Part shown: positions 1-64,000 of the stretch, piece after piece | Layout: every line of letters starts with the position of its first letter | Numbering within the stretch: the stretch's first letter is position 1 | Origin: Paludibacter sp. | Lineage (GTDB): Bacteria > Bacteroidota > Bacteroidia > Bacteroidales > Paludibacteraceae | Assembly (NCBI GenBank): GCA_029973975.1 | Contig: JARKQF010000245.1 | Span: forward strand, 1-64,000 | Reading direction: 5' to 3' | Length of the DNA: 64,000 nucleotides | Notes under the pieces: generated by a model | Database searches by the model: none | What the model was told of the DNA's origin: nothing | Seen by the model: only the letters and a program-made list of their open reading frames with translations | Made by a program: the position numbers and the translations under genes

Positions 1-271
1 CAGATATGGTTTTTGGGGTAAGGTATTCTTTATATTCTTGCATAGGATTCGGTGGAGCAGGCGGCGGCACTTTTCGACGGGCGCAAACACCATTTCCGGC
101 CCGACGCCGGCCCAGGCACTACCCGAACCGACCACCGAACCATGCTTATAATCATCATTTTAACACAAACTCCTCAATTCCATACATTACAATTTGATGA
201 AAATTTGCGGTTGCCGCAAAGTGAATATTTCGCCTATAATCAGTCATACATTGAGGAGGTATTCTTTCGTT
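1..271. other. Left-edge region upstream of the M20 peptidase; possible partial minus-strand ORF
   Basis: No certain gene. Bases about 55-140 are visibly richer in G+C than anything nearby. On the minus strand a frame stays open from a GTG at 135 through the left edge (45 codons, with an internal ATG at 93), so this could be the 5' end of a gene running out of the window. There is no clear ribosome binding site for it and the product is not recognisable. A TATAAT-like hexamer lies at 147-152 on the plus strand without a good -35 partner. The ribosome binding site GAGGAGGT at 253-260 belongs to the next gene. Confidence 0.3.
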
Positions 272-1645
272 ATGGAAAATCTTGATTCTGCACTTCAATA
301 TGCAGCCGAAAATCATCAAAATTTCATTAATAGCCTAAATGAATTGCTGGCTATCCCATCAATTTCAGCAGATTCGAATGGCAAATCAGCTATGGAAAAA
401 GCCGCACGGTGGATCGAAAAATCATTTCAAAACAACAAATTTGATGTCGTAAACATATATCAAACAGCCGGCAATCCTGTGGTCTATGGTGAAAAGAAAA
501 CCAGCAAGAAAAATGCACAGACTATCTTAATTTATGGACATTATGATGTTCAGCCGGTGGAGCCGCTTGGCGAATGGGAATCTGAACCCTTTACAGGTGT
601 CATCCGGGGTGATTATCTTTTCGCGCGGGGTGCTTCTGACATGAAAGGGCAATTTATAGCAAGTCTTAAAGCCATCGAGTCAATTCTTTCAACTGGCGAA
701 TTGCCTGTTAATGTGAAATTCATCCTGGAAGGTGAAGAAGAAATTGGTTCTCCCAACCTTGAAAATTTCCTCAGGCAACACACCGATTTATTAAAATGTG
801 ATGTAGTGGTGAATCCTGATACAGGTATGCTCGCACCCGATGTTCCAACCATTACCTATGGATTGCGCGGACTTGCATATTTTGAACTGCGTGTATATGG
901 GCCTTCAAACGATCTTCATTCCGGCGTTTTCGGTGGTGTTGTGCATAACCCGGGCCAGGCACTTTGCGAGTTAATCGCAAGAATGCATTCTCCGGATGGG
1001 AAAGTAACCTTACCGGGTTTTTATGATGATGTACGACCTTTGTCTGCTTCAGAACGAGCTGAATTAAACAGGTTGCCCGTGACCGATCAGGATTATCTGA
1101 ATCAGACCGGTGTGCCTGAGCTTTGGGGTGAAGATGGATACACCCCCACCGAAAGACTGGGGGCACGCCCTACATTGGAAGTGAATGGTTTGTATTCAGG
1201 ATATATCGAAGTCGGCGCCAAAACTGTGCTGCCCTCTTATGCAATGGCGAAAATTTCCATGCGTTTGGTACCTGATCAGGACCCACAAAAAATATACGAT
1301 TCTTTGAATGTGTATCTTAAGCAACATGCACCGACAACCATTCGTTGGGAGTTGATCAATATGTCAGGCGCACCTGCTAGCATTACCAATCGAAATTTGC
1401 CTGCTGTGCAGGCCTTATCGAGGGCGTTGGAAAGTGTTTGGGGTAAGACCCCGGTATTTCGCCGCGACGGTGGTAGTGTTCCAGTTGTGGGGCATATGCA
1501 GGAAATCTTAGGTGTTGATTCCATACTTACCGGATTTAGCATGCCAGATGATCATATTCATGCCCCCAATGAAAGACTACACTTGCCGACCTGGAAAAAA
1601 GGTATTCAGGCATTGATCCGTTTTCTTTATAATCTTGCCGAATGA
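272..1645 (+). CDS. M20-family metallopeptidase (dipeptidase / CPG2-like)
   Basis: Probable cytoplasmic di-zinc aminoacyl-peptidase of the M20/M25/M40 (ArgE/DapE/CPG2) superfamily, 457 aa, a usual length. The first zinc site YGHYDVQP is near residue 90, the bridging Asp is in GASDMKGQ near 122, and the catalytic Glu pair is in EGEEEIGS near 155. A C-terminal zinc His lies in the DDHIHAPNE stretch. The dimerisation/lid domain sits between about 185 and 305. The frame is open further upstream to 194, but ATG 272 is chosen because GAGGAGGT lies 11 bases before it and the family alignment begins there. Substrate is not predictable beyond short peptides or N-substituted amino acids. It is the first gene of a plus-strand run. 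Confidence 0.9.
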   Translation: MENLDSALQYAAENHQNFINSLNELLAIPSISADSNGKSAMEKAARWIEKSFQNNKFDVVNIYQTAGNPVVYGEKKTSKKNAQTILIYGHYDVQPVEPLGEWESEPFTGVIRGDYLFARGASDMKGQFIASLKAIESILSTGELPVNVKFILEGEEEIGSPNLENFLRQHTDLLKCDVVVNPDTGMLAPDVPTITYGLRGLAYFELRVYGPSNDLHSGVFGGVVHNPGQALCELIARMHSPDGKVTLPGFYDDVRPLSASERAELNRLPVTDQDYLNQTGVPELWGEDGYTPTERLGARPTLEVNGLYSGYIEVGAKTVLPSYAMAKISMRLVPDQDPQKIYDSLNVYLKQHAPTTIRWELINMSGAPASITNRNLPAVQALSRALESVWGKTPVFRRDGGSVPVVGHMQEILGVDSILTGFSMPDDHIHAPNERLHLPTWKKGIQALIRFLYNLAE

Positions 1646-1672
1646 TAAAAATAAAACTGAAAGACTGATTCG

Positions 1673-2614
1673 ATGACAAAAATCAAGCACTTGCCACTTT
1701 ATGGCGGACAGGCATTAATCGAAGGTGTTTTAATGCGTGGTAGCAGCACCCTGGCTGCTGCATTCAGAAAACCCAGCGGGGAAATTGCCATCCAAAAAGA
1801 ACAATTGGATGGGATTTACAAATCGAAAATTAAGTCCGTCCCTTTCTTGCGCGGCTTGATTATCTTATGGGATTCTTTGGTTCTAGGCACCCGTTATTTA
1901 ACGATTTCGGCAAATTATCAGGGTGAAGATGAAGAGAAAATTGAAGGAATTCATTTAATTCTAACGCTTTTATTCTCACTGACAATTGCGGTTGCTTTTT
2001 TCTTTGTGCTGCCAGCGCTAATCAGTGAATGGTTGGAAACGGCGTTGAATCTACACAACTTTTGGAGCAATTTATTAGAAGGTGTCATTCGCCTGATTTT
2101 TGTTGTGGTATATATCTGGGCGGTGGGTAGGATACCAGAGATTAAAAGGGTTTTTTCTTACCACGGCGCTGAGCATAAAACTATCAATGCATTTGAGAGT
2201 GGAACCGAATTAACAGTTGAGAATATTCAAAAATTTTCTGTGGAAAATCCACGTTGTGGAACAGCCTTTCTATTAACATTGATAATTCTATCAATTTTGG
2301 TTTTTGTCCTACTTGGGCCGCTTCCTGTTCTGTGGAGATTAATCAGCCGGATTGCCCTGCTGCCTATCTTGGCCGGATTTGCTTATGAGTTTATTCGTTG
2401 GACAGGTAAAAACCAGAAACTCGCAATTGTGCAATGGCTTATGAAACCCAACCTGGCTTTACAGCATCTCACAACCGCTGAACCGGATGACATGATGGTT
2501 GAAGTTGCGTTGGCAGCATTCAATGCCATGCTGGAACAGGAAGAAAAGATACAAGATGAGGGTACTTTGAAAATTGTCGGCGAAGCTCGGGTTTTAGAAG
2601 GAAAAGTAAATTAA
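1673..2614 (+). CDS. DUF1385 integral membrane protein (YqhQ-like)
   Basis: 313-aa protein of the DUF1385 (PF07136) family, function unknown. Family hallmarks are clear: YGGQALIEGVLMRG near the N terminus, SYHGAEHKTINAFE in the middle and NPRCGTAFL soon after. Hydrophobic segments at roughly 95-125, 135-160, 200-225 and 230-245 make it a multi-pass inner-membrane protein. The conserved His, Glu and Cys residues suggest a catalytic or metal site, but none is proven. ATG 1673 follows the peptidase stop by 27 bases, so the two are probably co-transcribed. Confidence 0.88.
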   Translation: MTKIKHLPLYGGQALIEGVLMRGSSTLAAAFRKPSGEIAIQKEQLDGIYKSKIKSVPFLRGLIILWDSLVLGTRYLTISANYQGEDEEKIEGIHLILTLLFSLTIAVAFFFVLPALISEWLETALNLHNFWSNLLEGVIRLIFVVVYIWAVGRIPEIKRVFSYHGAEHKTINAFESGTELTVENIQKFSVENPRCGTAFLLTLIILSILVFVLLGPLPVLWRLISRIALLPILAGFAYEFIRWTGKNQKLAIVQWLMKPNLALQHLTTAEPDDMMVEVALAAFNAMLEQEEKIQDEGTLKIVGEARVLEGKVN

Positions 2615-2623
2615 CAAGAGTGC

Positions 2624-3199
2624 ATGATGAAGACCTGGCAACATATCCTTTTGGGTTTTTTACTGGGAATCATATCTGTTGGTCTAATTGCATTGGCAGT
2701 GGTTCCTCCGCGTGGATTGCCGATCCAATTGATGCCCGCACCTACACAACAGCCCATCACGGTTTATGTAACGGGTTGCGTTAATTCTCCCGGTCTTTTT
2801 CAACTTGCCAACGGCAGTCGGGTAGTTGATGCGATGAAAATGGCTGACGGTAATTGTCCGACTGCCAACCTTGCAGGAATAAATCTGGCTGCCAGGCTAG
2901 TGGATGGTATGCAGGTAGATATTCCATTTGAGGGAAATCAATCAACCACACACCCCGTTGTGAATCAAAACAACCCTTCTGAACAAGGTAACCAAATTCA
3001 AGAAGCCAGTATCAATATCAATACAGCATCCTGGGAAGTTCTTGAGACATTACCGGGTATTGGTCCTGACAGGGCAAAGCAGATTGTGCAGTACCGTCAG
3101 AAGATTGGACGCTTTCTTACCCTTGAAGATTTGTTAAATGTTCCAGGAATCGGAACCACCATATTCAATCAAATTAAGCCATTTCTAACGCTTGAATAG
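2624..3199 (+). CDS. comEA: ComEA-like DNA-binding protein (SLBB + helix-hairpin-helix)
   Basis: 191 aa. An N-terminal membrane anchor (residues about 8-28) is followed by an SLBB-type domain (TVYVTGCVNSPG, then GSRVVDAMKMADG), an Asn/Gln-rich linker, and a C-terminal tandem helix-hairpin-helix with the signature ININTASWEVLETLPGIG. This is the architecture of ComEA, the membrane-bound receptor for extracellular double-stranded DNA in natural transformation. No comEC or pilus gene is in the window, so competence cannot be asserted from this gene alone. It begins 10 bases after the DUF1385 gene. Confidence 0.85.
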   Translation: MMKTWQHILLGFLLGIISVGLIALAVVPPRGLPIQLMPAPTQQPITVYVTGCVNSPGLFQLANGSRVVDAMKMADGNCPTANLAGINLAARLVDGMQVDIPFEGNQSTTHPVVNQNNPSEQGNQIQEASININTASWEVLETLPGIGPDRAKQIVQYRQKIGRFLTLEDLLNVPGIGTTIFNQIKPFLTLE

Positions 3200-3253
3200 G
3201 ATGATTATCAAAAAAGTGATTATCCTGAATTAATGAAAGGATATAATTACAAC

Positions 3254-3697
3254 ATGAACCTGAAAGAACAACTTGAAAAAGATTTACTGGAATCAATGCG
3301 CCAGAAGGATGAATTAAAAAAACGTGCTATTCGCCTGACTCTGTCATCAATTAAGTTAATTGAAATTGAAAAAGGGCCTTTAGATAATCTTGGGTTAATT
3401 GCCGTACTGCAAAAAGAAATTGCTAACCGGCAAGAAACCATAAAAGATGCTGAAAAAGCCAACAGACAAGATTTAATTAAACTAAACCAGGAAGAAATTG
3501 AATTTCTCAAAGCATACCTTCCTGAAGAACTATCTGATGAAAAACTGAAAGAATTGGTTACTTCCGCAATTCAAGAAACCGGGGCGGCTGGAGCCCAGGA
3601 TATGGGCAAAGTCATGAAAATTGTTCTACCCAATGTCGCGGGACGCGCCCCGAACTCCCGCGTAAGCCAAATGGTGCGAGAGATGCTGAGCAACTGA
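3254..3697 (+). CDS. YqeY / GatB-like domain protein
   Basis: 147-aa YqeY-family protein, homologous to the C-terminal tRNA-binding helical domain of GatB. The N-terminal MNLKEQLEKDLLESM and the C-terminal GKVMKIVLPNVAGRAPNS motifs are typical. An upstream in-frame ATG at 3233 would add seven residues, but ATG 3254 matches the family start and has an AAAGGA-type site upstream. The exact cellular role of stand-alone YqeY proteins is unsettled; association with tRNA or amidotransferase function is inferred from the fold. Confidence 0.88.
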   Translation: MNLKEQLEKDLLESMRQKDELKKRAIRLTLSSIKLIEIEKGPLDNLGLIAVLQKEIANRQETIKDAEKANRQDLIKLNQEEIEFLKAYLPEELSDEKLKELVTSAIQETGAAGAQDMGKVMKIVLPNVAGRAPNSRVSQMVREMLSN

Positions 3698-3703
3698 GGA
3701 ACG

Positions 3704-5881
3704 GTGAAAAAAGTCAGTTCCTGGTGGTCTGATCGCCACTCCAAATACCCGTTTTTAATACTCCTATTCACCAGCGTTCTTTCACTGGCAGCGATGGTAT
3801 TTCCGATAGCCATTCGTCCGGCTACATATACTTTAAACGAGGGAGAAGTTGTTTTTCAAGATATTCAGGCTCCGCGAACGTTGACCTATGAGAGTGAATT
3901 TTACACAGAGCAGGCTCGAATCGAAGCCGAAGGCAAAGTCTCGGCGGTCTATCTTCCTGCCGATCCACTCATCACTCGCTCTCAAATTGATCGCCTTCAA
4001 AGAACTTTGGATTACATTGGTATTATTCGTAACGATTCTTATGCAGATCGTAGTCAAAAAATGGATGATCTATCCAAAATTGAGGGCCTGGGGCTTGATG
4101 TAATCCAAAGCCAGCTCATTTTGGATATGAGCGATGCGAAATGGGAAACCACGAAACAGGAATGTTTACGCGTTCTTGAACTTTCTATGCGAAATTCCAT
4201 TCGTCCCAACAATGTTTTTGATATTCAACGAAATGTACCCACACTGGTTAGTTATTCTTTACCTGCTGACCAATCTGCGATAGTCACCAAAATGGTGCCT
4301 CCTTTTATCACTGCAAACAGCCTTTATAGCGATGAAGATACCCGGGCGGCTAAAAACATTGCTCGAAATGCTGTTGCGCCTGTCATGGTTAAATATGTCA
4401 CCGGGCAAGCCATTGTTTCACGAGGCCAGGTGATTACACCGGCGATTTTGGAAGCGCTTGAACAGTACAAATTGATTCGTGGTAAGAATGATACGCAGTC
4501 AATTATTGCATCAGTTGCATTGGTTTTCGCCCTTGCACTTTTTGTAAGTCTTTATTACAAGAAGATACGTCCCCCCAGCCTGACCAGCAACCGCACAATA
4601 ATGGTCATCGCTGGAAGCTTCCTTGTTTTTTTGATCGCTGCAAGATTTCTAACTCCAAATCGAACGATTTTCCCCTATTTATTTCCCATTGCTGCATTTG
4701 GTTTTACACTTTCAAGCCTTTTCTCGCTTGAACTGGGTATTTTATTTACCTTCATTTTGAGTGTTCTTTCAGCCTATGGGTTAACATTTGGCCTGGAAAT
4801 CACTCTTTATTACATCCTGTCCAGTTTTATTGGAATGTTGGTACTTGGAAGAGGACGTCATATCGGAAGTTTTTTCTGGGCAGGCGTAGCATCTAGTGGT
4901 GTTGGAATGGCAGTTATCCTGGCGTTTCGTTTACCCAATACCATAACCGATATGGTTGGTATTGTTACACTCCTTGGCGCCTCCATTTTCAATGGGATGG
5001 CATCTGCCAGCACAACACTCTTGCTGCAATTCTTATTCGCCCAAATATTAGGCTTAACAACCGGGTTGCAGTTATTGGATATCTCTCGTCCTGATCATCC
5101 GCTGCTTCAGTTAATCCTGCAAAAAGCTCCCGGCACCTATCAACACAGTTTGCAGGTATCAAATTTGGCTGAACAGGCGGCGCGTGTAGTAGGCGCAGAT
5201 GCATTGTTAGTACGTGTTGGCGCCTTTCACCACGATGCTGGCAAGGTCACCAATCCATCTTTCTTCATTGAAAACCAGGTAGTCGGTAGTCTCAATCCAC
5301 ACAATGATTTGGATCCGCGTGAATGTTCAAGGACAATCATCCAACATGTAGCGGATGGTGTCATGCTGGCGCAAAAATACGGCTTACCATCTCGTATACA
5401 AGATTTCATTCGTGAGCATCACGGCACACTGGTCACTCGCTATCAATTTACCCATGCTTTACAACTTGCCGCTGAAAATCAAGAGCAGGTAAATATTGAT
5501 GATTTCCGTTATCCTGGGCCTAAGCCACGCTCCCGCGAAACAGCCATATTAATGCTGGCTGATGGGTGTGAGGCAAGGGCGAGAGCCGAATTACCTTCCA
5601 ATGAGAAAGCTATTGAAGAATTAGTACGCTCGAATATTGACCAGGTATTTAGAGATGGACAGTTGGAGAATACAGATCTCACGATGCGCGATCTTAATCT
5701 CATTGCTGAATCGTTTATCACCACGCTCAAAAATACCTATCATCCACGTATCCTATACCCGCGCTATGATCCTCATGAAACAGATGCTTCACAAAAAACT
5801 GAACCACTGGCCAGCCGAAAGACAAATAGGGACAATGACTTGAATAAAATTCCTCAACAGCAAGAACGGAAAAGGAAATGA
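3704..5881 (+). CDS. pgpH: PgpH-type 7TM-HD phosphohydrolase (c-di-AMP phosphodiesterase family)
   Basis: 725 aa. Layout matches the 7TMR-HD family: an N-terminal membrane helix (about 17-37), an extracytoplasmic domain (about 45-260), a seven-helix membrane block (about 265-465), and a cytoplasmic HD domain. The HD metal site AFHHDAGK is near residue 508, and the flanking QAPGTYQHSLQV-like region and REHHGT motif are present. PgpH members hydrolyse the second messenger cyclic di-AMP; assignment here is by homology. GTG 3704 is the start, just after a GAGGA site and the YqeY stop. The 3' end overlaps ybeY by four bases (ATGA), a common pgpH-ybeY-dgkA order. Confidence 0.9.
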   Translation: MKKVSSWWSDRHSKYPFLILLFTSVLSLAAMVFPIAIRPATYTLNEGEVVFQDIQAPRTLTYESEFYTEQARIEAEGKVSAVYLPADPLITRSQIDRLQRTLDYIGIIRNDSYADRSQKMDDLSKIEGLGLDVIQSQLILDMSDAKWETTKQECLRVLELSMRNSIRPNNVFDIQRNVPTLVSYSLPADQSAIVTKMVPPFITANSLYSDEDTRAAKNIARNAVAPVMVKYVTGQAIVSRGQVITPAILEALEQYKLIRGKNDTQSIIASVALVFALALFVSLYYKKIRPPSLTSNRTIMVIAGSFLVFLIAARFLTPNRTIFPYLFPIAAFGFTLSSLFSLELGILFTFILSVLSAYGLTFGLEITLYYILSSFIGMLVLGRGRHIGSFFWAGVASSGVGMAVILAFRLPNTITDMVGIVTLLGASIFNGMASASTTLLLQFLFAQILGLTTGLQLLDISRPDHPLLQLILQKAPGTYQHSLQVSNLAEQAARVVGADALLVRVGAFHHDAGKVTNPSFFIENQVVGSLNPHNDLDPRECSRTIIQHVADGVMLAQKYGLPSRIQDFIREHHGTLVTRYQFTHALQLAAENQEQVNIDDFRYPGPKPRSRETAILMLADGCEARARAELPSNEKAIEELVRSNIDQVFRDGQLENTDLTMRDLNLIAESFITTLKNTYHPRILYPRYDPHETDASQKTEPLASRKTNRDNDLNKIPQQQERKRK

Positions 5882-6318
5882 TTAACGTAATCATTGCTGA
5901 ACAATTTCAGGATTTATTAACAGAAAATTTTATCAAAAATGTTGTTCAACTCACTTTATCAGATCAAAAAGTTGATTTGGCAAAATATGATTTGTCAGTT
6001 GTAATTGAAACTGATGAAGTTCTTAGAGATTTAAACCAGCAATATCGTGGTCTGGATCAACCAACCGACGTTTTGTCATTTTCAGCCAATGACCTTGACC
6101 TGGAGACGGGGCACACAATTCTCGGGGATATTGTGATTTCTTACCCACGAGCTGAAAAGCAGGCGTTTGATGCCAATCATCCCATAAAAAAAGAGGTTCA
6201 ATTACTAGTCATTCATGGGGTGCTGCACTTGTTAGGATTTGACCACAGCAGCGAAACAGAAAAAGCAATTATGTGGGGTATTCAAAACAGGCTGATGTTA
6301 CAAGATATGAAAGAATAG
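5878..6318 (+). CDS. ybeY: rRNA maturation endoribonuclease YbeY
   Basis: 146 aa, the usual YbeY size. The zinc-binding signature HGVLHLLGFDH is at about residues 112-122, preceded by the conserved region QPTDVLSFSAND and LGDIVIS. YbeY is a metallo-endoribonuclease needed for 16S rRNA 3'-end processing and 70S quality control. Start ATG 5878 overlaps the pgpH stop in an ATGA arrangement, indicating translational coupling. Confidence 0.96.
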   Translation: MINVIIAEQFQDLLTENFIKNVVQLTLSDQKVDLAKYDLSVVIETDEVLRDLNQQYRGLDQPTDVLSFSANDLDLETGHTILGDIVISYPRAEKQAFDANHPIKKEVQLLVIHGVLHLLGFDHSSETEKAIMWGIQNRLMLQDMKE

Positions 6319-6322
6319 TCAA

Positions 6323-6715
6323 ATGCAGCAGATCGCTGAATTTTTTCGCACAAGGATCGTATCTTTTCGCAATGCATTTGCCGGGTTTTGGTATGTTGTT
6401 CGAACACAAAAAAATGCCTGGATCCATCTTATGGCAACGATTCTGGTGATCCTGATATCATTTTGGCTATGGATAGAACCTGTTCAGTGGGCTTTAATTT
6501 TCATCTGTATTGGATTAGTCTGGTTTGCTGAGTTTATTAATACGGCTCTTGAAGCGGTGGTAGATCTGGCCAGTCCACAAAAACATCCGTTGGCAAAAGT
6601 GGGGAAAGATGTGGGTGCTGCCGCTGTTTTAATTGCTGCAATCGCATCGACCATTATTGGTGTGTTAGTATTAGGACCTCCATTGATAGAAAAAATTGGG
6701 AAATTGTTACATTAA
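6323..6715 (+). CDS. dgkA: Diacylglycerol / undecaprenol kinase family protein
   Basis: 130-aa three-helix membrane kinase of the DgkA family. The signature around EFINTALEAVVDL and the GKDVGAAAVLIAA segment carry the catalytic Glu and Asn residues. Short DgkA-like kinases outside Proteobacteria usually phosphorylate undecaprenol, so recycling of the cell-wall lipid carrier is the more likely role, but the sequence does not settle the substrate. It lies four bases after ybeY. Confidence 0.92.
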   Translation: MQQIAEFFRTRIVSFRNAFAGFWYVVRTQKNAWIHLMATILVILISFWLWIEPVQWALIFICIGLVWFAEFINTALEAVVDLASPQKHPLAKVGKDVGAAAVLIAAIASTIIGVLVLGPPLIEKIGKLLH

Positions 6716-6724
6716 GGACAACCA

Positions 6725-7564
6725 ATGACAAATTCATTTCTTTTTGGAACTGTGGGTTCTCCCCTATCAACGCCATCAAAACCAGGCGGCACAATTGGAG
6801 CAATCAATCAAATTCATCAACTGGGATTGCATGCTTTAGAGTTGGGTTGGGTACGCGCTGTGAGAATATCTGAAGAAGCCTGTGCGCAAATCAAATCAAC
6901 AGCACAAGAACTGGACATTTCCCTCAGTATCCATGCACCATATTTTATTAATTTGAATGCAACAGATGAAGAGTGGATTAATTCTCGAAAACGATTAATG
7001 GACGCTGCCTATTTTGGTTATTTGGCAGGCGCAACCGATATTGTTTTTCACCCCGGCAGTTCTTTTGGAGTACCCGTTAATGAGTGGAAAAAAATTGTGA
7101 TTGAAAGACTAGCTGGTTGTGCCAATCAATTAAAAGAACGGGAAATAATTGTCACTTTACGCCCAGAGACCATGGGGAAACAGGCATTAATTGGTTCGCT
7201 TCAGGACACACTGATGTTCAGTCAGGAAGTTCCGGGAGTGGAACCTTGCTTGGATTTTGCCCACTTGCACGCACGCACTGGTAACGGTATGATGAATTCC
7301 GAAGAGGAATGGGAAAAATGCATTGTTGAGTATCAACAGGCATTGGGTGATGAAGCATTAAAGAGATTGCATATTCATCTTTCAGGCATTGAATATACTG
7401 AAAAAGGTGAGAAAAAACATTTGCCCCTGGAAGAATCAGATCTAAATTACAAGGCTTTGTTGAGGGTATTGTCAGTCCATAAATGCGCCGGGAGAATTTT
7501 ATGCGAAAGTCCAATCATGGAAGACGATGCATTATTAATGCAAAAAGCCATGCAAGAATTGTAA
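6725..7564 (+). CDS. TIM-barrel protein, deoxyribonuclease IV (Nfo)-like
   Basis: 279 aa, AP endonuclease 2 / xylose isomerase-like TIM-barrel family. Recognisable strands and metal-ligand positions include LSIHAPYFINLNA, DIVFHPGSSF, VTLRPETMG and CLDFAHLHAR, which match the endonuclease IV pattern with His, Glu and Asp ligands. It is probably an apurinic/apyrimidinic endonuclease acting in base excision repair. The sequence is divergent in places (RPETMG where canonical Nfo has an E-T-T-A-G type segment), so a related non-DNA isomerase-like function cannot be excluded. It is the last gene of the plus-strand run and converges on a response regulator 18 bases away. Confidence 0.8.
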   Translation: MTNSFLFGTVGSPLSTPSKPGGTIGAINQIHQLGLHALELGWVRAVRISEEACAQIKSTAQELDISLSIHAPYFINLNATDEEWINSRKRLMDAAYFGYLAGATDIVFHPGSSFGVPVNEWKKIVIERLAGCANQLKEREIIVTLRPETMGKQALIGSLQDTLMFSQEVPGVEPCLDFAHLHARTGNGMMNSEEEWEKCIVEYQQALGDEALKRLHIHLSGIEYTEKGEKKHLPLEESDLNYKALLRVLSVHKCAGRILCESPIMEDDALLMQKAMQEL

Positions 7565-7581
7565 TAACTTGATTGTATCTA

Positions 7582-8235
7582 CTATAAATAATCTTTTAAA
7601 TTATGTTCAACGGCAAAGGCAGCAGCTTCAGCCCGGTTGCTAACCCCTAGTTTAGAGAGGATACTGCTGACATAATTGCGCACAGTACCTTCACCAAGAT
7701 AAAGTGATTTTGCAATTTCCCGATTGGTTTTTCCTTCAGATACCAATAACAGAACATGTTTTTCTTGTTGGCTGAGATTTGCGAATGCCGATGCTTCTTC
7801 TTCTTTAACTGCACGCCGGACTTCTTGGAATACCCTTTGTGTCACTGCTGGATCAAGTAAAGCTTCACCTTTGCTAACCGATTCAAGTGCACGGATTAAA
7901 TCGTCACCGCCAATTTGTTTTAAAACATATCCTGACGCGCCCGCTCGAATCGCAGAAAACAGCATTTCATCTTCCGCATACGAAGTCAACATGACAACCC
8001 GGATATCGGGGAATTTTTCTGTGATCACTTCACAAGCTTCAATCCCAGATGCGCCTGGCAATCGAATATCCATCAAAACAATATCTGGTAAAATTTTTTC
8101 AGCTTGTTCAATGGCTTCTTTGGCTGTTACAGCTTCGCCAACAACCTCAAATTGAGGGTGATGTTCAACCAGCGCTTTTAAACCCAGGCGAACCACTTCG
8201 TGATCGTCTACAAGTAGAATTCTTGTTTTTGTCAT
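7582..8235 (-). CDS. NarL/FixJ-family response regulator
   Basis: 217-aa two-domain regulator. An N-terminal receiver has acidic pocket VDDHE, phospho-acceptor Asp in [11 protein letters not shown] near residue 54 and Lys in YVLKQIGG near 107. A C-terminal LuxR-type helix-turn-helix contains [20 protein letters not shown] and the recognition helix region [15 protein letters not shown]. No cognate histidine kinase is adjacent, so it is an orphan in this window. Start ATG 8235 is the family start. Confidence 0.94.
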
Positions 8236-8315
8236 TGATTTATTCTCCGCTGTTTCGCCGTAATTGTAACCCAGAAATCATTCTATAATAAGCTTGTCGA
8301 GAGTTGACAGTAAAT

Positions 8316-8837
8316 ATGATTAAATCACCTTTCATTAATGATTTAATTCATTCCCATCAATATCAAGGAAAGACCAATGATTGTGGACCTTTTTCTGCTT
8401 CAATCATTGTGTCGGCATTGAAAAAACAGATACTTCTTGGTAAATCTTTGTCGAAATACTTTGATGATTACCCTGTTCAACTACGCTTCCCTTTTATTTA
8501 TCGCATTCCCGGATGGGCAACTTTTCCATGGGGAATCGCAGCAGCGTTAAAGCAATACGGCATCAAATCAAAATGGAATGTTTTGATGAGTACCAAGAAT
8601 TTAAAATCATCGTTATTATCTTACAACATTACCATTGTTTTAACAGGTTCATGGACCCCACTATCGGGTCATTATCGCATTTTAGCAGCTTATGATGCAG
8701 ACAAGGGATGGGGATTTGTAGATCCAGCTGTTCAAGAGAATGTTATTACCTGGCAAAATGACACAGATTTTCAAAAGGCATGGAAGGCAATGGGTAGATC
8801 AGTTATAACCATAAAAACGGGTAAAAAAGAAACTTGA
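8316..8837 (+). CDS. C39-like papain-fold peptidase domain protein
   Basis: 173 aa from ATG 8316 (an alternative TTG at 8304 would add four residues). Matches the peptidase C39-like (PF13529) pattern: nucleophile context KTNDCGPFSASI near residue 23, the catalytic His in LSGHYRILAAYD, followed by WGFVDPA. No signal peptide or transporter fusion is visible, so cellular location is unclear. Bacteriocin-type C39 domains are fused to ABC transporters, which is not the case here. A TATAAT lies at 8284-8289, about 26 bases upstream of the ATG. Confidence 0.75.
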   Translation: MIKSPFINDLIHSHQYQGKTNDCGPFSASIIVSALKKQILLGKSLSKYFDDYPVQLRFPFIYRIPGWATFPWGIAAALKQYGIKSKWNVLMSTKNLKSSLLSYNITIVLTGSWTPLSGHYRILAAYDADKGWGFVDPAVQENVITWQNDTDFQKAWKAMGRSVITIKTGKKET

Positions 8838-8892
8838 TCATACACCTGTGCACAATCGGTGTGGTAAACTAATACCATACATGAGGTGAACA

Positions 8893-9276
8893 ATGGATGG
8901 AAAACTAATTCGACGAATTTTATACATTGAAGATGATGCCTCTATGATTGATCTGGTGTCGCTGATATTGAACAGAAAAGGGTTTCAGGTTTTGGGAGCC
9001 AACGGTGGCATTGAAGGTCTTGAATATGTTAAAAAAGAAAAACCAGATTTGATATTGTTGGATTTGATGATGCCAGATCTCGATGGGTGGGATCTTTACC
9101 AACAACTCAAAGCTGACTCCACTACCAAATCAATCCCTGTCATCGTGATCACAGCAAAATCCCAGTCAATTGACCGTACTCTTGGATTATATGTCGCGAA
9201 AGTTGACGACTATTTAACAAAACCCTTTCATCCAGATGAACTGATTGCCAGTATTGAAAAAGTTTTTTCAAAATGA
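8893..9276 (+). CDS. Single-domain response regulator (CheY/PhoB receiver)
   Basis: 127-aa stand-alone receiver with acidic pair IEDDAS, phospho-acceptor Asp in LILLDLMMPDLDG, the conserved Thr in VIVITAKS and Lys in DYLTKPFHPDE. There is no output domain, so it would signal by protein-protein contact. It has a good ribosome binding site (GAGGTGA) and starts a short plus-strand group with the DUF192 and M23 genes. Confidence 0.9.
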   Translation: MDGKLIRRILYIEDDASMIDLVSLILNRKGFQVLGANGGIEGLEYVKKEKPDLILLDLMMPDLDGWDLYQQLKADSTTKSIPVIVITAKSQSIDRTLGLYVAKVDDYLTKPFHPDELIASIEKVFSK

Positions 9277-9291
9277 ACTTGCAATAACACA

Positions 9292-9663
9292 ATGAAATTT
9301 GCCACCATAACAATTCCATCCAACGAACAACCTGAGCAAATACATGTAAAAATTTGTGATAGCTTTTTCAGCCGGTTTAAAGGTTTAATGTTTGACAAAT
9401 CTATTGCTCAAGATGAAGGCATTTTATTAATCCAAGAATCAGAAAATAGAATGAATGCTGCAATACACATGTATTTTATGAATTTCGACATCGCAGTGTT
9501 CTGGCTGGATAATGAGTTAAAAGTCATTGATAAAAAAATCGCCCGTAAATGGAAATCAATCCTGATACCATCAAAACCGGCAAAATATATTTTTGAAACC
9601 CATCCTGATAACATAAAAAAAATCCAAATGGGTGAAACGATCCAAATTTCAAAATTCATATGA
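9292..9663 (+). CDS. DUF192 family protein
   Basis: 123 aa, DUF192 (PF02643) pattern: SRFKGLMFDKS, then AAIHMYFMNFDIAVFWLD, which is the conserved H-x-x-F-M-x-F-x-I-D-V-x-F-L segment, then a strand-rich C terminus ending near the family motif VLEVNAG-like region (here AKYIFETHP). Function of the family is unknown. The stop overlaps the start of the following peptidase gene (ATGA), so translation is probably coupled. Confidence 0.82.
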   Translation: MKFATITIPSNEQPEQIHVKICDSFFSRFKGLMFDKSIAQDEGILLIQESENRMNAAIHMYFMNFDIAVFWLDNELKVIDKKIARKWKSILIPSKPAKYIFETHPDNIKKIQMGETIQISKFI

Positions 9664-11057
9664 AACGTGTAATAATCATTGCTGCCACAATTGCAATATC
9701 AATACTTTTCTCCTTGAATAATCTCGCATTCGCAGATGATTCTAATGACCTTCCGCGCTATATTGTACAAAGTGGCGACTCTCTTGGGGTGATTGCCTTA
9801 CAATTTGGTGTCTCCGTTGATGATTTAATCAAAGCAAATTCATTGGCTGATGCAAATGCCATTAAGGCGGGAGATGAACTAATCATTCCCGGGTTGGAAG
9901 GAATTTCGGGGATTTTAATTGAAAAGGTTGCCGGGGTTGGACAAAACCTGCGAAATCTGGTTATTCAAAACAATCTGTCTGCCCAAAATCTCATAAAACT
10001 CAATCATCTGTCCAGCCCATCGGGCTTCTATGTGGGAGCAGCCGTCATTGTTCCACAAAGTGAAGAAAACAGCTTTATTCCCATCGGCAGATTAAAACAG
10101 AATCAAACACTTCTGTCTATCGCTATAAGAAACAATCAAAATCCATATTTATTAAAACTCACAAATGAATCAGTAGATGACTGGGGAATCATTCCAGGCG
10201 ATGAATTGTTCATTCGTTCAGGCCCAAATCATGAAGAAAATTCAGATGAAGCCACCCAGCAGGAAAATAGTATTAGCATTTCTCCTTTGCCTCTCGTTCA
10301 GGGACAAACCGGGGTAATAAAAATAACTACTTCCGATGCATCAAAAATTTCAGGAAATATTGCAGGTAATGAGTTGATTTTCATGCAGACGGATGAGCAC
10401 ACAGCATCAGCCATTTTTGGAATCAGCGCTATGCAAGACCCAGGCCTGGTTGAATTTTCTCTGGATGTTGATGAGACCACAGGAAATCCACTTCATTTGT
10501 CGCAAATGTTGATCGTGTCATCAGGAAATTATGGTAAAGACGCCCCATTTGTAGTTGATCCGTTGAAGATTGATCCCGAAATCATTGGTCCAGAAGAAGA
10601 AAAATTAAAGGAAATCACTTCTGTTATTACGCCAACACGATATTGGAGTGAAAAATTTAAATACCCGATTGATGAACCATGTATCAATTCGCTTTTTGGA
10701 AATCGCAGATCATACAACGGGAGTGCTTATACATATTTTCATACCGGTGTAGATTTTGGCGTCTGTGCGAACAATTTGAATATCTATGCCGATGCACCTG
10801 GAGTGGTTGTTCTAACCGAATATCAGGAAGTATGTGGCAACACATTGGTAATCGATCATGGGTGGGGAATTTTCACAAGATTTTGTCATTTGGAAAGTTA
10901 CGCAGTTGCCCAGGGCGATAATGTCCAAACTGGTCAAATGATTGGGCAAATCGGGAACACAGGGCGTTCAACAGGCCCACATTTACACTGGGAAATATTG
11001 GTTCATTCAATCCAGGTCAATCCATTCACCTGGATTGAAAATGACTACTTACAATAA
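9660..11057 (+). CDS. Secreted LysM / M23 (LytM-type) metallopeptidase
   Basis: 465 aa. An N-terminal signal peptide (residues 1-25, ending LAFA) is followed by LysM repeats: one at about 34-78 with YIVQSGDSLGVIALQFG, and weaker ones near 85-130 and 140-180. A middle beta-rich segment of unknown type precedes a C-terminal M23 domain with zinc motifs FHTGVDFG near 360 and GPHLHWEI near 440. Such proteins are exported and cut, or regulate cutting of, peptidoglycan cross-bridges. The complete H-x-x-x-D and H-x-H sites suggest an active enzyme rather than an EnvC-like activator. Confidence 0.92.
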   Translation: MKRVIIIAATIAISILFSLNNLAFADDSNDLPRYIVQSGDSLGVIALQFGVSVDDLIKANSLADANAIKAGDELIIPGLEGISGILIEKVAGVGQNLRNLVIQNNLSAQNLIKLNHLSSPSGFYVGAAVIVPQSEENSFIPIGRLKQNQTLLSIAIRNNQNPYLLKLTNESVDDWGIIPGDELFIRSGPNHEENSDEATQQENSISISPLPLVQGQTGVIKITTSDASKISGNIAGNELIFMQTDEHTASAIFGISAMQDPGLVEFSLDVDETTGNPLHLSQMLIVSSGNYGKDAPFVVDPLKIDPEIIGPEEEKLKEITSVITPTRYWSEKFKYPIDEPCINSLFGNRRSYNGSAYTYFHTGVDFGVCANNLNIYADAPGVVVLTEYQEVCGNTLVIDHGWGIFTRFCHLESYAVAQGDNVQTGQMIGQIGNTGRSTGPHLHWEILVHSIQVNPFTWIENDYLQ

Positions 11058-11074
11058 AAATGGTTGGTTTTTTT

Positions 11075-11103
11075 CTGTTAGTTTTATAGTGCTAAGGTAT
11101 AAT
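11075..11103 (+). promoter_or_regulatory. Candidate sigma-70-type promoter for the 11162 gene
   Basis: Perfect TATAAT at 11098-11103 with a weak CTGTTA-type -35 at 11075-11080 (17-base spacer). It lies in the 104-base gap after the M23 gene, 59 bases upstream of the next ATG. Confidence 0.4.
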
Positions 11104-11161
11104 TTAATATCTTATAACAAATTGGCGGTTTCATAACGCTAAAGGAAAGTTTTTTCAACAA

Positions 11162-12748
11162 ATGGCAGAAAATCATCTCACAATTTCTGAAGAGTATTGG
11201 AATAGTTTTTCACTTCAAGAATCTGATTTTGAATATATTTTTAACTACCTCATTGAAGCAGAAATTCCAAAATCTTCCATTGAATTATTAAAAACATTAA
11301 TCGAACATCGCATTGATACTGAAATTTCCTCACTGGAAAAACGACATAGTGAAAGTGGAACAATTTACACTCCACAGCAAAAATATCAAATCGGTGAGAA
11401 AATCATTCTCCCTCAATTCAGTTGGGCAGAAGCAAAGGTAATTAATATTCGCCCCGGAATAAACCCAGACATCTCTCCATTTGAAGTCATAGAAATTGAA
11501 AGTGATGATGCCGGGACTATCTCTCTAGCCTCTGGAATAGATGATCATTTATTAAATCGGGCGCCGTTATATGACAGCAAAGATACTAACTTTCAGCCTG
11601 ATTTTGTATTGAATACTTACAAAAAACAGCTTCTCGAAAAATTTGAATTATCGCTTCATGATCGTGATGACCTGGTGCAAATTGCAGGAAGATGGTTCCC
11701 CAGAGCCTTGTTAATAGAAATAAATTCGGGGTACTTAAATCTTGCCGAAGCAATTTTGGATATGGAAGCTGGCGGGCCATTAAAAACAAAAGCGATTTTA
11801 GATCAACTTGATTTACCTTCAAACGAAAATCCTCGTTTAATTGAATTTTCATTAAATTTTGCTTTGCAAGAAGATGAACGCTTTGATGAAGTTGGACCTA
11901 CGGGAGAAATCCTTTGGTTTCTGAAACGTTTGGAACCTGAAGCAGTGAAAAATTTACCTGCCTTATTACGAGATCAATCGGACAATTACAATCACGATTC
12001 GGTTATTCCACTATTGGAACAAGTAAGTAATCAAGTGTATGATGAGTTGGAGGAATACGAACCCGAATTTCACGGTGAAACCAGTTTTTCGATCAGTCTT
12101 ATCTATCCGCATTGGAAAGTTGGTACTCTTCCGCTCACAAAGCGCATTGCGAACCTTTTCCCGACTGCACATGAAGCTCCCAGGGTTCGTTTCACCTTTG
12201 TTGATGTGCAACAAAATAAAAAATTCCCCGGTTGGGTAGTCAGGCCGCATAAAATAGTCTATGGATTAAAAGAATGGTATGAATCACGCGAATTAATCCC
12301 AGGGTGTATTGTGAATGTGAAGCGCGGCGACAATGCGGGCGAAGTAGAAGTGTGGGTTGAGAAACGAAAGTCCAGCCATGATTGGATACGAACTGCCATA
12401 ATTGGTGCGGATGGAGGTATTGTGTTTGCAACGACCAAACAGCTTGCGCCTTATGAATACCACGATCAAATGGTGATCGCGGTTTCAGGCGTTGATGTCT
12501 TGGAAAATATTTGGACTGAAGAAAAAAAATTCCGTCAGTCACTTGAAACAACCATAACCTCCATGATGAAAGAATTGGGCAAGCTGAATCCTCAGGGTCA
12601 TGTGCACGCGCAGGAACTTTACGCAGCGGTAAATTTAGTCAAGCGTTGTCCGCCTGGTGCGGTTTTTACAATTCTTGAATCGAGCAAACACATAACCCAT
12701 ATTGGCGATCAGTACTATCGCCTAAAAGACTCCTCCCAGGAAGAATAA
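11162..12748 (+). CDS. Conserved-looking protein of unknown function (528 aa)
   Basis: Not recognised. 528 aa, soluble, acidic, no signal peptide or membrane helix. Residues about 70-135 (GEKIILPQFSWAEAKVINIR and following) look like a small beta-barrel similar to DNA/RNA- or chromatin-reader folds. Residues 300-440 form a second beta-rich region, and the C terminus (about 440-520) is helical with HVHAQELYAAVNLVKRCPPG, which resembles a winged-helix cap. It sits four bases before another unknown gene with which it is surely co-transcribed. The pair lies directly upstream of the tRNA-Arg integration site and is part of the host chromosome, not the element. Confidence 0.75.
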   Translation: MAENHLTISEEYWNSFSLQESDFEYIFNYLIEAEIPKSSIELLKTLIEHRIDTEISSLEKRHSESGTIYTPQQKYQIGEKIILPQFSWAEAKVINIRPGINPDISPFEVIEIESDDAGTISLASGIDDHLLNRAPLYDSKDTNFQPDFVLNTYKKQLLEKFELSLHDRDDLVQIAGRWFPRALLIEINSGYLNLAEAILDMEAGGPLKTKAILDQLDLPSNENPRLIEFSLNFALQEDERFDEVGPTGEILWFLKRLEPEAVKNLPALLRDQSDNYNHDSVIPLLEQVSNQVYDELEEYEPEFHGETSFSISLIYPHWKVGTLPLTKRIANLFPTAHEAPRVRFTFVDVQQNKKFPGWVVRPHKIVYGLKEWYESRELIPGCIVNVKRGDNAGEVEVWVEKRKSSHDWIRTAIIGADGGIVFATTKQLAPYEYHDQMVIAVSGVDVLENIWTEEKKFRQSLETTITSMMKELGKLNPQGHVHAQELYAAVNLVKRCPPGAVFTILESSKHITHIGDQYYRLKDSSQEE

Positions 12749-12752
12749 GTCC

Positions 12753-13190
12753 ATGGTAGAGATAAAAAAGTTTAGCCTGATTAAGCCGAATACCGAGACG
12801 CCATTTCATATTGATTTTGATTGGTGGAAACAACACGACAGCAACTGGCGTATCTATCTTCAAGGATGCCTGTGTCAGGAGCATAGCGATTTATTTGCTT
12901 CATTGGATTCCGATGTGTTGATTGACCAAATTGATCCAGTTACTGCCGAGGTACGGCAGATTGATGGCCTTCAGCATGTTGTGATGAACCATTGTGCCCT
13001 TCAACCAGATTTTATTTCAGATAAAACATCCCTGGTTGACGCAGTGTTTCGTACATTCCTGGCAAACGGAAATAAACCGCTTTCACCCTTGCAACTGGAA
13101 GAGAAAACCCAGCGATCAAGCGTTACAATATTACGAACTATTGGTGGCCAACAAGTCTACAAAGGAATTCGTCCCTTACAAAAATCATAA
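12753..13190 (+). CDS. Protein of unknown function, partner of the 528-aa protein
   Basis: 145 aa, not recognised. It contains paired Cys/His residues (GCLCQEH near 33 and MNHCALQPDF near 85) that could bind metal. The C-terminal 50 residues (SLVDAVFRTFLANGNKPLSP and following) look like a winged helix-turn-helix. It starts four bases after the 528-aa gene, so the two probably act together; a nucleic-acid-related role is inference only. Confidence 0.7.
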   Translation: MVEIKKFSLIKPNTETPFHIDFDWWKQHDSNWRIYLQGCLCQEHSDLFASLDSDVLIDQIDPVTAEVRQIDGLQHVVMNHCALQPDFISDKTSLVDAVFRTFLANGNKPLSPLQLEEKTQRSSVTILRTIGGQQVYKGIRPLQKS

Positions 13191-13212
13191 GGGAATTCTT
13201 CAGTGATGGTGG

Positions 13213-13218
13213 TAGAAT
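13213..13218 (+). promoter_or_regulatory. Probable -10 element of the original tRNA-Arg promoter
   Basis: TAGAAT at 13213-13218 lies 16 bases upstream of the tRNA 5' end at 13234, the right distance for a short tRNA leader. No strong -35 is evident. Because the left tRNA copy is truncated by the element, this promoter now drives only a tRNA fragment (and perhaps the integrase gene). Confidence 0.4.
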
Positions 13219-13225
13219 ATCCATC

Positions 13226-13286
13226 GTAAACTTGCCCCTGTAGCTCAATGGACAGAGCACCAGCCTTCTAAGCTGTTGGTTGAGGG
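13226..13286 (+). repeat. attL direct repeat (61 bp)
   Basis: Identical to 24461-24521. Begins GTAAACTT, continues with the tRNA-Arg 5' part through the variable region and ends TTGAGGG. The sequences diverge at the next base (G here, T at the right copy). Upstream of it the two copies also differ, which sets the limits of the recombined core. Confidence 0.95.
13234..13286 (+). pseudogene. Truncated tRNA-Arg(TCT) copy at attL
   Basis: Holds the acceptor 5' strand, D-arm, anticodon arm with TCT, and the start of the T stem, then runs into element DNA. The following GGGG-ATA-CCCC can form only a small hairpin and does not restore a T-arm or acceptor 3' strand, so no functional tRNA is encoded here. 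Confidence 0.88.
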
Positions 13287-13339
13287 GATACCCCCGTATA
13301 TGGTGATCAGATGCCAAAAATGAGGCCGGGAGGCTATAT

Positions 13340-14371
13340 ATGGCGGTAAAAAAAGGGGTATCCGGTCAGTACGAGCAAAAGTCGTTAATATACGACGAAG
13401 AGCGCGAAGCTCAAAAGAACATCGCAGAGTGGATTGATGGACTGGGGGAAACCGATGTTGGGGAACCAGAACGAGAAATAGTCCACCATACCTATATTGA
13501 AAATCCCAAAAACGAATTAGAAACAGCAGCACTTGATTTTTACCTCAGTCGTGAAGCCATGTTATGCACGGTTCAGACCATGCGGTACTATCATAATCTG
13601 TTAGGGCGTATTGTAGCCTGGTGCGAGGAACGAGGTATTACCAAACCCGATCAGATTACCACGTCCGTTGTGCGGCAACTGATGGCTGAACTGGCATCGA
13701 GAAATTTGAAAGCCTGGTATATTCACGGTTTTGCCCGTGTGATGCGTACTTTTCTGTTGTTTTGTTACAATGAGGGGCATACCAAAGAGCGAGTAGTATT
13801 TCCCATGCCGCGAGTTGGAAAACAACGTTTGCCGGTGCTTAATCAGGAACAAGTCAAAAAACTTATCAAAGCATGTAAAACTCCGCGGGAAAAAGCCTTG
13901 ATCCTGTTTATGGTTGATACAGGGCTGCGTCTGCGAGAGGTCATCAATCTGAATTGGGGCGATGTGAATTTGCAGACCGGGACAATTGTGGTGCGTATCG
14001 GCAAGGGCAATAAGTCTCGTCTGGTGGCGGCTGGCGCACAGACCTGCCGATCACTTCTTGTACTTAAGAAAGTGGAGAATTGTAACAGTAGCAGACCCGT
14101 GTTTCAAACCAGGAGCGAAACGCGATTGACACCCATGGGACTGCGCTCGATCCTCACCCGATTAAGTAAGACGGTAGGATTTTCTGTGAGTGCCCACATG
14201 CTGCGTAGGACGTGCGCGACGCTTGCGTTGAAAGCCGGACAGGATTTAGTGACGGTGCAAGCCACGCTTGGACATACGTCTGTTGAAACAACGCGCAATT
14301 ACATTCAACTGCTGGACGAGGAAGTGCTGGCGTCTCAGCGCCGGCTCAGTCCGGTGGATCACCTGAAATAA
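13340..14371 (+). CDS. int: Tyrosine recombinase / integrase
   Basis: 343 aa. A SAM-like core-binding domain (about 65-155) is followed by a catalytic domain with all expected residues: Arg in DTGLRLREV near 197, Lys in the GKGNKS beta-hairpin near 225, H-x-x-R in AHMLRRTCAT near 286, His in LGHTS near 312 and nucleophile Tyr in TTRNYIQLL near 320. The first ~60 residues form a charged N-terminal arm that may bind arm-type sites. ATG 13340 follows GGGAGG by eight bases. Directly adjacent to attL, it is the obvious catalyst of integration; no excisionase is recognisable. Confidence 0.95.
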   Translation: MAVKKGVSGQYEQKSLIYDEEREAQKNIAEWIDGLGETDVGEPEREIVHHTYIENPKNELETAALDFYLSREAMLCTVQTMRYYHNLLGRIVAWCEERGITKPDQITTSVVRQLMAELASRNLKAWYIHGFARVMRTFLLFCYNEGHTKERVVFPMPRVGKQRLPVLNQEQVKKLIKACKTPREKALILFMVDTGLRLREVINLNWGDVNLQTGTIVVRIGKGNKSRLVAAGAQTCRSLLVLKKVENCNSSRPVFQTRSETRLTPMGLRSILTRLSKTVGFSVSAHMLRRTCATLALKAGQDLVTVQATLGHTSVETTRNYIQLLDEEVLASQRRLSPVDHLK

Positions 14372-14378
14372 ACAAAAC

Positions 14379-14406
14379 AGGCCCCTTATTCGGGGGCCTA
14401 TTTTTG
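14379..14406. terminator. Bidirectional intrinsic terminator between int and the minus-strand chain
   Basis: Seven-base stem AGGCCCC (14379-14385) / GGGGCCT (14393-14399), seven-base loop, then ATTTTTG on the plus strand and TGTTTTGTTT on the minus strand. It overlaps the stop codon of the minus-strand gene ending at 14398. Confidence 0.8.
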
Positions 14407-14772
14407 CATGTATGCTCTTTGCATTGAGCTAAAGTCAGTGCCTAGGATTTTCTTCATCACAGGGAAATTGTAGTACATCCAGCGGATAAGGTCTTCTGTT
14501 GCACTCCTTGATCCTGGATAATCGAACACATAGAGAATACCTGCATCATTGATAGTCATTTTCCCGTTGTCGTAAGACATCTTGCCCTGAATAGCATATA
14601 ATCCTTTTTGGTTATAGGTGTAGGTTACGGTGAAAAAGTCAAATGGGCCGTGACCATGCAAAATGGTTTCTTCGATGTGATAGATTGGCAAGTTCAAACC
14701 CAGGCCAAAGTTATCGAGAAAATATTTACGAGTGGTATCAATATTGGTATTGTTAAAAAGGTAGGTTCTCAT
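14398..14772 (-). CDS. Element protein of unknown function (124 aa)
   Basis: Not recognised. 124 aa, soluble, mixed alpha/beta, with an aromatic-rich C-terminal half (LIRWMYYNFPVMKKI). It is the last gene of the minus-strand chain and ends in the terminator shared with int. Its ATG overlaps the stop of the tiny upstream ORF in an ATGA arrangement, supporting the chosen start although there is no strong ribosome binding site. Confidence 0.65.
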   Translation of the reverse strand: MRTYLFNNTNIDTTRKYFLDNFGLGLNLPIYHIEETILHGHGPFDFFTVTYTYNQKGLYAIQGKMSYDNGKMTINDAGILYVFDYPGSRSATEDLIRWMYYNFPVMKKILGTDFSSMQRAYMQK

Positions 14773-14879
14773 CTTGTATTAGCCATTGTGAAGTTAGGAT
14801 AATCATTCCGTTTCTCTCCCGGTGAAAGTTTTTGTTTGTCTATTTCAACCTTCTTCTGATTGTTCCCACTCTTCGCCAT
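14769..14879 (-). CDS. Tiny ORF (36 aa), translationally coupled
   Basis: 36 codons starting MAKSGNNQKKVEIDKQKLSP, very hydrophilic and lysine-rich. The ATG at 14879 follows the TGA of the preceding small ORF without a gap, and its TGA overlaps the ATG of the next gene. It fills the space between two genes in a compact chain, which is the main argument that it is real. Product unknown. Confidence 0.45.
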   Translation of the reverse strand: MAKSGNNQKKVEIDKQKLSPGEKRNDYPNFTMANTR

Positions 14880-14966
14880 TCACGCAGCGAATGCATGGAT
14901 ATGCTTTATTTCGCTAATGCTTATTAACCCTCGCGGAGTTATGCTGCTGTTTGTGAGTTCTTCCAC
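14880..14966 (-). CDS. Tiny ORF (28 aa)
   Basis: GTG 14966 is preceded by AGAGG with six-base spacing and gives 28 codons (MEELTNSSITPRGLISISEI...). The same frame is open further upstream (ATG at 15008 and 15077) but those starts overlap the preceding gene and lack a ribosome binding site. It begins within two bases of the upstream stop and ends directly against the next ATG. Product unknown. Confidence 0.38.
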   Translation of the reverse strand: MEELTNSSITPRGLISISEIKHIHAFAA

Positions 14967-14967
14967 G

Positions 14968-15375
14968 TCAAGCCTCTTTTCTAGGTAAAGACATCCATCT
15001 GCAATCATCAACAGTGGCAAAGGTTTTCGCTTCTTCTTCGGTAAAAACCGTGGCTGTTTCCAGTGCGCCCCATCCATCTTCGTTTGACCAAAAAGATGGC
15101 TCTCCAGAAAGATCAGTCTCGGACTGGCTGAAAATTACAAATCCTGGTTCTTCTAACTTAAGGATTTGTTTTCTCAGGTCGCAGTTTTCGCCAATGGCAT
15201 AATTGCCTTTCTCAACAAGGGCTTCCAACTCGGCGATGCGAAGGTCTTTCGCTGTGCTTTCGTTTGGTGTCCAGTTTGGTTTATTGACATTATTCAAACA
15301 TTCAACACATAATGATTGTTGAGTAGGCAATATAAAACGATGTTCACAATTACAACAACTTTTTGGCTCGCTCAT
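14968..15375 (-). CDS. Small zinc-finger-like element protein (135 aa)
   Basis: 135 aa from ATG 15375, preceded by AAAAGGA. An N-terminal cluster CCNCEHRF ... CVECLNN (residues 7-30) looks like a C4 zinc ribbon. A helical linker with charged heptads follows, and the C terminus is acidic. The start overlaps the stop of the upstream gene (ATGA). No known family is recognised; nucleic-acid or protein binding is plausible from the zinc ribbon. Confidence 0.6.
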   Translation of the reverse strand: MSEPKSCCNCEHRFILPTQQSLCVECLNNVNKPNWTPNESTAKDLRIAELEALVEKGNYAIGENCDLRKQILKLEEPGFVIFSQSETDLSGEPSFWSNEDGWGALETATVFTEEEAKTFATVDDCRWMSLPRKEA

Positions 15376-15734
15376 TCTTTTTCCTTTTGTTTGACCGTCA
15401 AGAAGGCTTCGGCGCGTTGACGTGGGGTAGCATGGATAAGCGCCCAAAGCGTGTCGTCTGATCCCCAATCAAATGGGTTTACATTTTGCGGAATTTCTTC
15501 ATCGACAATGTGCGTCAAGGTGTAAACATAATGATCACGTTCTTCTTCTGTTTCCAGTTCAGCTTCCAGGTTATAGGCATCTTCAATTTCTGTTGGCCAG
15601 TGTGGAACCAGACAGGGGGTAAAGCGTCTAGGAACACGGAAAAAGAGACTGTACTTTCCATCAACTTGTTCCCATTCTAACGCTCTTGCAATTTCAATGC
15701 GCAGTTCATCATTGGTCAGTTCGTGTGAGTTCAT
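15372..15734 (-). CDS. Element protein, possibly phage ABA-sandwich-like (120 aa)
   Basis: 120 aa, acidic. The pattern of an N-terminal helix (LTNDELRIEIARALEWE), an aromatic strand with VPHWPTEIEDAYNLE, and a C-terminal ATPRQRAEAFL helix resembles the small 'phage ABA sandwich' proteins that are common in phage and satellite early regions. That resemblance is by eye and uncertain. The start overlaps the upstream stop by four bases and the stop overlaps the downstream start by four bases. Confidence 0.6.
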   Translation of the reverse strand: MNSHELTNDELRIEIARALEWEQVDGKYSLFFRVPRRFTPCLVPHWPTEIEDAYNLEAELETEEERDHYVYTLTHIVDEEIPQNVNPFDWGSDDTLWALIHATPRQRAEAFLTVKQKEKE

Positions 15735-16342
15735 ACATCCTTCACTTTCTTTATGCCATCAAGTAATTTGACAGCATCATCAAATGAGTAAATTTCGGAT
15801 GAGATAAAACGACTATATTTGTCGTTGATATCGATAGTGTATACTCCTGCTTCGTAGTCAACGCAATATAAAATACCGTCTTTCGCTTTGTACCAACCTT
15901 CCAGGAGAATGTTGGGGCATTGTTCTATGCAACCTTCGGCAGTTTGGGCGATCAGCATATCCAGTGTGATCTTTTCAGTCTGGATGGCGATGGGCTGGTC
16001 TGGGAGATTGCCCTGCAGGAATAGGCCATCACTGTCAATGACTACAACTTTGTTGTCTGTGAAGAAATTATCCTCTTCGGATAATGCCACATCGTCAAAG
16101 TCACTGGCTAAAATAACAATGCCGTATTTTTCCAACTGGTCTTTAATTTCTTCGGTCAGGTTATTTCCACCGACAAAGAAACCTTCGCCGATTTCAAAGC
16201 CAATGAATTTGCGGTTTTTGCCGAAATATTTAATTTCGGCGGCGAGCTTTTCCAGGCCGCTTTGTTCGACTTTCCAGAAGAAAGCGGCGGGCATGTCGAA
16301 CAAGGTGCAGTAGGTATTTTTTACGCGGATAAGGGCTTTCAT
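15731..16342 (-). CDS. Element protein of unknown function (203 aa)
   Basis: 203 aa from ATG 16342, which follows AGGAG by eight bases; the longer frame to 16426 lacks such a site. Alternating strands and helices, no signal peptide or membrane helix, and no recognisable motif. The central DFDDVALSEEDNFFTDNK stretch is strongly acidic. Part of the coupled minus-strand chain. Confidence 0.6.
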   Translation of the reverse strand: MKALIRVKNTYCTLFDMPAAFFWKVEQSGLEKLAAEIKYFGKNRKFIGFEIGEGFFVGGNNLTEEIKDQLEKYGIVILASDFDDVALSEEDNFFTDNKVVVIDSDGLFLQGNLPDQPIAIQTEKITLDMLIAQTAEGCIEQCPNILLEGWYKAKDGILYCVDYEAGVYTIDINDKYSRFISSEIYSFDDAVKLLDGIKKVKDV

Positions 16343-16379
16343 CGGTTCACTCCTGTTTGTTTCCGGCGTCAGAATGATC

Positions 16380-16529
16380 TTATTCGTGGAAAACAATAAC
16401 CAACTTACCGATTTGTGGATCGACAATATTATTGATCTGTTTTGCTATTTCGTCGAAGTATTTTTCAACTGTCTCCCTGAGTTCGGTTGCTGAGACTTTG
16501 ACTTCAATTTCAAATGTTATAGTTTCCAT
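16380..16529 (-). CDS. Small acidic ORF (49 aa)
   Basis: 49 codons from ATG 16529 (METITFEIEV..., ending GKLVIVFHE), with AGGAG six bases upstream. It overlaps the end of the preceding gene by 20 bases and fills most of the 168-base gap before the next gene. Predicted beta strand, amphipathic helix, beta strand. A real small protein of unknown function is likely. Confidence 0.55.
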   Translation of the reverse strand: METITFEIEVKVSATELRETVEKYFDEIAKQINNIVDPQIGKLVIVFHE

Positions 16530-17046
16530 GTTCTGCTCCTACTCGCGCCCATTTTTTATAGGCGGCGAAAATGGCGGTTTGTTTTTCTATGCTTGCTGCG
16601 CAGGCGATATTGGATTGGTTACGTTTGATGGATACTTCCCAATAAGGTGCACGTTGTTGCGGGATTACCCGTTCAATGATGATCTGGTCGTTGGACATTT
16701 CAATTTCATCCAGATATGGTTGAATGTCTCCCAGGGTGCGCGGCATATTTTCCGGTTCGGTTTCAAAGAATAATCCCAGGGCGCCGTCGGTGGTTAAGAT
16801 GGGGCGCTTATCCAATTTGGAGCGGTATTGGATTTCGCGGACTTCGTTGTAATCTTTGACCAGGATGCCGGCTTTGTTCACCAGTTCTTCGATACAGGAC
16901 ATGCACAGATATCCTTCTCGATAATTTTTCTTTTCTCTGGATTTGTAGCCGGCGTTGATGGGAATTTTTGCATTACATTTCATGCAGTATGACGCCCTGG
17001 TATTTTCCTGCTGTCGGATTAGATAATTAACGAGCTTGATATTCAT
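16510..17046 (-). CDS. Zinc-ribbon element protein (178 aa)
   Basis: 178 aa. An N-terminal C4 site CMKCNAKIP ... CMSCIEEL (residues about 21-52) predicts a treble-clef or zinc-ribbon fold similar to small phage-encoded DNA-binding proteins. The remainder is mixed alpha/beta with no known motif. The ATG lies inside the end of the preceding gene (20-base overlap). Confidence 0.62.
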   Translation of the reverse strand: MNIKLVNYLIRQQENTRASYCMKCNAKIPINAGYKSREKKNYREGYLCMSCIEELVNKAGILVKDYNEVREIQYRSKLDKRPILTTDGALGLFFETEPENMPRTLGDIQPYLDEIEMSNDQIIIERVIPQQRAPYWEVSIKRNQSNIACAASIEKQTAIFAAYKKWARVGAEHGNYNI

Positions 17047-17452
17047 AAATGGCTTCTTCTAGCTCCTGGAGCGAGATTTCTTTGGTGTAGAGGAATTCAG
17101 TTGGGTCGTCATCCCAATAGCCGCGGAATTGAAATATTTCTGGGCTATCTTTGAATAATAACAATTTACATTCGCCAGTTTTCTCGCTTTCCCAATATGT
17201 GTCGTTATCATCGATGGCGGCAACGTCTTCTACTCTGTCGAGTTCTTCTGGCCCCTGGTCACAATCGCTATTGTAGATAAATTTGCATTGACCGGGAAAG
17301 TTGAAAATAGCGTATTCCAGAGTAGGCATATCTTTTGCCAGCCTCTTGAAGTCTGCCATTATTTGTTTGAGCACTTCAATATTTGGTCTGCAGACGAAAA
17401 AGATAGGATCGTCTACCCATGCCGTTGTAAATGTCTTTATCAGAATATCCAT
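17027..17452 (-). CDS. Element protein of unknown function (141 aa)
   Basis: 141 aa, very acidic (isoelectric point clearly low by composition), preceded by AAAGGTG at eight bases. No recognised motif. Starts four bases after the clamp-like gene and overlaps the next gene by 20 bases. Confidence 0.6.
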   Translation of the reverse strand: MDILIKTFTTAWVDDPIFFVCRPNIEVLKQIMADFKRLAKDMPTLEYAIFNFPGQCKFIYNSDCDQGPEELDRVEDVAAIDDNDTYWESEKTGECKLLLFKDSPEIFQFRGYWDDDPTEFLYTKEISLQELEEAIYEYQAR

Positions 17453-17455
17453 TTT

Positions 17456-17986
17456 TCACCTTTCGTTGTCTAAGCGCATGGGCATCAACAGGGACCAGCA
17501 GTTAATGTGGCCGCAAGTTTGGCTGATGGCGATGGGCTCTTCTTCGCCGCTGAATTCAAACCGGGCGATATGCCCTTTGGGGATCATGGCCGCTTTGAGA
17601 AGTTCCGGGTTGATGCCGATCAGGTCGACTGGATTGTGTATGCGAGGTTTTACAGCCTCAATATCCGGTCCGTTTGGTTCTCTGCCTTCAAATGAAACCA
17701 CCTTGCGCAAATAGTTTTTATCCGGGAGGTAAACGCCGTTGTGGATTGGCCTGGGGTCTTTGGGACTTTCGTAATACAAATACATCCAGGCTTTGTTGAC
17801 CAACCAGCCATTCGTGGCATACACAAAACCATCTCTGGCAAACAGGCAATGCAGCAAAGGACGGGTAATATCTTTGGAACAGGCCTGCTGCAGCCACTTG
17901 TAGACTGTTTCATCTTCTTCGGAAATGAAATGCAGTTTGTAGATTTCACCAAATGTCATGCGTTCGTAAGGATCGGGTTTATACAT
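17456..17986 (-). CDS. Short beta-sliding-clamp-like (DnaN-like) protein
   Basis: 176 aa. Three features recall the bacterial DNA polymerase III beta clamp. Residues about 33-62 (ACSKDITRPLLHCLFARDGF then YATNGWLV) resemble the clamp segment with D-E-T-R-P, L-x-G-V and A-T-D-G-x-R-L. A segment near 125-150 (NPELLKAAM ... ARFEFSGEEEPIAI) resembles a clamp domain-3 start. The C terminus LLMPMRL matches the almost invariant M-P-M-R-L of DnaN, here followed by four extra residues. True DnaN has about 370 aa and three domains; this has length for about one and a half. It may form a higher-order ring or be a decoy that binds host clamp partners. A GAGGTGA site precedes ATG 17986. Confidence 0.6.
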   Translation of the reverse strand: MYKPDPYERMTFGEIYKLHFISEEDETVYKWLQQACSKDITRPLLHCLFARDGFVYATNGWLVNKAWMYLYYESPKDPRPIHNGVYLPDKNYLRKVVSFEGREPNGPDIEAVKPRIHNPVDLIGINPELLKAAMIPKGHIARFEFSGEEEPIAISQTCGHINCWSLLMPMRLDNER

Positions 17987-18084
17987 TAATTCACCTCAAC
18001 AATTTTTATAATGTTAGAAATATGCGTTGAACCATTGCGAATGTGATCTTTGCTAAAGGCTTTAACTAGACGATCATCATTCAT
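17986..18084 (-). CDS. Tiny ORF (32 aa), coupled to its neighbours
   Basis: 32 codons from ATG 18084 (MNDDRLVKAFSKDHIRNGST...). It overlaps the previous stop by eight bases and its TAA shares one base with the next ATG, so it fills the gap exactly. It also contains the GAGGTGA ribosome binding site of the clamp-like gene. Basic, product unknown. Confidence 0.42.
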   Translation of the reverse strand: MNDDRLVKAFSKDHIRNGSTHISNIIKIVEVN

Positions 18085-18322
18085 CTCTGCTGATATAGTG
18101 CATGGTAGTCAAGAATTCAGGAAGTTCTGGTATTGGAAAGGCGAATTCTCTGACATTTTTGCTGAGGATGATCTGGTTCTTGAGCACTCGATACGTTCCA
18201 TGCTCATAATCAGCAATGATGACAATTTGCACGGTATCAATCAAGGCGTCCAGGGGATGACCGCCCACAAAAACGTGGGCGCCGTCTACAACAACCTTTT
18301 TACTGTCCAGAATTAAGGCCAT
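18077..18322 (-). CDS. Small element protein of unknown function (81 aa)
   Basis: 81 aa, beta-rich, with GAGG nine bases before ATG 18322. No recognised motif. Overlaps the end of the upstream gene by 23 bases. Confidence 0.52.
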   Translation of the reverse strand: MALILDSKKVVVDGAHVFVGGHPLDALIDTVQIVIIADYEHGTYRVLKNQIILSKNVREFAFPIPELPEFLTTMHYISRDE

Positions 18323-18716
18323 TGTAGTAAGCCTCCACTTCTTTCAGAATATTGGACATGAATTTGCGCCGCGAATAACATTCGGTAAACAGCACTGCTT
18401 TGATAATCATTTCCAATGAAGGAGAACGGTCATATTCAATTACGTAAGTATTAGAAGCAGTGTCCAGCGCCACGCCTGTTGCTCTCCAGGTGGGATCAAC
18501 CACGCAAATCAGTTGATCGAAAGTCATGGATAAAGTATCAGTAACTTTGATTTTGGTAGGCCCTAATTGTTTCCAGCAATAAAATGCCCATGGCTGCTTT
18601 GTAGGGTTTTCCCGGGTTGTTGTATAAAGCCAGCGAATAAGTTCCAGGAAATAGTCTTTTTTCTTTTTGGGCAGTTGCGAGAGTAATTTTTCTCCAAAGT
18701 TCTGCGGTAAATTCAT
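18300..18716 (-). CDS. Element protein of unknown function (138 aa)
   Basis: 138 aa with AAAGGAGA directly upstream of ATG 18716, the strongest ribosome binding site of the chain. The first 60 residues are helical (LPKKKKDYFLELIRWLY), followed by a beta-rich part. No recognised family. A hairpin lies in the 69-base leader upstream, so this gene may begin a separately controlled part of the operon. Confidence 0.6.
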   Translation of the reverse strand: MNLPQNFGEKLLSQLPKKKKDYFLELIRWLYTTTRENPTKQPWAFYCWKQLGPTKIKVTDTLSMTFDQLICVVDPTWRATGVALDTASNTYVIEYDRSPSLEMIIKAVLFTECYSRRKFMSNILKEVEAYYNGLNSGQ

Positions 18717-18733
18717 GTCGTCTCCTTTAAAGC

Positions 18734-18763
18734 AAAATCCCCATCGATGGCGATGAGGATTTT
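18734..18763 (-). terminator. Hairpin inside the minus-strand chain (possible attenuator)
   Basis: AAAATCC (18734-18740) pairs with GGATTTT (18757-18763), with inner CATCG/CGATG pairing across an ATGG loop. On the minus strand the 3' arm ends in GATTTTGCTTT, a modest T-run. It lies between the 93-aa and 138-aa genes, just before the latter's ribosome binding site. Confidence 0.45.
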
Positions 18764-18785
18764 GAGATTTGATAAGAGGAAAAGA

Positions 18786-19067
18786 TTATTTCTTTTTGGA
18801 ATAATGTTTTTCAAAAAAACTCTGTTGCGTTGTTAAAATTGATAAATCTGGCAATCTATCCAGCCAGTCATTGAACGCTTTCTCTTTTTCTTTGCGTTTA
18901 TTCTGTTGATTAATGGCATCCCATTCCAGTTGACGGTAATACTGTTTTACTCTTTCGGCGAATTCGGGATCGACCTGAGCTCGTAATTGCATCTCAGCGA
19001 TCATTTGAGCGTTTGCTGCTCTGTTTGCCAAATTCCACAACATCAAATCATCGAAAAAATCATCCAT
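18786..19067 (-). CDS. Helical element protein of unknown function (93 aa)
   Basis: 93 aa from ATG 19067, preceded by AAGAGG at six bases (the longer frame to 19112 overlaps the upstream gene and lacks a site). Almost entirely helical and charged, with QNKRKEKEKAFNDWLDRLPD, suggesting a coiled coil or a small scaffold. No recognised family. Confidence 0.58.
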   Translation of the reverse strand: MDDFFDDLMLWNLANRAANAQMIAEMQLRAQVDPEFAERVKQYYRQLEWDAINQQNKRKEKEKAFNDWLDRLPDLSILTTQQSFFEKHYSKKK

Positions 19068-19401
19068 TGTTCGCCTCTTTATATACAAACCATCTTGAAT
19101 AGATTTTGTCAAAAGCGGCTACGACTTTGTAGCCGTTAAGTTCTATTTCATGCAATTCCAGGAAGCGGTCGTCCAGCTTGACGCTTTTAAAAAGGTCTTC
19201 GGCAAGGCCGCCGCCTGTCATAACGACCTGCGGTTCAAAGTAGATTTCAGGCACGGTAACAAAGACTGGTTGCTGAATTTTATCTTTGATCTTTTCAATC
19301 CAGGTTTTGAGGATTAAAAACTTGTGGCCGGTTTCATCCCCCAGGATGACCCGATCTTCAAATTCTTTGAGCATGGTGTAGGTTTGCAGTTCCCCGTCCA
19401 T
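19060..19401 (-). CDS. Element protein of unknown function (113 aa), first in the chain
   Basis: 113 aa from ATG 19401, eight bases after GGAAGGGG; a TTG at 19419 in the same frame would place the start inside that site. Beta-rich with a glycine turn (MTGGGL). It is the promoter-proximal gene of the 14398-19401 minus-strand chain. No recognised family. Confidence 0.58.
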   Translation of the reverse strand: MDGELQTYTMLKEFEDRVILGDETGHKFLILKTWIEKIKDKIQQPVFVTVPEIYFEPQVVMTGGGLAEDLFKSVKLDDRFLELHEIELNGYKVVAAFDKIYSRWFVYKEANNG

Positions 19402-19502
19402 ACGTGACACCCCTTCCAATAATGCATATTTTACAACGAAAATGTTATTTACAAAAGGGGATTGGTGAACTTAATTTCTATAATATTATCCACACCAAAT
19501 GA

Positions 19503-20285
19503 TTTATTAATCGCACCAAAATCGCTGAAAATCGGCTAGTTTATTTGAAAAAAGCCGGGACGTGGATGTTACTTTTCTATTTTCTCCCGGAAATATTTTT
19601 TGTTTTGTCTTCGAAACCTCGCTCAAAAAATTTGATTAATAATGATTTCAACGAACTAATCTTAGGAAGAAAATTATTAAGATTTTTTAGCTGATGTGAA
19701 TGTGTGAATAAATTCGGAGGACAGACTTTTATAATATCGTATGTAGCAGTTTATTCTGAGGGAATAAACTATGCCCGTAAGAAATTAGATGATATTTTTG
19801 AGAGAAAAAGAATAAATGTGAAGTGGTGCTATCATAAGTTATTTGATAACTTAAGAATTAATAATTCAAAAATTGAATTTCTTTGGCCTCGCAATAATAA
19901 ATTATGTCATGAGGCAATAGATTGGTGTGATAATTTAATCAAAGTCTGTAGATCAAAAAGCCTTGGCACAAGTAATATTTTTCGTCAAGATAACTGCCTT
20001 CCTACGAATGACTTTTTCTCCACACCACAGATAAGAGATCTGGTTGAAAGTAAATTTTTAGAAGAAGGAATAAAAATCATTAATGCAAATGAATGCCCTG
20101 AATTCGTTCGACCTCTAGGATTTGATAAATTACACACTTTGGGGCATGGTTCATTATTCACCAGTTATCGAAATGTTCCGACAAATAGTCCTATAGTCTT
20201 TTGGTTCGACGGTGAAAAACATTCATACCCCTGGAAACCTTTATTAAAAAGAAAATCAGATAATCCAAATATATGGTGGTTTTAG
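19503..20285 (+). pseudogene. PRTase-like protein, probably 5'-truncated or interrupted by an in-frame TGA
   Basis: Codons 19695-20285 encode a protein whose parts resemble phosphoribosyltransferase-like conflict-system effectors: KFGGQTFIISYVAVYSEGI recalls the segment after the PRTase loop. The end HGSLFTSYRNVPTNSPIVFW followed by PWKPLLKR recalls their conserved C terminus. The usual acidic loop before GGQ is absent (ECVNKF). The only upstream start is GTG 19704 (193 aa) without a ribosome binding site. The same frame is open again from 19503 to 19691, separated by one TGA at 19692-19694, with an ATG at 19566. Either the gene is a remnant or it carries a nonsense mutation. It ends three bases before a NADAR gene. 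Confidence 0.5.
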
Positions 20286-20287
20286 TT

Positions 20288-20947
20288 ATGACTAAATCAG
20301 AAAACCGTGTTTATCATATTTCCGATGCAGTTACATTCCAAAAAAACAATGAACCCTTTGGTGAGCTTTCAAATATGGCTACTGATTTTCCAATCGTTGT
20401 CAACGATATTTATATACCTACAAATGAAGGGCTTTATCAAGCTTGTAAATATCCTGATTTTCCTGAACATCAAAAAGCAATTATTGATCAAAAAAGTCCA
20501 ATGGGAGCGAAATTTGCTGCCAGGAAATTTTCAAATAAAGTCAGGGCTGATTGGAGCAATGTAAAAGTAGATGTCATGCGGTGGTGTCTGAGAGTAAAAA
20601 TGGTCCAGCATTGGGATAAATTTAGCAAAGTTTTACTATCGACAGAGCAAAAAACAATTGTCGAGGTATCAAAAATCGATATGTTCTGGGCTGCGAAGCT
20701 GCAAGAAAATGGCAGTCTTTATGGGAAGAATGTGTTGGGAAGGCTTTTAATGGAACTACGGGAGATGATCACAAGAGAAGGAAAGGAAATGTTTTTAAGC
20801 ATTGACCCTCTACCTATTGAAAAATTCTTCTTATACAACGAACAAATAAGGACAGTGTTCCCTATTGTGAACAATCTTGAGGATGTAAACATAATAAATG
20901 GCAATCTCCCTTTGACACCACCGGATCAATTGACCCTTCCATTCTAA
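20288..20947 (+). CDS. NADAR-domain protein (YbiA / DUF1768-like)
   Basis: 219 aa. The NADAR domain spans about 10-165: FGELSNMATDFPIVVND, then PTNEGLYQACKYPD, KSPMGAKFAARKF, and a C-terminal DMFWAAKLQENGSLYGKN with GRLLMELRE. The family includes N-glycosidases acting on ADP-ribose-type or riboflavin-pathway substrates, and members that reverse guanine ADP-ribosylation by DarT-like toxins. About 50 extra residues follow the domain. ATG 20288 follows GGTGG by seven bases. Co-oriented with the PRTase-like gene, it suggests a nucleotide-centred defence or toxin-antitoxin cargo. Confidence 0.82.
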   Translation: MTKSENRVYHISDAVTFQKNNEPFGELSNMATDFPIVVNDIYIPTNEGLYQACKYPDFPEHQKAIIDQKSPMGAKFAARKFSNKVRADWSNVKVDVMRWCLRVKMVQHWDKFSKVLLSTEQKTIVEVSKIDMFWAAKLQENGSLYGKNVLGRLLMELREMITREGKEMFLSIDPLPIEKFFLYNEQIRTVFPIVNNLEDVNIINGNLPLTPPDQLTLPF

Positions 20948-20961
20948 AAATGATACAAAAA

Positions 20962-20990
20962 GGAGTGGCAAAAACGCCACTCCATTTTGT
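20962..20990. terminator. Convergent terminator between the NADAR gene and the minus-strand operon
   Basis: Eight-base stem GGAGTGGC (20962-20969) / GCCACTCC (20976-20983) with a six-base loop. The minus strand then reads into CTTTTTG, a good T-run; the plus strand has ATTTTGT. Confidence 0.78.
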
Positions 20991-20991
20991 C

Positions 20992-21693
20992 CTAATTGTT
21001 TCCAAATACTTCTTTAATTACATTTTCCATAATGCTACGAATTGGTGTAATCAAATCAAGGGGATTGTTCTTAGGGAAGAATTCAAAACGTATGAAAGTA
21101 TCGTATTCATCAATGTATTCTACTACCGGGAGCCTTTTGGCAACTCTTCGAGCCACTTCATCCACCAGAAGTCCGGCTAATTCCATTGGCTTTTCAACCT
21201 CTATGGCATCCGCATAGACACGAGTTTTCCACTCGCGTTTTGGGGTGTGTGCCTTCTTCAATGGTTTTCCTTCACTATCGGTACGTAATGCAAGAGCTTC
21301 TTCATCAAATTGCTCATCCAGGGTTGTGTCATCATAGGGAAATTGAGCAGTCTCATTGCTCATCCTAGTACTTTCGTTTGTAATTTCTTGATTGGTTCGA
21401 AATTCGTCTGGTTGAAACTCGCGAATAACCTCCTGATTTACGAAGCTGCGAACAGCAAACATGAATTGCCTTCCTAGCTTAATCATTTTGTAATTCGTAT
21501 TCGCCAGGGCGATGCCGGCTTTTTTCTGCGCAGCCTTGTCTGATTGGCACTCATCACACAGAATAACCGGATCAATATAATCAATGGCTCTTTCGTCTGG
21601 GATTTCTTTGGTGGGTATAAAATTCCCAAGCGCAACGGCGCGATGGCAGTTGTGACAACAGATGTAGCGAAGATGTTCTGAAATGAATGGCAT
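20992..21693 (-). CDS. Zinc-finger element protein of unknown function (233 aa)
   Basis: 233 aa. The N terminus has CCHNCHRA and CDECQSDK (about residues 12-50), predicting a C4 or C3H zinc-binding fold; the central region (about 85-150) is acidic and probably disordered. The C terminus mixes helices and strands. AAAGGGA precedes ATG 21693. A hairpin with an A-rich loop lies just upstream (21713-21741). It follows the ATPase gene in a second minus-strand operon; single-strand-binding or replication accessory function would fit but is not shown. Confidence 0.62.
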   Translation of the reverse strand: MPFISEHLRYICCHNCHRAVALGNFIPTKEIPDERAIDYIDPVILCDECQSDKAAQKKAGIALANTNYKMIKLGRQFMFAVRSFVNQEVIREFQPDEFRTNQEITNESTRMSNETAQFPYDDTTLDEQFDEEALALRTDSEGKPLKKAHTPKREWKTRVYADAIEVEKPMELAGLLVDEVARRVAKRLPVVEYIDEYDTFIRFEFFPKNNPLDLITPIRSIMENVIKEVFGNN

Positions 21694-21757
21694 ATTGTCC
21701 CTTTCCTATGAGAGAATGGGAGCTTTTTTTGCCCCCATTCTTTTGTCAAAAAAGAAA

Positions 21758-22651
21758 TTATAAAACATTATTAACCGTTTGAATTGAATTTTGCCGTGAT
21801 CTGGCAAAATCGATTATGGCTTGTTTCATCTCTTCAACCCTAAATTCATCAAACATCATCTTTCTGGCGTTGAGTGCCTCACCAATTTCAACGGGTTCCA
21901 TACTTAATTGTTTAGCAAATTCTGCCAGTTGTGATTTGGTGATACGTTCGCGGGGTTTTTCGCCGCTGGTCAACCACTGGGAGAAAATATCGATTACATC
22001 ATCTGCTGGTTTCAAGATATGTTGTCCGGTCAATGTAGGACAGCGTGTTTTGGAAATATGCAGGATATTATCCGTATCCATATCTGCCACTACATCGAAT
22101 TCATACTCCAATCCCTCTCGCTGGATCGGCGCCAGCCCCACTTTACGTGGCACAGCTTTCCCACGATCGTCTTTTTCCACCACATACTCAACTTTTGACC
22201 GCATCGTGACAAATAAGTCGGCATTAACACGCAGCATACTTTCAACCAGATCATTATGTTGAGGGGTGACCGTTCGCCAGGCTGAAAATTTATTTCCGCT
22301 TCCGGCTATTCGGTCAACCATTTCCAGGGCGCCATCTTTACCGTTCCAGGCATGAGAAAGACTGTCAATCACTATGACGCGATAACCGGTGTTCTCTGCT
22401 GCATTAATCGCCTGCACATAAATGATTGGTGAAAAACTATCGAGGTTAATGACATCAAAATCAAAAATGTCAGCATACTTGGATGCTGATCCATGCTCAC
22501 TATCGATATATGCGACACGCGAATTCCGCAACTTTGCCAGACAGGTTGCGAATATCAATGATGTATAGGTCTTTCCGCTCCCGGGAGGTCCGAAAGTAGC
22601 CCATCGTCCGAAAGATTGTTCTTTGGTTGCTTTCTTGAATTTAAATTCCAT
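21758..22651 (-). CDS. Phage-type AAA/RecA-like ATPase (AAA_24, Sak4-like)
   Basis: 297 aa from ATG 22651 (two in-frame ATGs at 22657 and 22660 sit too close to the AGGAG site). Walker A FGPPGSGKTYTS is at about 20-31, YIDSEHGSAS follows on the next strand, Walker B-like VIVIDSLSHAW is near 95, and a DLFVTMRSK segment lies near 148. This is the AAA_24 nucleotide-binding protein family of phages, some members of which act as RecA/Rad51-like annealing recombinases (Sak4). The C-terminal 60 residues (ITKSQLAEFAKQL onward) form a small helical extension. It is the only clear DNA-metabolism enzyme of the element besides the integrase. Confidence 0.85.
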   Translation of the reverse strand: MEFKFKKATKEQSFGRWATFGPPGSGKTYTSLIFATCLAKLRNSRVAYIDSEHGSASKYADIFDFDVINLDSFSPIIYVQAINAAENTGYRVIVIDSLSHAWNGKDGALEMVDRIAGSGNKFSAWRTVTPQHNDLVESMLRVNADLFVTMRSKVEYVVEKDDRGKAVPRKVGLAPIQREGLEYEFDVVADMDTDNILHISKTRCPTLTGQHILKPADDVIDIFSQWLTSGEKPRERITKSQLAEFAKQLSMEPVEIGEALNARKMMFDEFRVEEMKQAIIDFARSRQNSIQTVNNVL

Positions 22652-22681
22652 AGTCATCATCTCCTGGTTATTATGAGGAAA

Positions 22682-22713
22682 ACAAAAAAGTTGGTTCCTG
22701 CATCGGAACCAAC
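22682..22713 (-). terminator. Intrinsic terminator/attenuator upstream of the ATPase gene
   Basis: Nine-base perfect stem GTTGGTTCC (22690-22698) / GGAACCAAC (22705-22713). Read on the minus strand it is followed by CTTTTTTGTTTT. It lies between the 55-codon ORF and the ATPase gene, so it should end or attenuate transcription from the 234-aa gene. Confidence 0.78.
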
Positions 22714-22742
22714 CCTATAAGAGTAAGTAATAATTTTCTAAT

Positions 22743-22910
22743 TTATGGAAACCCAACACTCTCCAAAATGGTGCGAATTTCCGGGATATTTATTAATTGG
22801 TTTTGGGCTTCAGTTTGATTATTAGGAATACCAATAGAAATTGTCGAAAAGAATGAACCTAATTTCCTTTCAAGCGCAAATTTTTGATCATCGCTTATTG
22901 TGGCAACCAT
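22743..22910 (-). CDS. Small ORF (55 aa) coupled to the 234-aa gene
   Basis: 55 codons from ATG 22910 (MVATISDDQKFALERKLGSF..., ending ILESVGFP). The ATG overlaps the preceding TGA by one base (TGATG). Predicted helical. It ends 30 bases before the terminator stem. Codon content resembles its neighbours, so it is probably a real protein of unknown function. Confidence 0.58.
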   Translation of the reverse strand: MVATISDDQKFALERKLGSFFSTISIGIPNNQTEAQNQLINIPEIRTILESVGFP

Positions 22911-23614
22911 CAATGTCTCCCATTCGGAAGTGACAAATATTTTGCACTTACTTCACGCATGCGTGTTGGTCTTAGTTCATTTCGCAGCTGGCGATTGGTC
23001 ATTGACCGCCCCTGTTCTAATAGAATTTCCACTGCGGTACGAATGCGGGTATTCTCATCTAATGGTTCGTTTGATACTACCGCGGTTAATTCGACATCAT
23101 TCAAGATATTTACTACAGCTTGACGCGCCGTTTCTGAATGAGGATCATCGCCGGTGATGATGGCTTTCAAAATAGGAACCATTTCTCGCATCTTTGATTT
23201 ACCGATATTTTCCCAAACAATTGCAATGGACTGTCCCAGGACATTTTCAATGTATGGAAAGATCACATCGCAAAAATCCCGAGTATTGGAATATTCACTT
23301 GCAGAAAGGCCGTAATCTGCAGCCAGGGTTTTAATATCTTCATACCCTCCTGGATGAGCCGCCACCAAATTTTCTGTTTCCATTTGGCGCAAAACCTTTC
23401 CCCGTTCAATCACTGCAGCGAGATCAAGTCCATTGATTAATCTCAGTTTTTCTCCTGCTATCATGGCACGGATTTCTATTCGATTGTAATGATTACTATC
23501 CACACATTGCAGCACGTTTTGTGTTGCTGCCCGAGAAATGAAATTTTCAAGTTGTTGAAGACTGGACCCAAGCGAGATGTTTGAGCTGGCATTAACAATG
23601 TTTAATTGGTTCAT
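22910..23614 (-). CDS. Element protein of unknown function (234 aa)
   Basis: 234 aa from ATG 23614, preceded by GAGGAG at ten bases; the longer frame to 23737 crosses the opposite-strand regulator and has no site. Predicted helical. The C terminus (AVEILLEQGRSMTNRQLRNE) looks like a helix-turn-helix. First gene of the second minus-strand operon, divergent from the XRE-type regulator. An early-gene or replication-initiation role is possible, not shown. Confidence 0.62.
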   Translation of the reverse strand: MNQLNIVNASSNISLGSSLQQLENFISRAATQNVLQCVDSNHYNRIEIRAMIAGEKLRLINGLDLAAVIERGKVLRQMETENLVAAHPGGYEDIKTLAADYGLSASEYSNTRDFCDVIFPYIENVLGQSIAIVWENIGKSKMREMVPILKAIITGDDPHSETARQAVVNILNDVELTAVVSNEPLDENTRIRTAVEILLEQGRSMTNRQLRNELRPTRMREVSAKYLSLPNGRH

Positions 23615-23684
23615 ATTTATTTTACTCCTCAGAATTATTTTTGCCGGGAGGCACCCTGCAAAAGATTTTGGATTTTTGGTTATT
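23615..23684. promoter_or_regulatory. Divergent promoter region between the 234-aa gene and the regulator
   Basis: Seventy bases separating the two divergent starts. It holds the GAGGAG site of the minus-strand gene. I see no clear operator repeat. A regulator facing the early operon it may repress is the usual arrangement in temperate elements. Confidence 0.35.
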
Positions 23685-24053
23685 GTGAAATTATTTAAAG
23701 GGACTTTTTGTATACGAAATTTCAAAAGCGCCGCCAAAGAAATTGGTGTATCTCACACTACGTTGGCAAGAATTATTAATGGCGAAAAGCCGAACATTGA
23801 TACTTTGATGGCTGTATCAACCTGGCTTGGAGTTCCGGTTACAACTTTTATTGAGCAACCTGGCAATTTGCAACTATCTAATCAGATCGTTGCCTTATTT
23901 GAAGCTAACCCGAAACTAGCCGCTGTATTCAGTGAAGCTCTGGCGAGGATAGAAGTAGGGGCGGCCGAACCTTCATTAATTAGGGAGATTGTTGACTATG
24001 CTTCATACCGTATTCAGACCACCGAAAGAAAGCGAGAGGGAGAAACAAATTAA
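23685..24053 (+). CDS. XRE-family helix-turn-helix regulator
   Basis: 122 aa from GTG 23685; the open frame to 23577 would overlap the divergent gene. The HTH core FKSAAKEIGVSHTTLARI followed by INGEKPNIDTLMAVSTWLGV and VTTFIEQP is a standard Cro/C1-type domain, although the first helix is short. The C-terminal half is helical and probably dimerises. Likely the regulator of the divergent operon and of element maintenance. Confidence 0.78.
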   Translation: MKLFKGTFCIRNFKSAAKEIGVSHTTLARIINGEKPNIDTLMAVSTWLGVPVTTFIEQPGNLQLSNQIVALFEANPKLAAVFSEALARIEVGAAEPSLIREIVDYASYRIQTTERKREGETN

Positions 24054-24165
24054 ACAACACATTGATCTATTCCGCAGGATAGATGAAATTATGTGTGATG
24101 CGGTTTGTTTTCGGGAGTATCTTGAAAAGCAATGTGGTTGTCAATGTTACGGGCATAAAAATTGA
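23998..24165 (+). CDS. Cys-rich small ORF (55 aa)
   Basis: 55 codons from ATG 23998, overlapping the regulator gene by 56 bases in another frame. The N-terminal part is charged and helical; the C terminus carries five Cys (MCDAVCF, then QCGCQCYGHKN) that could bind zinc. An intrinsic terminator follows 22 bases after the stop, which fits the end of a regulator-plus-small-protein transcript. Alternative starts further in are possible. Confidence 0.45.
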   Translation: MLHTVFRPPKESEREKQIKQHIDLFRRIDEIMCDAVCFREYLEKQCGCQCYGHKN

Positions 24166-24186
24166 ATATTTCAATACCTAAGTAAG

Positions 24187-24225
24187 GCAGTCGTTATATA
24201 GGGAATAACGACTGCTTTATTTTTA
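24187..24225 (+). terminator. Intrinsic terminator after the regulator/small ORF
   Basis: Eleven-base perfect stem GCAGTCGTTAT (24187-24197) / ATAACGACTGC (24205-24215), seven-base loop, then TTTATTTTTAA. Confidence 0.88.
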
Positions 24226-24276
24226 AGGCAATAACTGGCGATAATGAATTTTTTTCGGGCTCCTGGAGAGATATTT

Positions 24277-24305
24277 TTGGTTCCGACAGGATTTTCGGGT
24301 ATAAT
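24277..24305 (+). promoter_or_regulatory. Candidate element-borne promoter upstream of the intact tRNA-Arg
   Basis: TTGGTT (24277-24282), 17-base spacer, perfect TATAAT (24300-24305). It points toward the tRNA at 24469 and lies just downstream of the terminator, with no gene in between. It could replace the original tRNA promoter left behind at attL, giving a precursor with a leader of about 155 bases. Confidence 0.4.
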
Positions 24306-24413
24306 CGGTTATAGGCAGTAACTCCGGCAAAAACCATATCCAGAAAACAACCTAAAATAGGCAACAGTTTTGGCATTTGTTAATATTTGAAACCACCAGG
24401 AAAAAAGCCGGAG

Positions 24414-24431
24414 ACCCCCATATATGGGGGT
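24414..24431. repeat. 18-bp perfect palindrome near attR
   Basis: ACCCCCATATATGGGGGT, perfectly self-complementary, 29 bases before the attR core. A related sequence, TACCCCCGTATATGGTG, begins at 13289 just inside attL, and ACACCCCCAC follows at 24444. These may be recombinase arm-type sites or a fold in the tRNA precursor leader. Confidence 0.6.
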
Positions 24432-24460
24432 AACAAAGGGAGTACACCCCCACAGGTGGT

Positions 24461-24521
24461 GTAAACTTGCCCCTGTAGCTCAATGGACAGAGCACCAGCC
24501 TTCTAAGCTGTTGGTTGAGGG
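24461..24521 (+). repeat. attR direct repeat (61 bp)
   Basis: Identical copy of 13226-13286. Here the sequence continues into the genuine tRNA T-arm (TTCGAATCC), so the 3' part of this tRNA is original chromosome and the repeat is element-derived or recombinant. Confidence 0.95.
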
Positions 24522-24541
24522 TTCGAATCCCCCCAGGGGCG
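24469..24541 (+). tRNA. tRNA-Arg (anticodon TCT)
   Basis: 73 bases: acceptor GCCCCTG / CAGGGGC with discriminator G, D-arm GCTC/GAGC, anticodon loop CTTCTAA with TCT at 24502-24504, T-loop TTCGAAT. The anticodon stem has one mismatch at its outer pair. CCA is not encoded. It reads AGA codons. The gene is intact but its 5' flank is element DNA. Confidence 0.97.
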
Positions 24542-24582
24542 CTCATTTTTCCATATTTCTCAAAAAAAAGGGAAAAGTTAAT

Positions 24583-24933
24583 ATGCGAATTCTAATTGTC
24601 GAAGATGATTCCACGATGCGATCATTATTAAAAACTTTGTTAGAATTTGAAAATTTTTCCGTCGATACATACGAGAAGGATAAAGCCGAGGAAATCTTGC
24701 TAAAAGTTACTTCCTCCACTCCCGATGTTGTGTTAATGGATGTTAATCTACGTTTTGCCAATGGGCTTGACCTTGCGTCAAAAATTAGAGCTATTCCGTC
24801 AATAAAACAACCCAAAATTATTCTTAGTTCAGGTATGGATTACCAAAAAGAATGTGATAAGCGTGCGGTTGATTTGTTTTTGTTGAAACCATATATGCCG
24901 GATGATTTAATAAAATGGCTACACGCAATATAA
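24583..24933 (+). CDS. Single-domain response regulator
   Basis: 116-aa receiver from ATG 24583 (the longer frame runs back through the tRNA and is not coding). Acidic pair VEDDST, phospho-acceptor in VVLMDVNLRFANG near residue 51, Ser/Thr in IILSSGMD and Lys in LFLLKPYMPDD. No output domain or partner kinase. First chromosomal gene after the element. Confidence 0.85.
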   Translation: MRILIVEDDSTMRSLLKTLLEFENFSVDTYEKDKAEEILLKVTSSTPDVVLMDVNLRFANGLDLASKIRAIPSIKQPKIILSSGMDYQKECDKRAVDLFLLKPYMPDDLIKWLHAI

Positions 24934-24944
24934 AGAATTTTCCT

Positions 24945-25436
24945 ATGATGTTTTTTTCAATTCTCACCATTTCGGATCGCTCTTTTTCTGGTATACGCCC
25001 TGATCTCTCAGGCCCAGCGCTTTTTCAGTATATTACCGAGCGTGGGCATAATGTTTTATGTGCATCAATTGTCCCTGATGATTTGAACAAAATTCACGAT
25101 GTGCTTTTGGAGTGGTGTGACACAGGTGAAAACGATATTATTCTGACCACCGGTGGAACTGGTTTTGCGCCAAGAGATGTTACACCTGAAGCCACGTTGT
25201 CTGTTATCGAGAAAAATGCTCCCGGGCTGCCTGAACTCATGCGCTTAGAGAGCTTAAAGAAAACTCCCCACGCAGCATTATCCCGGTCAGTGGCAGGAAT
25301 TCGAAAACAGACATTAATAATCAATCTTCCTGGGAGTCCAAGAGCTGCTGTCGAAAACCTGGAAATTTTATTTCCGTTACTTGAACATGCCGTTGAGTTG
25401 ATTAAAAACGATCCTTCATCGGAAGCGCATCATTAG
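24945..25436 (+). CDS. mogA: Molybdopterin adenylyltransferase-like protein (MogA/MoaB)
   Basis: 163 aa from ATG 24945 (24948 also possible; ATG 24915 overlaps the upstream gene). Contains the MoCF-binding pattern LTISDRSFSGIRPDLSGP, the loop ILTTGGTGFAPRDVTPEAT and the end INLPGSPRAAVENL. It would adenylylate molybdopterin before metal insertion, for example for the tungsto-enzyme AOR at 60957. MogA and MoaB cannot be told apart by eye. The 3' end overlaps the convergent YfhO gene by 35 bases. Confidence 0.88.
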   Translation: MMFFSILTISDRSFSGIRPDLSGPALFQYITERGHNVLCASIVPDDLNKIHDVLLEWCDTGENDIILTTGGTGFAPRDVTPEATLSVIEKNAPGLPELMRLESLKKTPHAALSRSVAGIRKQTLIINLPGSPRAAVENLEILFPLLEHAVELIKNDPSSEAHH

Positions 25437-27756
25437 TGTTTTGGAGTTCTAACAATCCCCAAAGTACAAGCGAAATAGTGCTGACCACAAGTCCTATGTA
25501 GAAAACTGTTGGAAAATAAAATAGCTCTACTCTGTGTTTACCTGCTGGGACAGAAATTCCCATGAAGTTTGCATCTGTTAGCACAGGAATTAACGCTTCT
25601 CCTTCATCGATCCGAAGCTTCCAACCAGGAAACCAGGAACGTCTGAAAGTTACCCAACCTTCTGTATCAGCATTGATGTCAACAACAATCTGTTGGGGTG
25701 TTGATAATATCGTCTCAACACTTGCATACGAATTTGAGTCAGAGGTCTTAGGTAAATCAGTCTTTTCTAAAACAACAGCACATCGGTTTTGATGACTGTA
25801 ACCAGTCACTTGAGCAAGTATTTGTTCATCCATTTTTTTAAATGCGTTATTTTCATCTTCTGAATATATGGCACAATTCGCCCAGACAACTGCCTTTGAA
25901 CCGGCCTGTAAATGCTCAAGAATCGCCTCGTTTTGATTGTTGGCGCTAACTCTCACAGAAATTCCCAGATCACGTAGCCACGCTTTTTGAGCCTCGATCG
26001 GCAAATTATCCAGATAATTCATAAAGTTCACATAATGAGAGGGCAATAATGGATCAAAATTATTCAGGATGGGAATATGGTCAATGATATTGATATCAGG
26101 AATGAAGTTTTTCCGTAATTCATAATGAGTAGCTTTATTACCAAAATCTGAAAATTTTAGAAATTTATTGAATTTAATATTGTATAAGTCTTGTTCAGGA
26201 AAATAAACAAATAGCTCATTGTTGTTCTTCGAGGCCAGGGATATTGAATAGTCGGGTCGGAAAAAATTTGCATCAATCCAAGGAATAATCCCATTGTTTG
26301 AAATATAAAGGTCCACTGGGATAAAAGTAAAAACAATCAAGATCCATATCTTTTTTTTCACTCCCTGCATGCCATTTGTCAGGCTCAACACTCCGTATAA
26401 GAATAAAAATATTCCAAGCACAAAAAATGCGATTGGAATACTATCTTTTTCAACGCTCCCCATGCGATAAATAACAATTGATGTCAACGCAATAGCAGCG
26501 CTGCCTGCTGTTCCCAACCGCGTCCAGTATAGTCTTTTCCCTTCAGGTTTTATCCAGTAGTTCGAACCTATTCCAGCTAACAATGCAAAGGAAAATACCG
26601 CCAACAGCATTAGCCTCGCCGGTGCCTGGAACATATCAAACCCCGGAATATAATGATATAGAAATGGAAAAATTGGTGTGTTTTTCCCCATCGCAAGCAC
26701 AATTGAGACAACAGCGCAACCCCACAAGAAAATTGCGAGTTGTTTTGTCTCAACATCTTTCTTCCATTGCCGAAATACCGATCGCAATGAGAGCAACAAC
26801 AGGACCGCTGGCAACACACCAAAATAGAACGCATCTTCCCAATATGCCCCATAGCCCCAATAATTTCCAGCGCCAGGATTCCCATATAGGTTTGGCAACA
26901 GTACCGTCAATAACCTCCATGGCCAAAATGAGTAGGTCATGGCAAGTTCATAATCCACTGATGAGGCACGCTGTGAATTGAACAGCAACTCTGCCGTGGG
27001 AATCAATTGAATACTTGCTATTCCAATCCCCAGTGTGACATCCCTAATTAAATAAAGGCTTTGCGTTATTATCAGGGTTCTTTTGGACTGATCTGTTATG
27101 CATCGCCAGATCCACCAGATAGCCGCAAAGGACATTTGATAGGCACTCCACTGAGCATGTCCCGCAAGCAACATGAATCCTGCGCACAGAATCACCCCCC
27201 TGTTGATTTTTTGAGAATAATTTTGACGATGTTTTTCAATAAATAAAATTAGCCAGGGGAACCATGCTGCTGTCCATATCATACTTATAAATCCCTGGCG
27301 GGAAATTAATAATTGGCTACACGCAAAAACAATGGCGCTGACTGTTTGACCAAATTTACTTATCCCAAGTGCACGAGCCAGAAGCATCATACCAAAAGCC
27401 GCCCACACCAGGTGCAGGTAATTCAATATACCAAATCCCCAGGCGATCAGTGAATTTCCGCCAAAAATGCCAAAAACAAACAAAAGCCAGCCTGGCGGAT
27501 AAAATAATGCAGATTGATAATTAGCCAGGAATGGCGCATTCATTCCATTATATGGATTAAAGAATGGTATTCTCCCCTTGCTGATCTCTTCGAAAGCAAA
27601 AATTCGCCAGGGTATGAATTGTAATGCTGGCGTTCCCCAGAACAGCGATTGAAATTGAAGGATGGATGGCAATAAAAACAATCCAAGAACCAGGCTGGTA
27701 TAAATTGCTGGTAAATTTGTATTTGTGAAATTTCTTACCTTTACCACCAAACACAT
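25402..27756 (-). CDS. YfhO-like multi-pass membrane protein
   Basis: 784 aa with about a dozen hydrophobic helices, followed by a C-terminal extracytoplasmic domain and one last helix. The N-terminal pattern (FQSLFWGTPALQFIPWRIFA, then NPYNGMNAPFLAN) and the C-terminal WVTFRRSWFPGWKLRIDEGE with the preceding VDINADTEG are the marks of the YfhO (PF09586) family. The family is related to GT-C glycosyltransferases and takes part in glycosylation of lipoteichoic acid or other surface polymers in Firmicutes; substrate here is unknown. Start ATG overlaps the previous gene by 16 bases. Confidence 0.85.
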   Translation of the reverse strand: MCLVVKVRNFTNTNLPAIYTSLVLGLFLLPSILQFQSLFWGTPALQFIPWRIFAFEEISKGRIPFFNPYNGMNAPFLANYQSALFYPPGWLLFVFGIFGGNSLIAWGFGILNYLHLVWAAFGMMLLARALGISKFGQTVSAIVFACSQLLISRQGFISMIWTAAWFPWLILFIEKHRQNYSQKINRGVILCAGFMLLAGHAQWSAYQMSFAAIWWIWRCITDQSKRTLIITQSLYLIRDVTLGIGIASIQLIPTAELLFNSQRASSVDYELAMTYSFWPWRLLTVLLPNLYGNPGAGNYWGYGAYWEDAFYFGVLPAVLLLLSLRSVFRQWKKDVETKQLAIFLWGCAVVSIVLAMGKNTPIFPFLYHYIPGFDMFQAPARLMLLAVFSFALLAGIGSNYWIKPEGKRLYWTRLGTAGSAAIALTSIVIYRMGSVEKDSIPIAFFVLGIFLFLYGVLSLTNGMQGVKKKIWILIVFTFIPVDLYISNNGIIPWIDANFFRPDYSISLASKNNNELFVYFPEQDLYNIKFNKFLKFSDFGNKATHYELRKNFIPDINIIDHIPILNNFDPLLPSHYVNFMNYLDNLPIEAQKAWLRDLGISVRVSANNQNEAILEHLQAGSKAVVWANCAIYSEDENNAFKKMDEQILAQVTGYSHQNRCAVVLEKTDLPKTSDSNSYASVETILSTPQQIVVDINADTEGWVTFRRSWFPGWKLRIDEGEALIPVLTDANFMGISVPAGKHRVELFYFPTVFYIGLVVSTISLVLWGLLELQNTNDALPMKDRF

Positions 27757-29921
27757 TCTCCAAATGATTTTTTATAAATAATCACGGCAGAAACCAAACA
27801 AGTCAACAAAGCCATGCCTAATCCTTTATAAATTTCATACGGAATGAATTTCCACTCGATAAGATGTTGCCCCCCTTTTACCAATACCGCCCGCAATAAT
27901 TTTTCCATGGTGTCCTTTTCAATTTTTTCCCCATCAAGAAAAACTATCCAATTAGGATAATTCAATTCAGATAGGACAACTCTGCCATCCCCCTTCACTT
28001 CAATTTGCATTTTGTTAGGACTAATCGAATGATATATGACATTACTGGGTTCAATTTCCAAATCTTCGTCCTTTTCAACCCAAACTCGTGGTTGAAATTC
28101 AGGATTCCGATACAAATAACTTTGACCAATCTGTTTTACAAATTCCAATTGAGGTTCATCGATTTCAAATTCTGAAAGTATATATTTTACATTCAATCTT
28201 CCTAGCAAGGAAAGATTTGGAATGGCATTGCGATTATCACTTTTTGGATTACCCTTCTTAAATGCCGGGGTTGTGACACTATAGGTTTCCGAATTTACCC
28301 CGGTGGCATTTTCCATGTATTTAGAATAGTCTTGTAATTGCAATGGATCAACACCGTCAGCCAATTCAAGACGTCCAATACCGGCAATATCTTGGGGAAT
28401 GCTGTACGACGGAGAATAGATACGATATGTTTCTGTATCGGTGTGAAAAAAGTCAAGCAGTTCTGCGTACTGGTGTTTGCGATACTCCCAATTGACAAAT
28501 TTAAATTGTGTAATTCCCACCATGCCAAAATCAATAATTGTTAAGATAATAATGGATATGGGAAATACTGTGTCCAAAAATCGTGTTTTCAGCCACACCA
28601 TGATCAGCAATCCATAAGCAAAAAGTACCACCGCACCCCAGAAGAATTCGGCAGGGAAGCTATGTGTTAAAATGGCAATTCCAATGGAAAGCATTATTTC
28701 AAACGAGATCACGATCATCACAACGATGAGTGAAATTGAGAGCTGCTTTGACCGCAAATTGTTTTTGATTTCAACGAATGAATCCATTAAATGAGATGCC
28801 AATATACTCATAGAAAAACCGGCCAGAAAAAGAAAACGTGTCGGCACACGCAATAACCGGATACCGGGTAGCGAAAATAGAAAGTCCAGGCCTGGAATCA
28901 CTGATCCCAGTGATAGCAACATGCAAAGACAAAATATTGTGAGCCAAAATTTATTTTTCTTCCGATATTCAGAGTAACCCAGAGAAAATATAACCACCAA
29001 TAAAGAGAATCCACCAAAATAAACAATCCATTCCGCATAACCTCCGAAATCTGGAAAAAAGAAGCTCAATAAATATTTTAAAGGCAGGGATAATTCCATG
29101 GAATCTTCAATTCCCAGCAAGTTTCGGGTTGAGAGTCTGACAAATTTTAAAAATGGGAACAAGAAAGGAGCCGAAATTCCCAGGGCAAAGCAGAGCTGAG
29201 TGATCCATACGAGAACTTGACTCAATTTTTTTCCCAAAGGAAATCGACCATCAGCAACTTGCACTTCACCTAAAATCAAATTCCGGATGAAAAATAAAAA
29301 CCAAAGAACAATTGCATAAGCAGCCCAGCGAATATCAGCAAATATGATCATTGCCCAAATTAAGCCTGGCATAAATGAAAATTTTGATTTATGCGATCTG
29401 ATTTCAGCTAACAACAACCAGGGGGTCCATGAAATAGCGAACACCAGTGAAACATGTCCAGCTGCTATGTGGGTAATAACTTTTGGCATCAATTCAAAAG
29501 TTATTCCACCAAGTATCGATGCCTCTTTGCTGCATCCTTCCATTCGAAGAAATAGATACATTCCCAAACCACCCCATACAAGGTGGATGATTTCTAAGAA
29601 GAACCAACTTGCCGGCGAATCCCATATCAATGCCAGCCAACCCGGTAGGTACCAGAAACCAGATAACGGATTTTCAAGAAACGGCGCCCCTGATAAAATG
29701 CCTGGATTCCACAATGGAATTACATGCTGTTCCAGAATGCTCCTTCTGAGAAAATGTCCATTGGGATAATGAGAAATTAGCAGGTCGGTGAATTCAGCCC
29801 CTTTTGGAAAAGGGACTTCTCCAATATGGAATAAGAAAAAGACAACGGGTAACAGGAATACAAACAAGAATAGGTTTTTCCTGAAGGATTTGAATGGTTT
29901 AAAAATAGAACTCAATGACAT
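27741..29921 (-). CDS. YfhO-like multi-pass membrane protein (second copy)
   Basis: 726 aa, same architecture as its neighbour: helices from about residue 12, an N-terminal acidic loop (FPKGAEFTDLLISHYPNG, WNPGILSGAPFLENP), many transmembrane helices, a C-terminal domain (WVEKDEDLEIEP, LSELNYPNWIVFLDGEKIEK) and a final helix. Clearly paralogous in layout but divergent in sequence. It overlaps the genes on both sides by 10-16 bases, so the three membrane genes form one operon. Confidence 0.82.
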   Translation of the reverse strand: MSLSSIFKPFKSFRKNLFLFVFLLPVVFFLFHIGEVPFPKGAEFTDLLISHYPNGHFLRRSILEQHVIPLWNPGILSGAPFLENPLSGFWYLPGWLALIWDSPASWFFLEIIHLVWGGLGMYLFLRMEGCSKEASILGGITFELMPKVITHIAAGHVSLVFAISWTPWLLLAEIRSHKSKFSFMPGLIWAMIIFADIRWAAYAIVLWFLFFIRNLILGEVQVADGRFPLGKKLSQVLVWITQLCFALGISAPFLFPFLKFVRLSTRNLLGIEDSMELSLPLKYLLSFFFPDFGGYAEWIVYFGGFSLLVVIFSLGYSEYRKKNKFWLTIFCLCMLLSLGSVIPGLDFLFSLPGIRLLRVPTRFLFLAGFSMSILASHLMDSFVEIKNNLRSKQLSISLIVVMIVISFEIMLSIGIAILTHSFPAEFFWGAVVLFAYGLLIMVWLKTRFLDTVFPISIIILTIIDFGMVGITQFKFVNWEYRKHQYAELLDFFHTDTETYRIYSPSYSIPQDIAGIGRLELADGVDPLQLQDYSKYMENATGVNSETYSVTTPAFKKGNPKSDNRNAIPNLSLLGRLNVKYILSEFEIDEPQLEFVKQIGQSYLYRNPEFQPRVWVEKDEDLEIEPSNVIYHSISPNKMQIEVKGDGRVVLSELNYPNWIVFLDGEKIEKDTMEKLLRAVLVKGGQHLIEWKFIPYEIYKGLGMALLTCLVSAVIIYKKSFGECVWW

Positions 29922-31444
29922 TGAAAAATACCAACCGTTTCATTGGAATATTTTTCCGAGCAACCCGGAAAACCATCTAGTGGCTTGCTGTTTAATGCTT
30001 TTTCTCTAGGCCCATAGAGGATAAAGTTTACCCTGTGTGATCGAATAAACGCTTGAATAGCCTTGGGTTGTGCAGATGATTTGAAGAAATCAATAACCGA
30101 AATTTCTTTTTTCTCAGCATCGACAGTCTCAAATGGATGTCCATATACGACTCTTACACCAGTCCATCCTGGTATAAACATACTCAATTCAGGAGAAGCA
30201 AGAACAACATCGTCCCAACCGGCGTTTTCATCCAGCCATTTCAACGCTTGTCGTTCATCGTTAGTAAAAAATACTTTTGGATTTCCATTTACACCAGCGG
30301 TCAATCCAGCTACGAGAATTACCAGGTTCGTTGTCAGGGATAAAATAAAAACAACGGTAATACATAATTTTCGAAAACGTTGCTCAAATATGGTGTAAAA
30401 CAATCCTCTACCTGCAAGAACAGCTAAGGGGATGAATATTCCCAGTAAAAATCTTCTTTGTAATGAAATTGGAAAAATCAAGAAAATGAAACTCACTATT
30501 GCCCAGATTATGGGTATTTCATAAATGCCTTTATTTTTTATCGTGGAAACTATGCCTGCAACCGAAAATAGGATTAGGGGAGAAATGGAGATAAAAATAT
30601 CCCATAAGGGTGGCGAAATTGTAATATTTTGCTCATTCCACACCATCAACAAGGGGTCGTGCGTTGCCGCCCATTGCTGATAAATTAATATGGGCAAACC
30701 AACCAGAAGACAATAAAGGACAGGGGAAAGGGACTTGAACTTTTTGGAATGGATAAATTCCATAAATTCCTTAACTCCAACCACCATCAATCCAATTACA
30801 TATCCAAATGGAAGGATGATCACCAAAAGGATTGAACAAACACACAACCAGAAGTAACCTTCTCTCTTCCATCCTTCATAAAATCGAATCAAGATGAACA
30901 AGAGTAGTGAAATACCTAGCGGGAAATGCGGATTGGAATATGCAGAAAGAAATGGAAAAGCTTCAGCCACCCAAAAATCTGCCGTCATCACACCTGTGAC
31001 AAAATATGCAATACTTCCCATCCCTGAACCAAATAGACTAATGATAAAAATTCCGTTAACAAGACTCTCGTCATCTGGTAAATATAATTCTAAAAATTTT
31101 TCAACGAAATAAAACATCACTATTGAACAAATAATTCGAGCAAAATGAAAAATAACCAGCAATGGAAGCCCAAAAATCCGGGCAACATGGCCGAGAAAAA
31201 GATAGAATGTAAATAAAAATGTTGCATCACCTTTTTCGGACGTGAATGGCAAGAAAAACAACCATTCACCATCATAGCCCTCCCTCATCTTGGCCAGGTA
31301 GGAATTCCCATCAAGAGGATTTTGTAGATAACCTCCAAAAACAAGCCCTTCTGGATGAAAGAAATTAGCAAAAAGATATGGCAAAGTAATGGATAATAAA
31401 AAAATTAGCAACACCGCCCACTTAAGTTTTTTATTTTTCATCAA
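29912..31444 (-). CDS. GT-C-like membrane glycosyltransferase family protein
   Basis: 510 aa, about ten to twelve transmembrane helices, with a first extracytoplasmic loop holding NPLDGNSYLAKMREGYDGEW, a position where GT-C enzymes carry a catalytic acidic residue. A short soluble C terminus follows. Probably uses a polyprenyl-phosphate sugar donor; acceptor unknown. First gene of the membrane-protein operon, divergent from the zinc-ribbon gene at 31516. Confidence 0.65.
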   Translation of the reverse strand: MMKNKKLKWAVLLIFLLSITLPYLFANFFHPEGLVFGGYLQNPLDGNSYLAKMREGYDGEWLFFLPFTSEKGDATFLFTFYLFLGHVARIFGLPLLVIFHFARIICSIVMFYFVEKFLELYLPDDESLVNGIFIISLFGSGMGSIAYFVTGVMTADFWVAEAFPFLSAYSNPHFPLGISLLLFILIRFYEGWKREGYFWLCVCSILLVIILPFGYVIGLMVVGVKEFMEFIHSKKFKSLSPVLYCLLVGLPILIYQQWAATHDPLLMVWNEQNITISPPLWDIFISISPLILFSVAGIVSTIKNKGIYEIPIIWAIVSFIFLIFPISLQRRFLLGIFIPLAVLAGRGLFYTIFEQRFRKLCITVVFILSLTTNLVILVAGLTAGVNGNPKVFFTNDERQALKWLDENAGWDDVVLASPELSMFIPGWTGVRVVYGHPFETVDAEKKEISVIDFFKSSAQPKAIQAFIRSHRVNFILYGPREKALNSKPLDGFPGCSEKYSNETVGIFQCH

Positions 31445-31479
31445 ATTTCCAATCTACGATTCTTTTAATAATCTTTTAC

Positions 31480-31508
31480 TTGCGATTTTTCTCTTACACC
31501 CCTATAAT
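31480..31508 (+). promoter_or_regulatory. Promoter predicted to give a leaderless mRNA
   Basis: TTGCGA (31480-31485), 17-base spacer, TATAAT (31503-31508). The ATG of the next gene is at 31516, where transcription should begin, and there is no ribosome binding site. Confidence 0.6.
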
Positions 31509-31515
31509 CCTAATT

Positions 31516-32217
31516 ATGAATCCAGTTGCCCAATTATTCAACTTACAAAAGACTGACATTGAGCTCAATCGCATTGAGAATCGTTTTCAACAACTGGAAG
31601 CAGAAATTAATGCTGATCAGACTGTTTATAAAGCCGAACAAAAATTGCTCGAGGCAAAGAACAAACAAATCAAATTATCTCAGGCTTTACGTTCCATTGA
31701 AGAGAATCGGAAGCAGATTCAAATAAAAATCGAAATAACCGATAAAAAATTATACAGTGGAAGTATCAAAGCCCCCAAAGAATTGCAAGACCTCCAGTCA
31801 GAATTAACCATGAATAAGAATATATTGAAATCAATGGAAGAAGATGAACTTCAAGCAATGATTGAGTGTGAACAGCATGAGGTGTATTTCAAGCAATGTG
31901 AAGAGAACCTCAAATCAACGCGGGCAGCAAGCACAGCCAAACACAGCCTGGCACTGGGTGAAAAGAGTCAACTGAGCCTGGAAAAGGACCGACTTTTACG
32001 CGAACGAAGCGCAATACAAAGTTCAATTCCCGATGAACTTAACAATTTATATTTACAGTTAAAAAAGAATAAGCATGGCCTGGCTGTCTCAAAAATTACT
32101 GAAAACAATTGTGAAAGCTGCGGCGCCTCAATAACACCGGCAATGGTTCAAACAGTTCGCGCCTTGAAAGAAGTAGTTCTTTGCCCATCCTGTGGGCGAA
32201 TCCTCTACGCTGGTTAA
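31516..32217 (+). CDS. Coiled-coil C4 zinc-ribbon protein (zf-RING_7 / CdsZ-like)
   Basis: 233 aa from ATG 31516. A long antiparallel coiled coil (residues about 10-185) is followed by a C-terminal zinc ribbon CESCGASI ... CPSCGRIL. This is the DUF164/zf-RING_7 family, whose members are proposed to bind nucleic acid or act as adaptors; function uncertain. The start is supported by the promoter geometry just upstream. Confidence 0.85.
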   Translation: MNPVAQLFNLQKTDIELNRIENRFQQLEAEINADQTVYKAEQKLLEAKNKQIKLSQALRSIEENRKQIQIKIEITDKKLYSGSIKAPKELQDLQSELTMNKNILKSMEEDELQAMIECEQHEVYFKQCEENLKSTRAASTAKHSLALGEKSQLSLEKDRLLRERSAIQSSIPDELNNLYLQLKKNKHGLAVSKITENNCESCGASITPAMVQTVRALKEVVLCPSCGRILYAG

Positions 32218-32219
32218 AT

Positions 32220-34583
32220 ATGCCGCACCTACCGCATATCAATATCGATCGCATTTCTTTCTGGCTTGGGTTCTTTTCAGCACTGCTTGTGGTGTATTTT
32301 TACTCCCGCATCCAGAGATGGTTCCCTGGATGGAAAACTTTTTTTCAAAATTGGATTGAACAATTAAGAACACACTGGGTATTTCGAGTTGAGATTAAGC
32401 TGCGGGATATCATTTTTTCACGCGCCCAAAAAGAACACCTCGCGATCTCAATATGCTCATTGGATGAAATTATCATCCCACCAGAATTGTTAATTCCACC
32501 ACAAAGCGAGTCTTCAACATCTGGCGCTCCAACAATAACAATAAAAGAACAGGCTATTCCCTTTCTGCCTGATTACCCCGAACTATCCTCTCAATTCAAT
32601 CTCGAGACCATTTCACCATTTCGAGCAATCAAAGCATGTAATCGGGTCATCATATGCGGGCAGGCTGGGTATGGAAAATCAGTTTGCTTGGCCTACATAG
32701 CCTCAATGATCGCCAAAAGATCTGAAATTACCGGTGATTTATCTCAATACTTGCCATTATTCTTGAATTGCAGAGATTTCATTTGGGAAGAAAACCATTC
32801 ATCCACATCCATACAACAGGTCTTCGAGACATTCATTCAATCACTCCCCCAAAATATTCAAAAAGACTCTAAAAGAGTTTTAGATAATTTCTTGAAAAAT
32901 GAGCACATAATTTTTCTACTGGATGGAATGGATGAACTCTCGCCAGATGAATTCCAATCCTGCTCTGGGTTTATCAGCAGATTGCTAAATGAATTACCAA
33001 ATTTGTCCATTGTTACCACGGCAACTCCCCAATTTTTGGGTGGTTTAATTGAACTGGGTTTCGAACCATTTCCCATTGCCTGTTGGAATCAGACAAAAAA
33101 AGCAAACTTTATAGAAAAGTGGCTGGATTTATTAAGCCCGCGCATCATTGAGCAATCACAAAACACCATCGACTTGACCATTTTCTCGACCTGGTTAAAA
33201 AGCCATTCGCTTTTTCATTCTCCCCTGGAATGGACAATGTTGATTCTTGCTGCAGTAACAGGTAACCCGTTTCAATCTACAAAAACGCAAATATTACAAA
33301 CCTATCTGGCTCCAATTTTGCGAAAAGCCAATCTTGGTAAATATGCAAAATCACTTATTGAAGGTGGTTTGGACTCGCAAGCATCCCAACGTCCTACACC
33401 TCTCACACCCGATTCGCAAGCAATCGACTTGGGTGTAATCAGGCAGAATCTTGATGGGAGTTATAATTTCAGGTGCCCAGTATTTACAGGCTTTTTCGCT
33501 TCACGGCAATATGACAGTTCAATTACACCCGATTTCAAGGATATTCAGTTCAACCCGGCATTTGAGCAATTAGGCTTTATGCCAGCCAAAGATCAGATTG
33601 ATCATCAATTTTTTAACACCCTTAGCGTCAACGAAATTAATAAGCAACCTCAATTATTATCCTCATTGCGTTGGTTAAGGGAATATCCAGAAAACCATCC
33701 TGCTCGAGTTGCAGCATTGAGAAAAATGGTGGGGTGGCTTCATGACGAATCAATCAATCTCATAACGCGCACGAAAATTATTACAGCATTTTTTATAATC
33801 AACGATACTTCAACAGGGCTTCTCTTTAGACAAATAAGCAAATCAAAAGCAGAAGCGGTGAGGTATTTATCTCTACTTGGATTGGGAGCAATTGGCGATG
33901 ATTCGACACTGGTTGAAATTCAACGATTACTGAGAGATGAATCAACACTGGTACGTGACACAGCCTGTCTGGCGCTTCAATCATTAAACAGCCCTGCGTC
34001 ACGCAAATCGCTTCAACAAGTTTTTGAACATGGAGATGAGGACCAGCAATTCGCTGCAGCCGAAGTATTAGCGGTCGCCGAAAAATTTGGGCACGATGCT
34101 CTTCTTGAAGGGTTAAAGAATGAGAATTTATTAATTCGCCGGGCAGCCGTTCATGGTTTAGCACAAATTCACCAAGATTGGGCAACCAAAAAACTCGAAG
34201 AAGTATCCATCAGCGATGGGCAATGGGTTGTGCGTGATCTCGCTGCACAATACGTGGCAGCTCACAAATCAAATCAATTTCCATCAATTTCCAGGCCAGT
34301 CGAATCAAGCCGCACCCCCTGGCTAATTGAATATGCCAGCACACAGGGAATTACCATTTCACCAGCCACTCCGTCTGACGATCTGTTGGGAAAAATTATT
34401 ATTGATGGGCCTGATGAATTAAGACCAAAAGCTTATCTGCAAATTGCCCGCTATTCAAAAATTTCAACCGCACTCACCATCATTGCTAATAACCCGGCAG
34501 CAACCATTAATCATTCTGACTTGGTTAATTATTGCCTATGGCTATTGTCGGCAAGAAATGTAAACGATCTCAAGTATTCTTAA
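32220..34583 (+). CDS. Membrane-tethered NACHT-like NTPase with HEAT-type repeats
   Basis: 787 aa from ATG 32220, two bases after the previous stop. A membrane helix lies at about 11-30. A NACHT/STAND-type P-loop domain follows with Walker A CGQAGYGKS near 146 and Walker B FLLDGMDELSPDE near 232. A helical region leads into HEAT-like repeats (about 545-690: LLGLGAIGDDSTLVEIQRLL, ACLALQSLNS, AAEVLAVAEKFG, AAVHGLAQIH). Such proteins are signal-transducing NTPases; many bacterial NACHT proteins act in phage defence, but membrane-anchored chromosomal ones also have other roles. The gene ends overlapping the convergent DUF167 gene by 14 bases. Confidence 0.75.
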   Translation: MPHLPHINIDRISFWLGFFSALLVVYFYSRIQRWFPGWKTFFQNWIEQLRTHWVFRVEIKLRDIIFSRAQKEHLAISICSLDEIIIPPELLIPPQSESSTSGAPTITIKEQAIPFLPDYPELSSQFNLETISPFRAIKACNRVIICGQAGYGKSVCLAYIASMIAKRSEITGDLSQYLPLFLNCRDFIWEENHSSTSIQQVFETFIQSLPQNIQKDSKRVLDNFLKNEHIIFLLDGMDELSPDEFQSCSGFISRLLNELPNLSIVTTATPQFLGGLIELGFEPFPIACWNQTKKANFIEKWLDLLSPRIIEQSQNTIDLTIFSTWLKSHSLFHSPLEWTMLILAAVTGNPFQSTKTQILQTYLAPILRKANLGKYAKSLIEGGLDSQASQRPTPLTPDSQAIDLGVIRQNLDGSYNFRCPVFTGFFASRQYDSSITPDFKDIQFNPAFEQLGFMPAKDQIDHQFFNTLSVNEINKQPQLLSSLRWLREYPENHPARVAALRKMVGWLHDESINLITRTKIITAFFIINDTSTGLLFRQISKSKAEAVRYLSLLGLGAIGDDSTLVEIQRLLRDESTLVRDTACLALQSLNSPASRKSLQQVFEHGDEDQQFAAAEVLAVAEKFGHDALLEGLKNENLLIRRAAVHGLAQIHQDWATKKLEEVSISDGQWVVRDLAAQYVAAHKSNQFPSISRPVESSRTPWLIEYASTQGITISPATPSDDLLGKIIIDGPDELRPKAYLQIARYSKISTALTIIANNPAATINHSDLVNYCLWLLSARNVNDLKYS

Positions 34584-34887
34584 CCAACCCCTTAAGAATT
34601 TGATCGATCTTTTCAGAATCCAGTCCATTAATTCCAATTAGCTTGTCTTTGCTTGTATGACCTGCAATAATGGAAATATCTGATGCAGGGCAATGAAGAA
34701 TTCCTGCGATGAATTTAATGAGCAATTCATTCGCTTTGCCATCGGTTGGCGCAGCAGTGATCCGTATCTTCACGGTCCCATCGTCCAGGATATCGACTAC
34801 TTCGTTTTGGGATGCTCGAGGTTGAATACGCACATGAATTGCCGACCCCCAAGCTTCAGGATGTAATTTTAAACTTTTTCGATTCAT
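34570..34887 (-). CDS. DUF167 (YggU) family protein
   Basis: 105 aa with the DUF167 core: HVRIQPRASQNEV, VKIRITAAPTDGKANELLIK and the GHTSKDKLIGI turn. Function unknown. Its usual partner YggT lies three bases upstream. Confidence 0.9.
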   Translation of the reverse strand: MNRKSLKLHPEAWGSAIHVRIQPRASQNEVVDILDDGTVKIRITAAPTDGKANELLIKFIAGILHCPASDISIIAGHTSKDKLIGINGLDSEKIDQILKGLVKNT

Positions 34888-34890
34888 CTT

Positions 34891-35154
34891 CTATCCCAGG
34901 GATCTTAATAGCGCAATAAGAAGAGTCTCTGCCAGTTGAATCAATAAAATTAATACAATTGGACTGAAGTCAAGCATACCCACATTGGGTAAAACATTTC
35001 GAATCGGAGATAGAATTGGGTCGATAATCTTCAGGATTGCCGATCGAACCGGGTGATAAGGCGACATGAAATACGATAATATCACTTCGGCAACTACGAG
35101 AAGAATAAGAATCCTTGCCAATAGACTGACAAATAAAATTAGAAAATCAACCAT
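34891..35154 (-). CDS. YggT family membrane protein
   Basis: 87 aa, two hydrophobic helices (about 4-25 and 60-82) separated by the conserved loop MSPYHPVRSAILKIIDPILS with the P-x-x-P-x-R pattern. YggT proteins are linked to osmotic-shock resistance and cell-division-associated functions in various bacteria. Confidence 0.9.
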   Translation of the reverse strand: MVDFLILFVSLLARILILLVVAEVILSYFMSPYHPVRSAILKIIDPILSPIRNVLPNVGMLDFSPIVLILLIQLAETLLIALLRSLG

Positions 35155-35188
35155 GAGCTTCCTTTATTTCAACAATGATAATTTTTTT

Positions 35189-35974
35189 CTATTTTAAACG
35201 AATTACAGTTCCAAATCGCCCTGTTTTACCATGATCGGCACGATGAGAAAACCATTCAACATGATTGCAAGCTGTGCAAATTCTAGATACTTCAATTTTC
35301 TCAACGCCTGAACTTTGTAAAATCAATTTGTTGGCCAGCCACATGTCAAAATGGGTTTTACCATCCGGTTTCTGTACGATTACCTCTCGTGCAATTTCAC
35401 CCAGCTTGCTTTGAACTTCATCGATAACGTCACTTTTTACTTCATAACAATTGACGCAAATTGATGGGCCAATGCCGGCAAGAATATTCTTGGGATTTGA
35501 CCCATAAAACGTTCTCATTTTTCTAACTGCAGCCTCTGCTACTTTCTTCACTGTCCCTTGCCAACCTGCATGAACTATGCCAACAACCTTTTTTTCAGGG
35601 TCATAAAGCATGATCGGGACACAATCAGCAAAGCGCATAAACAAGGTCACGTCTCTCGAATCAGTTAAAATTCCATCAGCTTTGATATGATCTTCATCAG
35701 CATGCCTTGGCCGATCTGTGCAAACCACATCTGCACTGTGAACTTGCCAGACATCAAAAACCGATTCTATATCATTATTTATAACGCGAAATAATCGTTT
35801 ACGATTCTCCAACACCCGTTCTGTATCATCTCCCACAGTTCCTCCCACATTTAAGGAATCCCATGGAGCTGGACTAATCCCCCCCAGACGAGTGAAAATT
35901 CCATGCTGCACTTCTGAACTGGAAAAACTATCAAATTGATAATACTTAATTCCATTTTGAGATAGAAATGGCAT
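35189..35974 (-). CDS. pgeF: Peptidoglycan editing factor PgeF / YfiH-type Cu/Zn laccase-fold protein
   Basis: 261 aa. Metal and active-site motifs of the family are present: ADCVPIMLYDP, GIVHAGWQGTVKKVAE, GPSICVNCYEV and the end WFSHRADHGKTGRFG. Family members show purine nucleoside phosphorylase or adenosine deaminase activity, and in E. coli the protein edits peptidoglycan precursors. Confidence 0.92.
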   Translation of the reverse strand: MPFLSQNGIKYYQFDSFSSSEVQHGIFTRLGGISPAPWDSLNVGGTVGDDTERVLENRKRLFRVINNDIESVFDVWQVHSADVVCTDRPRHADEDHIKADGILTDSRDVTLFMRFADCVPIMLYDPEKKVVGIVHAGWQGTVKKVAEAAVRKMRTFYGSNPKNILAGIGPSICVNCYEVKSDVIDEVQSKLGEIAREVIVQKPDGKTHFDMWLANKLILQSSGVEKIEVSRICTACNHVEWFSHRADHGKTGRFGTVIRLK

Positions 35975-35975
35975 A

Positions 35976-36977
35976 TTAAATATTTTCTTCGCCTTGTTTT
36001 AAAATTGCTGATTTGCGTAAAAGTAACCGACGCGTATCCGACATAGCTTCTTCGATAATGGGATAAATATACCAGGCAGTCGTAATTCCAAACAATAATC
36101 CAGTGATCGTCCGAAGAGTTGGGGTGCTTTCACGAATTAAGATCCATGCAGGTAAAATCGCTTGCGCCAAACCTGGTAATTGAGATACTCCATCCAACCC
36201 TATGGGTACCAATCCAATTAAAACCCATAGATACCAGGGCAATGATTTTATTTTTCTTTTTGTCAATGCAAATAGCACACCAAACAGGAATATTCCCACA
36301 TACATGGCAACACATCGTTCGCAAATTGCAACTTTATATCCCATCACCTCATTACCAATCAATTTGCGTGCTTCCAGCAAATTGATTTCCGGACTTTGTC
36401 CAGTAACCTCTTCATAAGAGGATAATTCAGTCATGCCTGCCAATGATCGCGGATATACCGTTTGGTCCCCAAACAAAAACCAGGACCGAAATGCAAGTTG
36501 ATGGCAAAGTGGGCTGTAAACTGTGTAAATTATTTTTGCGGGGACAGTCCAGCCAGCGTTCATAAAAATTGGGGCTAGAAAAGGCACGGAAAAATACAAG
36601 AACACAAGTAAGTTGAATACCAGCAGATATTTCGCCGCAAACCATAATGAAAATTGATCAGCCCCAGATAAATTTCTTCCCCTCTCCAACCTTTCTTGAT
36701 ACTTAGCTGATTTTTCTTCTAATAAATTTCTCACCCTGTTTTCAGCAGCCATTAATGCAATTCTGATGTCCTGTTCTGTGAACAAACCTTTTAATTGATA
36801 TGGCCCAACCAGTATTACAGGAGCGTCCTGAGTATAGGCATTCCGATTTGATTCATCATCCAAAATATTAATTTTTACAAGATTGTGCGGAATATCCTTG
36901 TTAACTTCAAGTAATGATTTTTCAACTTGAAGGCATCTTTCGTCACCGGGTAAATAATACAAGGTCACATTCAGCAT
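35976..36977 (-). CDS. DUF2085 membrane protein with N-terminal thioredoxin-like domain
   Basis: 333 aa from ATG 36977 (GTG 37001 would add eight residues). The first 85 residues resemble a thioredoxin/glutaredoxin fold (MLNVTLYYLPGDERC, then TQDAPVILVGPYQL) with only one cysteine. The membrane part carries DUF2085 marks: CHQLAFRSWFLFGDQTVYPR and CERCVAMYVG. Helices cluster at about 120-145, 235-255 and 260-330. Function unknown; the fusion is a feature worth noting. Confidence 0.78.
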   Translation of the reverse strand: MLNVTLYYLPGDERCLQVEKSLLEVNKDIPHNLVKINILDDESNRNAYTQDAPVILVGPYQLKGLFTEQDIRIALMAAENRVRNLLEEKSAKYQERLERGRNLSGADQFSLWFAAKYLLVFNLLVFLYFSVPFLAPIFMNAGWTVPAKIIYTVYSPLCHQLAFRSWFLFGDQTVYPRSLAGMTELSSYEEVTGQSPEINLLEARKLIGNEVMGYKVAICERCVAMYVGIFLFGVLFALTKRKIKSLPWYLWVLIGLVPIGLDGVSQLPGLAQAILPAWILIRESTPTLRTITGLLFGITTAWYIYPIIEEAMSDTRRLLLRKSAILKQGEENI

Positions 36978-37007
36978 TTTAAACCACACCAGTAAACCCA
37001 CAAAATT

Positions 37008-38102
37008 CTATGCTCGATTTTCGACAACATCGACGACAGTGCCAACGGGACCAGATATGTCATAGTTTCCCGGGTCGGTTAGCACCTGGGGTAATGACCA
37101 GCGAAATATCCATTTGGCATCCTCAGGTCTGGCATTAACGCATCCATGTGACCTGGGTGTACCAAAATCGTTATGCCAAAAAGTAGAATGAATGGCAGCA
37201 CCATCTTTATCAAACAACATCGTCCAGGCAATTCCAGGTGTGTCATAACCAGATCCTGTTGAGCCGCCGGCCATGTGAATGGAAATCACCTTGCGCCAGG
37301 GTTGATGAGCGCCGATGGGGGTTGCCCATTTTTCAACAACGTTTCCTTCTGCATCAAATTTCGCCCCCGTTGAAACCCGACAAAAAAAGACTTCGTTATT
37401 GCCTTCATAGCATGAAAGTGTCTGATAATTTAGATGAACAACAATTCTTTTATCGACAGCGTCTGGATTAATTGGGGATATTTCCTCATCAGTCAATCGC
37501 CGAAATGCTCGTGCGTCAGCCCAAAAAGCATCACCTGGATTCCCATATTTTTCATTCACATGATACATAAGTTGCCCCTGGTCGTTTTGAGATACACCAT
37601 CAATCCACATCACCTGGCTGTAATACAGGCGGGGTTTTCGCCCGGTTTCTAGATATTCCTTTAGCCAGGGAGAAGAAGGTGCTTTTTCCAAAACCAAATC
37701 AACATAGGGCACTGACACTTCTGCCCACATACCTGTGCCTTCACTGGTAACTGGCAAACTGGTTAACGGTTCATTGGGATTGTTTCGCACTGGTTGCACA
37801 TTGGGCGCATAGAGATACCCTTCCGGCGTTTCGACCCAACGTCTACTCAATACCCCCAGTGGCGCCTCCCCAATAACTTCCTGATTCCAGACAACAACTT
37901 CATCTTCGTACAAATCTTTGACTTTGGCGCTGTCAATTGAAGGTTTGGCTCGCATGGTAATCATTCCCCCAGAGCAATTTCTACCCAACTGGGCATTTGT
38001 GTCCCATTGTGCATTTGAATATTGCCAAATTTTGCCAGGTTTTATAAAAATGGCACCGGCGGTTATCATACTACTTTTTAAAAAATCTCGACGTGAGAGC
38101 AT
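37008..38102 (-). CDS. Secreted L,D-transpeptidase (YkuD family)
   Basis: 364 aa. The N terminus MLSRRDFLKSSMITAGA is a twin-arginine signal. An SH3-like region (about 45-115, RAKPSIDSAKVKDLYEDE) precedes a YkuD catalytic domain with HSTFWHNDFGTPRSHGCVNA near 305-325, which holds the active His and Cys. It would form 3-3 cross-links or attach proteins in peptidoglycan, outside the membrane. Complete active site. Confidence 0.92.
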   Translation of the reverse strand: MLSRRDFLKSSMITAGAIFIKPGKIWQYSNAQWDTNAQLGRNCSGGMITMRAKPSIDSAKVKDLYEDEVVVWNQEVIGEAPLGVLSRRWVETPEGYLYAPNVQPVRNNPNEPLTSLPVTSEGTGMWAEVSVPYVDLVLEKAPSSPWLKEYLETGRKPRLYYSQVMWIDGVSQNDQGQLMYHVNEKYGNPGDAFWADARAFRRLTDEEISPINPDAVDKRIVVHLNYQTLSCYEGNNEVFFCRVSTGAKFDAEGNVVEKWATPIGAHQPWRKVISIHMAGGSTGSGYDTPGIAWTMLFDKDGAAIHSTFWHNDFGTPRSHGCVNARPEDAKWIFRWSLPQVLTDPGNYDISGPVGTVVDVVENRA

Positions 38103-38189
38103 ATTATTTAATCCTTTGTCCTACAAAATTGGACAATGTAAATCTGTAATATTTTACTATGAAGAAAATGAACGCTCTACTCAACCCTT

Positions 38190-38903
38190 TTAAATAGGGA
38201 ACAGAAAACATCCCAGCATTACTACTGCAAGAGGAACTGTAATATTATCAATATCCTTAAATGGCAGAGATTCGACAATCATAGCGGTTAATGCCAGGAG
38301 TGTAATTCTCCAGGAAAAATCGCTCATTGTCCCCCAAAAAACACCCGCCAAATTGTAAATCAGGATAATCAGGTATGTAAGAAGAAAGCTGCCCAGGAAC
38401 ATCATAACGCTTCCGGCGATGCTTTTACGCGGCGCCCAGGGCAATACACTGCTTTTCATTCTGCTGCCCGCCAGATCAGCCAGGCCATCACCACCGCACA
38501 ACATCATCAAAGCTGCGATACCAACCGGAGATTCTTTCCAAAAAAGAATCGTTAACAAGACAAAAACAATACCGTAATACAACGGGCCGCGCAGAATTTC
38601 ACGTCTGTCACCTGATCGCGACATGGAATCAACTGCTGCCTGGTCTTTGATTAAGCCCGAGCCAACCATGACGAATTGGACCGTAATTAACAGAGGAACT
38701 GCTGCAGCAAAGAATCTGGCATTCAGTTCGTCCGGAAAAAGCAGCCAGCAAGTCACGAAAATTGGTCCTGTGCCTATATGGATGAGTTTTCGGCTAACGT
38801 CGCTTGGAATAATTCCGCGATGGGCTAAAAAGTCAACAAACCGCAGCCAGATCAAAGCAGCGGAAGCAGTAACCAACAGAGCAACGACGCTAGATTTCAG
38901 CAT
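38190..38903 (-). CDS. Phytol/dolichol-kinase-like CTP-dependent membrane kinase
   Basis: 237 aa, about six transmembrane helices. Conserved stretches DVSRKLIHIGTGP, LRGPLYYG, GGDGLADLAGSRM and RKSIAGSVMMF match the family of CTP-dependent prenol kinases and phosphatidate cytidylyltransferase relatives (VTE5/SEC59-like). Substrate, perhaps a prenol or a lipid, is not predictable. It follows smpB by 12 bases and is probably co-transcribed with it. Confidence 0.82.
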   Translation of the reverse strand: MLKSSVVALLVTASAALIWLRFVDFLAHRGIIPSDVSRKLIHIGTGPIFVTCWLLFPDELNARFFAAAVPLLITVQFVMVGSGLIKDQAAVDSMSRSGDRREILRGPLYYGIVFVLLTILFWKESPVGIAALMMLCGGDGLADLAGSRMKSSVLPWAPRKSIAGSVMMFLGSFLLTYLIILIYNLAGVFWGTMSDFSWRITLLALTAMIVESLPFKDIDNITVPLAVVMLGCFLFPI

Positions 38904-38915
38904 TCATGGATTCCC

Positions 38916-39362
38916 TTATCTTATTCGTCCGCGGTCTGTATCTCGTTCCATATCGCGTTTCGCAATAGCTTCGCGCTTGTCATACAATTTCTTACCTTTT
39001 CCAACGGCGATTTCAATTTTGGCATGCCCGTCTTTTAAATACAATTGAACAGGAATTATGGTTACTCCTTTTTGACGGATGGCATTCCATAATTGCAATA
39101 TTTCTTTTTTATGCAGCAACAACTGCCTTTCACGTTTGGGGTCATGATTAAACCGGTTCGCTGCTTCATAGGGAGCGATGTGAGAATTAACCAACCATGC
39201 CTCATGCATATCTACACGCACATAGGCTTCGGCCAGGCTTACCTGCCCGGCGCGAATGGATTTAATCTCGCTGCCATGTAGAGCCAACCCGGCTTCAAAA
39301 CGATCAAAAAGAAAATATTCAAATTGTGCTTTTTTATTTCGCGAAACGATCTTGATTCCCAT
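38916..39362 (-). CDS. smpB: SsrA-binding protein SmpB
   Basis: 148 aa with the SmpB hallmarks: KKAQFEYFLFDRFEAGLALH, GSEIKSIRAGQVSLAEAYV, the HDPKRERQLLLHKKEI loop and a basic C-terminal tail KLYDKREAIAKRD. It brings tmRNA to stalled ribosomes. No tmRNA gene was recognised nearby. Confidence 0.97.
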   Translation of the reverse strand: MGIKIVSRNKKAQFEYFLFDRFEAGLALHGSEIKSIRAGQVSLAEAYVRVDMHEAWLVNSHIAPYEAANRFNHDPKRERQLLLHKKEILQLWNAIRQKGVTIIPVQLYLKDGHAKIEIAVGKGKKLYDKREAIAKRDMERDTDRGRIR

Positions 39363-39469
39363 AACGCCATTCTAACATAAGATACCTTTACTTCGGGATC
39401 GTTTTGCAAACATTATTCGCGCTATAATTATGGACGCCAGATTAAAATATCAAGAAGAAGGTTTATTCT

Positions 39470-40402
39470 ATGACCGAAATTGCAATTGCATTGGGTGGCG
39501 GAGGAATTCGCGGAATCGCTCACATTGGTGCGCTTCAACGATTGGAAGAAGAAGGTTATCAGATTCGTGCAATCGCCGGAACCAGCGCCGGAGGTATTGT
39601 GGGCGCTGTATATGCAGCCGGTTATTCACCCTCAGAAATTTGTGAACTAATCAAAAATGTTGATCACAACAATCTTTTTTTGCGCAATCCCAACGACGGC
39701 CCTTCCTTGCTTGGACTTAAAGGTTTATCTGAAATTTTGATGAAAGCTGTTGGCAACAGGAAATTCGATGATTTGGACATTCCTTTTGCCTGCACTGCAG
39801 TTGATATCGTCTCTTCACAAGAAGTTGTATTGTCGCAAGGATATGTGGTTGAAGCATTGCTGGCAACCAGCGCCTTCCCGGGTATTTTTCCACCACAGGA
39901 TATCGGAGATACAATACTGGTTGATGGTGGTGTTCTAGACCCGGTACCGGTTGCACTGGCGCATTATCTTCGTCCTGACCTGCCAGTTGTGGCAATTTGT
40001 CTTTCTCCATCCGCAGAAGGATGGTCACAAATCAACCCCTTAAAAATACCGGAAAAATCGCCCATCCCCCGACCTTTGATTGAGCAATTTTCCAAATTAA
40101 GAGTGACCCAGGCATTTAATATCTTTGCCAAATCCATGGATATTACCTCCAGGATGATGACCGAATTGCGTTTGAATATCGATAAACCGGATGTTTTAAT
40201 TCGGCCGGATGTTATTCAATATGGTTTGATAGATGATGTCGATCCATACGAACTCGTCAAAATTGGCGATCATGCCGTTAAAGATGCGCTCGATGAAATT
40301 CGTCAATCTTTTTCCATCAAAAACACCATATCTCGCCGCTTTAAGAAACGTTACCTGCCCGGAAAAGTTCTGCCAATCGAAAATGGGTTTGAAGAAAGTT
40401 GA
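39470..40402 (+). CDS. Patatin-like phospholipase
   Basis: 310 aa. Oxyanion loop GGGGIRGIAHIG at residues about 8-19, nucleophile elbow GTSAGG near 41, and catalytic Asp in LVDGGVLDPVP near 152, so the Ser-Asp dyad is complete. Cytoplasmic lipid acyl hydrolase of the RssA/YchK type. It is similar to the second patatin gene at 48275. The likely promoter includes TATAAT at 39423-39428. Confidence 0.92.
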   Translation: MTEIAIALGGGGIRGIAHIGALQRLEEEGYQIRAIAGTSAGGIVGAVYAAGYSPSEICELIKNVDHNNLFLRNPNDGPSLLGLKGLSEILMKAVGNRKFDDLDIPFACTAVDIVSSQEVVLSQGYVVEALLATSAFPGIFPPQDIGDTILVDGGVLDPVPVALAHYLRPDLPVVAICLSPSAEGWSQINPLKIPEKSPIPRPLIEQFSKLRVTQAFNIFAKSMDITSRMMTELRLNIDKPDVLIRPDVIQYGLIDDVDPYELVKIGDHAVKDALDEIRQSFSIKNTISRRFKKRYLPGKVLPIENGFEES

Positions 40403-40408
40403 TTATAC

Positions 40409-40633
40409 ATGCGTGATTTGCGTTCGTATCAAAAAAGTACCATTTTTCGGTTAATTGTTGGGGGCTTGATCATTGTTTTCATAGTTGGCGATGGATTGAT
40501 TTATCTGATTTACGGCCCTCAGGCCGCATTAAGCGGTCTGTTTTGCATTGGTGGCGGCTTAATTCCAATAATCTTAATAGCGGGTTTTTTATGGGCAATC
40601 GATCAGGTTGTGAAAAATGCAAACAAAGAATAA
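40409..40633 (+). CDS. Small two-helix membrane protein of unknown function (74 aa)
   Basis: 74 aa with hydrophobic helices at about 12-33 and 40-64 and a charged N terminus. No family recognised. It starts six bases after the patatin gene and overlaps the esterase gene by 17 bases, so it belongs to that transcript. Confidence 0.65.
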   Translation: MRDLRSYQKSTIFRLIVGGLIIVFIVGDGLIYLIYGPQAALSGLFCIGGGLIPIILIAGFLWAIDQVVKNANKE

Positions 40634-41279
40634 ACCCTTATTAACCATTTTTAAAAATACAATCTTACGAACTAACCTTTCTGAAATGGATCAGGTTGAA
40701 TCAATTCTCCTGCTAATTCATGGTTACACGGGTGATGAAAATTCCATGTGGATATTCGGACGGGAAGCGCCGGCAAACGCATTAATCGTCTCCCCACGGG
40801 CTCCTTATCCTTCATCATTGGGAGGATATTCCTGGGTTGACGAGAAAAAACCACTCATTAGTCAGCAGATATTCTCCCAATACGTTGAAGCAGCTACCAC
40901 ATTGAAAACAACCCTCGATCAGTATTTTTCACAAAATGACATTCAGAATCCGCCAATCGCGATTGTCGGTTTCAGCCAGGGTGCCGCCATGGCATACACC
41001 CTTTCGATTCTTTATCCACAATGGGTGAAAAAGGTTGCCGCTCTGGCTGGATTTATCCCCGAAGGTTGTGATGCTTATATAACACCAGGGTTGATGGATA
41101 ACATTGAATACTTTATTGCACATGGAGAAAATGATCAGACCGTAACAATTGAAAAAGCTGTTGCTGCCTATACTTATCTCAACACAGCAGGCGCCAAGAT
41201 TAAATACTGCACCGATCAATCAGAGCACAAATTGGGGGCATCATGTTTTCGCGGCCTGGGCGCATTTTTGAAAAGTTAG
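40617..41279 (+). CDS. Phospholipase/carboxylesterase-family alpha/beta hydrolase
   Basis: 220 aa. Oxyanion region LLLIHGYTGDE near 32, nucleophile elbow IVGFSQGAAMA near 121, acid in AHGENDQTV near 170 and a terminal His in SEHKLG near 203. This is the acyl-protein thioesterase-like (abhydrolase_2) type, probably acting on short-chain esters. The start lies inside the preceding gene. Confidence 0.86.
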   Translation: MQTKNKPLLTIFKNTILRTNLSEMDQVESILLLIHGYTGDENSMWIFGREAPANALIVSPRAPYPSSLGGYSWVDEKKPLISQQIFSQYVEAATTLKTTLDQYFSQNDIQNPPIAIVGFSQGAAMAYTLSILYPQWVKKVAALAGFIPEGCDAYITPGLMDNIEYFIAHGENDQTVTIEKAVAAYTYLNTAGAKIKYCTDQSEHKLGASCFRGLGAFLKS

Positions 41280-41288
41280 TCTTACAAT

Positions 41289-41918
41289 TTATCGATTGCG
41301 AGCCAGGGTAAAGAAACCAAGTAAGGCACCCGCGCCAAACAGAGATAAGATCACCAACCCCATTGGAATCCCCCCTGGAGCCTGCAATCCTGTTTGAGCC
41401 CTGAAAGTAGGGATGGTTAAGGGAGGGGGAGCTGTGTAAGTGGGCAAACGAGTTGGAGCAGACGTCACCACAAACTGTGCTGCCAGAGTCGGGTCGATGG
41501 TGGGTGTGACAACCGGTGTGGGTGTAGGCGGAGGTTCAACAATTGGAACGGTTCCACCGGTCAACTCAACCAGTGGCGCATAAACCCAGGCTAATCCCCC
41601 CTGAATACCCGGATAGTCGATCAAAATCCATTCACCGCCAGCCGATCGCCCTTTTGCTGTGGCTTGCTGTCCCACCAGTAAAACCCCAACTTTATCATAA
41701 TAAGTACCCGGACCAGAACGAACATTAATTTGCTCTTGATCAGCGTCAAGGCGAACAGTTATTTTCGGCCCACTGGGTGTTGACGTTACGGTTGGAACAC
41801 TGATGGTGGGTTGTTGTGGCAGCACTTCAGCAAAAACTTGAGAAGTAATCGCAAACGCCATCATTATGGGCAAAATATACAACAAATTATTGGCGGTTAT
41901 TTTTCTTTTAATATCCAT
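41289..41918 (-). CDS. SH3-domain surface protein with proline/threonine-rich linker
   Basis: 209 aa from ATG 41918. A signal peptide or anchor (about 10-30) precedes a bacterial SH3 domain (about 50-115: NVRSGPGTYYDKVGVL, WILIDY, GLAWVYAPLVEL). A Pro/Thr-rich linker (about 120-175) and a C-terminal membrane helix (about 183-203) follow. Such proteins bind wall material from the outer face of the membrane. It converges on the esterase gene and is divergent from the zinc-ribbon gene at 41962. Confidence 0.75.
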   Translation of the reverse strand: MDIKRKITANNLLYILPIMMAFAITSQVFAEVLPQQPTISVPTVTSTPSGPKITVRLDADQEQINVRSGPGTYYDKVGVLLVGQQATAKGRSAGGEWILIDYPGIQGGLAWVYAPLVELTGGTVPIVEPPPTPTPVVTPTIDPTLAAQFVVTSAPTRLPTYTAPPPLTIPTFRAQTGLQAPGGIPMGLVILSLFGAGALLGFFTLARNR

Positions 41919-41925
41919 AAATATT

Positions 41926-41954
41926 TGCTCGAAAAAAGGTTTTCTGATTATAAT
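41926..41954 (+). promoter_or_regulatory. Promoter predicted to give a leaderless mRNA
   Basis: TTGCTC (41926-41931), 17-base spacer, TATAAT (41949-41954). Expected transcription start coincides with ATG 41962; no ribosome binding site is present. Confidence 0.6.
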
Positions 41955-41961
41955 GCATATC

Positions 41962-42546
41962 ATGGCAAGCAAAATCTTTCACGGTGACATATCTCCAAGT
42001 GATTTCGCAAATGCTCTGGTTTCGCGTTTCAATCAAAACAACTACACCACCAAGGTGATCAGTAATGATAAACAGGTGTTTGTACAAATCACTACCTCGA
42101 ATTACCGCTCATCCGGCGGGCACACATCTTTGACTGTATCGCTCACACCGGTAGAAGATGGTGTATCCATAGATGTGAGTAAACAAAACCTGTTTGGAGT
42201 GGTTGCCAGCCTGGGACAAACCGCCATCAGCACTCTGCTAAATCCAGTGAATTTAATTACCCGGCTTGATGATCTTGCCCAGGATATCGAATCGATTCAG
42301 CTTTCTGATGAAATTTGGATGGTCATTCAACAGACAGCCAGAGGATTCAACGCCTCTCATCAATTATCAGACCGTTTGCGCCGATTAGTTTGTGGTTATT
42401 GCGGTACAGCCAATATAGTTGGTGAATCTCGTTGCATTGCCTGCGGAGCCCCGCTTGGTGATGAACAACCCACCACCTGTCGGTTTTGCGGTTATGTCAT
42501 TCACACGATAGACAAAATTTGCCCCAACTGTGGAAAAAACCTCTAG
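41962..42546 (+). CDS. Double zinc-ribbon protein of unknown function
   Basis: 194 aa from ATG 41962 (an ATG at 41953 would lie inside the -10 element). Residues 1-120 form an unknown alpha/beta domain with alternating strands. The C terminus holds two zinc ribbons: CGYCGTAN ... CIACGAPL and CRFCGYVI ... CPNCGKNL. The gene ends overlapping the convergent zwf gene by four bases. Confidence 0.72.
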
Positions 42547-44063
42547 CATTGCGAATCTTGAATTTCAGGTTGCCGCCACTTACGCCGATGCTTTTGAATA
42601 AATTCATCTGCACCCGGAGGTCCCCATGTGCCCGCCTCATAGACTGGTAATATTTTTATCGGATGAGCGACCCACGAATCAATTATGGCGGATGCAAATT
42701 CCCATTGTGTCAACACTTCATCAGTACGTGTAAAAAGAGTTGCATCGCCGATAATCGAATCCAACAACAAACGTTCATAGGCTTCCGGGGGTTCCAACCC
42801 AAATGTTTCGCAATACCCAAATTCCATTTGAACCGGTGTAATCTGGTTAATATGTCCGGGAGATTTAGCCCCGAAACTTAAAGTAATTCCTTCATCAGGC
42901 TGCAATTTGAGCACAAGCACATTGGGCGCATCACCTGCCAGGTTTCTCCAGTTGAACAACGACAAGGGTAATTGCTTAAATTGTATTGCAATTTCAGTGA
43001 AACGTGACGGCATTCGCTTTGCAGAGCGCATGTAGAATGGGACGCCCGACCACCTCCAATTCTCAACAAACAAACGCATAGCTAAATATGTTTCTGTGGT
43101 TGATGTAGCGGAAACGTTGGGTTCCTCTTTATAACCCGGTACTCGTTCATTTCCAATCATACCCGATACATATTGCGCCCGGAATGTCTCATTTATAACT
43201 TCTTCGCCTCGAATAGGCCGCAGGGTCCGCAGCACCTTCACTTTCTCGTCCCGAACAGCGTCTGCATTGAATGCTGATGGAGCATCCATAGCTGTTAATG
43301 CCAATAACTGCAACATATGATTTTGAAAAATATCCCGGATTACTCCCGAGCGTTCATAATATCCCGCCCGGTTGCCAATACCAACGGTTTCCGCAACAGT
43401 AATCTGCACATGGTCTACATAATTACGATTCCACAGGGGTTCAAAAATGCCATTGGCAAACCGAAACACTAAAATATTTTGAACGGTATCTTTACCCAGG
43501 TAATGGTCAATTCGATAAATTTGGTTTTCGTTAAATACTTTATGAACCTCGTCCTCAAGTTCCCTGGCGGTTTCCAGGTCATTTCCATATGGTTTCTCAA
43601 TGACGATACGAGTCCACTTTTTATCGGCTGCATGGGCGCAATTTTTCCCAATTCTCTGAATAATTGCTTTATAGGAATCAGGCGGTGTGGCTAAATAATA
43701 CAACACATTTTCAAAGCCCTCCTCCTGGATCAGCCGGTTAATTTCATCGTATCCAGCGTCATCTTCAAAAGAAGAATGAATATATCTCGCGCCGGAAAAC
43801 AGACGGGTTGCTATTTCCATATCAATTGGTTTTGTGCGGGAAAATTCCGATAACCCCCTGGTTAGGTTATCAACCATCATTTCGTGAGTCCAATCTCTTC
43901 GCGCAAAACCAATTATGGTCAGAGGAGCAGGCAGATTGTTTGATTTTGCCAGTTCGTAAAGCGCTGGCATAAGTTTGCGCCGGGTAAGATCACCGGTTAC
44001 CCCAAAGATCACGAATGCCAACTTACCCATCGAAGATTGATTAACCGTAAGGTTATTGTCCAA
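42543..44063 (-). CDS. zwf: Glucose-6-phosphate 1-dehydrogenase
   Basis: 506 aa. Nucleotide-binding loop [19 protein letters not shown] near the N terminus, EKPYGND, and the active-site signature [12 protein letters not shown] near 180 with its catalytic His and Lys. Oxidises glucose 6-phosphate with NAD(P)+ in the oxidative pentose phosphate pathway. It follows gnd by three bases, so the two form an operon. Confidence 0.97.
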
Positions 44064-44066
44064 AGT

Positions 44067-44987
44067 CTAACCCTCCGAATCGGCTTTTTTTACTGCATGG
44101 CCGCCAAATTGATTGCGTGTGGCTGCTAACAGCTTGGCTGAATAAGCATCCGGGTTTTGACTAAAGAAACGCCTGAAAACGGCTTCAGTAATAACAGGCG
44201 CAGGGATTCCCAGGTCGAGCGATTCTTGGATTGTCCATCTCCCTTCACCCGAATCTGCCACCCATCCCTTCAGGGCATTTAGTTCAGGGTCTTCTTTCAA
44301 AGCATTACCAATCAAATCCAATAACCAGGAACGAACAACTGAACCATATCGCCAGATCTGGGAAATTTGATATAAATCCAAACCCAGGTCTTTTCGCGCT
44401 TGCAGGATTTCAAATCCCTCAGCAAAAGCCTCCATCATCCCATATTCAATCCCATTATGCACCATTTTTACAAAATGACCGGCGCCGTGAGTACCTACCC
44501 ACCCCCAACCCAAATCAGAAGACGGGGCTAGCGATTCAAATATGGGTCTTAAAAATTCGGCAATTTCTTTTTCTCCTCCCACCATCAGAGAATAACCTTC
44601 TTGAAGCCCCCAGATTCCCCCGCTAACGCCTGTGTCAAGGAAATGGATATGCCTTTCATTTGCAGCCTTTGATCGACGTATGGTGTCGCGATAATTGGAA
44701 TTAGCCCCGTCAATCAAAATATCTCCCACTGATAATAAATCCAAAAATTTGTTAAAATTGTCTTCAGTAACCTGTCCTGCTGGAAGCATCATCCAGACAA
44801 TTTTTGGCACCTCTAAATTTTCGATGATCCCTTCAAGTGAAAAGGCTGGAATAATTCCTTCTTCTTGAGCATATTGTTCAGTTATTTCACGTGACCGATT
44901 GTAACCAACCACCTCATGCCCATTTTTCATCAACCGGATTGCCATATTGGCGCCCATACGCCCCAAACCCACGATCGCCAGTTTCAT
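44067..44987 (-). CDS. gnd: 6-phosphogluconate dehydrogenase (decarboxylating, short type)
   Basis: 306 aa from ATG 44987 with GGGAG eight bases upstream (an earlier ATG at 45002 overlaps that site). N-terminal dinucleotide fold AIVGLGRMGANMAIRL, substrate-binding DTGVSGGIWGLQEGYSLMVG and the HNGIEYGMMEAFAE region with the catalytic Lys before it (GHFVKM). The length and sequence match the short, often NAD-linked GndA/YqeC type rather than the 470-aa enzyme. Confidence 0.94.
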   Translation of the reverse strand: MKLAIVGLGRMGANMAIRLMKNGHEVVGYNRSREITEQYAQEEGIIPAFSLEGIIENLEVPKIVWMMLPAGQVTEDNFNKFLDLLSVGDILIDGANSNYRDTIRRSKAANERHIHFLDTGVSGGIWGLQEGYSLMVGGEKEIAEFLRPIFESLAPSSDLGWGWVGTHGAGHFVKMVHNGIEYGMMEAFAEGFEILQARKDLGLDLYQISQIWRYGSVVRSWLLDLIGNALKEDPELNALKGWVADSGEGRWTIQESLDLGIPAPVITEAVFRRFFSQNPDAYSAKLLAATRNQFGGHAVKKADSEG

Positions 44988-45028
44988 TTTGTGTGCTCCC
45001 ATTTATTTAAGATATTATAGATATATTT

Positions 45029-45045
45029 ATGTATATTATATACAT
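45029..45045. repeat. Operator-like inverted repeat in the gnd / zinc-ribbon divergent region
   Basis: ATGTATAT-T-ATATACAT, eight-base perfect arms around one base, in the 133-base divergent gap. It lies 42 bases upstream of the gnd start. No regulator is assigned. Confidence 0.4.
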
Positions 45046-45120
45046 TAAAATATTTCAGTCAAATCATCACAGATGAGAGAGAACGATTAAAATAAATCAT
45101 CATTCATTACAAGGATAAAC

Positions 45121-46422
45121 ATGAAAGAACAACCCGGCAATCCAACCGTCTTCGTTCCACCGGAAGATTTTCATCAAATTGAATCAAAATTGGATGGTAT
45201 AACGGTATTTGCTCCAAACCCAGATTCTCATGAAGAACACCAAAGAAAAGACTACAAATGTCCCAATTGTGGGGCGTCAACCCGATTTGATGTCAGTGTT
45301 GCCGGAGTAAAATGTGAATATTGTGGATTTCAAACTCAACCCAACGCGCAAAAGGTAGGAACATCCTTACCCGGGAATGCTTTCACACTGGACGTTCTTC
45401 AAGTTGACGAACAAGGTTGGGGTATTCAAAGACGAGAATTACGTTGTGCCAGTTGCGGCGCTGAGCTTTCTGTTACCAATGAAAATTTTTCGCATACTTG
45501 TCCATTTTGCGCCTCTAATGAGGTGAATATTGGGAATGAATTAAATCCAAAACTTCGTCCTTCTTTATTAGCCCCATTTAAGATAACCGACCAACAACTT
45601 CGGCTTATTGCCCATGAATGGCTGGGGAAAGGCTGGTTCAATCCCAAAACGCTGCGAGAACTAAGTTCACTCAACCCCTTCCTGGGAATTTATGCTCCCA
45701 CCTGGACATTTAGCAGCAATATAAAGGCTCATTGGAGCGCCCTGGTTGGCTATGAACGACAGGAACGTTATTACGATCATGGTTCAAAATCCTGGCAAAC
45801 CAGGACTCACATTGACTGGCGGCCTGAATCGGGGGATGTGCAGCTCGCTATTGAAAACCTGGTTGTGTTGGGAAGTAACCAGATCAGCAAACGCCTGTTT
45901 GGCAATATTCAAACTTATGATCTTGGCGCTCTCGTTAAATATTCTCCAGATTTTTTGGCTGGCTGGCAAGCCCAAAAATTCAGCATTCCGCTCAATACAG
46001 CCTGGGAAACCGGCAAAGCCATTATGCGCGAAAAAGCACAGGATGCCTGCCAACAGGATATTCCTACTTCGCATGTGAGAGATTTTCAAATGTCTGCTGA
46101 TTTTTGTGATGAAACCTGGCGTTATGCACTTTTGCCCGTTTATCTTTCAACCTATCGCTACCTTGGGCGAACTTTTCAAGTAATCGTAAATGGACAAAAT
46201 GGAAATATTTCTGGACAAAAACCAGTAGAATGGTGGAAAGTCTGGATGGCTGTTGCTGCTTTATTAATACCCGGACTTGGGCTCGGTGGAATTGGTTTCA
46301 TTTTGCTTTTCTTGGGAGGCATTGGGGTGATACCACTGGCTTTAGGATTAATACTTTTTATAATTGGGGCTATTATCAGTGTCACAATCATAAAAAGCGC
46401 CATAGATTCAGAGGCAGATTAA
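45121..46422 (+). CDS. Zinc-ribbon membrane protein of unknown function (433 aa)
   Basis: 433 aa. Two N-terminal zinc ribbons (CPNCGAST ... CEYCGFQT near 42-65 and CASCGAEL ... CPFCASNE near 109-135). A long beta-rich domain follows (about 150-365; APTWTFSSNIKAHWSALVGY, LLPVYLSTYRYLGRTFQVIV), then two C-terminal membrane helices (about 372-395 and 400-428). The arrangement resembles large 'zinc ribbon plus TM' proteins seen across bacteria; function unknown. AAGGA precedes the ATG. Confidence 0.72.
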   Translation: MKEQPGNPTVFVPPEDFHQIESKLDGITVFAPNPDSHEEHQRKDYKCPNCGASTRFDVSVAGVKCEYCGFQTQPNAQKVGTSLPGNAFTLDVLQVDEQGWGIQRRELRCASCGAELSVTNENFSHTCPFCASNEVNIGNELNPKLRPSLLAPFKITDQQLRLIAHEWLGKGWFNPKTLRELSSLNPFLGIYAPTWTFSSNIKAHWSALVGYERQERYYDHGSKSWQTRTHIDWRPESGDVQLAIENLVVLGSNQISKRLFGNIQTYDLGALVKYSPDFLAGWQAQKFSIPLNTAWETGKAIMREKAQDACQQDIPTSHVRDFQMSADFCDETWRYALLPVYLSTYRYLGRTFQVIVNGQNGNISGQKPVEWWKVWMAVAALLIPGLGLGGIGFILLFLGGIGVIPLALGLILFIIGAIISVTIIKSAIDSEAD

Positions 46423-46424
46423 CC

Positions 46425-47525
46425 ATGTCCATTACATCGAACATCCTATCAGACCGGCTCCCACCCGAATGGGGAATTCAAAGAATCATCGCGGATTGCA
46501 CCAATTGCCATAGTTCCTTTTTGATTCCTGAAAGCGATCTGGAGATAGTATGTCCCTTTTGCTTTCAAGGTAATCTGAAACAATCTCAATCGCTTTTCAG
46601 AAGTGAACCACCTGAGAAAATAATACCTTCAAAGATTGATTCGAATAGAGCTAATCTCCTTTTGGACAAATTTGTCAATGAAGTTAAAATGCGATGTGAT
46701 GACTTTTCAACCCAGCAGTTAATCAATCGGTTGAATTTGTTGTATTTACCAATGTGGTTGGTAGATGCAACCATTAATGGGCAATGGGTTGCCACGGCAG
46801 GTTTTCCCCAACAGGTAAAAAGTTCTGTTGAGAAGTATTCCAATGGCTCCTGGCAATCTCAAGACGTAATTGAGAAAAAATTGCGCTGGGAAAAGCGATC
46901 TGGTGAAATTTCACGCCGCTACGACAATATCCCTGTACTGGCCAACACCAATTTTGATAAATTTCTCACCAGTTCGAATAAAAATGAGTATGACTTAAAC
47001 CAGTCCATCCCATATTCTCCATCAATAATTACGAACGACAGAATTGCCGTCCCAAACATTGAACCAAATCTAGCCTGGCAAAATGCCCAACCCACATTTG
47101 AAAAACTAGCCTGCAACGACGTGGCAATAGCCTGTGACGCCGATCAAATTCAGGATTATCACTTACATCCAGATTTTCTTAATCTTAATTGGACACAAGT
47201 ATTGCTGCCTGTTTTAACTACTTACTATCTGGATGATGATGGACAATATCAAATCGTTATGATCAACGGGCAAACTGGAGCCATAAAAGGGAAACGCATT
47301 GCATCACAACGCAAAGGCTTCCTCTATGCTGGTATAGCTTTTACAATTGCACTGGCGACATTTTTACTGGGGCTTGGCGCATTTGCGATTGCTCCGATAA
47401 TCCCCCCCATATCATTTTTGGGGTTGCTCTTAATCCCCATAGCGATCATCGCAACCATCATCGCCGGTTATTTCATGGTTTCACCCTGGAACTGGAATAA
47501 GGCTCAATATCAACAGGATGATTAG
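46425..47525 (+). CDS. Zinc-ribbon membrane protein of unknown function (366 aa)
   Basis: 366 aa from ATG 46425, two bases after the previous stop. One zinc ribbon (CTNCHSSF ... CPFCFQGN near 23-48), a beta-rich domain (LPMWLVDATINGQWVATAG; VLLPVLTTYYLDDDGQYQIV) and two C-terminal helices (about 300-345). It is a shorter paralogue of the preceding protein, and the two may form a complex. Function unknown. Confidence 0.72.
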   Translation: MSITSNILSDRLPPEWGIQRIIADCTNCHSSFLIPESDLEIVCPFCFQGNLKQSQSLFRSEPPEKIIPSKIDSNRANLLLDKFVNEVKMRCDDFSTQQLINRLNLLYLPMWLVDATINGQWVATAGFPQQVKSSVEKYSNGSWQSQDVIEKKLRWEKRSGEISRRYDNIPVLANTNFDKFLTSSNKNEYDLNQSIPYSPSIITNDRIAVPNIEPNLAWQNAQPTFEKLACNDVAIACDADQIQDYHLHPDFLNLNWTQVLLPVLTTYYLDDDGQYQIVMINGQTGAIKGKRIASQRKGFLYAGIAFTIALATFLLGLGAFAIAPIIPPISFLGLLLIPIAIIATIIAGYFMVSPWNWNKAQYQQDD

Positions 47526-48287
47526 TTACTCACTTCCTTCTTTCAATGTCACAGAAATGATTGCTGTATCTTTTTGCTCTTTGTTGACTTTCATTTTGAA
47601 AACATCTGTCTGTGCTTTGATTAAATGCGACAACTGCTTGTATCCATATGTGCGAGGGTCAAAGCTTGGATCTAGTTGGCGTAAATGCTGGCCAAGAACC
47701 CCCAGGAAAGCCCAGCCATCATCCTGAACTGCCAGGTCAAATCCTTTTCTTAATAGAGGAACCAGGTCAGGTGCAGTAGACTCGGTTCCAGCCGCTGATT
47801 TCTTTGATTTCGTCTGGCGGTTAAAATCCACATCGGGTAGCAGGTTTTCCGAATAGACAAACACATCACAGGCACTGACAAACGCACGTGGAGTCATTTT
47901 CTTGCCTATCCCCATCACAAAAACACCTTTTTCTCGAATCCGCGTTGCCAGTCGGGTGTAATCGCTGTCGCTGGAAACAAGGCAAAAACCGTCTACCACT
48001 CCTTCATACAAAATATCCATACAATCAATAATCATCGCGCTATCAGTCGCGTTTTTTCCAATAGTATATCGAAATTGCTGAATAGGTTGAATAGCATTGG
48101 TTTGCAATGTATCTTTCCACCCACTCATGTTAGCAGTAGTCCAATCGCCATAAATTCGGCGGATGGTCACCTGACCATACTTTCCAGTTTCTGCCAGCAT
48201 ATTGCTAATTAAGGTCGGTTGGGCATTGTCACCGTCAATCAACATGGCAATTCGACGGGCGCGTTCATTTTCTTCTAATTCTCGCAT
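47526..48287 (-). CDS. NYN-domain (LabA/PIN-like) protein with OST-HTH/LOTUS domain
   Basis: 253 aa. An N-terminal NYN domain has MLIDGDNAQPTLI near 15, TDSAMIIDCMDIL near 82 and CLVSSDSDYTRLATRIRE near 100, with the acidic residues of a metal-dependent nuclease. A C-terminal OST-HTH/LOTUS domain covers about 172-250 (LLRKGFDLAVQDDGWAFLGV, RTYGYKQLSHLI). The family is predicted to act on RNA. It starts inside the upstream patatin gene's 3' end (13-base overlap). Confidence 0.9.
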   Translation of the reverse strand: MRELEENERARRIAMLIDGDNAQPTLISNMLAETGKYGQVTIRRIYGDWTTANMSGWKDTLQTNAIQPIQQFRYTIGKNATDSAMIIDCMDILYEGVVDGFCLVSSDSDYTRLATRIREKGVFVMGIGKKMTPRAFVSACDVFVYSENLLPDVDFNRQTKSKKSAAGTESTAPDLVPLLRKGFDLAVQDDGWAFLGVLGQHLRQLDPSFDPRTYGYKQLSHLIKAQTDVFKMKVNKEQKDTAIISVTLKEGSE

Positions 48288-49153
48288 AATTCTTCCTCAA
48301 TTCTCTTTCCATTTTGAAAAATGGATAAGATCGCGGGAAGAGCATCCAGGGCGGCGCGTTCTCCCGCAGTTATTGTTTCATTTGCTTTTGTAAACCCCAA
48401 TAATGTGGTGACATCGGCTGGGATTGGTGGACGGATTAAGATATCTGGTTTCGATTCGCGTAATTTCCGCATGGTAATTTCTGCAACCATGATTAATTCA
48501 GCTCGGTAGAAATCAAGGAAAAATTCTGGAATGGCGAATGGAAAAAGTAGGTTTTTCGGTAATTCTTGCCACGGCATCTCATTGTATGGGTCATTCATTA
48601 CATCCACGGCAACAACCATATCTGCACCCAGTCTTCGTGGGTAATCAGCCGGCAAATAATTCAACAAACCGCCGTCTACCAGGCGGTAATCACCAATTTC
48701 TACAGGCGAGAAAAGCCCTGGAAGTGAAATTGTCGCCATGACTGCATCCAGCAAATTTCCCGAATCCAGAACTACTTCTTTACAGGAAATTAAATCAACA
48801 GCGCACATCGATAACGGGATTTTTGTGTCGCGGAATGTTAAATCAGGATCAATAAACTGTGATAGATACTCACGGACTTTTGCACCTTCCAACAAACCAC
48901 GCCTGGGAGGAGACATATCAACCAGTTTCATCAATTCGCGCACGTTTGACAGCTTACGGCAACGATTTTCAATCTCTTCAATTGAAATGCCTAAAGCATA
49001 AGATGCTGCGAAGATCCCCCCAATACTCGTACCACTCACCATATCAAATTGTATTCGCGCCTTTTCCAATTCTCTTAAAAAACCGACATGGGCTAGGCCG
49101 CGACCACCACCGCCGCCAAGCGCCAGCCCAATTGTTTTTGACGCTTTCTTCAT
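48275..49153 (-). CDS. Patatin-like phospholipase (second)
   Basis: 292 aa. Oxyanion loop LGGGGGRGLAHVG near 12, nucleophile elbow GTSIGG near 41, and catalytic Asp in RLVDGGLLNYLPAD near 155. It is a paralogue of the protein at 39470. Co-transcribed with the NYN protein. Confidence 0.92.
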   Translation of the reverse strand: MKKASKTIGLALGGGGGRGLAHVGFLRELEKARIQFDMVSGTSIGGIFAASYALGISIEEIENRCRKLSNVRELMKLVDMSPPRRGLLEGAKVREYLSQFIDPDLTFRDTKIPLSMCAVDLISCKEVVLDSGNLLDAVMATISLPGLFSPVEIGDYRLVDGGLLNYLPADYPRRLGADMVVAVDVMNDPYNEMPWQELPKNLLFPFAIPEFFLDFYRAELIMVAEITMRKLRESKPDILIRPPIPADVTTLLGFTKANETITAGERAALDALPAILSIFQNGKRIEEELCEN

Positions 49154-49236
49154 AAGGAAATTCCAATCCTGCTATCGATTGTATGCGAGGCGAATATTGC
49201 CGTCAAGAACCGAATAATTGGTTAGCGACGATTAAT

Positions 49237-50643
49237 CTACGGTTTTTGTGGAAAAAATTTCTCGTGAATTGCCTGCGCTGCCTTGCGCCCCGCTCCCATA
49301 GCCAGAATTACCGTGGCTGATCCAGTAACCACATCGCCCCCGGCCCACACGTTTTCTTTTGATGTTTTTCCGGTCATTTCATCAATCACAATGTTTCCCC
49401 GTTTTCCGATCAAAAGCCCGGGGGTGGTAGATGCGATCAATGGGTTGGGACTGTTGCCAATAGCGCAAATCACCGCATCTACAGGAACAATTGTTTCTGA
49501 ACCTGGTATAGGAACAGGGCTGCGTCTTCCTGATGCATCTGGTTCGCCCAATTCCATGCGGATAAATTCCATGGCTGTCACCCAGCCATTTTCATTACCA
49601 ATGTAACGGGTTGGTAAGGTTAATAAATCAAAAATTACACCCTCTTCTTCGGCGTTTTCAACCTCTTCCAATCTAGCCGGCAATTCTGCCCGCGAACGTC
49701 GATAGACAATGCGAGCTTCAGCGCCCATTCGCAAAGCAGTGCGCGCACAATCCATGGCTACATTTCCACCACCAACAATAACAACCCGATGATGTTTTTT
49801 TATGGGAGTATAGACCTCATTTTGGCGGTAGCCGCCCATCAAATTCATACGAGTCAGATATTCATTAGCTGAATAAACGCCATTCAAATTTTCACCCGGG
49901 ATACCCATAAACCAGGGCAAACCAGCTCCCGATCCAACAAAAATTGCATCAAATTCTTCCAATAAGCTGTCAACCGTGCGGGTACGTCCGACAATGAAAT
50001 CAGTCACCATTTTTACGCCAAGTTTTTGTAAATATTCCACTTCGCGGTTAACAATCTTCTTTGGCAGCCGAAACTCCGGGATGCCGTAAACTAAGACCCC
50101 GCCAATGCGGTGAAGCGCCTCAAAAAGGGTAACGTCATATCCCAACTTCACAAGATCCCCTGCAGTGGTTAATCCAGCTGGGCCGCCGCCCACAATTGCC
50201 ACCTTGATATGATTCGGCGCAACCATTTCCGGGATAGTCATCACGGGTTGAGAAGCTTCCCAATCAGCCAGAAACCGTTCAAGTCGCCCAATGGCGATTT
50301 GTCCGCCTTTTTTGTTTAAGATACATGAACCTTCACATTGCGATTCTTGTGGGCAAACTCGCCCGCAAACCGCTGGCAAACAATTGTTTTCCTTGATAAT
50401 CTGAATTCCTAGTTGAAAATCACCCCGAACAATACATTGGATAAACTCTGGAATGTGAATTCCCACAGGGCAGCCTTCCACACATTGTGGTTTTTTGCAA
50501 TTCAGGCAACGCGATGCTTCTTCCAATGCCAATTTTTCTGTGTAACCAAAAGCGACTTCGTCAAAATTTTGCGCGCGAATTTGCGGTTCTTGTTTGGGCA
50601 TTTCACGGCGTTGCATATCCAGTGTCTTTTTTTGTTCACTCAT
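49237..50643 (-). CDS. nfnB: NfnB / GltA-type flavin and Fe-S oxidoreductase
   Basis: 468 aa. N-terminal Fe-S domain with Cys clusters CLNCKKPQCVEGCPVG and CGRVCPQESQCEGSC; two dinucleotide folds (VAIVGGGPAGLTTAGDLVKL near 145; VVIVGGGNVAMDCARTALRM near 285). The protein is annotated in genomes as homotetrameric NADPH glutamate synthase, but it is followed here by an NfnA-like partner and no glutamate synthase large subunit. NfnB, which oxidises NADPH in NADH-dependent ferredoxin:NADP+ oxidoreductase, is therefore the better call. Confidence 0.82.
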   Translation of the reverse strand: MSEQKKTLDMQRREMPKQEPQIRAQNFDEVAFGYTEKLALEEASRCLNCKKPQCVEGCPVGIHIPEFIQCIVRGDFQLGIQIIKENNCLPAVCGRVCPQESQCEGSCILNKKGGQIAIGRLERFLADWEASQPVMTIPEMVAPNHIKVAIVGGGPAGLTTAGDLVKLGYDVTLFEALHRIGGVLVYGIPEFRLPKKIVNREVEYLQKLGVKMVTDFIVGRTRTVDSLLEEFDAIFVGSGAGLPWFMGIPGENLNGVYSANEYLTRMNLMGGYRQNEVYTPIKKHHRVVIVGGGNVAMDCARTALRMGAEARIVYRRSRAELPARLEEVENAEEEGVIFDLLTLPTRYIGNENGWVTAMEFIRMELGEPDASGRRSPVPIPGSETIVPVDAVICAIGNSPNPLIASTTPGLLIGKRGNIVIDEMTGKTSKENVWAGGDVVTGSATVILAMGAGRKAAQAIHEKFFPQKP

Positions 50644-50652
50644 ATAGTCATC

Positions 50653-51492
50653 TCACTGGCAAAAACTACTCTGTCCCTTGCTGCTTCGCAAGGTTTTTAG
50701 TTCTTCATCCATATAGGTTTGCCGTCGTTTGAATAATTCATCCCAGTTCACCTGGTGCCCATCAAAATATGGGCCATCGACACAGGCAAATTTCATGGTT
50801 CCATCAATTGAAACGCGGCAAACGCCGCACATCCCTGTTCCATCAATCATAATTGTGTTTAAGGCCACCTGGGTTGGGATGTTCAAATCACGTGTCGCAT
50901 CGCTGCCTTTTTTCAAAAGGAGATTACAACCATTGATCACGACCCGGTTTATGGGTTCTCCCAGCTCCGAAAGAATATCTGACAGTTGATCTACATGGCC
51001 GCGGTAACCCTTCGTTCCATCTCGTGTGATAAAAATGATCTTGTCGCAGTACTTTTTCAGTTTCTCTTCCCAGTAGAGTAAATAAGAAGATCTACCCTCA
51101 ATAAATGTGATCACCCGATTGCCGTGTTGTTTCAATGCACGCTCCACCGCGTAAAGACTTCCTATTCCATAACACCCCCCCAGACACACCACTGTACCAA
51201 AATTATCCATCTCTAAAGGATTGCCAAGAGGACCGGCAACCGTGGGTATCATATCACCGGCTCGCAGGGTTGCCAATTTTTGAGTGGTATGTCCAACTAA
51301 AATGGCAATAACTGTTATGGAACCTTTTTCAATATCCCAATCTGAAATGGTTAAAGGTATCCGCTCGCCATTATCTTCCACTCTCAAGATGACAAACTGC
51401 CCCGCCTGTACTGAGCTGGCGATATTGGGCGCTTCAATCTCGAGCTGATGAATATTGGGTGCGATCATCTGACTGTGGATTATTCGATACAT
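50653..51492 (-). CDS. nfnA: NfnA-type FAD / [2Fe-2S] NAD(P)H-ferredoxin oxidoreductase subunit
   Basis: 279 aa, ferredoxin-reductase fold: FAD-binding ERIPLTISDWD near 58, NAD-binding CLGGCYGIGSLYAVERAL near 105, and a C-terminal [2Fe-2S] motif MCGVCRVSIDGTMKFACVDG near 225-245. With NfnB (10 bases downstream) it would form an electron-bifurcating transhydrogenase. Sulfide dehydrogenase (SudB) and DHODH electron-transfer subunits are similar in sequence. Confidence 0.85.
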   Translation of the reverse strand: MYRIIHSQMIAPNIHQLEIEAPNIASSVQAGQFVILRVEDNGERIPLTISDWDIEKGSITVIAILVGHTTQKLATLRAGDMIPTVAGPLGNPLEMDNFGTVVCLGGCYGIGSLYAVERALKQHGNRVITFIEGRSSYLLYWEEKLKKYCDKIIFITRDGTKGYRGHVDQLSDILSELGEPINRVVINGCNLLLKKGSDATRDLNIPTQVALNTIMIDGTGMCGVCRVSIDGTMKFACVDGPYFDGHQVNWDELFKRRQTYMDEELKTLRSSKGQSSFCQ

Positions 51493-51498
51493 TGGTAG

Positions 51499-53718
51499 CT
51501 ATTCCTTGATTTCTTGCACAGGATAGAGGTCATTCCACCCGCCAACCATTTTTGCCAACGGAAAGCCATGATAAGCATGTTCTGAGTATGCAGCAACTTG
51601 CTGGATTTCGCGTGTTGTAATCGGCACGTTTACCTGCCCAATGACAATATCGGTCACAGCCCCCAGTTCTTCCCAAATGTTTTTCATTTCAACAGTGATT
51701 TGTGCGACACAGTCATATTCAAAACCAGCCGCTCCCATGCGTTTGGCCAGGTTTGAAAGTATCAACCAATTTGGCTTAGCTTCTTCAAAAGCTGGCACAG
51801 CCGGGTTTATCTTAAGCAATTGTCTCTCTTGATTCAAGATCGACCCATCTGTTTCAGTGAATGGTGTTGTCGGCAAGGCAAGAACAATGTTGTCATTGGT
51901 CGTTGGGGAAAATGCATTTTGATAGATTATTGCATTTGCCTGAACAGGTACTGTGGTCGGGGTGGTCCCGACTAAATAAAGAACATCAACAGTAGAGATA
52001 GCTCCACTATCTTTTGGAAGCGAAATCCCCCATTGCTTTTCAAAATATATTCTGGCATCAACATTTTCAAATGAGATTCCACCTGGCAACAAGGAAGGTT
52101 CCACACCTGTCATCCACGCACCGGTTAGATTTGCATACGGCGGCAGAGGTAAGATTTTCGCGCCAACCTTTTCAGCCAGCCTATCCATCAATGCGGCAAC
52201 CAGTTCCGCATCATCACCGTTAAAATATTCTTGACCAATCAATATAAATGGGGAAACAGCCGTTTGTAAGATCTGAGCAGCTTGTTCTATCCAACCGCTA
52301 CCTTTACGCGGATTTTCGATAGCAAAAATTAGTGACTGCAAGGTGTTTAGAATCTCATCAGAATTGACGATTTCACTGATGTTAGCAATCTTTGTAAGTG
52401 TATGTTTTCCAGGGTAAACGGTGATTAATTTCGCACCGCGGCGTTTGGCTTTGCGCACCGCAACACCGACCACTGATCGCGCATAGCGAAGGTCCAATCC
52501 CAGACAAAGAATGGAATCTGTTTTTTCCAGATCGCTCAACCTGCCAGCCCGTTTCCAGAAAGATGCATAAGAATTGTATGCTTTACCCAGTTCCCAATTG
52601 GCGCTGCTGGCTATGTGATTGGATTTCATTACTGTCCTGACGAATTTTTGAGCCACATACAAATCTTCCAAAGTGCAGTCAGGCGAAACAACCATCTGAA
52701 ATTTTTCTGGGGCACAGGATGATAAAGTTTGGACTGCTTTTTCCAATGCGCTCTCCCAGGTCAACTCATCCTTATAACCATTCACCAATTGATAGGTTTT
52801 TTTCATTCTTGAATAGTGATTGACAAGCTCAGGGATGGCAAACCTGCCCTTGACGCATAGCAGCCCCTGGTTCAGTCCACCAGTGGCAGGACTTGCTCCA
52901 ATGACTTCACCGTTGTGTGTGAGCAAAGTCAACTGGCATCCGATGCCGCATAAAGCGCACGTAGTTTGAACCTCTCCGTCTGGTGCGCCAAACCATTTTT
53001 TTGCTTTTTCTGATAAAGCGCCGCTTGGACACACATCCACGCAAGCTCCACAAAATTCGCAACCGGCTTCAAGATGGCTGCGAGCAAATGCCGTTCCAAT
53101 AACCGTTTCGTGTCCGCGGTTTTTGAATGCCAGCACACCCGCCAATCTCACATCCTGACAAACTTGCACACATCTCCCGCACAAAATGCAAAGGTTGTAA
53201 TCACGGTCGTAAAATGGATCAAATCGCTCCACAGGCAACATGCGATAATGGATGGGGTACTTGGCATTATGCGCATCCAGATAATCCACCACTTTCTGCA
53301 ATTCGCATTGCCCATCTTTTGGACAGGTACGGCAGCCTGTGGTGACACCCACTTTTCTCATCGTGCTGTTTGATTCAACACAGCCTTGCAATCCGCAAAT
53401 CAAACAACTGGATGGGTGTTCGCCCATGATGAGTTGAACAATATCGCTGCGTATTTGCTGAATTTTTTCTGTCGCAGTATATACTTCCATTCCATCTTCT
53501 ACCGGTGTGGTGCAGGCAGATGGATAATTGTTTCTTCCTTTCACTTCAACAATGCAAATTCTGCATGCGCCAAATGGTGTCAAATCCTTATGCGCGCAAA
53601 GTGTAGGAATATATATGCCATTCTGTGTTGCGGCAGTAAGAATGGTGGTTCCTTTTTGCGTATCAATTGGAATGCCGTCGATAACCAGGTGAAAGTTCGA
53701 GTTGGTCTGTGGGCTCAT
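51499..53718 (-). CDS. NuoG-like iron-sulfur subunit with molybdopterin-oxidoreductase-type domain
   Basis: 739 aa. The N terminus has a [2Fe-2S] domain (CAHKDLTPFGACRICIVEV, CTTPVEDG), the His-ligated cluster region (HPSSCLICGLQGC, CRTCPKDGQC), and two [4Fe-4S] motifs (CILCGRCVQVC, CEFCGACVDVCPSG). A C4 motif CALCGIGC and GLLCVKGRF begin a molybdopterin-type domain of about 500 residues. I see no Cys or Sec in the position where formate dehydrogenases bind the metal (around SSANWELGKAY), so it is probably a NuoG-type electron-transfer subunit, not a formate dehydrogenase. It overlaps nuoF by four bases. Confidence 0.8.
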   Translation of the reverse strand: MSPQTNSNFHLVIDGIPIDTQKGTTILTAATQNGIYIPTLCAHKDLTPFGACRICIVEVKGRNNYPSACTTPVEDGMEVYTATEKIQQIRSDIVQLIMGEHPSSCLICGLQGCVESNSTMRKVGVTTGCRTCPKDGQCELQKVVDYLDAHNAKYPIHYRMLPVERFDPFYDRDYNLCILCGRCVQVCQDVRLAGVLAFKNRGHETVIGTAFARSHLEAGCEFCGACVDVCPSGALSEKAKKWFGAPDGEVQTTCALCGIGCQLTLLTHNGEVIGASPATGGLNQGLLCVKGRFAIPELVNHYSRMKKTYQLVNGYKDELTWESALEKAVQTLSSCAPEKFQMVVSPDCTLEDLYVAQKFVRTVMKSNHIASSANWELGKAYNSYASFWKRAGRLSDLEKTDSILCLGLDLRYARSVVGVAVRKAKRRGAKLITVYPGKHTLTKIANISEIVNSDEILNTLQSLIFAIENPRKGSGWIEQAAQILQTAVSPFILIGQEYFNGDDAELVAALMDRLAEKVGAKILPLPPYANLTGAWMTGVEPSLLPGGISFENVDARIYFEKQWGISLPKDSGAISTVDVLYLVGTTPTTVPVQANAIIYQNAFSPTTNDNIVLALPTTPFTETDGSILNQERQLLKINPAVPAFEEAKPNWLILSNLAKRMGAAGFEYDCVAQITVEMKNIWEELGAVTDIVIGQVNVPITTREIQQVAAYSEHAYHGFPLAKMVGGWNDLYPVQEIKE

Positions 53719-55604
53719 TCAGTCACCGCCTGCATTTTTTCGAGAGATTTCGCATTATAGATGGCATCAAATCGACAGGTTTCAAAACACGCACGGCAGT
53801 GAATGCATTTATCAGGATCAATGATGTGTTTTTCTTTGACCTTACCTGTAATTGCGTCCACCGGGCATACCTTGGAACATTGGTGACACCCCGTACATTT
53901 TTCTGCGTCAATCCGAAACTCAATTAATTCCTTGCAAACATTGGCTTTACACACATGGTTTTGAATATGTTCCAGATATTCCTTTTCGAAATAGCGTATG
54001 GTTGTGATTACCGGATTGGGCACAGTTTGCCCCAATCCACACAGAGATCCTTTTTGGATGGTTTCGCCCAGGCGTTTCAAAGCATCAATATCTTCTAACT
54101 CGCCCTCGCCTCGACTGATGCGATCCAAAATCTCCACAAGACGCATGGAACCCAGCCTGCAAGGAGTACATTTTCCGCAGGATTCATTTTTCGTAAAATT
54201 CAAAAAATACTGAGCAAGATTAATCACGCAGGTGTCTTCATCCATTACGATCAAGCCGCCGGAGCCCATAATAGATCCAGCTGCTTTAAGCGATTCGTAA
54301 TCCAATGGGAGATCCAGGGATGAAGCTGGCAGGCATCCGCCTGAAGGACCTCCAGTCTGTACAGCTTTAAATGGTTTTTTAGTTCCACCGCCAATATCGA
54401 AAATCACCTGGCGTAACGTAGTTCCCAGGGGTACTTCGATCAAACCGGTACGCACCACTTTGCCTGCCAGAGAGAAGGTTTTGGTGCCATAATTCCCCTG
54501 GCAACCAAATTGCCTGTACCACTCACTGCCGTTGCGAAGAATATTCGGTAATGTGCCCAGTGTTTCTGTGTTGTTAATAACTGTAGGTTTGCCAAACAAT
54601 CCCTGAGATGCCGGGAATGGTGGGCGGCTGCGAGGCATACCCCGTTTCCCTTCGATTGAGGCAATCAGCGCGGTTTCTTCACCGCAAACAAACGCCCCCG
54701 CCCCTTCTTTCAATGTGATTTGAAAATGAAAATCTGTATCAAGGATGCGATCGCCCAGGAGCCCATATTCCGTCATTTGTTGAATGGCTTTTCTCAAACG
54801 CTCAATTGCCAGTGGATACTCCGCACGAATGTAGATATAACCGTGCGTTGCGCCTATAGCGTAGGCAGCAATCAGCATTCCCTCCAAAACCGCATGAGGG
54901 TCGCCCTCAATAAGAGAGCGGTTCATAAATGCTCCCGGGTCGCCTTCATCAGCATTACAAATTAAGTATTTTGTATCGCCTGGATTGTTCCGACAAATTT
55001 CCCATTTTTTTGAAGTGGGAAATCCCGATCCACCTCTTCCCCTTAATCCAGATTCTCTCACCTCATTGAGCACTGCCTCGGGAGGCATTTGCAATGCTTT
55101 AATCAATCCCAAATAGCCGTCACGAGCCAGATAATGATCAATCTCTTCAGGATTGATAAATCCACAATTTCGCAGCACCAACCTGACTTGCGATTTAAGC
55201 ATGGGGATATCAAAAAAAGCAGGTATTCCTTCAGGCTTTCTCTGCCCATCAGCACTCAAGAAACCGATTGCTTTCTTTGAATAGGTTTTTTTCTCAATAA
55301 TGACTTCTTGAATAATTTCACGCGCATTTTGGGGAGTTACATTGGCAAAACTAACGCGTGCTTCACCGGGCATTTGAATATCCATTAATGGTTCCAGATA
55401 GCAAGGACCAATGCAACCTACCTCGACAATTCTTGCAACGTGTGAACTGGCATTTAATGTTTCTTCAACCGCCCGAAGAACTTCCATGGCTCCCGCAGCC
55501 CTTCCGCAGGATGCCATGCCAATGTAGATTACCGGGACTTTATTGTGAATTATCAAATCCCAATTCTCGATGGCTTTTTGTCGTAGCTGAGAGAGATCAT
55601 TCAT
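53715..55604 (-). CDS. nuoF: NuoF-type NADH dehydrogenase subunit with extra ferredoxin domains
   Basis: 629 aa. An N-terminal thioredoxin-like [2Fe-2S] domain (about 20-115; IGMASCGRAAGAMEV, VGCIGPCYLEP) is followed by the FMN/NADH-binding core (GRGGSGFPTSKKWEICRNN, YLICNADEGDPGAFMNR, GAGAFVCGEETALIASIEG). An SLBB region, a [4Fe-4S] site (ESCGKCTPCRLGSMRL) and two C-terminal ferredoxin clusters (CTGCHQCSKVCPVDAI, CIHCRACFETCRFDAI) complete it. This is the HydB/HndC-like architecture used in soluble NAD-linked hydrogenases and bifurcating enzymes. It oxidises NADH at FMN. Confidence 0.93.
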   Translation of the reverse strand: MNDLSQLRQKAIENWDLIIHNKVPVIYIGMASCGRAAGAMEVLRAVEETLNASSHVARIVEVGCIGPCYLEPLMDIQMPGEARVSFANVTPQNAREIIQEVIIEKKTYSKKAIGFLSADGQRKPEGIPAFFDIPMLKSQVRLVLRNCGFINPEEIDHYLARDGYLGLIKALQMPPEAVLNEVRESGLRGRGGSGFPTSKKWEICRNNPGDTKYLICNADEGDPGAFMNRSLIEGDPHAVLEGMLIAAYAIGATHGYIYIRAEYPLAIERLRKAIQQMTEYGLLGDRILDTDFHFQITLKEGAGAFVCGEETALIASIEGKRGMPRSRPPFPASQGLFGKPTVINNTETLGTLPNILRNGSEWYRQFGCQGNYGTKTFSLAGKVVRTGLIEVPLGTTLRQVIFDIGGGTKKPFKAVQTGGPSGGCLPASSLDLPLDYESLKAAGSIMGSGGLIVMDEDTCVINLAQYFLNFTKNESCGKCTPCRLGSMRLVEILDRISRGEGELEDIDALKRLGETIQKGSLCGLGQTVPNPVITTIRYFEKEYLEHIQNHVCKANVCKELIEFRIDAEKCTGCHQCSKVCPVDAITGKVKEKHIIDPDKCIHCRACFETCRFDAIYNAKSLEKMQAVTE

Positions 55605-56049
55605 AGTGTTTTAAAATATCTTTTAATCGGTTAGCTGTCATTCTACCGTAAATTGTGTCATTGATTTGAACAACAGGCGCCAGAGCACAGCAGCCCAGGC
55701 ATGCCACTCGGGTGAGTCTAAACTTACCGTCAGATGTGGTTTGTCCTGGTTGAATGCCCAGTTCCCGTTCAATCGTCTCGCTAATCCATTGACCACCGCC
55801 CACATGGCATGCCGTTCCCGTACATACTCGAATGATATTGCGGCCTGGGTTTTCAAAGCGAAACTGGCTGTAAAACGAAGCGACGCCAAAAATCTCATTT
55901 TCCGTGATGTTTAGGAATTCAGCAGTTTTCTCAATGCATTCTTCTGAAAGATACCCCAATCCATTTTGCAATTCCTGCAAAATGGGAATCAAATCCCCCG
56001 CTTCGCCTTTGTAATGACTGAATATTTTTGAATAGCTACTTTGTTCCAA
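55597..56049 (-). CDS. nuoE: NuoE-type thioredoxin-like [2Fe-2S] subunit
   Basis: 150 aa. Helical N terminus (LIPILQELQNGLGYLSEECI) and a [2Fe-2S] domain with ligands in CTGTACHVGG and CLGCCALAPVVQIND. It is the partner of NuoF and overlaps it by eight bases. First gene of the five-gene redox operon. Confidence 0.95.
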   Translation of the reverse strand: MEQSSYSKIFSHYKGEAGDLIPILQELQNGLGYLSEECIEKTAEFLNITENEIFGVASFYSQFRFENPGRNIIRVCTGTACHVGGGQWISETIERELGIQPGQTTSDGKFRLTRVACLGCCALAPVVQINDTIYGRMTANRLKDILKHYE

Positions 56050-56173
56050 TGTTCGATCTCCATATCAATGAATTCTTGTCATATTCAGGATACGACAATC
56101 AGGTGACTGCTTGAGATCTTATTCACTACAGAAAGGGAAATTACCGTCCCATCATACCACAATGCGCATCAAT

Positions 56174-57064
56174 TCAACTCTGATTTTCATCCACTAATTT
56201 TATCTTGTCGCTTGGGAACTCTCTTTTTCCCACATCGGGGATATCGACAATAACCATTTCCCTCAACGGCACTACATCCACCACTTTTCCTTCACCAACC
56301 GGAGTTACAACGCGCTTATTGCGCTTGGGCAATTTTTTTCGCGCCTCAGTATAGGTTTCATGTTCATACATGAGACAGCAACGTAATCGGCCGCACATAC
56401 CGGTTATTTCAGATGGGGTGAGCGAGATCCCCTGATCTTTTGCCATCTTAATGGAAATGGAACAAAATTCTGTCAGGAAACCTGTACAACAACGTGTTTC
56501 TTTACCGCAGGCACCCATCCCTTTTAAATTCTTGGCAACGTCGCGGGGACCAATTTGTTTGAACTCAATTTCTGCAGGTGAATACTTACGCTGCAATACT
56601 TTTCGCAGTCCCTTAAGGTCTTGCTTCTCTTCCGTTTCGTTGCTAAAAAGAATGGTTAAATGTTTTCCATCAAAGCTGTATTCAGCGTCTACTATCTTTA
56701 CTCCACTCAGATTTTGCTCTTTCACTTTTCCCTGGCAGGTTTCAATTACTTCTGCTTCTTTATCAGCCCAGCTTTGGCGAATGATTAAATCTTGAGGCGT
56801 GGAGCGTCGGATAATTGGTTTCAGATTCTCCTCTTTTGCGTCCACAGAATTCTTTTTAATATACACAACAGTACCAATTTGCATTCCCCGACTGGTATCT
56901 ACAACAACCGCGTCACCAGGAATTAACTCATCCTTCATGTTCGAAACGAAATGATATATTTTCCCAACTTGAACAAATCGGACACCAATTAAATCAAGCG
57001 AATCTGTGGTTTTGGGTTGTTCGAGCATATTGTTGGAGGATACAGGCTCATCAACTTCTGACAT
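56174..57064 (-). CDS. PSP1-domain protein (RicT/YaaT-like)
   Basis: 296 aa. The PSP1 domain covers about 65-150 and the motif-rich region ACGKETRCCTGFL ... GMCGRLRCCLMYE (about 188-240) carries the conserved Cys that bind Fe-S in Bacillus RicT. In Firmicutes the protein assists RNA processing and development. It is followed directly by mrp, whose product handles Fe-S clusters, although translation order places mrp first. Confidence 0.9.
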   Translation of the reverse strand: MSEVDEPVSSNNMLEQPKTTDSLDLIGVRFVQVGKIYHFVSNMKDELIPGDAVVVDTSRGMQIGTVVYIKKNSVDAKEENLKPIIRRSTPQDLIIRQSWADKEAEVIETCQGKVKEQNLSGVKIVDAEYSFDGKHLTILFSNETEEKQDLKGLRKVLQRKYSPAEIEFKQIGPRDVAKNLKGMGACGKETRCCTGFLTEFCSISIKMAKDQGISLTPSEITGMCGRLRCCLMYEHETYTEARKKLPKRNKRVVTPVGEGKVVDVVPLREMVIVDIPDVGKREFPSDKIKLVDENQS

Positions 57065-58129
57065 TTATTTCTCACCTGTTGCTTTGTTTTGAAAGTTGGT
57101 CACACTGACTGTCGCAGCCAGCGATTCGGTAATATGCACAAACATTTTTGCAGCCTCCGAATCGGGTTTCGCCAACACGATCGGCATCCCCATATCTCCA
57201 CCAACCCTGACTGCAGGATCCATGGGAATACCTCCAAGAAACGGAACTCGGGCTGCCTTGGCAAGTCTTTCACCGCCTCCCGTTCCAAAAATATCCATTT
57301 TCTCCCCGGTTGGAAGTGACAGATAGCTCATGTTTTCAATAACTCCCAACACCGGAACATTTAGCTTATTAAACATTTCCAAGCCGCGGCTGGCATCTTC
57401 CAATGAAACGGCTTGTGGCAAGGTGACAATCACTCCCCCACTTAGTGCCAGGTGTTCTGAAAGGCTCAATTGCACGTCGCCGGTTCCTGGTGGTAAATCT
57501 ACAATTAAATAGTCAAGTTCACACCAGTCCACATCACTTAAGAATTGCCGAATGGCAGAATGCAGTAATGGGCCTCGCCAAATAAGGGGTTGCCCAGGTC
57601 TAACCATAAACCCAATGGACATTACTTTCACCCCAAAAGCTTCGGCTGGTTGAATACGTTCATTTTCAGTTAGGGGCAACTCATCAACACCCATCATCGT
57701 GGGAATATTTGGGCCATAAATATCTGCATCCAACAAGCCTACTTTCGCTCCGCGTTGAGCCAGCGACACGGCAATATTTACAGCCACGGTGCTCTTCCCG
57801 ACCCCCCCCTTACCAGAAGCGATTGCGATTGCGTTTTTCACCGGCAGATTAAAAATCTCTCGCGATTTGCCATCACCGGCAACAGAAGCGCCCATATTTA
57901 CCTCAACCTGTTTCACACCTGGAACATTTTTGACAGCTTGTTCCACGTCGTTTTTAATCTTGTTGCGTAACGGGCAGGCTGGTGTAGTTAATTGAATGCT
58001 TACAGTAACGACAGAATCATTTATCTGGACATCCTTAACCATTTTTAAGGTGACCAGATCTTTCTTTAACTCAGGGTCCATCACGTTGCTTAATGCTTCA
58101 AAAATCACTTCTTGATTTAATTCACTCAT
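57065..58129 (-). CDS. mrp: Mrp/ApbC/NBP35-type Fe-S cluster carrier ATPase
   Basis: 354 aa. N-terminal MIP18/DUF59 domain (about 5-80, TTPACPLRNKI), then a deviant Walker A GKGGVGKSTVAVNIAV near 112 and LLDADIYGPNIPTMMG, DYLIVDLPPGTGD and the ENMSYLSLPTG loop. Carries and transfers iron-sulfur clusters. The canonical C-x-x-C pair of the P-loop domain is not evident in the ENMSYL region. It lies next to Fe-S-rich oxidoreductase genes that would need the clusters. Confidence 0.93.
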   Translation of the reverse strand: MSELNQEVIFEALSNVMDPELKKDLVTLKMVKDVQINDSVVTVSIQLTTPACPLRNKIKNDVEQAVKNVPGVKQVEVNMGASVAGDGKSREIFNLPVKNAIAIASGKGGVGKSTVAVNIAVSLAQRGAKVGLLDADIYGPNIPTMMGVDELPLTENERIQPAEAFGVKVMSIGFMVRPGQPLIWRGPLLHSAIRQFLSDVDWCELDYLIVDLPPGTGDVQLSLSEHLALSGGVIVTLPQAVSLEDASRGLEMFNKLNVPVLGVIENMSYLSLPTGEKMDIFGTGGGERLAKAARVPFLGGIPMDPAVRVGGDMGMPIVLAKPDSEAAKMFVHITESLAATVSVTNFQNKATGEK

Positions 58130-58154
58130 CTTTTACCACCTATTGTGCAATTAT

Positions 58155-58466
58155 TTAGAGCTTCACTTGTAATTCGCTAAGGCAATCGAAGTACATTTTT
58201 CTTAAATCTTCATCATCATCACGGTATCGCTTGATAGTTCGTTGAGCGCAATCAGTGCAACCGCGCATGGCGCGAAATGAATTTGAATTGCAGGTTATGC
58301 ATCCGCCCAATCGAACCATCATTAGAACAAATGCTAACTTTTCAATGGAATCGCCGCTACTAGATGACACGAACTCGACCAGGTTGCGCCAGTCATTTCC
58401 TCGTAAATCTATCAAGTGGGGAATAACGCGTAGTGGAAAGAGGATTTCCGTATCAGCATTTTCCAT
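58155..58466 (-). CDS. Small Cys-rich protein of unknown function (103 aa)
   Basis: 103 aa with four Cys arranged CITCNSNSFRAMRGCTDCA near 56-75, a likely metal site, and a charged helical C terminus (IKRYRDDDEDLRKMYFDCL). Not recognised. It lies 25 bases upstream of mrp on the same strand, so a role in Fe-S handling is possible but not shown. Confidence 0.65.
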   Translation of the reverse strand: MENADTEILFPLRVIPHLIDLRGNDWRNLVEFVSSSSGDSIEKLAFVLMMVRLGGCITCNSNSFRAMRGCTDCAQRTIKRYRDDDEDLRKMYFDCLSELQVKL

Positions 58467-58582
58467 GATTTATCTTCCTACCTGGCATTTGCAAAGTATA
58501 GCACTTTTTTTAACTAAACAGGACATTTTTAGTTGTAATTTGGCATAAGTTTTCACAGCCAGAAAAGAATTTACTTATAAAC

Positions 58583-58624
58583 AAACAGATCACACTCGAT
58601 ACCTTACAATTGTGTGACCTGTTT
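58583..58624 (-). terminator. Intrinsic terminator downstream of glmS
   Basis: AAACAG-A-TCACAC (from 58583) pairs with GTGTGA-C-CTGTTT (to 58624), an 11-12-base stem with one mismatch and a 16-base loop. On the minus strand it is followed by GTTTATAAG. It lies in the 228-base gap after glmS, which otherwise shows nothing. Confidence 0.65.
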
Positions 58625-58694
58625 GTTATTATTCTTTGAGATATTTTTCCTGACTATAACATTCCTGTGATTTTTACAAAGCAGTTATCCAATT

Positions 58695-60536
58695 TCACTC
58701 AACGGTCACCGATTTTGCTAAATTGCGTGGTTGATCCACGTCCAGTCCACGCAATGAAGCAATGTGATACGCCAGCAATTGCAGCGGAATAACCGTGATC
58801 ACCGGACTGAGCAACCAGGGTGTTTCGGGAACCCAGAAAACAATATCGGCGAGTTCCGCCGAACGTGTGTCACCATCCGTCGCCACAATAGCCACTTTCC
58901 CGCCGCGGGCTTTTGCCTGCTCCACCTGGCTAATCATTTTTTCACGCCACGGGTCTTGAGGTGCAATGGCAATCACCGGCATTTCTTTATCAACCAGGGC
59001 TATTGGTCCGTGTTTCATTTCTCCTGCTGGATAGGCCTCTGCGTGAATGTAAGAGATTTCTTTCAATTTCAATGCGCCTTCGTAAGCAATTGGCATATTA
59101 ATTCCTCTACCCAGATATAACGCATTGGAACTATCTTTCAATTGTTGCGCATGTACCAGGATATCTTCTTCACGTTCCAGACACCGCCCCACCAGATGAG
59201 GTATCAAACGTAAATCTTGCACACATTGATATCGTTCTTCCCTGCTAAGCACACCACGTAAATCACCCAACAAAACTGCCAGCATATATAAATCGACCAA
59301 TGGAGCTGTGAAGGCTTTTGTGGATGCTACACCAATTTCTGGTCCAGTTTGCATCGAGATATATCCATCTGCCACACGCATTGCCTGAGAACCAATAGCA
59401 TTAACAATTGACCAGACTATTGCGCCCTTTTTTCGAGCTTCTTCCATTGCAGCCAATGTGTCGGCTGTTTCTCCAGATTGGCTGATGGCAATCACAACAG
59501 TTCCCGGCTCGATGATCGGATCACGATAACGGAATTCAGATGCGATTTCCACTTCCACCGGAATGCGTGCCAATTTTTCTAAATAATGTTTTCCGACCAT
59601 GCCTGCATGTGAGGCTGTGCCACAGGCAGTGATGAAAATTTTTCTGATCAGTCGGGCATTGTCTTCTGTTAAATTTAATTGCGGCAGTCGAATTTTCCCC
59701 TCTTCAAAATCAACCCGGCCTGCCAGCGTATCTGTTAACGAACGAACCTGTTCGTGAATTTCCTTTTGCATAAAATGGCGGTATTCCCCTTTTTCGGCAG
59801 AGACGGCATCCCAACCAATGGTGTGAATCTGTGGTTCAATCGGTTCACCATCCAGGGTTGTTACAGAAAAACTGTTTTTAGAGACGATTGCCATCTGACA
59901 AGATTCAAGAAATGCCATTTTCCGTGTGTGTTCCAGAATTGCCGGAATATCGGAAGCCACAAACATTTCATTGTCACCCAACCCAACAACCACCCCCCCC
60001 GCATTGCCAATACGTGCAGCCACTATCTTATCGGGTTCGCGCGATGACATGACCACAATTCCATGTGCACCTTTCAGGTGTTTCAAAGCTTTGCGAACAG
60101 CACCCACCATGTCCTTGCCGCTGCCCATATAGCGCTCAATCAGGTGCACAATAATTTCTGAATCCGTGTCCGAATTAAAATCCACACCTTCGGCTGATAG
60201 CTCTTCACGCAGTTCGATGAAATTTTCCACAATTCCATTGTGAACCACAACAACTTCTTTTGTGCTGCCCAGGTGGGGATGTGCATTACGCTCACAGGGC
60301 TCACCGTGAGTCGCCCAGCGCGTATGCCCAATTCCAATCTTTCCACTGATGGGCTGGTCATTAACTAGCGTGACAAGGTTGCCAAGTTTTCCCACATTCC
60401 TGCGAACCACAATACTACCATTTTCAATCACGGCTATACCAGCAGAATCATAACCACGATATTCCAAACGTTTTAAACCGTTTAAAATAAGCGGTGTTGC
60501 ATTTTTTTCTCCAATGTAACCTACAATTCCACACAT
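58695..60536 (-). CDS. glmS: Glutamine-fructose-6-phosphate aminotransferase (isomerizing)
   Basis: 613 aa. Begins MCGIVGYIGEKNATP with the catalytic Cys exposed after Met removal, glutaminase motifs GIGHTRWATHGEP and VVVHNGIVENF, then two SIS domains (ACGTASHAGMVGKHYLEKLA, ISQSGETADTLAAM, GRGINMPIAYEGALKLKEIS) and the terminal LRGLDVDQPRNLAKSVTVE. Makes glucosamine 6-phosphate for peptidoglycan and amino-sugar synthesis. AAAAGGAGA precedes the ATG. Confidence 0.97.
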   Translation of the reverse strand: MCGIVGYIGEKNATPLILNGLKRLEYRGYDSAGIAVIENGSIVVRRNVGKLGNLVTLVNDQPISGKIGIGHTRWATHGEPCERNAHPHLGSTKEVVVVHNGIVENFIELREELSAEGVDFNSDTDSEIIVHLIERYMGSGKDMVGAVRKALKHLKGAHGIVVMSSREPDKIVAARIGNAGGVVVGLGDNEMFVASDIPAILEHTRKMAFLESCQMAIVSKNSFSVTTLDGEPIEPQIHTIGWDAVSAEKGEYRHFMQKEIHEQVRSLTDTLAGRVDFEEGKIRLPQLNLTEDNARLIRKIFITACGTASHAGMVGKHYLEKLARIPVEVEIASEFRYRDPIIEPGTVVIAISQSGETADTLAAMEEARKKGAIVWSIVNAIGSQAMRVADGYISMQTGPEIGVASTKAFTAPLVDLYMLAVLLGDLRGVLSREERYQCVQDLRLIPHLVGRCLEREEDILVHAQQLKDSSNALYLGRGINMPIAYEGALKLKEISYIHAEAYPAGEMKHGPIALVDKEMPVIAIAPQDPWREKMISQVEQAKARGGKVAIVATDGDTRSAELADIVFWVPETPWLLSPVITVIPLQLLAYHIASLRGLDVDQPRNLAKSVTVE

Positions 60537-60868
60537 AGCGTCTCCTTTTAACTAAATAGATGTTCAAGGCGATATTTTCCTTGCAGTTAAGCAGGCAAAT
60601 ATTACCTTTCTACCAGAAGTTTATCCTGCCGGCAGATGGCGTGAAGATTTTTGTGGGAAAGAGACAGATGGCTTGAACCACCAGGAGGGCTTCCGCTGAA
60701 CTCTCGATTTTCCCGCAACCGACTTGCCAATTGCGGTTAACTCCGCCTTGCGGCGAAGAACCCTCATCCTCGTCATCTTGAGTATCACAATTCCCCCCCC
60801 CGTATCTCAAGATCATGCGCTATTACTTTCCCGTTACAATTGATTTCTGAATTTCACCTCCGTGATTA

Positions 60869-60896
60869 TATAATGCAGACAATTGGCTGCATTATA
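60869..60896. repeat. Inverted repeat, ten-base arms
   Basis: TATAATGCAG (60869-60878), eight-base spacer, CTGCATTATA (60887-60896), perfect arms. No T-run follows, so it looks more like an operator than a terminator; the arms contain TATAAT, which could serve as a -10 in one direction. Confidence 0.5.
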
Positions 60897-60907
60897 ACCG
60901 AAAAATA

Positions 60908-60953
60908 AAATTTGCAACCCTGATCGAATTCTGAACATCATCAGGGTTGCAAA
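60908..60953 (-). terminator. Intrinsic terminator of the AOR gene
   Basis: Fourteen-base perfect stem TTTGCAACCCTGAT (60911-60924) / ATCAGGGTTGCAAA (60940-60953), 15-base loop, followed on the minus strand by TTTTATTTTT. It starts four bases after the AOR stop. Confidence 0.88.
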
Positions 60954-60956
60954 TAA

Positions 60957-63122
60957 CTAGCCACCGTTCTGCCGGACAATTTCAACCACTTCAGGGAAGT
61001 CAATCCCCAACCGCTTGATGGTTTCCAATTTTGGCACTCCGTTTGAGTTCCATCCACGGCGCAGGTAAACCGCATCGACCAATTTTTCATAACGCTCATA
61101 TCGATATTTTCGAAGTGCATCCACCTTTTCCTCAACGCTCATCTTTTCGGGGTCTAAACCAACATCTTCGCGAAGTGATTTATCATATCGTTCTTCACGC
61201 GATTGATATTCTTCAACTGTCACAGGGCCCATTGCACGATAGGGTGGATAATCATTCTCTCGTTTGCCATATCCCATTCTTAAGCTAAAAATTCGTTGAA
61301 AATTGTAAACTTTTTCAGATTGAAAGATGATCTCATCAATGGTAATTGGTTTTCCCAACACACCTTCATATAACCAGGTGTAATTCTTGACGTGCTCAGG
61401 GACTTTGGCAGGTTCTTTCTCCAATTTATTATCCACAGGAACAACGTCATTCCAGGGCAATTTACACAGTCCATGCAGTGAGAACCAGGTTCGCCACATC
61501 GGGAAATAATGCAAAGCTTCCGCCTTATCTTCAAAAGTCGGTATCTGGTTTAAAACCATATCCATAAAAATCAACCAGGCTTCATCATGCTGCGGACCCT
61601 TGGTCGCAAGGGCATATCCACCCTGCTGTGCCAGCGACTCTTTGGTCATATACTCGGAAATTTCGAGGCCCTTAATTTCCATTCCAATATCGTTTAAATA
61701 TTCAGGATCAGCGCCAAAGTTCTCCACAAAGTGCTTTTTCATTGCTCGAATGCCCTGGCCAACGATCATCCCAAAACCTTCGCCCCGTCCCATCTGATGA
61801 ATTAGCTCCAAAGCGACATCGGCATTTCCCCAGGTTAGTTCCAACCCGCCTGTGTTTTCCTTGTTGAGTATCCCCTTTTCATAACATTCCATTGCAAAAG
61901 CGATTGAATTGCCCAAAGAGATTGTGTCCAGACCATAAGTATCGGCATAAAAATTAATCTCTGCAACAATTTCTGGATCAAACACATCAATATTGGACCC
62001 CACACCACCCAATGTTTCATATTCAGGGCCATCCACCGACACAATATTTCCCTTATAAGGCCCTGTTTTCACAGTGTAGTTCGCCACCATGTGCGAACAA
62101 GCCATACTGCAACCATACCAACAGCTATCAGGTGCGCTGTAATCAAAAACCTTTCGCCAATAATCTGCTGATATTTTCACTGCCTGGTCGCTTTTTCCAT
62201 ACCGAAAATTCTGTACAGGTAACAGATCATGATAATTCATAACCTCTACCAGGTTTGTAGTCCCCAGATGCGCCATATCGTTTTGAACCGGATCGAGTTC
62301 AGCAATTTCTTTATTAATTCGTTTGCCCGCTTTGCTAACCAGTTCTGGATCGGCAACCCCGTTGATATTGCCCTTCATGTCTGAAAATCGAACAACGATC
62401 GCTTTGATTTTCTTATCGCGAAACACCCGCCCGGAACCACCTCTGGCTGCCTGCTTAATTCGCACTTCTTTACGCCGCTGATCAAAAAAGCTGATATTCA
62501 ATCCACTGATTGCAGCATAATCAGCCGCCCGTCCGGCAGAAATAACCGAAACACCTCTCAGACTCTTCTCATCCTTTGCATACATTTCCGTTAGCAATAC
62601 ATTAATACGATGCGTATCCAGCATTTCCAATGGAGCTTCTTCAACAGTAACTCGTCCATTGTCGCCGTCAATAAAAATAATGACGTCTTTTTCTGCTTTA
62701 CCCTGGATTTCAAGCGCATCGAAACCGGAATACTTTAAATACGGTCCAAAATATCCGCCCCCATTACTGTCATTAGCTACACCTGTTAATGGTGAAATGG
62801 TGACAACTGTCGACTTGCCACTACCCGGATATTGTGTGATCCCCCCAATCGGTCCGCCGGCAATTACCAGTTCATTTTCTGGCGAATCCCATTGTGTTTT
62901 CGAATTCACGGCGTTCCATAATAGCCACAAACAAAATCCACGCCCTCCTGTAAAAATATCTTTCATCTGCTGCGTAACTGGTTTTATTCCTATCTCATTT
63001 TTACTTAAATCAATAAAAAGGGTTCGGTTTGCATAACCATGCACAACTGGTTTTGTTTCATATTCGAGAGAAGTGAGAAGCCGGTGCGACTCTTTGTATT
63101 TTTCGAGAGGCATATCATACAT
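60957..63122 (-). CDS. aor: Tungsten-type aldehyde:ferredoxin oxidoreductase
   Basis: 721 aa. N-terminal AOR domain (VHGYANRTLFIDLSKNEIG; FTGGRGFCLWLL; NELVIAGGPIGGITQYPGSG). The [4Fe-4S] motif SCWYGCSMACSH lies near 335-345, with a fourth Cys in GLCKLPWND further on. AORs bind a tungsten bis-pterin and oxidise aldehydes, or reduce acids, with ferredoxin. The length exceeds the classic ~605 aa AOR, with an added C-terminal region of about 90 residues (PPYRAMGPVTVEEY onward), as in AOR relatives of other anaerobes, so the exact substrate is open. AAGGAGA precedes ATG 63122. Confidence 0.93.
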   Translation of the reverse strand: MYDMPLEKYKESHRLLTSLEYETKPVVHGYANRTLFIDLSKNEIGIKPVTQQMKDIFTGGRGFCLWLLWNAVNSKTQWDSPENELVIAGGPIGGITQYPGSGKSTVVTISPLTGVANDSNGGGYFGPYLKYSGFDALEIQGKAEKDVIIFIDGDNGRVTVEEAPLEMLDTHRINVLLTEMYAKDEKSLRGVSVISAGRAADYAAISGLNISFFDQRRKEVRIKQAARGGSGRVFRDKKIKAIVVRFSDMKGNINGVADPELVSKAGKRINKEIAELDPVQNDMAHLGTTNLVEVMNYHDLLPVQNFRYGKSDQAVKISADYWRKVFDYSAPDSCWYGCSMACSHMVANYTVKTGPYKGNIVSVDGPEYETLGGVGSNIDVFDPEIVAEINFYADTYGLDTISLGNSIAFAMECYEKGILNKENTGGLELTWGNADVALELIHQMGRGEGFGMIVGQGIRAMKKHFVENFGADPEYLNDIGMEIKGLEISEYMTKESLAQQGGYALATKGPQHDEAWLIFMDMVLNQIPTFEDKAEALHYFPMWRTWFSLHGLCKLPWNDVVPVDNKLEKEPAKVPEHVKNYTWLYEGVLGKPITIDEIIFQSEKVYNFQRIFSLRMGYGKRENDYPPYRAMGPVTVEEYQSREERYDKSLREDVGLDPEKMSVEEKVDALRKYRYERYEKLVDAVYLRRGWNSNGVPKLETIKRLGIDFPEVVEIVRQNGG

Positions 63123-63292
63123 TCTGATTTCTCCTTAGAGCAAAGCAAATTGTCTGTTGAATTTTTATTTTCTATGGGGATTATAATACATCCCTTCTTA
63201 TAAAAATTTTTACCCTGTTTTAAAAATCTGATATCATTAATCACTCTCAATAAAAATATACTGTCATTCGTACTTCAATCTTGGAGTGTATC

Positions 63293-64000
63293 GTGCCAAA
63301 ACTAATCAAAAAATATCCTTTTGAAATAATTCTGACGCTCATTGTGTTGATCACTCATTGTTACGTGATTTTTTGCCCTCCCAATAGTCTCATGAGCTGG
63401 TTTGCGACAGATGATGTTTTTTACTATTTCAAAACAGCTCAAAATATTTCAGAAGGATTTGGTTCAACTTTTGATCGGATTGGTCTCACAAATGGATATC
63501 ATCCTTTATGGATGTTGATTTGTATTCCCATTTTTTCACTTGCAAAAACTGATCCAATTCTTCCTTTAAGAATTGTTATTGCCGTTCTGGCCTTTTTCCA
63601 TGCTTTGTCCGCTTGTCTTTTCTACCGCTTATTTAAAAAAATTGCATCAAACACCACTGCCATCGCTGTAGCATTGTTCTGGGCATTCTTTCCGGGTGTA
63701 CATAACATCACCGTTCAGTTCGCCATGGAATCAGGAGTGCAGGCATTCTTCGTGATTCTCTTTTTATGTATGGCTGCTGAATGGGAGACGAAAAATGGGT
63801 ATTCGAATAGAGAAAAAATCATCGGACTGATTGGATTATCCATTGTTGCCATTTTAGTGCTTTTTAGCAGGTTAGACAGCATGTTTATGCTGTTTATTTT
63901 TGGCATTTGGTTTTCTCTCAAATCAAACAATGTAAGAAGATCTCTTTTCCTGGGGGATATGGTTGTAATCGTTCTGGCGGTTTTTCTGGCTTATTATTTT
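63293..64000 (+). CDS. GT-C-like membrane glycosyltransferase, 5' part (cut by window edge)
   Basis: The frame is open from GTG 63293 to the end (236 codons). GGAG lies six bases upstream of the GTG. A first membrane helix (about 10-30) is followed by a loop with SWFATDDVFYYFKTAQNISE, where the paired Asp match the catalytic acidic site of GT-C enzymes, and NGYHPLWML. At least four more helices follow. Probably a polyprenyl-phosphate-dependent glycosyltransferase. Confidence 0.72.
   Translation, partial: MPKLIKKYPFEIILTLIVLITHCYVIFCPPNSLMSWFATDDVFYYFKTAQNISEGFGSTFDRIGLTNGYHPLWMLICIPIFSLAKTDPILPLRIVIAVLAFFHALSACLFYRLFKKIASNTTAIAVALFWAFFPGVHNITVQFAMESGVQAFFVILFLCMAAEWETKNGYSNREKIIGLIGLSIVAILVLFSRLDSMFMLFIFGIWFSLKSNNVRRSLFLGDMVVIVLAVFLAYYF

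Follow-up and report, generated by a model that had tools for sequence, protein, structure and literature searches.

A divergent half-length relative of the sliding clamp in a small integrated element, possibly a ring-less binder of clamp-binding peptides

The 176-aa protein encoded on the minus strand at positions 17456–17986 of the window (the whole 64,000-nucleotide stretch analyzed here) is supported by sequence comparison as a divergent member of phrog_3007, a family of half-length clamp proteins found in phages. Its direct similarity to the bacterial clamp DnaN is weak, and the relationship rests on the phrog_3007 family as a bridge. We lean slightly toward the view that this mini-clamp acts without forming a ring, binding the clamp-binding motif (CBM) peptides of host clamp clients and thereby holding or removing those clients for an element in which no polymerase was detected.

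Relationship to a family of half-length clamps

The mini-clamp gene extends on the minus strand from an ATG at 17986 to a stop codon ending at 17456. Direct reading of the sequence places a likely ribosome-binding site, GAGGTG (17992–17997, minus strand), 5 nt before the ATG, and the next minus-strand gene (17027–17452) begins 3 bp past the stop; thus, the gene looks intact and lies in an apparent operon. An earlier note had drawn attention to the motifs DITRPLLH, YATNGW, and LLMPMRL plus four residues in this 176-aa reading frame, and all are present, encoded on the minus strand. DITRPLLH (aa 39–46; codons 17849–17872) corresponds approximately to residues 149–156 of Escherichia coli DnaN at the start of domain 2, a stretch that includes pocket residues R152 and L155 and in which alignments disagree by one residue in register. 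Within YATNGW (aa 56–61), ATNG (aa 57–60; codons 17807–17818) is equivalent to the ATDG of DnaN 171–174, with pocket residues T172 and G174, and within LLMPMRL (aa 166–172, followed by DNER), MPMRL (aa 168–172; codons 17471–17485) is equivalent to the DnaN C terminus, 362–366, likewise part of the pocket.

The proposal that the protein is clamp-like held through the phrog_3007 family and a family-based AlphaFold model, but direct comparison with DnaN by profile or hhalign was not significant. Among 38,880 PHROGs families, phrog_3007 matched the window protein with an E value of 6.1e-4, its positions 111–189 of 190 aligning with the C-terminal 69 residues (aa 107–175). The nearest relative found, P0001 (WLZ21242.1, 182 aa, from Bacteroides phage C3_41T2LP), shares 37.8% identity over 37 aa and 26% overall (tblastn E of 0.07 in the phage collection; phmmer E of 2.5e-6 in a small set) and is itself clearly DnaN-like (hhalign, 95.9%; phrog_947, E of 1.1e-8). 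Searches for relatives of P0001 in phages and IMG/VR found none, with one search returning two full-length DnaN proteins only. A mini-clamp profile of 47 sequences (40 non-redundant viral sequences and 7 other phage mini-clamps) scored the window protein at 18.3 bits, or 12.6 bits without P0001, and none of 2000 shuffled sequences reached these scores (maximum, 4.8 with and 4.2 without P0001). When 2676 frames of at least 100 aa were ranked, with clamp labels given by DnaN or a six-member mini-clamp profile at an E value of ≤1e-3, 131 frames outranked the window protein, namely, 130 that were independently labelled as clamps and its own second copy in locus L001. Every unlabelled frame ranked beneath it, as did one clamp-labelled frame (L032); its E value in this ranking was 2.5e-4, or 0.015 without P0001. 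By itself, the window protein did not reach an E value of 1e-3 with either the DnaN profile or the six-member mini-clamp profile, 30 of 2000 shuffles scored as high with the DnaN profile, and hhalign of the single sequence against DnaN gave a probability of 2.5%. Pfam and NCBIfam returned no match.

In PHROGs, phrog_3007 is labelled "RusA-like resolvase," a label borne by many phage records; its positions 2–148 align with DnaN 129–281, that is, with domain 2 and the first part of domain 3. All nine other phage mini-clamps tested matched phrog_3007 at an E value of 2.6e-31 or better, and PF02767, the DnaN central domain, matched seven of eight mini-clamps at an E value of ≤0.0034, two of them above the Pfam cut-off. 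The RusA domain gave no match for the window protein at an E value of ≤10 and none for the eight mini-clamps at ≤1, and identity with a RusA Holliday junction resolvase was rejected; seven of the eight mini-clamps match PF02767 instead. Membership in a clamp family would correct a label that misleads on many phage records. A second family, phrog_12598, is also labelled a RusA-like Holliday junction resolvase yet matches DnaN.

The family is broad. A gamma-type DnaN domain 2 query (E limit of 10) found matches in 303 phage records; with the Escherichia phage C1 protein as the query, relatives at E ≤ 1e-3 occurred in 294, of which 282 covered at least 80% of it; both counts include many near-duplicates, with lengths checked for part of them only. 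Six mini-clamps that were read out, from Sodalis phage SO-1, C1, Skarpretter, two Vibrio phages, and one Acinetobacter phage, are 172–194 aa long. At least 476 IMG/VR stretches encode a mini-clamp relative, a number that may include full-length clamps; among the best 80 of these, 79 lie in frames of ≤269 aa; the remaining one, L124, is a full-length DnaN in a frame of 385 aa. Genomes, too, gave matches to the phrog_3007 profile: 9 of 14 controls, 44 of 48 from the bin's genus, and 184 of 200 from the bin's family. A DnaN lies in every one of the 26 loci (L004–L029) retrieved from these matches. The DnaN of L004 shows all three Pfam clamp domains (PF00712, PF02767, and PF02768), and the window protein shows none. 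Half-length phage clamps were undescribed in the open-access literature searched, a scope too narrow to prove novelty. The window protein is a new divergent variant, shortened in mid-protein, of a broad family already in databases. Oversized chains were also encountered: Bacteroides phages BI-TP1 (L030:2102–3832) and LoVEphage (L032:2102–3961) encode proteins of 576 and 619 aa, respectively, part of which matches DnaN domains 2 and 3.

The host assignment of the contig bears on these searches. The DnaN of the bin (L004) is Bacteroidales-like by sequence reading, and the bin holds two DnaN types (C231 and C78). The window encodes a 7TM-HD protein, and contig C201 of the same bin carries another copy. 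Of 12 other genomes from the bin's genus and order, 9 have such proteins, to which that of the window is only 29–32% identical; in the phylum of Herpetosiphon, which we take to be Chloroflexota, 50 of 251 genomes match it at an E value of ≤1e-110, the best with 53% identity over 686 aa. The window contig (C331) is therefore probably a Chloroflexota contig misplaced in a Bacteroidales-like bin, and searches in the bin's order, genus, and family do not reflect its true relatives. Exact 8-residue patterns found no close relatives of the mini-clamp in IMG/VR or the species-genome collection, a two-sequence alignment found none, and none were found on plasmids. Among 197 other genomes of the bin's order, the single match at an E value of ≤0.01 (49 aa, with two stop codons) was judged to be chance, and none of 301 genomes of Herpetosiphon's phylum matched at ≤0.001. 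In the closest host genome's family, two of 147 genomes gave matches, both judged to be chance and rejected: one sequence (L154) reads as a serpin, and the other (L155) is a frame of 63 aa that contains a stop.

Retained segments, peptide pocket, and predicted structure

In E. coli DnaN numbering, the family covers approximately residues 133–252 and 312–366, a layout of domain 2 plus the last half of domain 3 as a stand-alone short protein. The window protein is laid out likewise, with the second half of domain 2 shortened; as counted by eye, its stretch from ATNG to the PD motif lacks ~15 aa relative to L050. None of the 47 family members, nor the window protein, has the parts that bear the dimer interface, namely, domain 1 and the first half of domain 3.

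A review (PMC11139829) lists 18 peptide-pocket residues of DnaN and names residues of its dimer interface. The 18 pocket positions are occupied in at least 98% of the 47 mini-clamps, and all 18 are occupied in the window protein. Mean identity of the mini-clamps to E. coli DnaN is 0.78 in the pocket versus 0.23 at 145 other positions. The stretch 149–157 had been used to find most of the mini-clamps; with it removed, the values are 0.76 (n = 16 pocket positions) versus 0.20 (n = 135 others; p = 4.6e-8). For comparison, 30 DnaN controls show 0.55 in the pocket versus 0.25 elsewhere. The window protein is identical to E. coli DnaN at 10 of 18 pocket positions versus 17 of 119 other positions (Fisher p = 2.8e-4), and its eight changed pocket residues include H175 to W, R176 to L, and Y323 to L.

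Interface positions 78, 103, 106, 272, 273, 298, and 304 are occupied in none of the 47 mini-clamps and have no counterpart in the window protein. Identity at interface residues is also low in the DnaN control set (0.03–0.13, except 0.90 for E304), and the argument about the ring thus rests on the absent segments. The window protein has an overall net charge of −3, and its first helix, whose limits are approximate, has a net charge of −2 versus a family mean of +2.3. The homo-oligomeric ring that the earlier note envisaged was not supported, with the DnaN interface segments absent in 47 of 47 members and an acidic first helix where DNA would be faced; a ring is unlikely for the window protein.

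Structure prediction against DnaN, which had been suggested as a check, gave a family-based AlphaFold model that aligns to DnaN. The window protein alone was modelled with a pLDDT of 31.5; with 42 relatives, AlphaFold2 reached a pLDDT of 76.1 and a pTM of 0.70 and predicted a DnaN domain-2/3 fold. Because family sequences were used to build it, this model is not independent of the family alignment. VIA-align superimposed it on DnaN with Z scores of 10.0–11.3 over 136–148 residues, mostly DnaN ~121–374; of the 50 matches listed, 48 have titles naming a clamp or Pol III beta, and 46 have ranges beginning at residues 120–165. Foldseek found no PDB match at an E value of ≤0.001 (best, a fatty-acid-binding protein at 0.06), and the best-placed DnaN structures had TM scores of 0.44–0.49; among viral predicted structures, 10 matched at ≤0.001, and the names of five refer to Pol III beta or a sliding clamp. 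PCNA and UL44 chains appeared among the Foldseek results, mostly with low TM scores, and were absent from the 50 VIA-align matches listed, which we do not take as excluding kinship with clamps of the PCNA/gp45 type, whose two-domain subunits form trimers.

The carrier element and the genomic neighborhoods of relatives

The mini-clamp gene lies in an 11.2-kb integrated element bracketed by a perfect 61-bp direct repeat (left copy, 13226–13286; right copy, 24461–24521), whose copies fit attachment sites. The right copy overlaps a tRNA-Arg (TCT) gene on the plus strand (24469–24542), the integration target. These features bear out the description of the carrier as a small mobile element. The tRNA-Arg copy found intact has its 5′ part within the right-end attachment core of the element, and this part may therefore derive from the element. 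A tyrosine integrase (13340–14371, plus strand; Phage_integrase, E of 1.6e-33) lies at the left end and carries a weak gpW match under the Pfam cut-off (E of 0.013). Other genes encode a RecA/Sak4-like AAA_24 ATPase (21758–22660, minus strand; PF13479, E of 3.1e-20; phrog_1366, E of 4.2e-80), with further matches to Sak4-like phrog_124 (E of 2e-6) and, weakly, the clamp loader family phrog_168 (E of 0.016), and a repressor-like HTH protein (23577–24053, plus strand; phrog_4583, E of 4.6e-5). A PRTase-CE protein (19704–20285, plus strand; PF24390, E of 1.4e-15) overlaps the start of a NADAR gene (20273–20947, plus strand; NADAR, E of 4.1e-25). The PRTase-CE match covers the C-terminal part of the domain (profile positions 139–253 of 253); since none of the three forward frames immediately before it showed a long open N-terminal part, this may be a truncated gene. 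When the candidate ORFs of the element were scanned, all 19 with PHROGs and 14 of them with Pfam, nothing convincingly matched a polymerase, primase, helicase, terminase, or capsid protein; the earlier note's description of the element as polymerase-less agrees with the 0 of 19 ORFs matching a polymerase in PHROGs and 0 of 14 in Pfam. The element could represent either a phage satellite or a small integrative element. Outside it, a NACHT-HEAT-repeat protein (32181–34583, plus strand) is a possible defense or signalling ATPase.

The NADAR protein ends in PPDQLTLPF, and its last six residues, QLTLPF (codons 20927–20944), form a hexameric CBM. QLxLF and QLxLxF are described as the strongest CBM forms in excerpts of PMC11139829. 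A broad pattern set before looking matched twice among the 19 ORFs of the element, at the NADAR end and, inside the ATPase, at QAIIDF. A stricter version, adopted once the QLTLPF match had been seen, is expected 0.004 times in the 19 ORFs by composition and occurred in the last 10 residues of only 1 of 1275 genes, the NADAR protein itself, in a set in which many loci are near-duplicates. The tail is absent from three phage NADAR relatives, and a pattern search for NADAR relatives in IMG/VR found none. NADARs reverse guanine ADP-ribosylation, according to the abstract of PMC11125620; if anchored to either the mini-clamp or the host clamp, the protein might remove ADP-ribose from DNA there. The QLTLPF tail may serve the host clamp instead of the mini-clamp.

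The neighborhoods of relatives vary, and several relatives lie close to replication genes. In Acinetobacter phage 4316 and in BcepC6B, the mini-clamp gene comes after one for a DNA polymerase, and a frame with a mini-clamp-type C terminus, judged by that terminus only, follows a DNA polymerase in L105 and L111; such adjacency fits a processivity role as well. P0001 is encoded in the 74-kb genome of phage C3_41T2LP in the same region as a DNA polymerase, a dUTPase, and an SSB. The polymerase of this phage (L003:1589–3685), ~2.3 kb upstream of the mini-clamp gene, ends in NELQELPF, a possible clamp-binding tail. A broad pattern, which does not accept LQELPF, found no CBM-like string in four phage polymerases. 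In SO-1, the mini-clamp lies among head genes, with replication genes including a polymerase elsewhere, and the two stretches of phage C1 that were read (13635–46667 of 46667) have annotated primase and helicases and no polymerase.

ORFs upstream of mini-clamps were also inspected for CBM-like tails. By a loose pattern, 9 of 74 upstream ORFs were flagged (from 91 loci, the others lacking such an ORF). Eight of the nine look like one CII-type gene, and all three tested with Pfam matched Phage_CII; the mini-clamp directly follows the CII-type ORF in L056, L057, L064, L070, L074, L075, L087, and L088. In lambda, the replication gene O occupies the place after CII, and lambda CII has a similar CBM-like tail in a phage not known to carry a mini-clamp; for this reason, CII tails were not counted as evidence. 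The ninth flagged ORF, which immediately precedes the mini-clamp in Pseudomonas phage TC7 (region of L144:3511–3954), has QQTYIF at its very end and so may also carry a clamp-binding tail.

Possible roles and comparison with known clamps

Domain 2 of DnaN joined to the C-terminal half of domain 3 would be enough to form the CBM cleft without the ring-closing surfaces. This cleft would normally take the CBMs (e.g., QLxLF) of the Pol III alpha subunit, the clamp-loader delta subunit, and other clients. The mini-clamp, monomeric or in small oligomers, may bind such peptides away from the ring or next to it, and either hold host clamp clients for the element or take them from the host clamp; in this way, an element without a detected polymerase could gain a grip on host replication. 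That it competes for polymerase with the host clamp, already raised in the earlier note, is the leading idea and would be compatible with the sequence, since the retained part is the peptide pocket. A possible client encoded in the same element is the NADAR protein with its QLTLPF end. A further-reaching proposal, which we regard as unlikely, is that the element encodes a private clamp–client pair in which the pocket binds the QLTLPF of its own NADAR and/or host Pol III tails, with phage mini-clamps in general acting as soluble CBM receptors. If so, the NADAR would reverse DNA ADP-ribosylation, and clamp mimicry would serve to take over or stall host replication across many phages.

Other explanations have to be set against this. 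Several copies could close round DNA for a host or phage polymerase, as four copies with 1.5 domains each, or six with a single domain, would supply the 12 half-domains of a clamp ring; the clamp fold of the model, a surface on the unpaired half of domain 3 that might pair with another copy, and the proximity of several relatives to replication genes speak for such a ring, but the known dimer-interface segments are missing in 47 of 47 members and the window protein is acidic in its first helix and net negative (−3) overall, so we consider it improbable. A ring-less processivity factor like herpesvirus UL42/UL44, binding the polymerase and contacting DNA directly, has precedent in non-ring, DNA-binding clamps (described in excerpts of PMC9690074) and would suit both the family's mean first-helix charge of +2.3 and the polymerase genes preceding the mini-clamp in 4316 and BcepC6B and the similar frames in L105 and L111. 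Against it stand the net negative charge of the window protein, the element with no polymerase found, and two annotated polymerases without a CBM-like string under the pattern used, which together make this role quite improbable here.

It is very improbable, in our judgment, that the protein is a decaying or repurposed remnant, for example a structural adaptor, whose pocket no longer binds CBMs. The eight pocket changes, the ~15 aa missing relative to L050 between ATNG and the PD motif, and the failure to find a close relative would suit a remnant, but the open reading frame is intact, with a ribosome-binding site in an apparent operon, and pocket identity is 10 of 18 versus 17 of 119 elsewhere. 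Chance resemblance to a clamp is the most remote reading: the direct DnaN match is weak, the best PDB match in Foldseek (E of 0.06) is not a clamp, and genome matches of 16–17 bits by phmmer proved to be chance, one reading as a serpin, but the matches are collinear in domain order and end at the exact C terminus. Coincidence would also have to account for the phrog_3007 match, the 0 of 2000 shuffles, the rank above all unlabelled members of the 2676 frames, and the rise in model pLDDT from 31 to 76 when clamp relatives were included.

If the ring-less, peptide-binding reading is correct, a phage family that keeps the docking groove and drops the ring separates the two functions of the clamp and would represent a new type of interference with host replication. 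Herpesvirus UL42/UL44, as described in excerpts of PMC9690074, are in principle ring-less clamp relatives, as proposed here, but they combine direct DNA binding with a polymerase of their own, and no such partner was found in the element. The phage clamps of phrog_3007 (e.g., SO-1 gp07, C1 ORF26, and Skarpretter gp04) share with the window protein their length, domain layout, MPxR end, retained pocket, and missing ring interface. They are ~20% identical to it, and it differs in the shortened second half of domain 2, the acidic first helix, TRP in place of VRYY, the four residues after MPMRL, and its location in a small integrative element with no capsid genes detected. P0001 has the same RP-type motif and is collinear, whereas it retains the middle strands. 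Bacterial DnaN is predicted to share the fold of residues ~121–374 and the peptide pocket, but it has three domains, is 366–378 aa long in the proteins read, and forms a dimeric ring, in contrast to a 176-aa protein without the interface; to our knowledge, known bacterial replication clamps all work as rings. Twort gp168 is a phage clamp inhibitor that binds the clamp. Inhibitors of this type also interfere with the host clamp, whereas the window protein itself resembles the clamp and would bind the clamp's clients.
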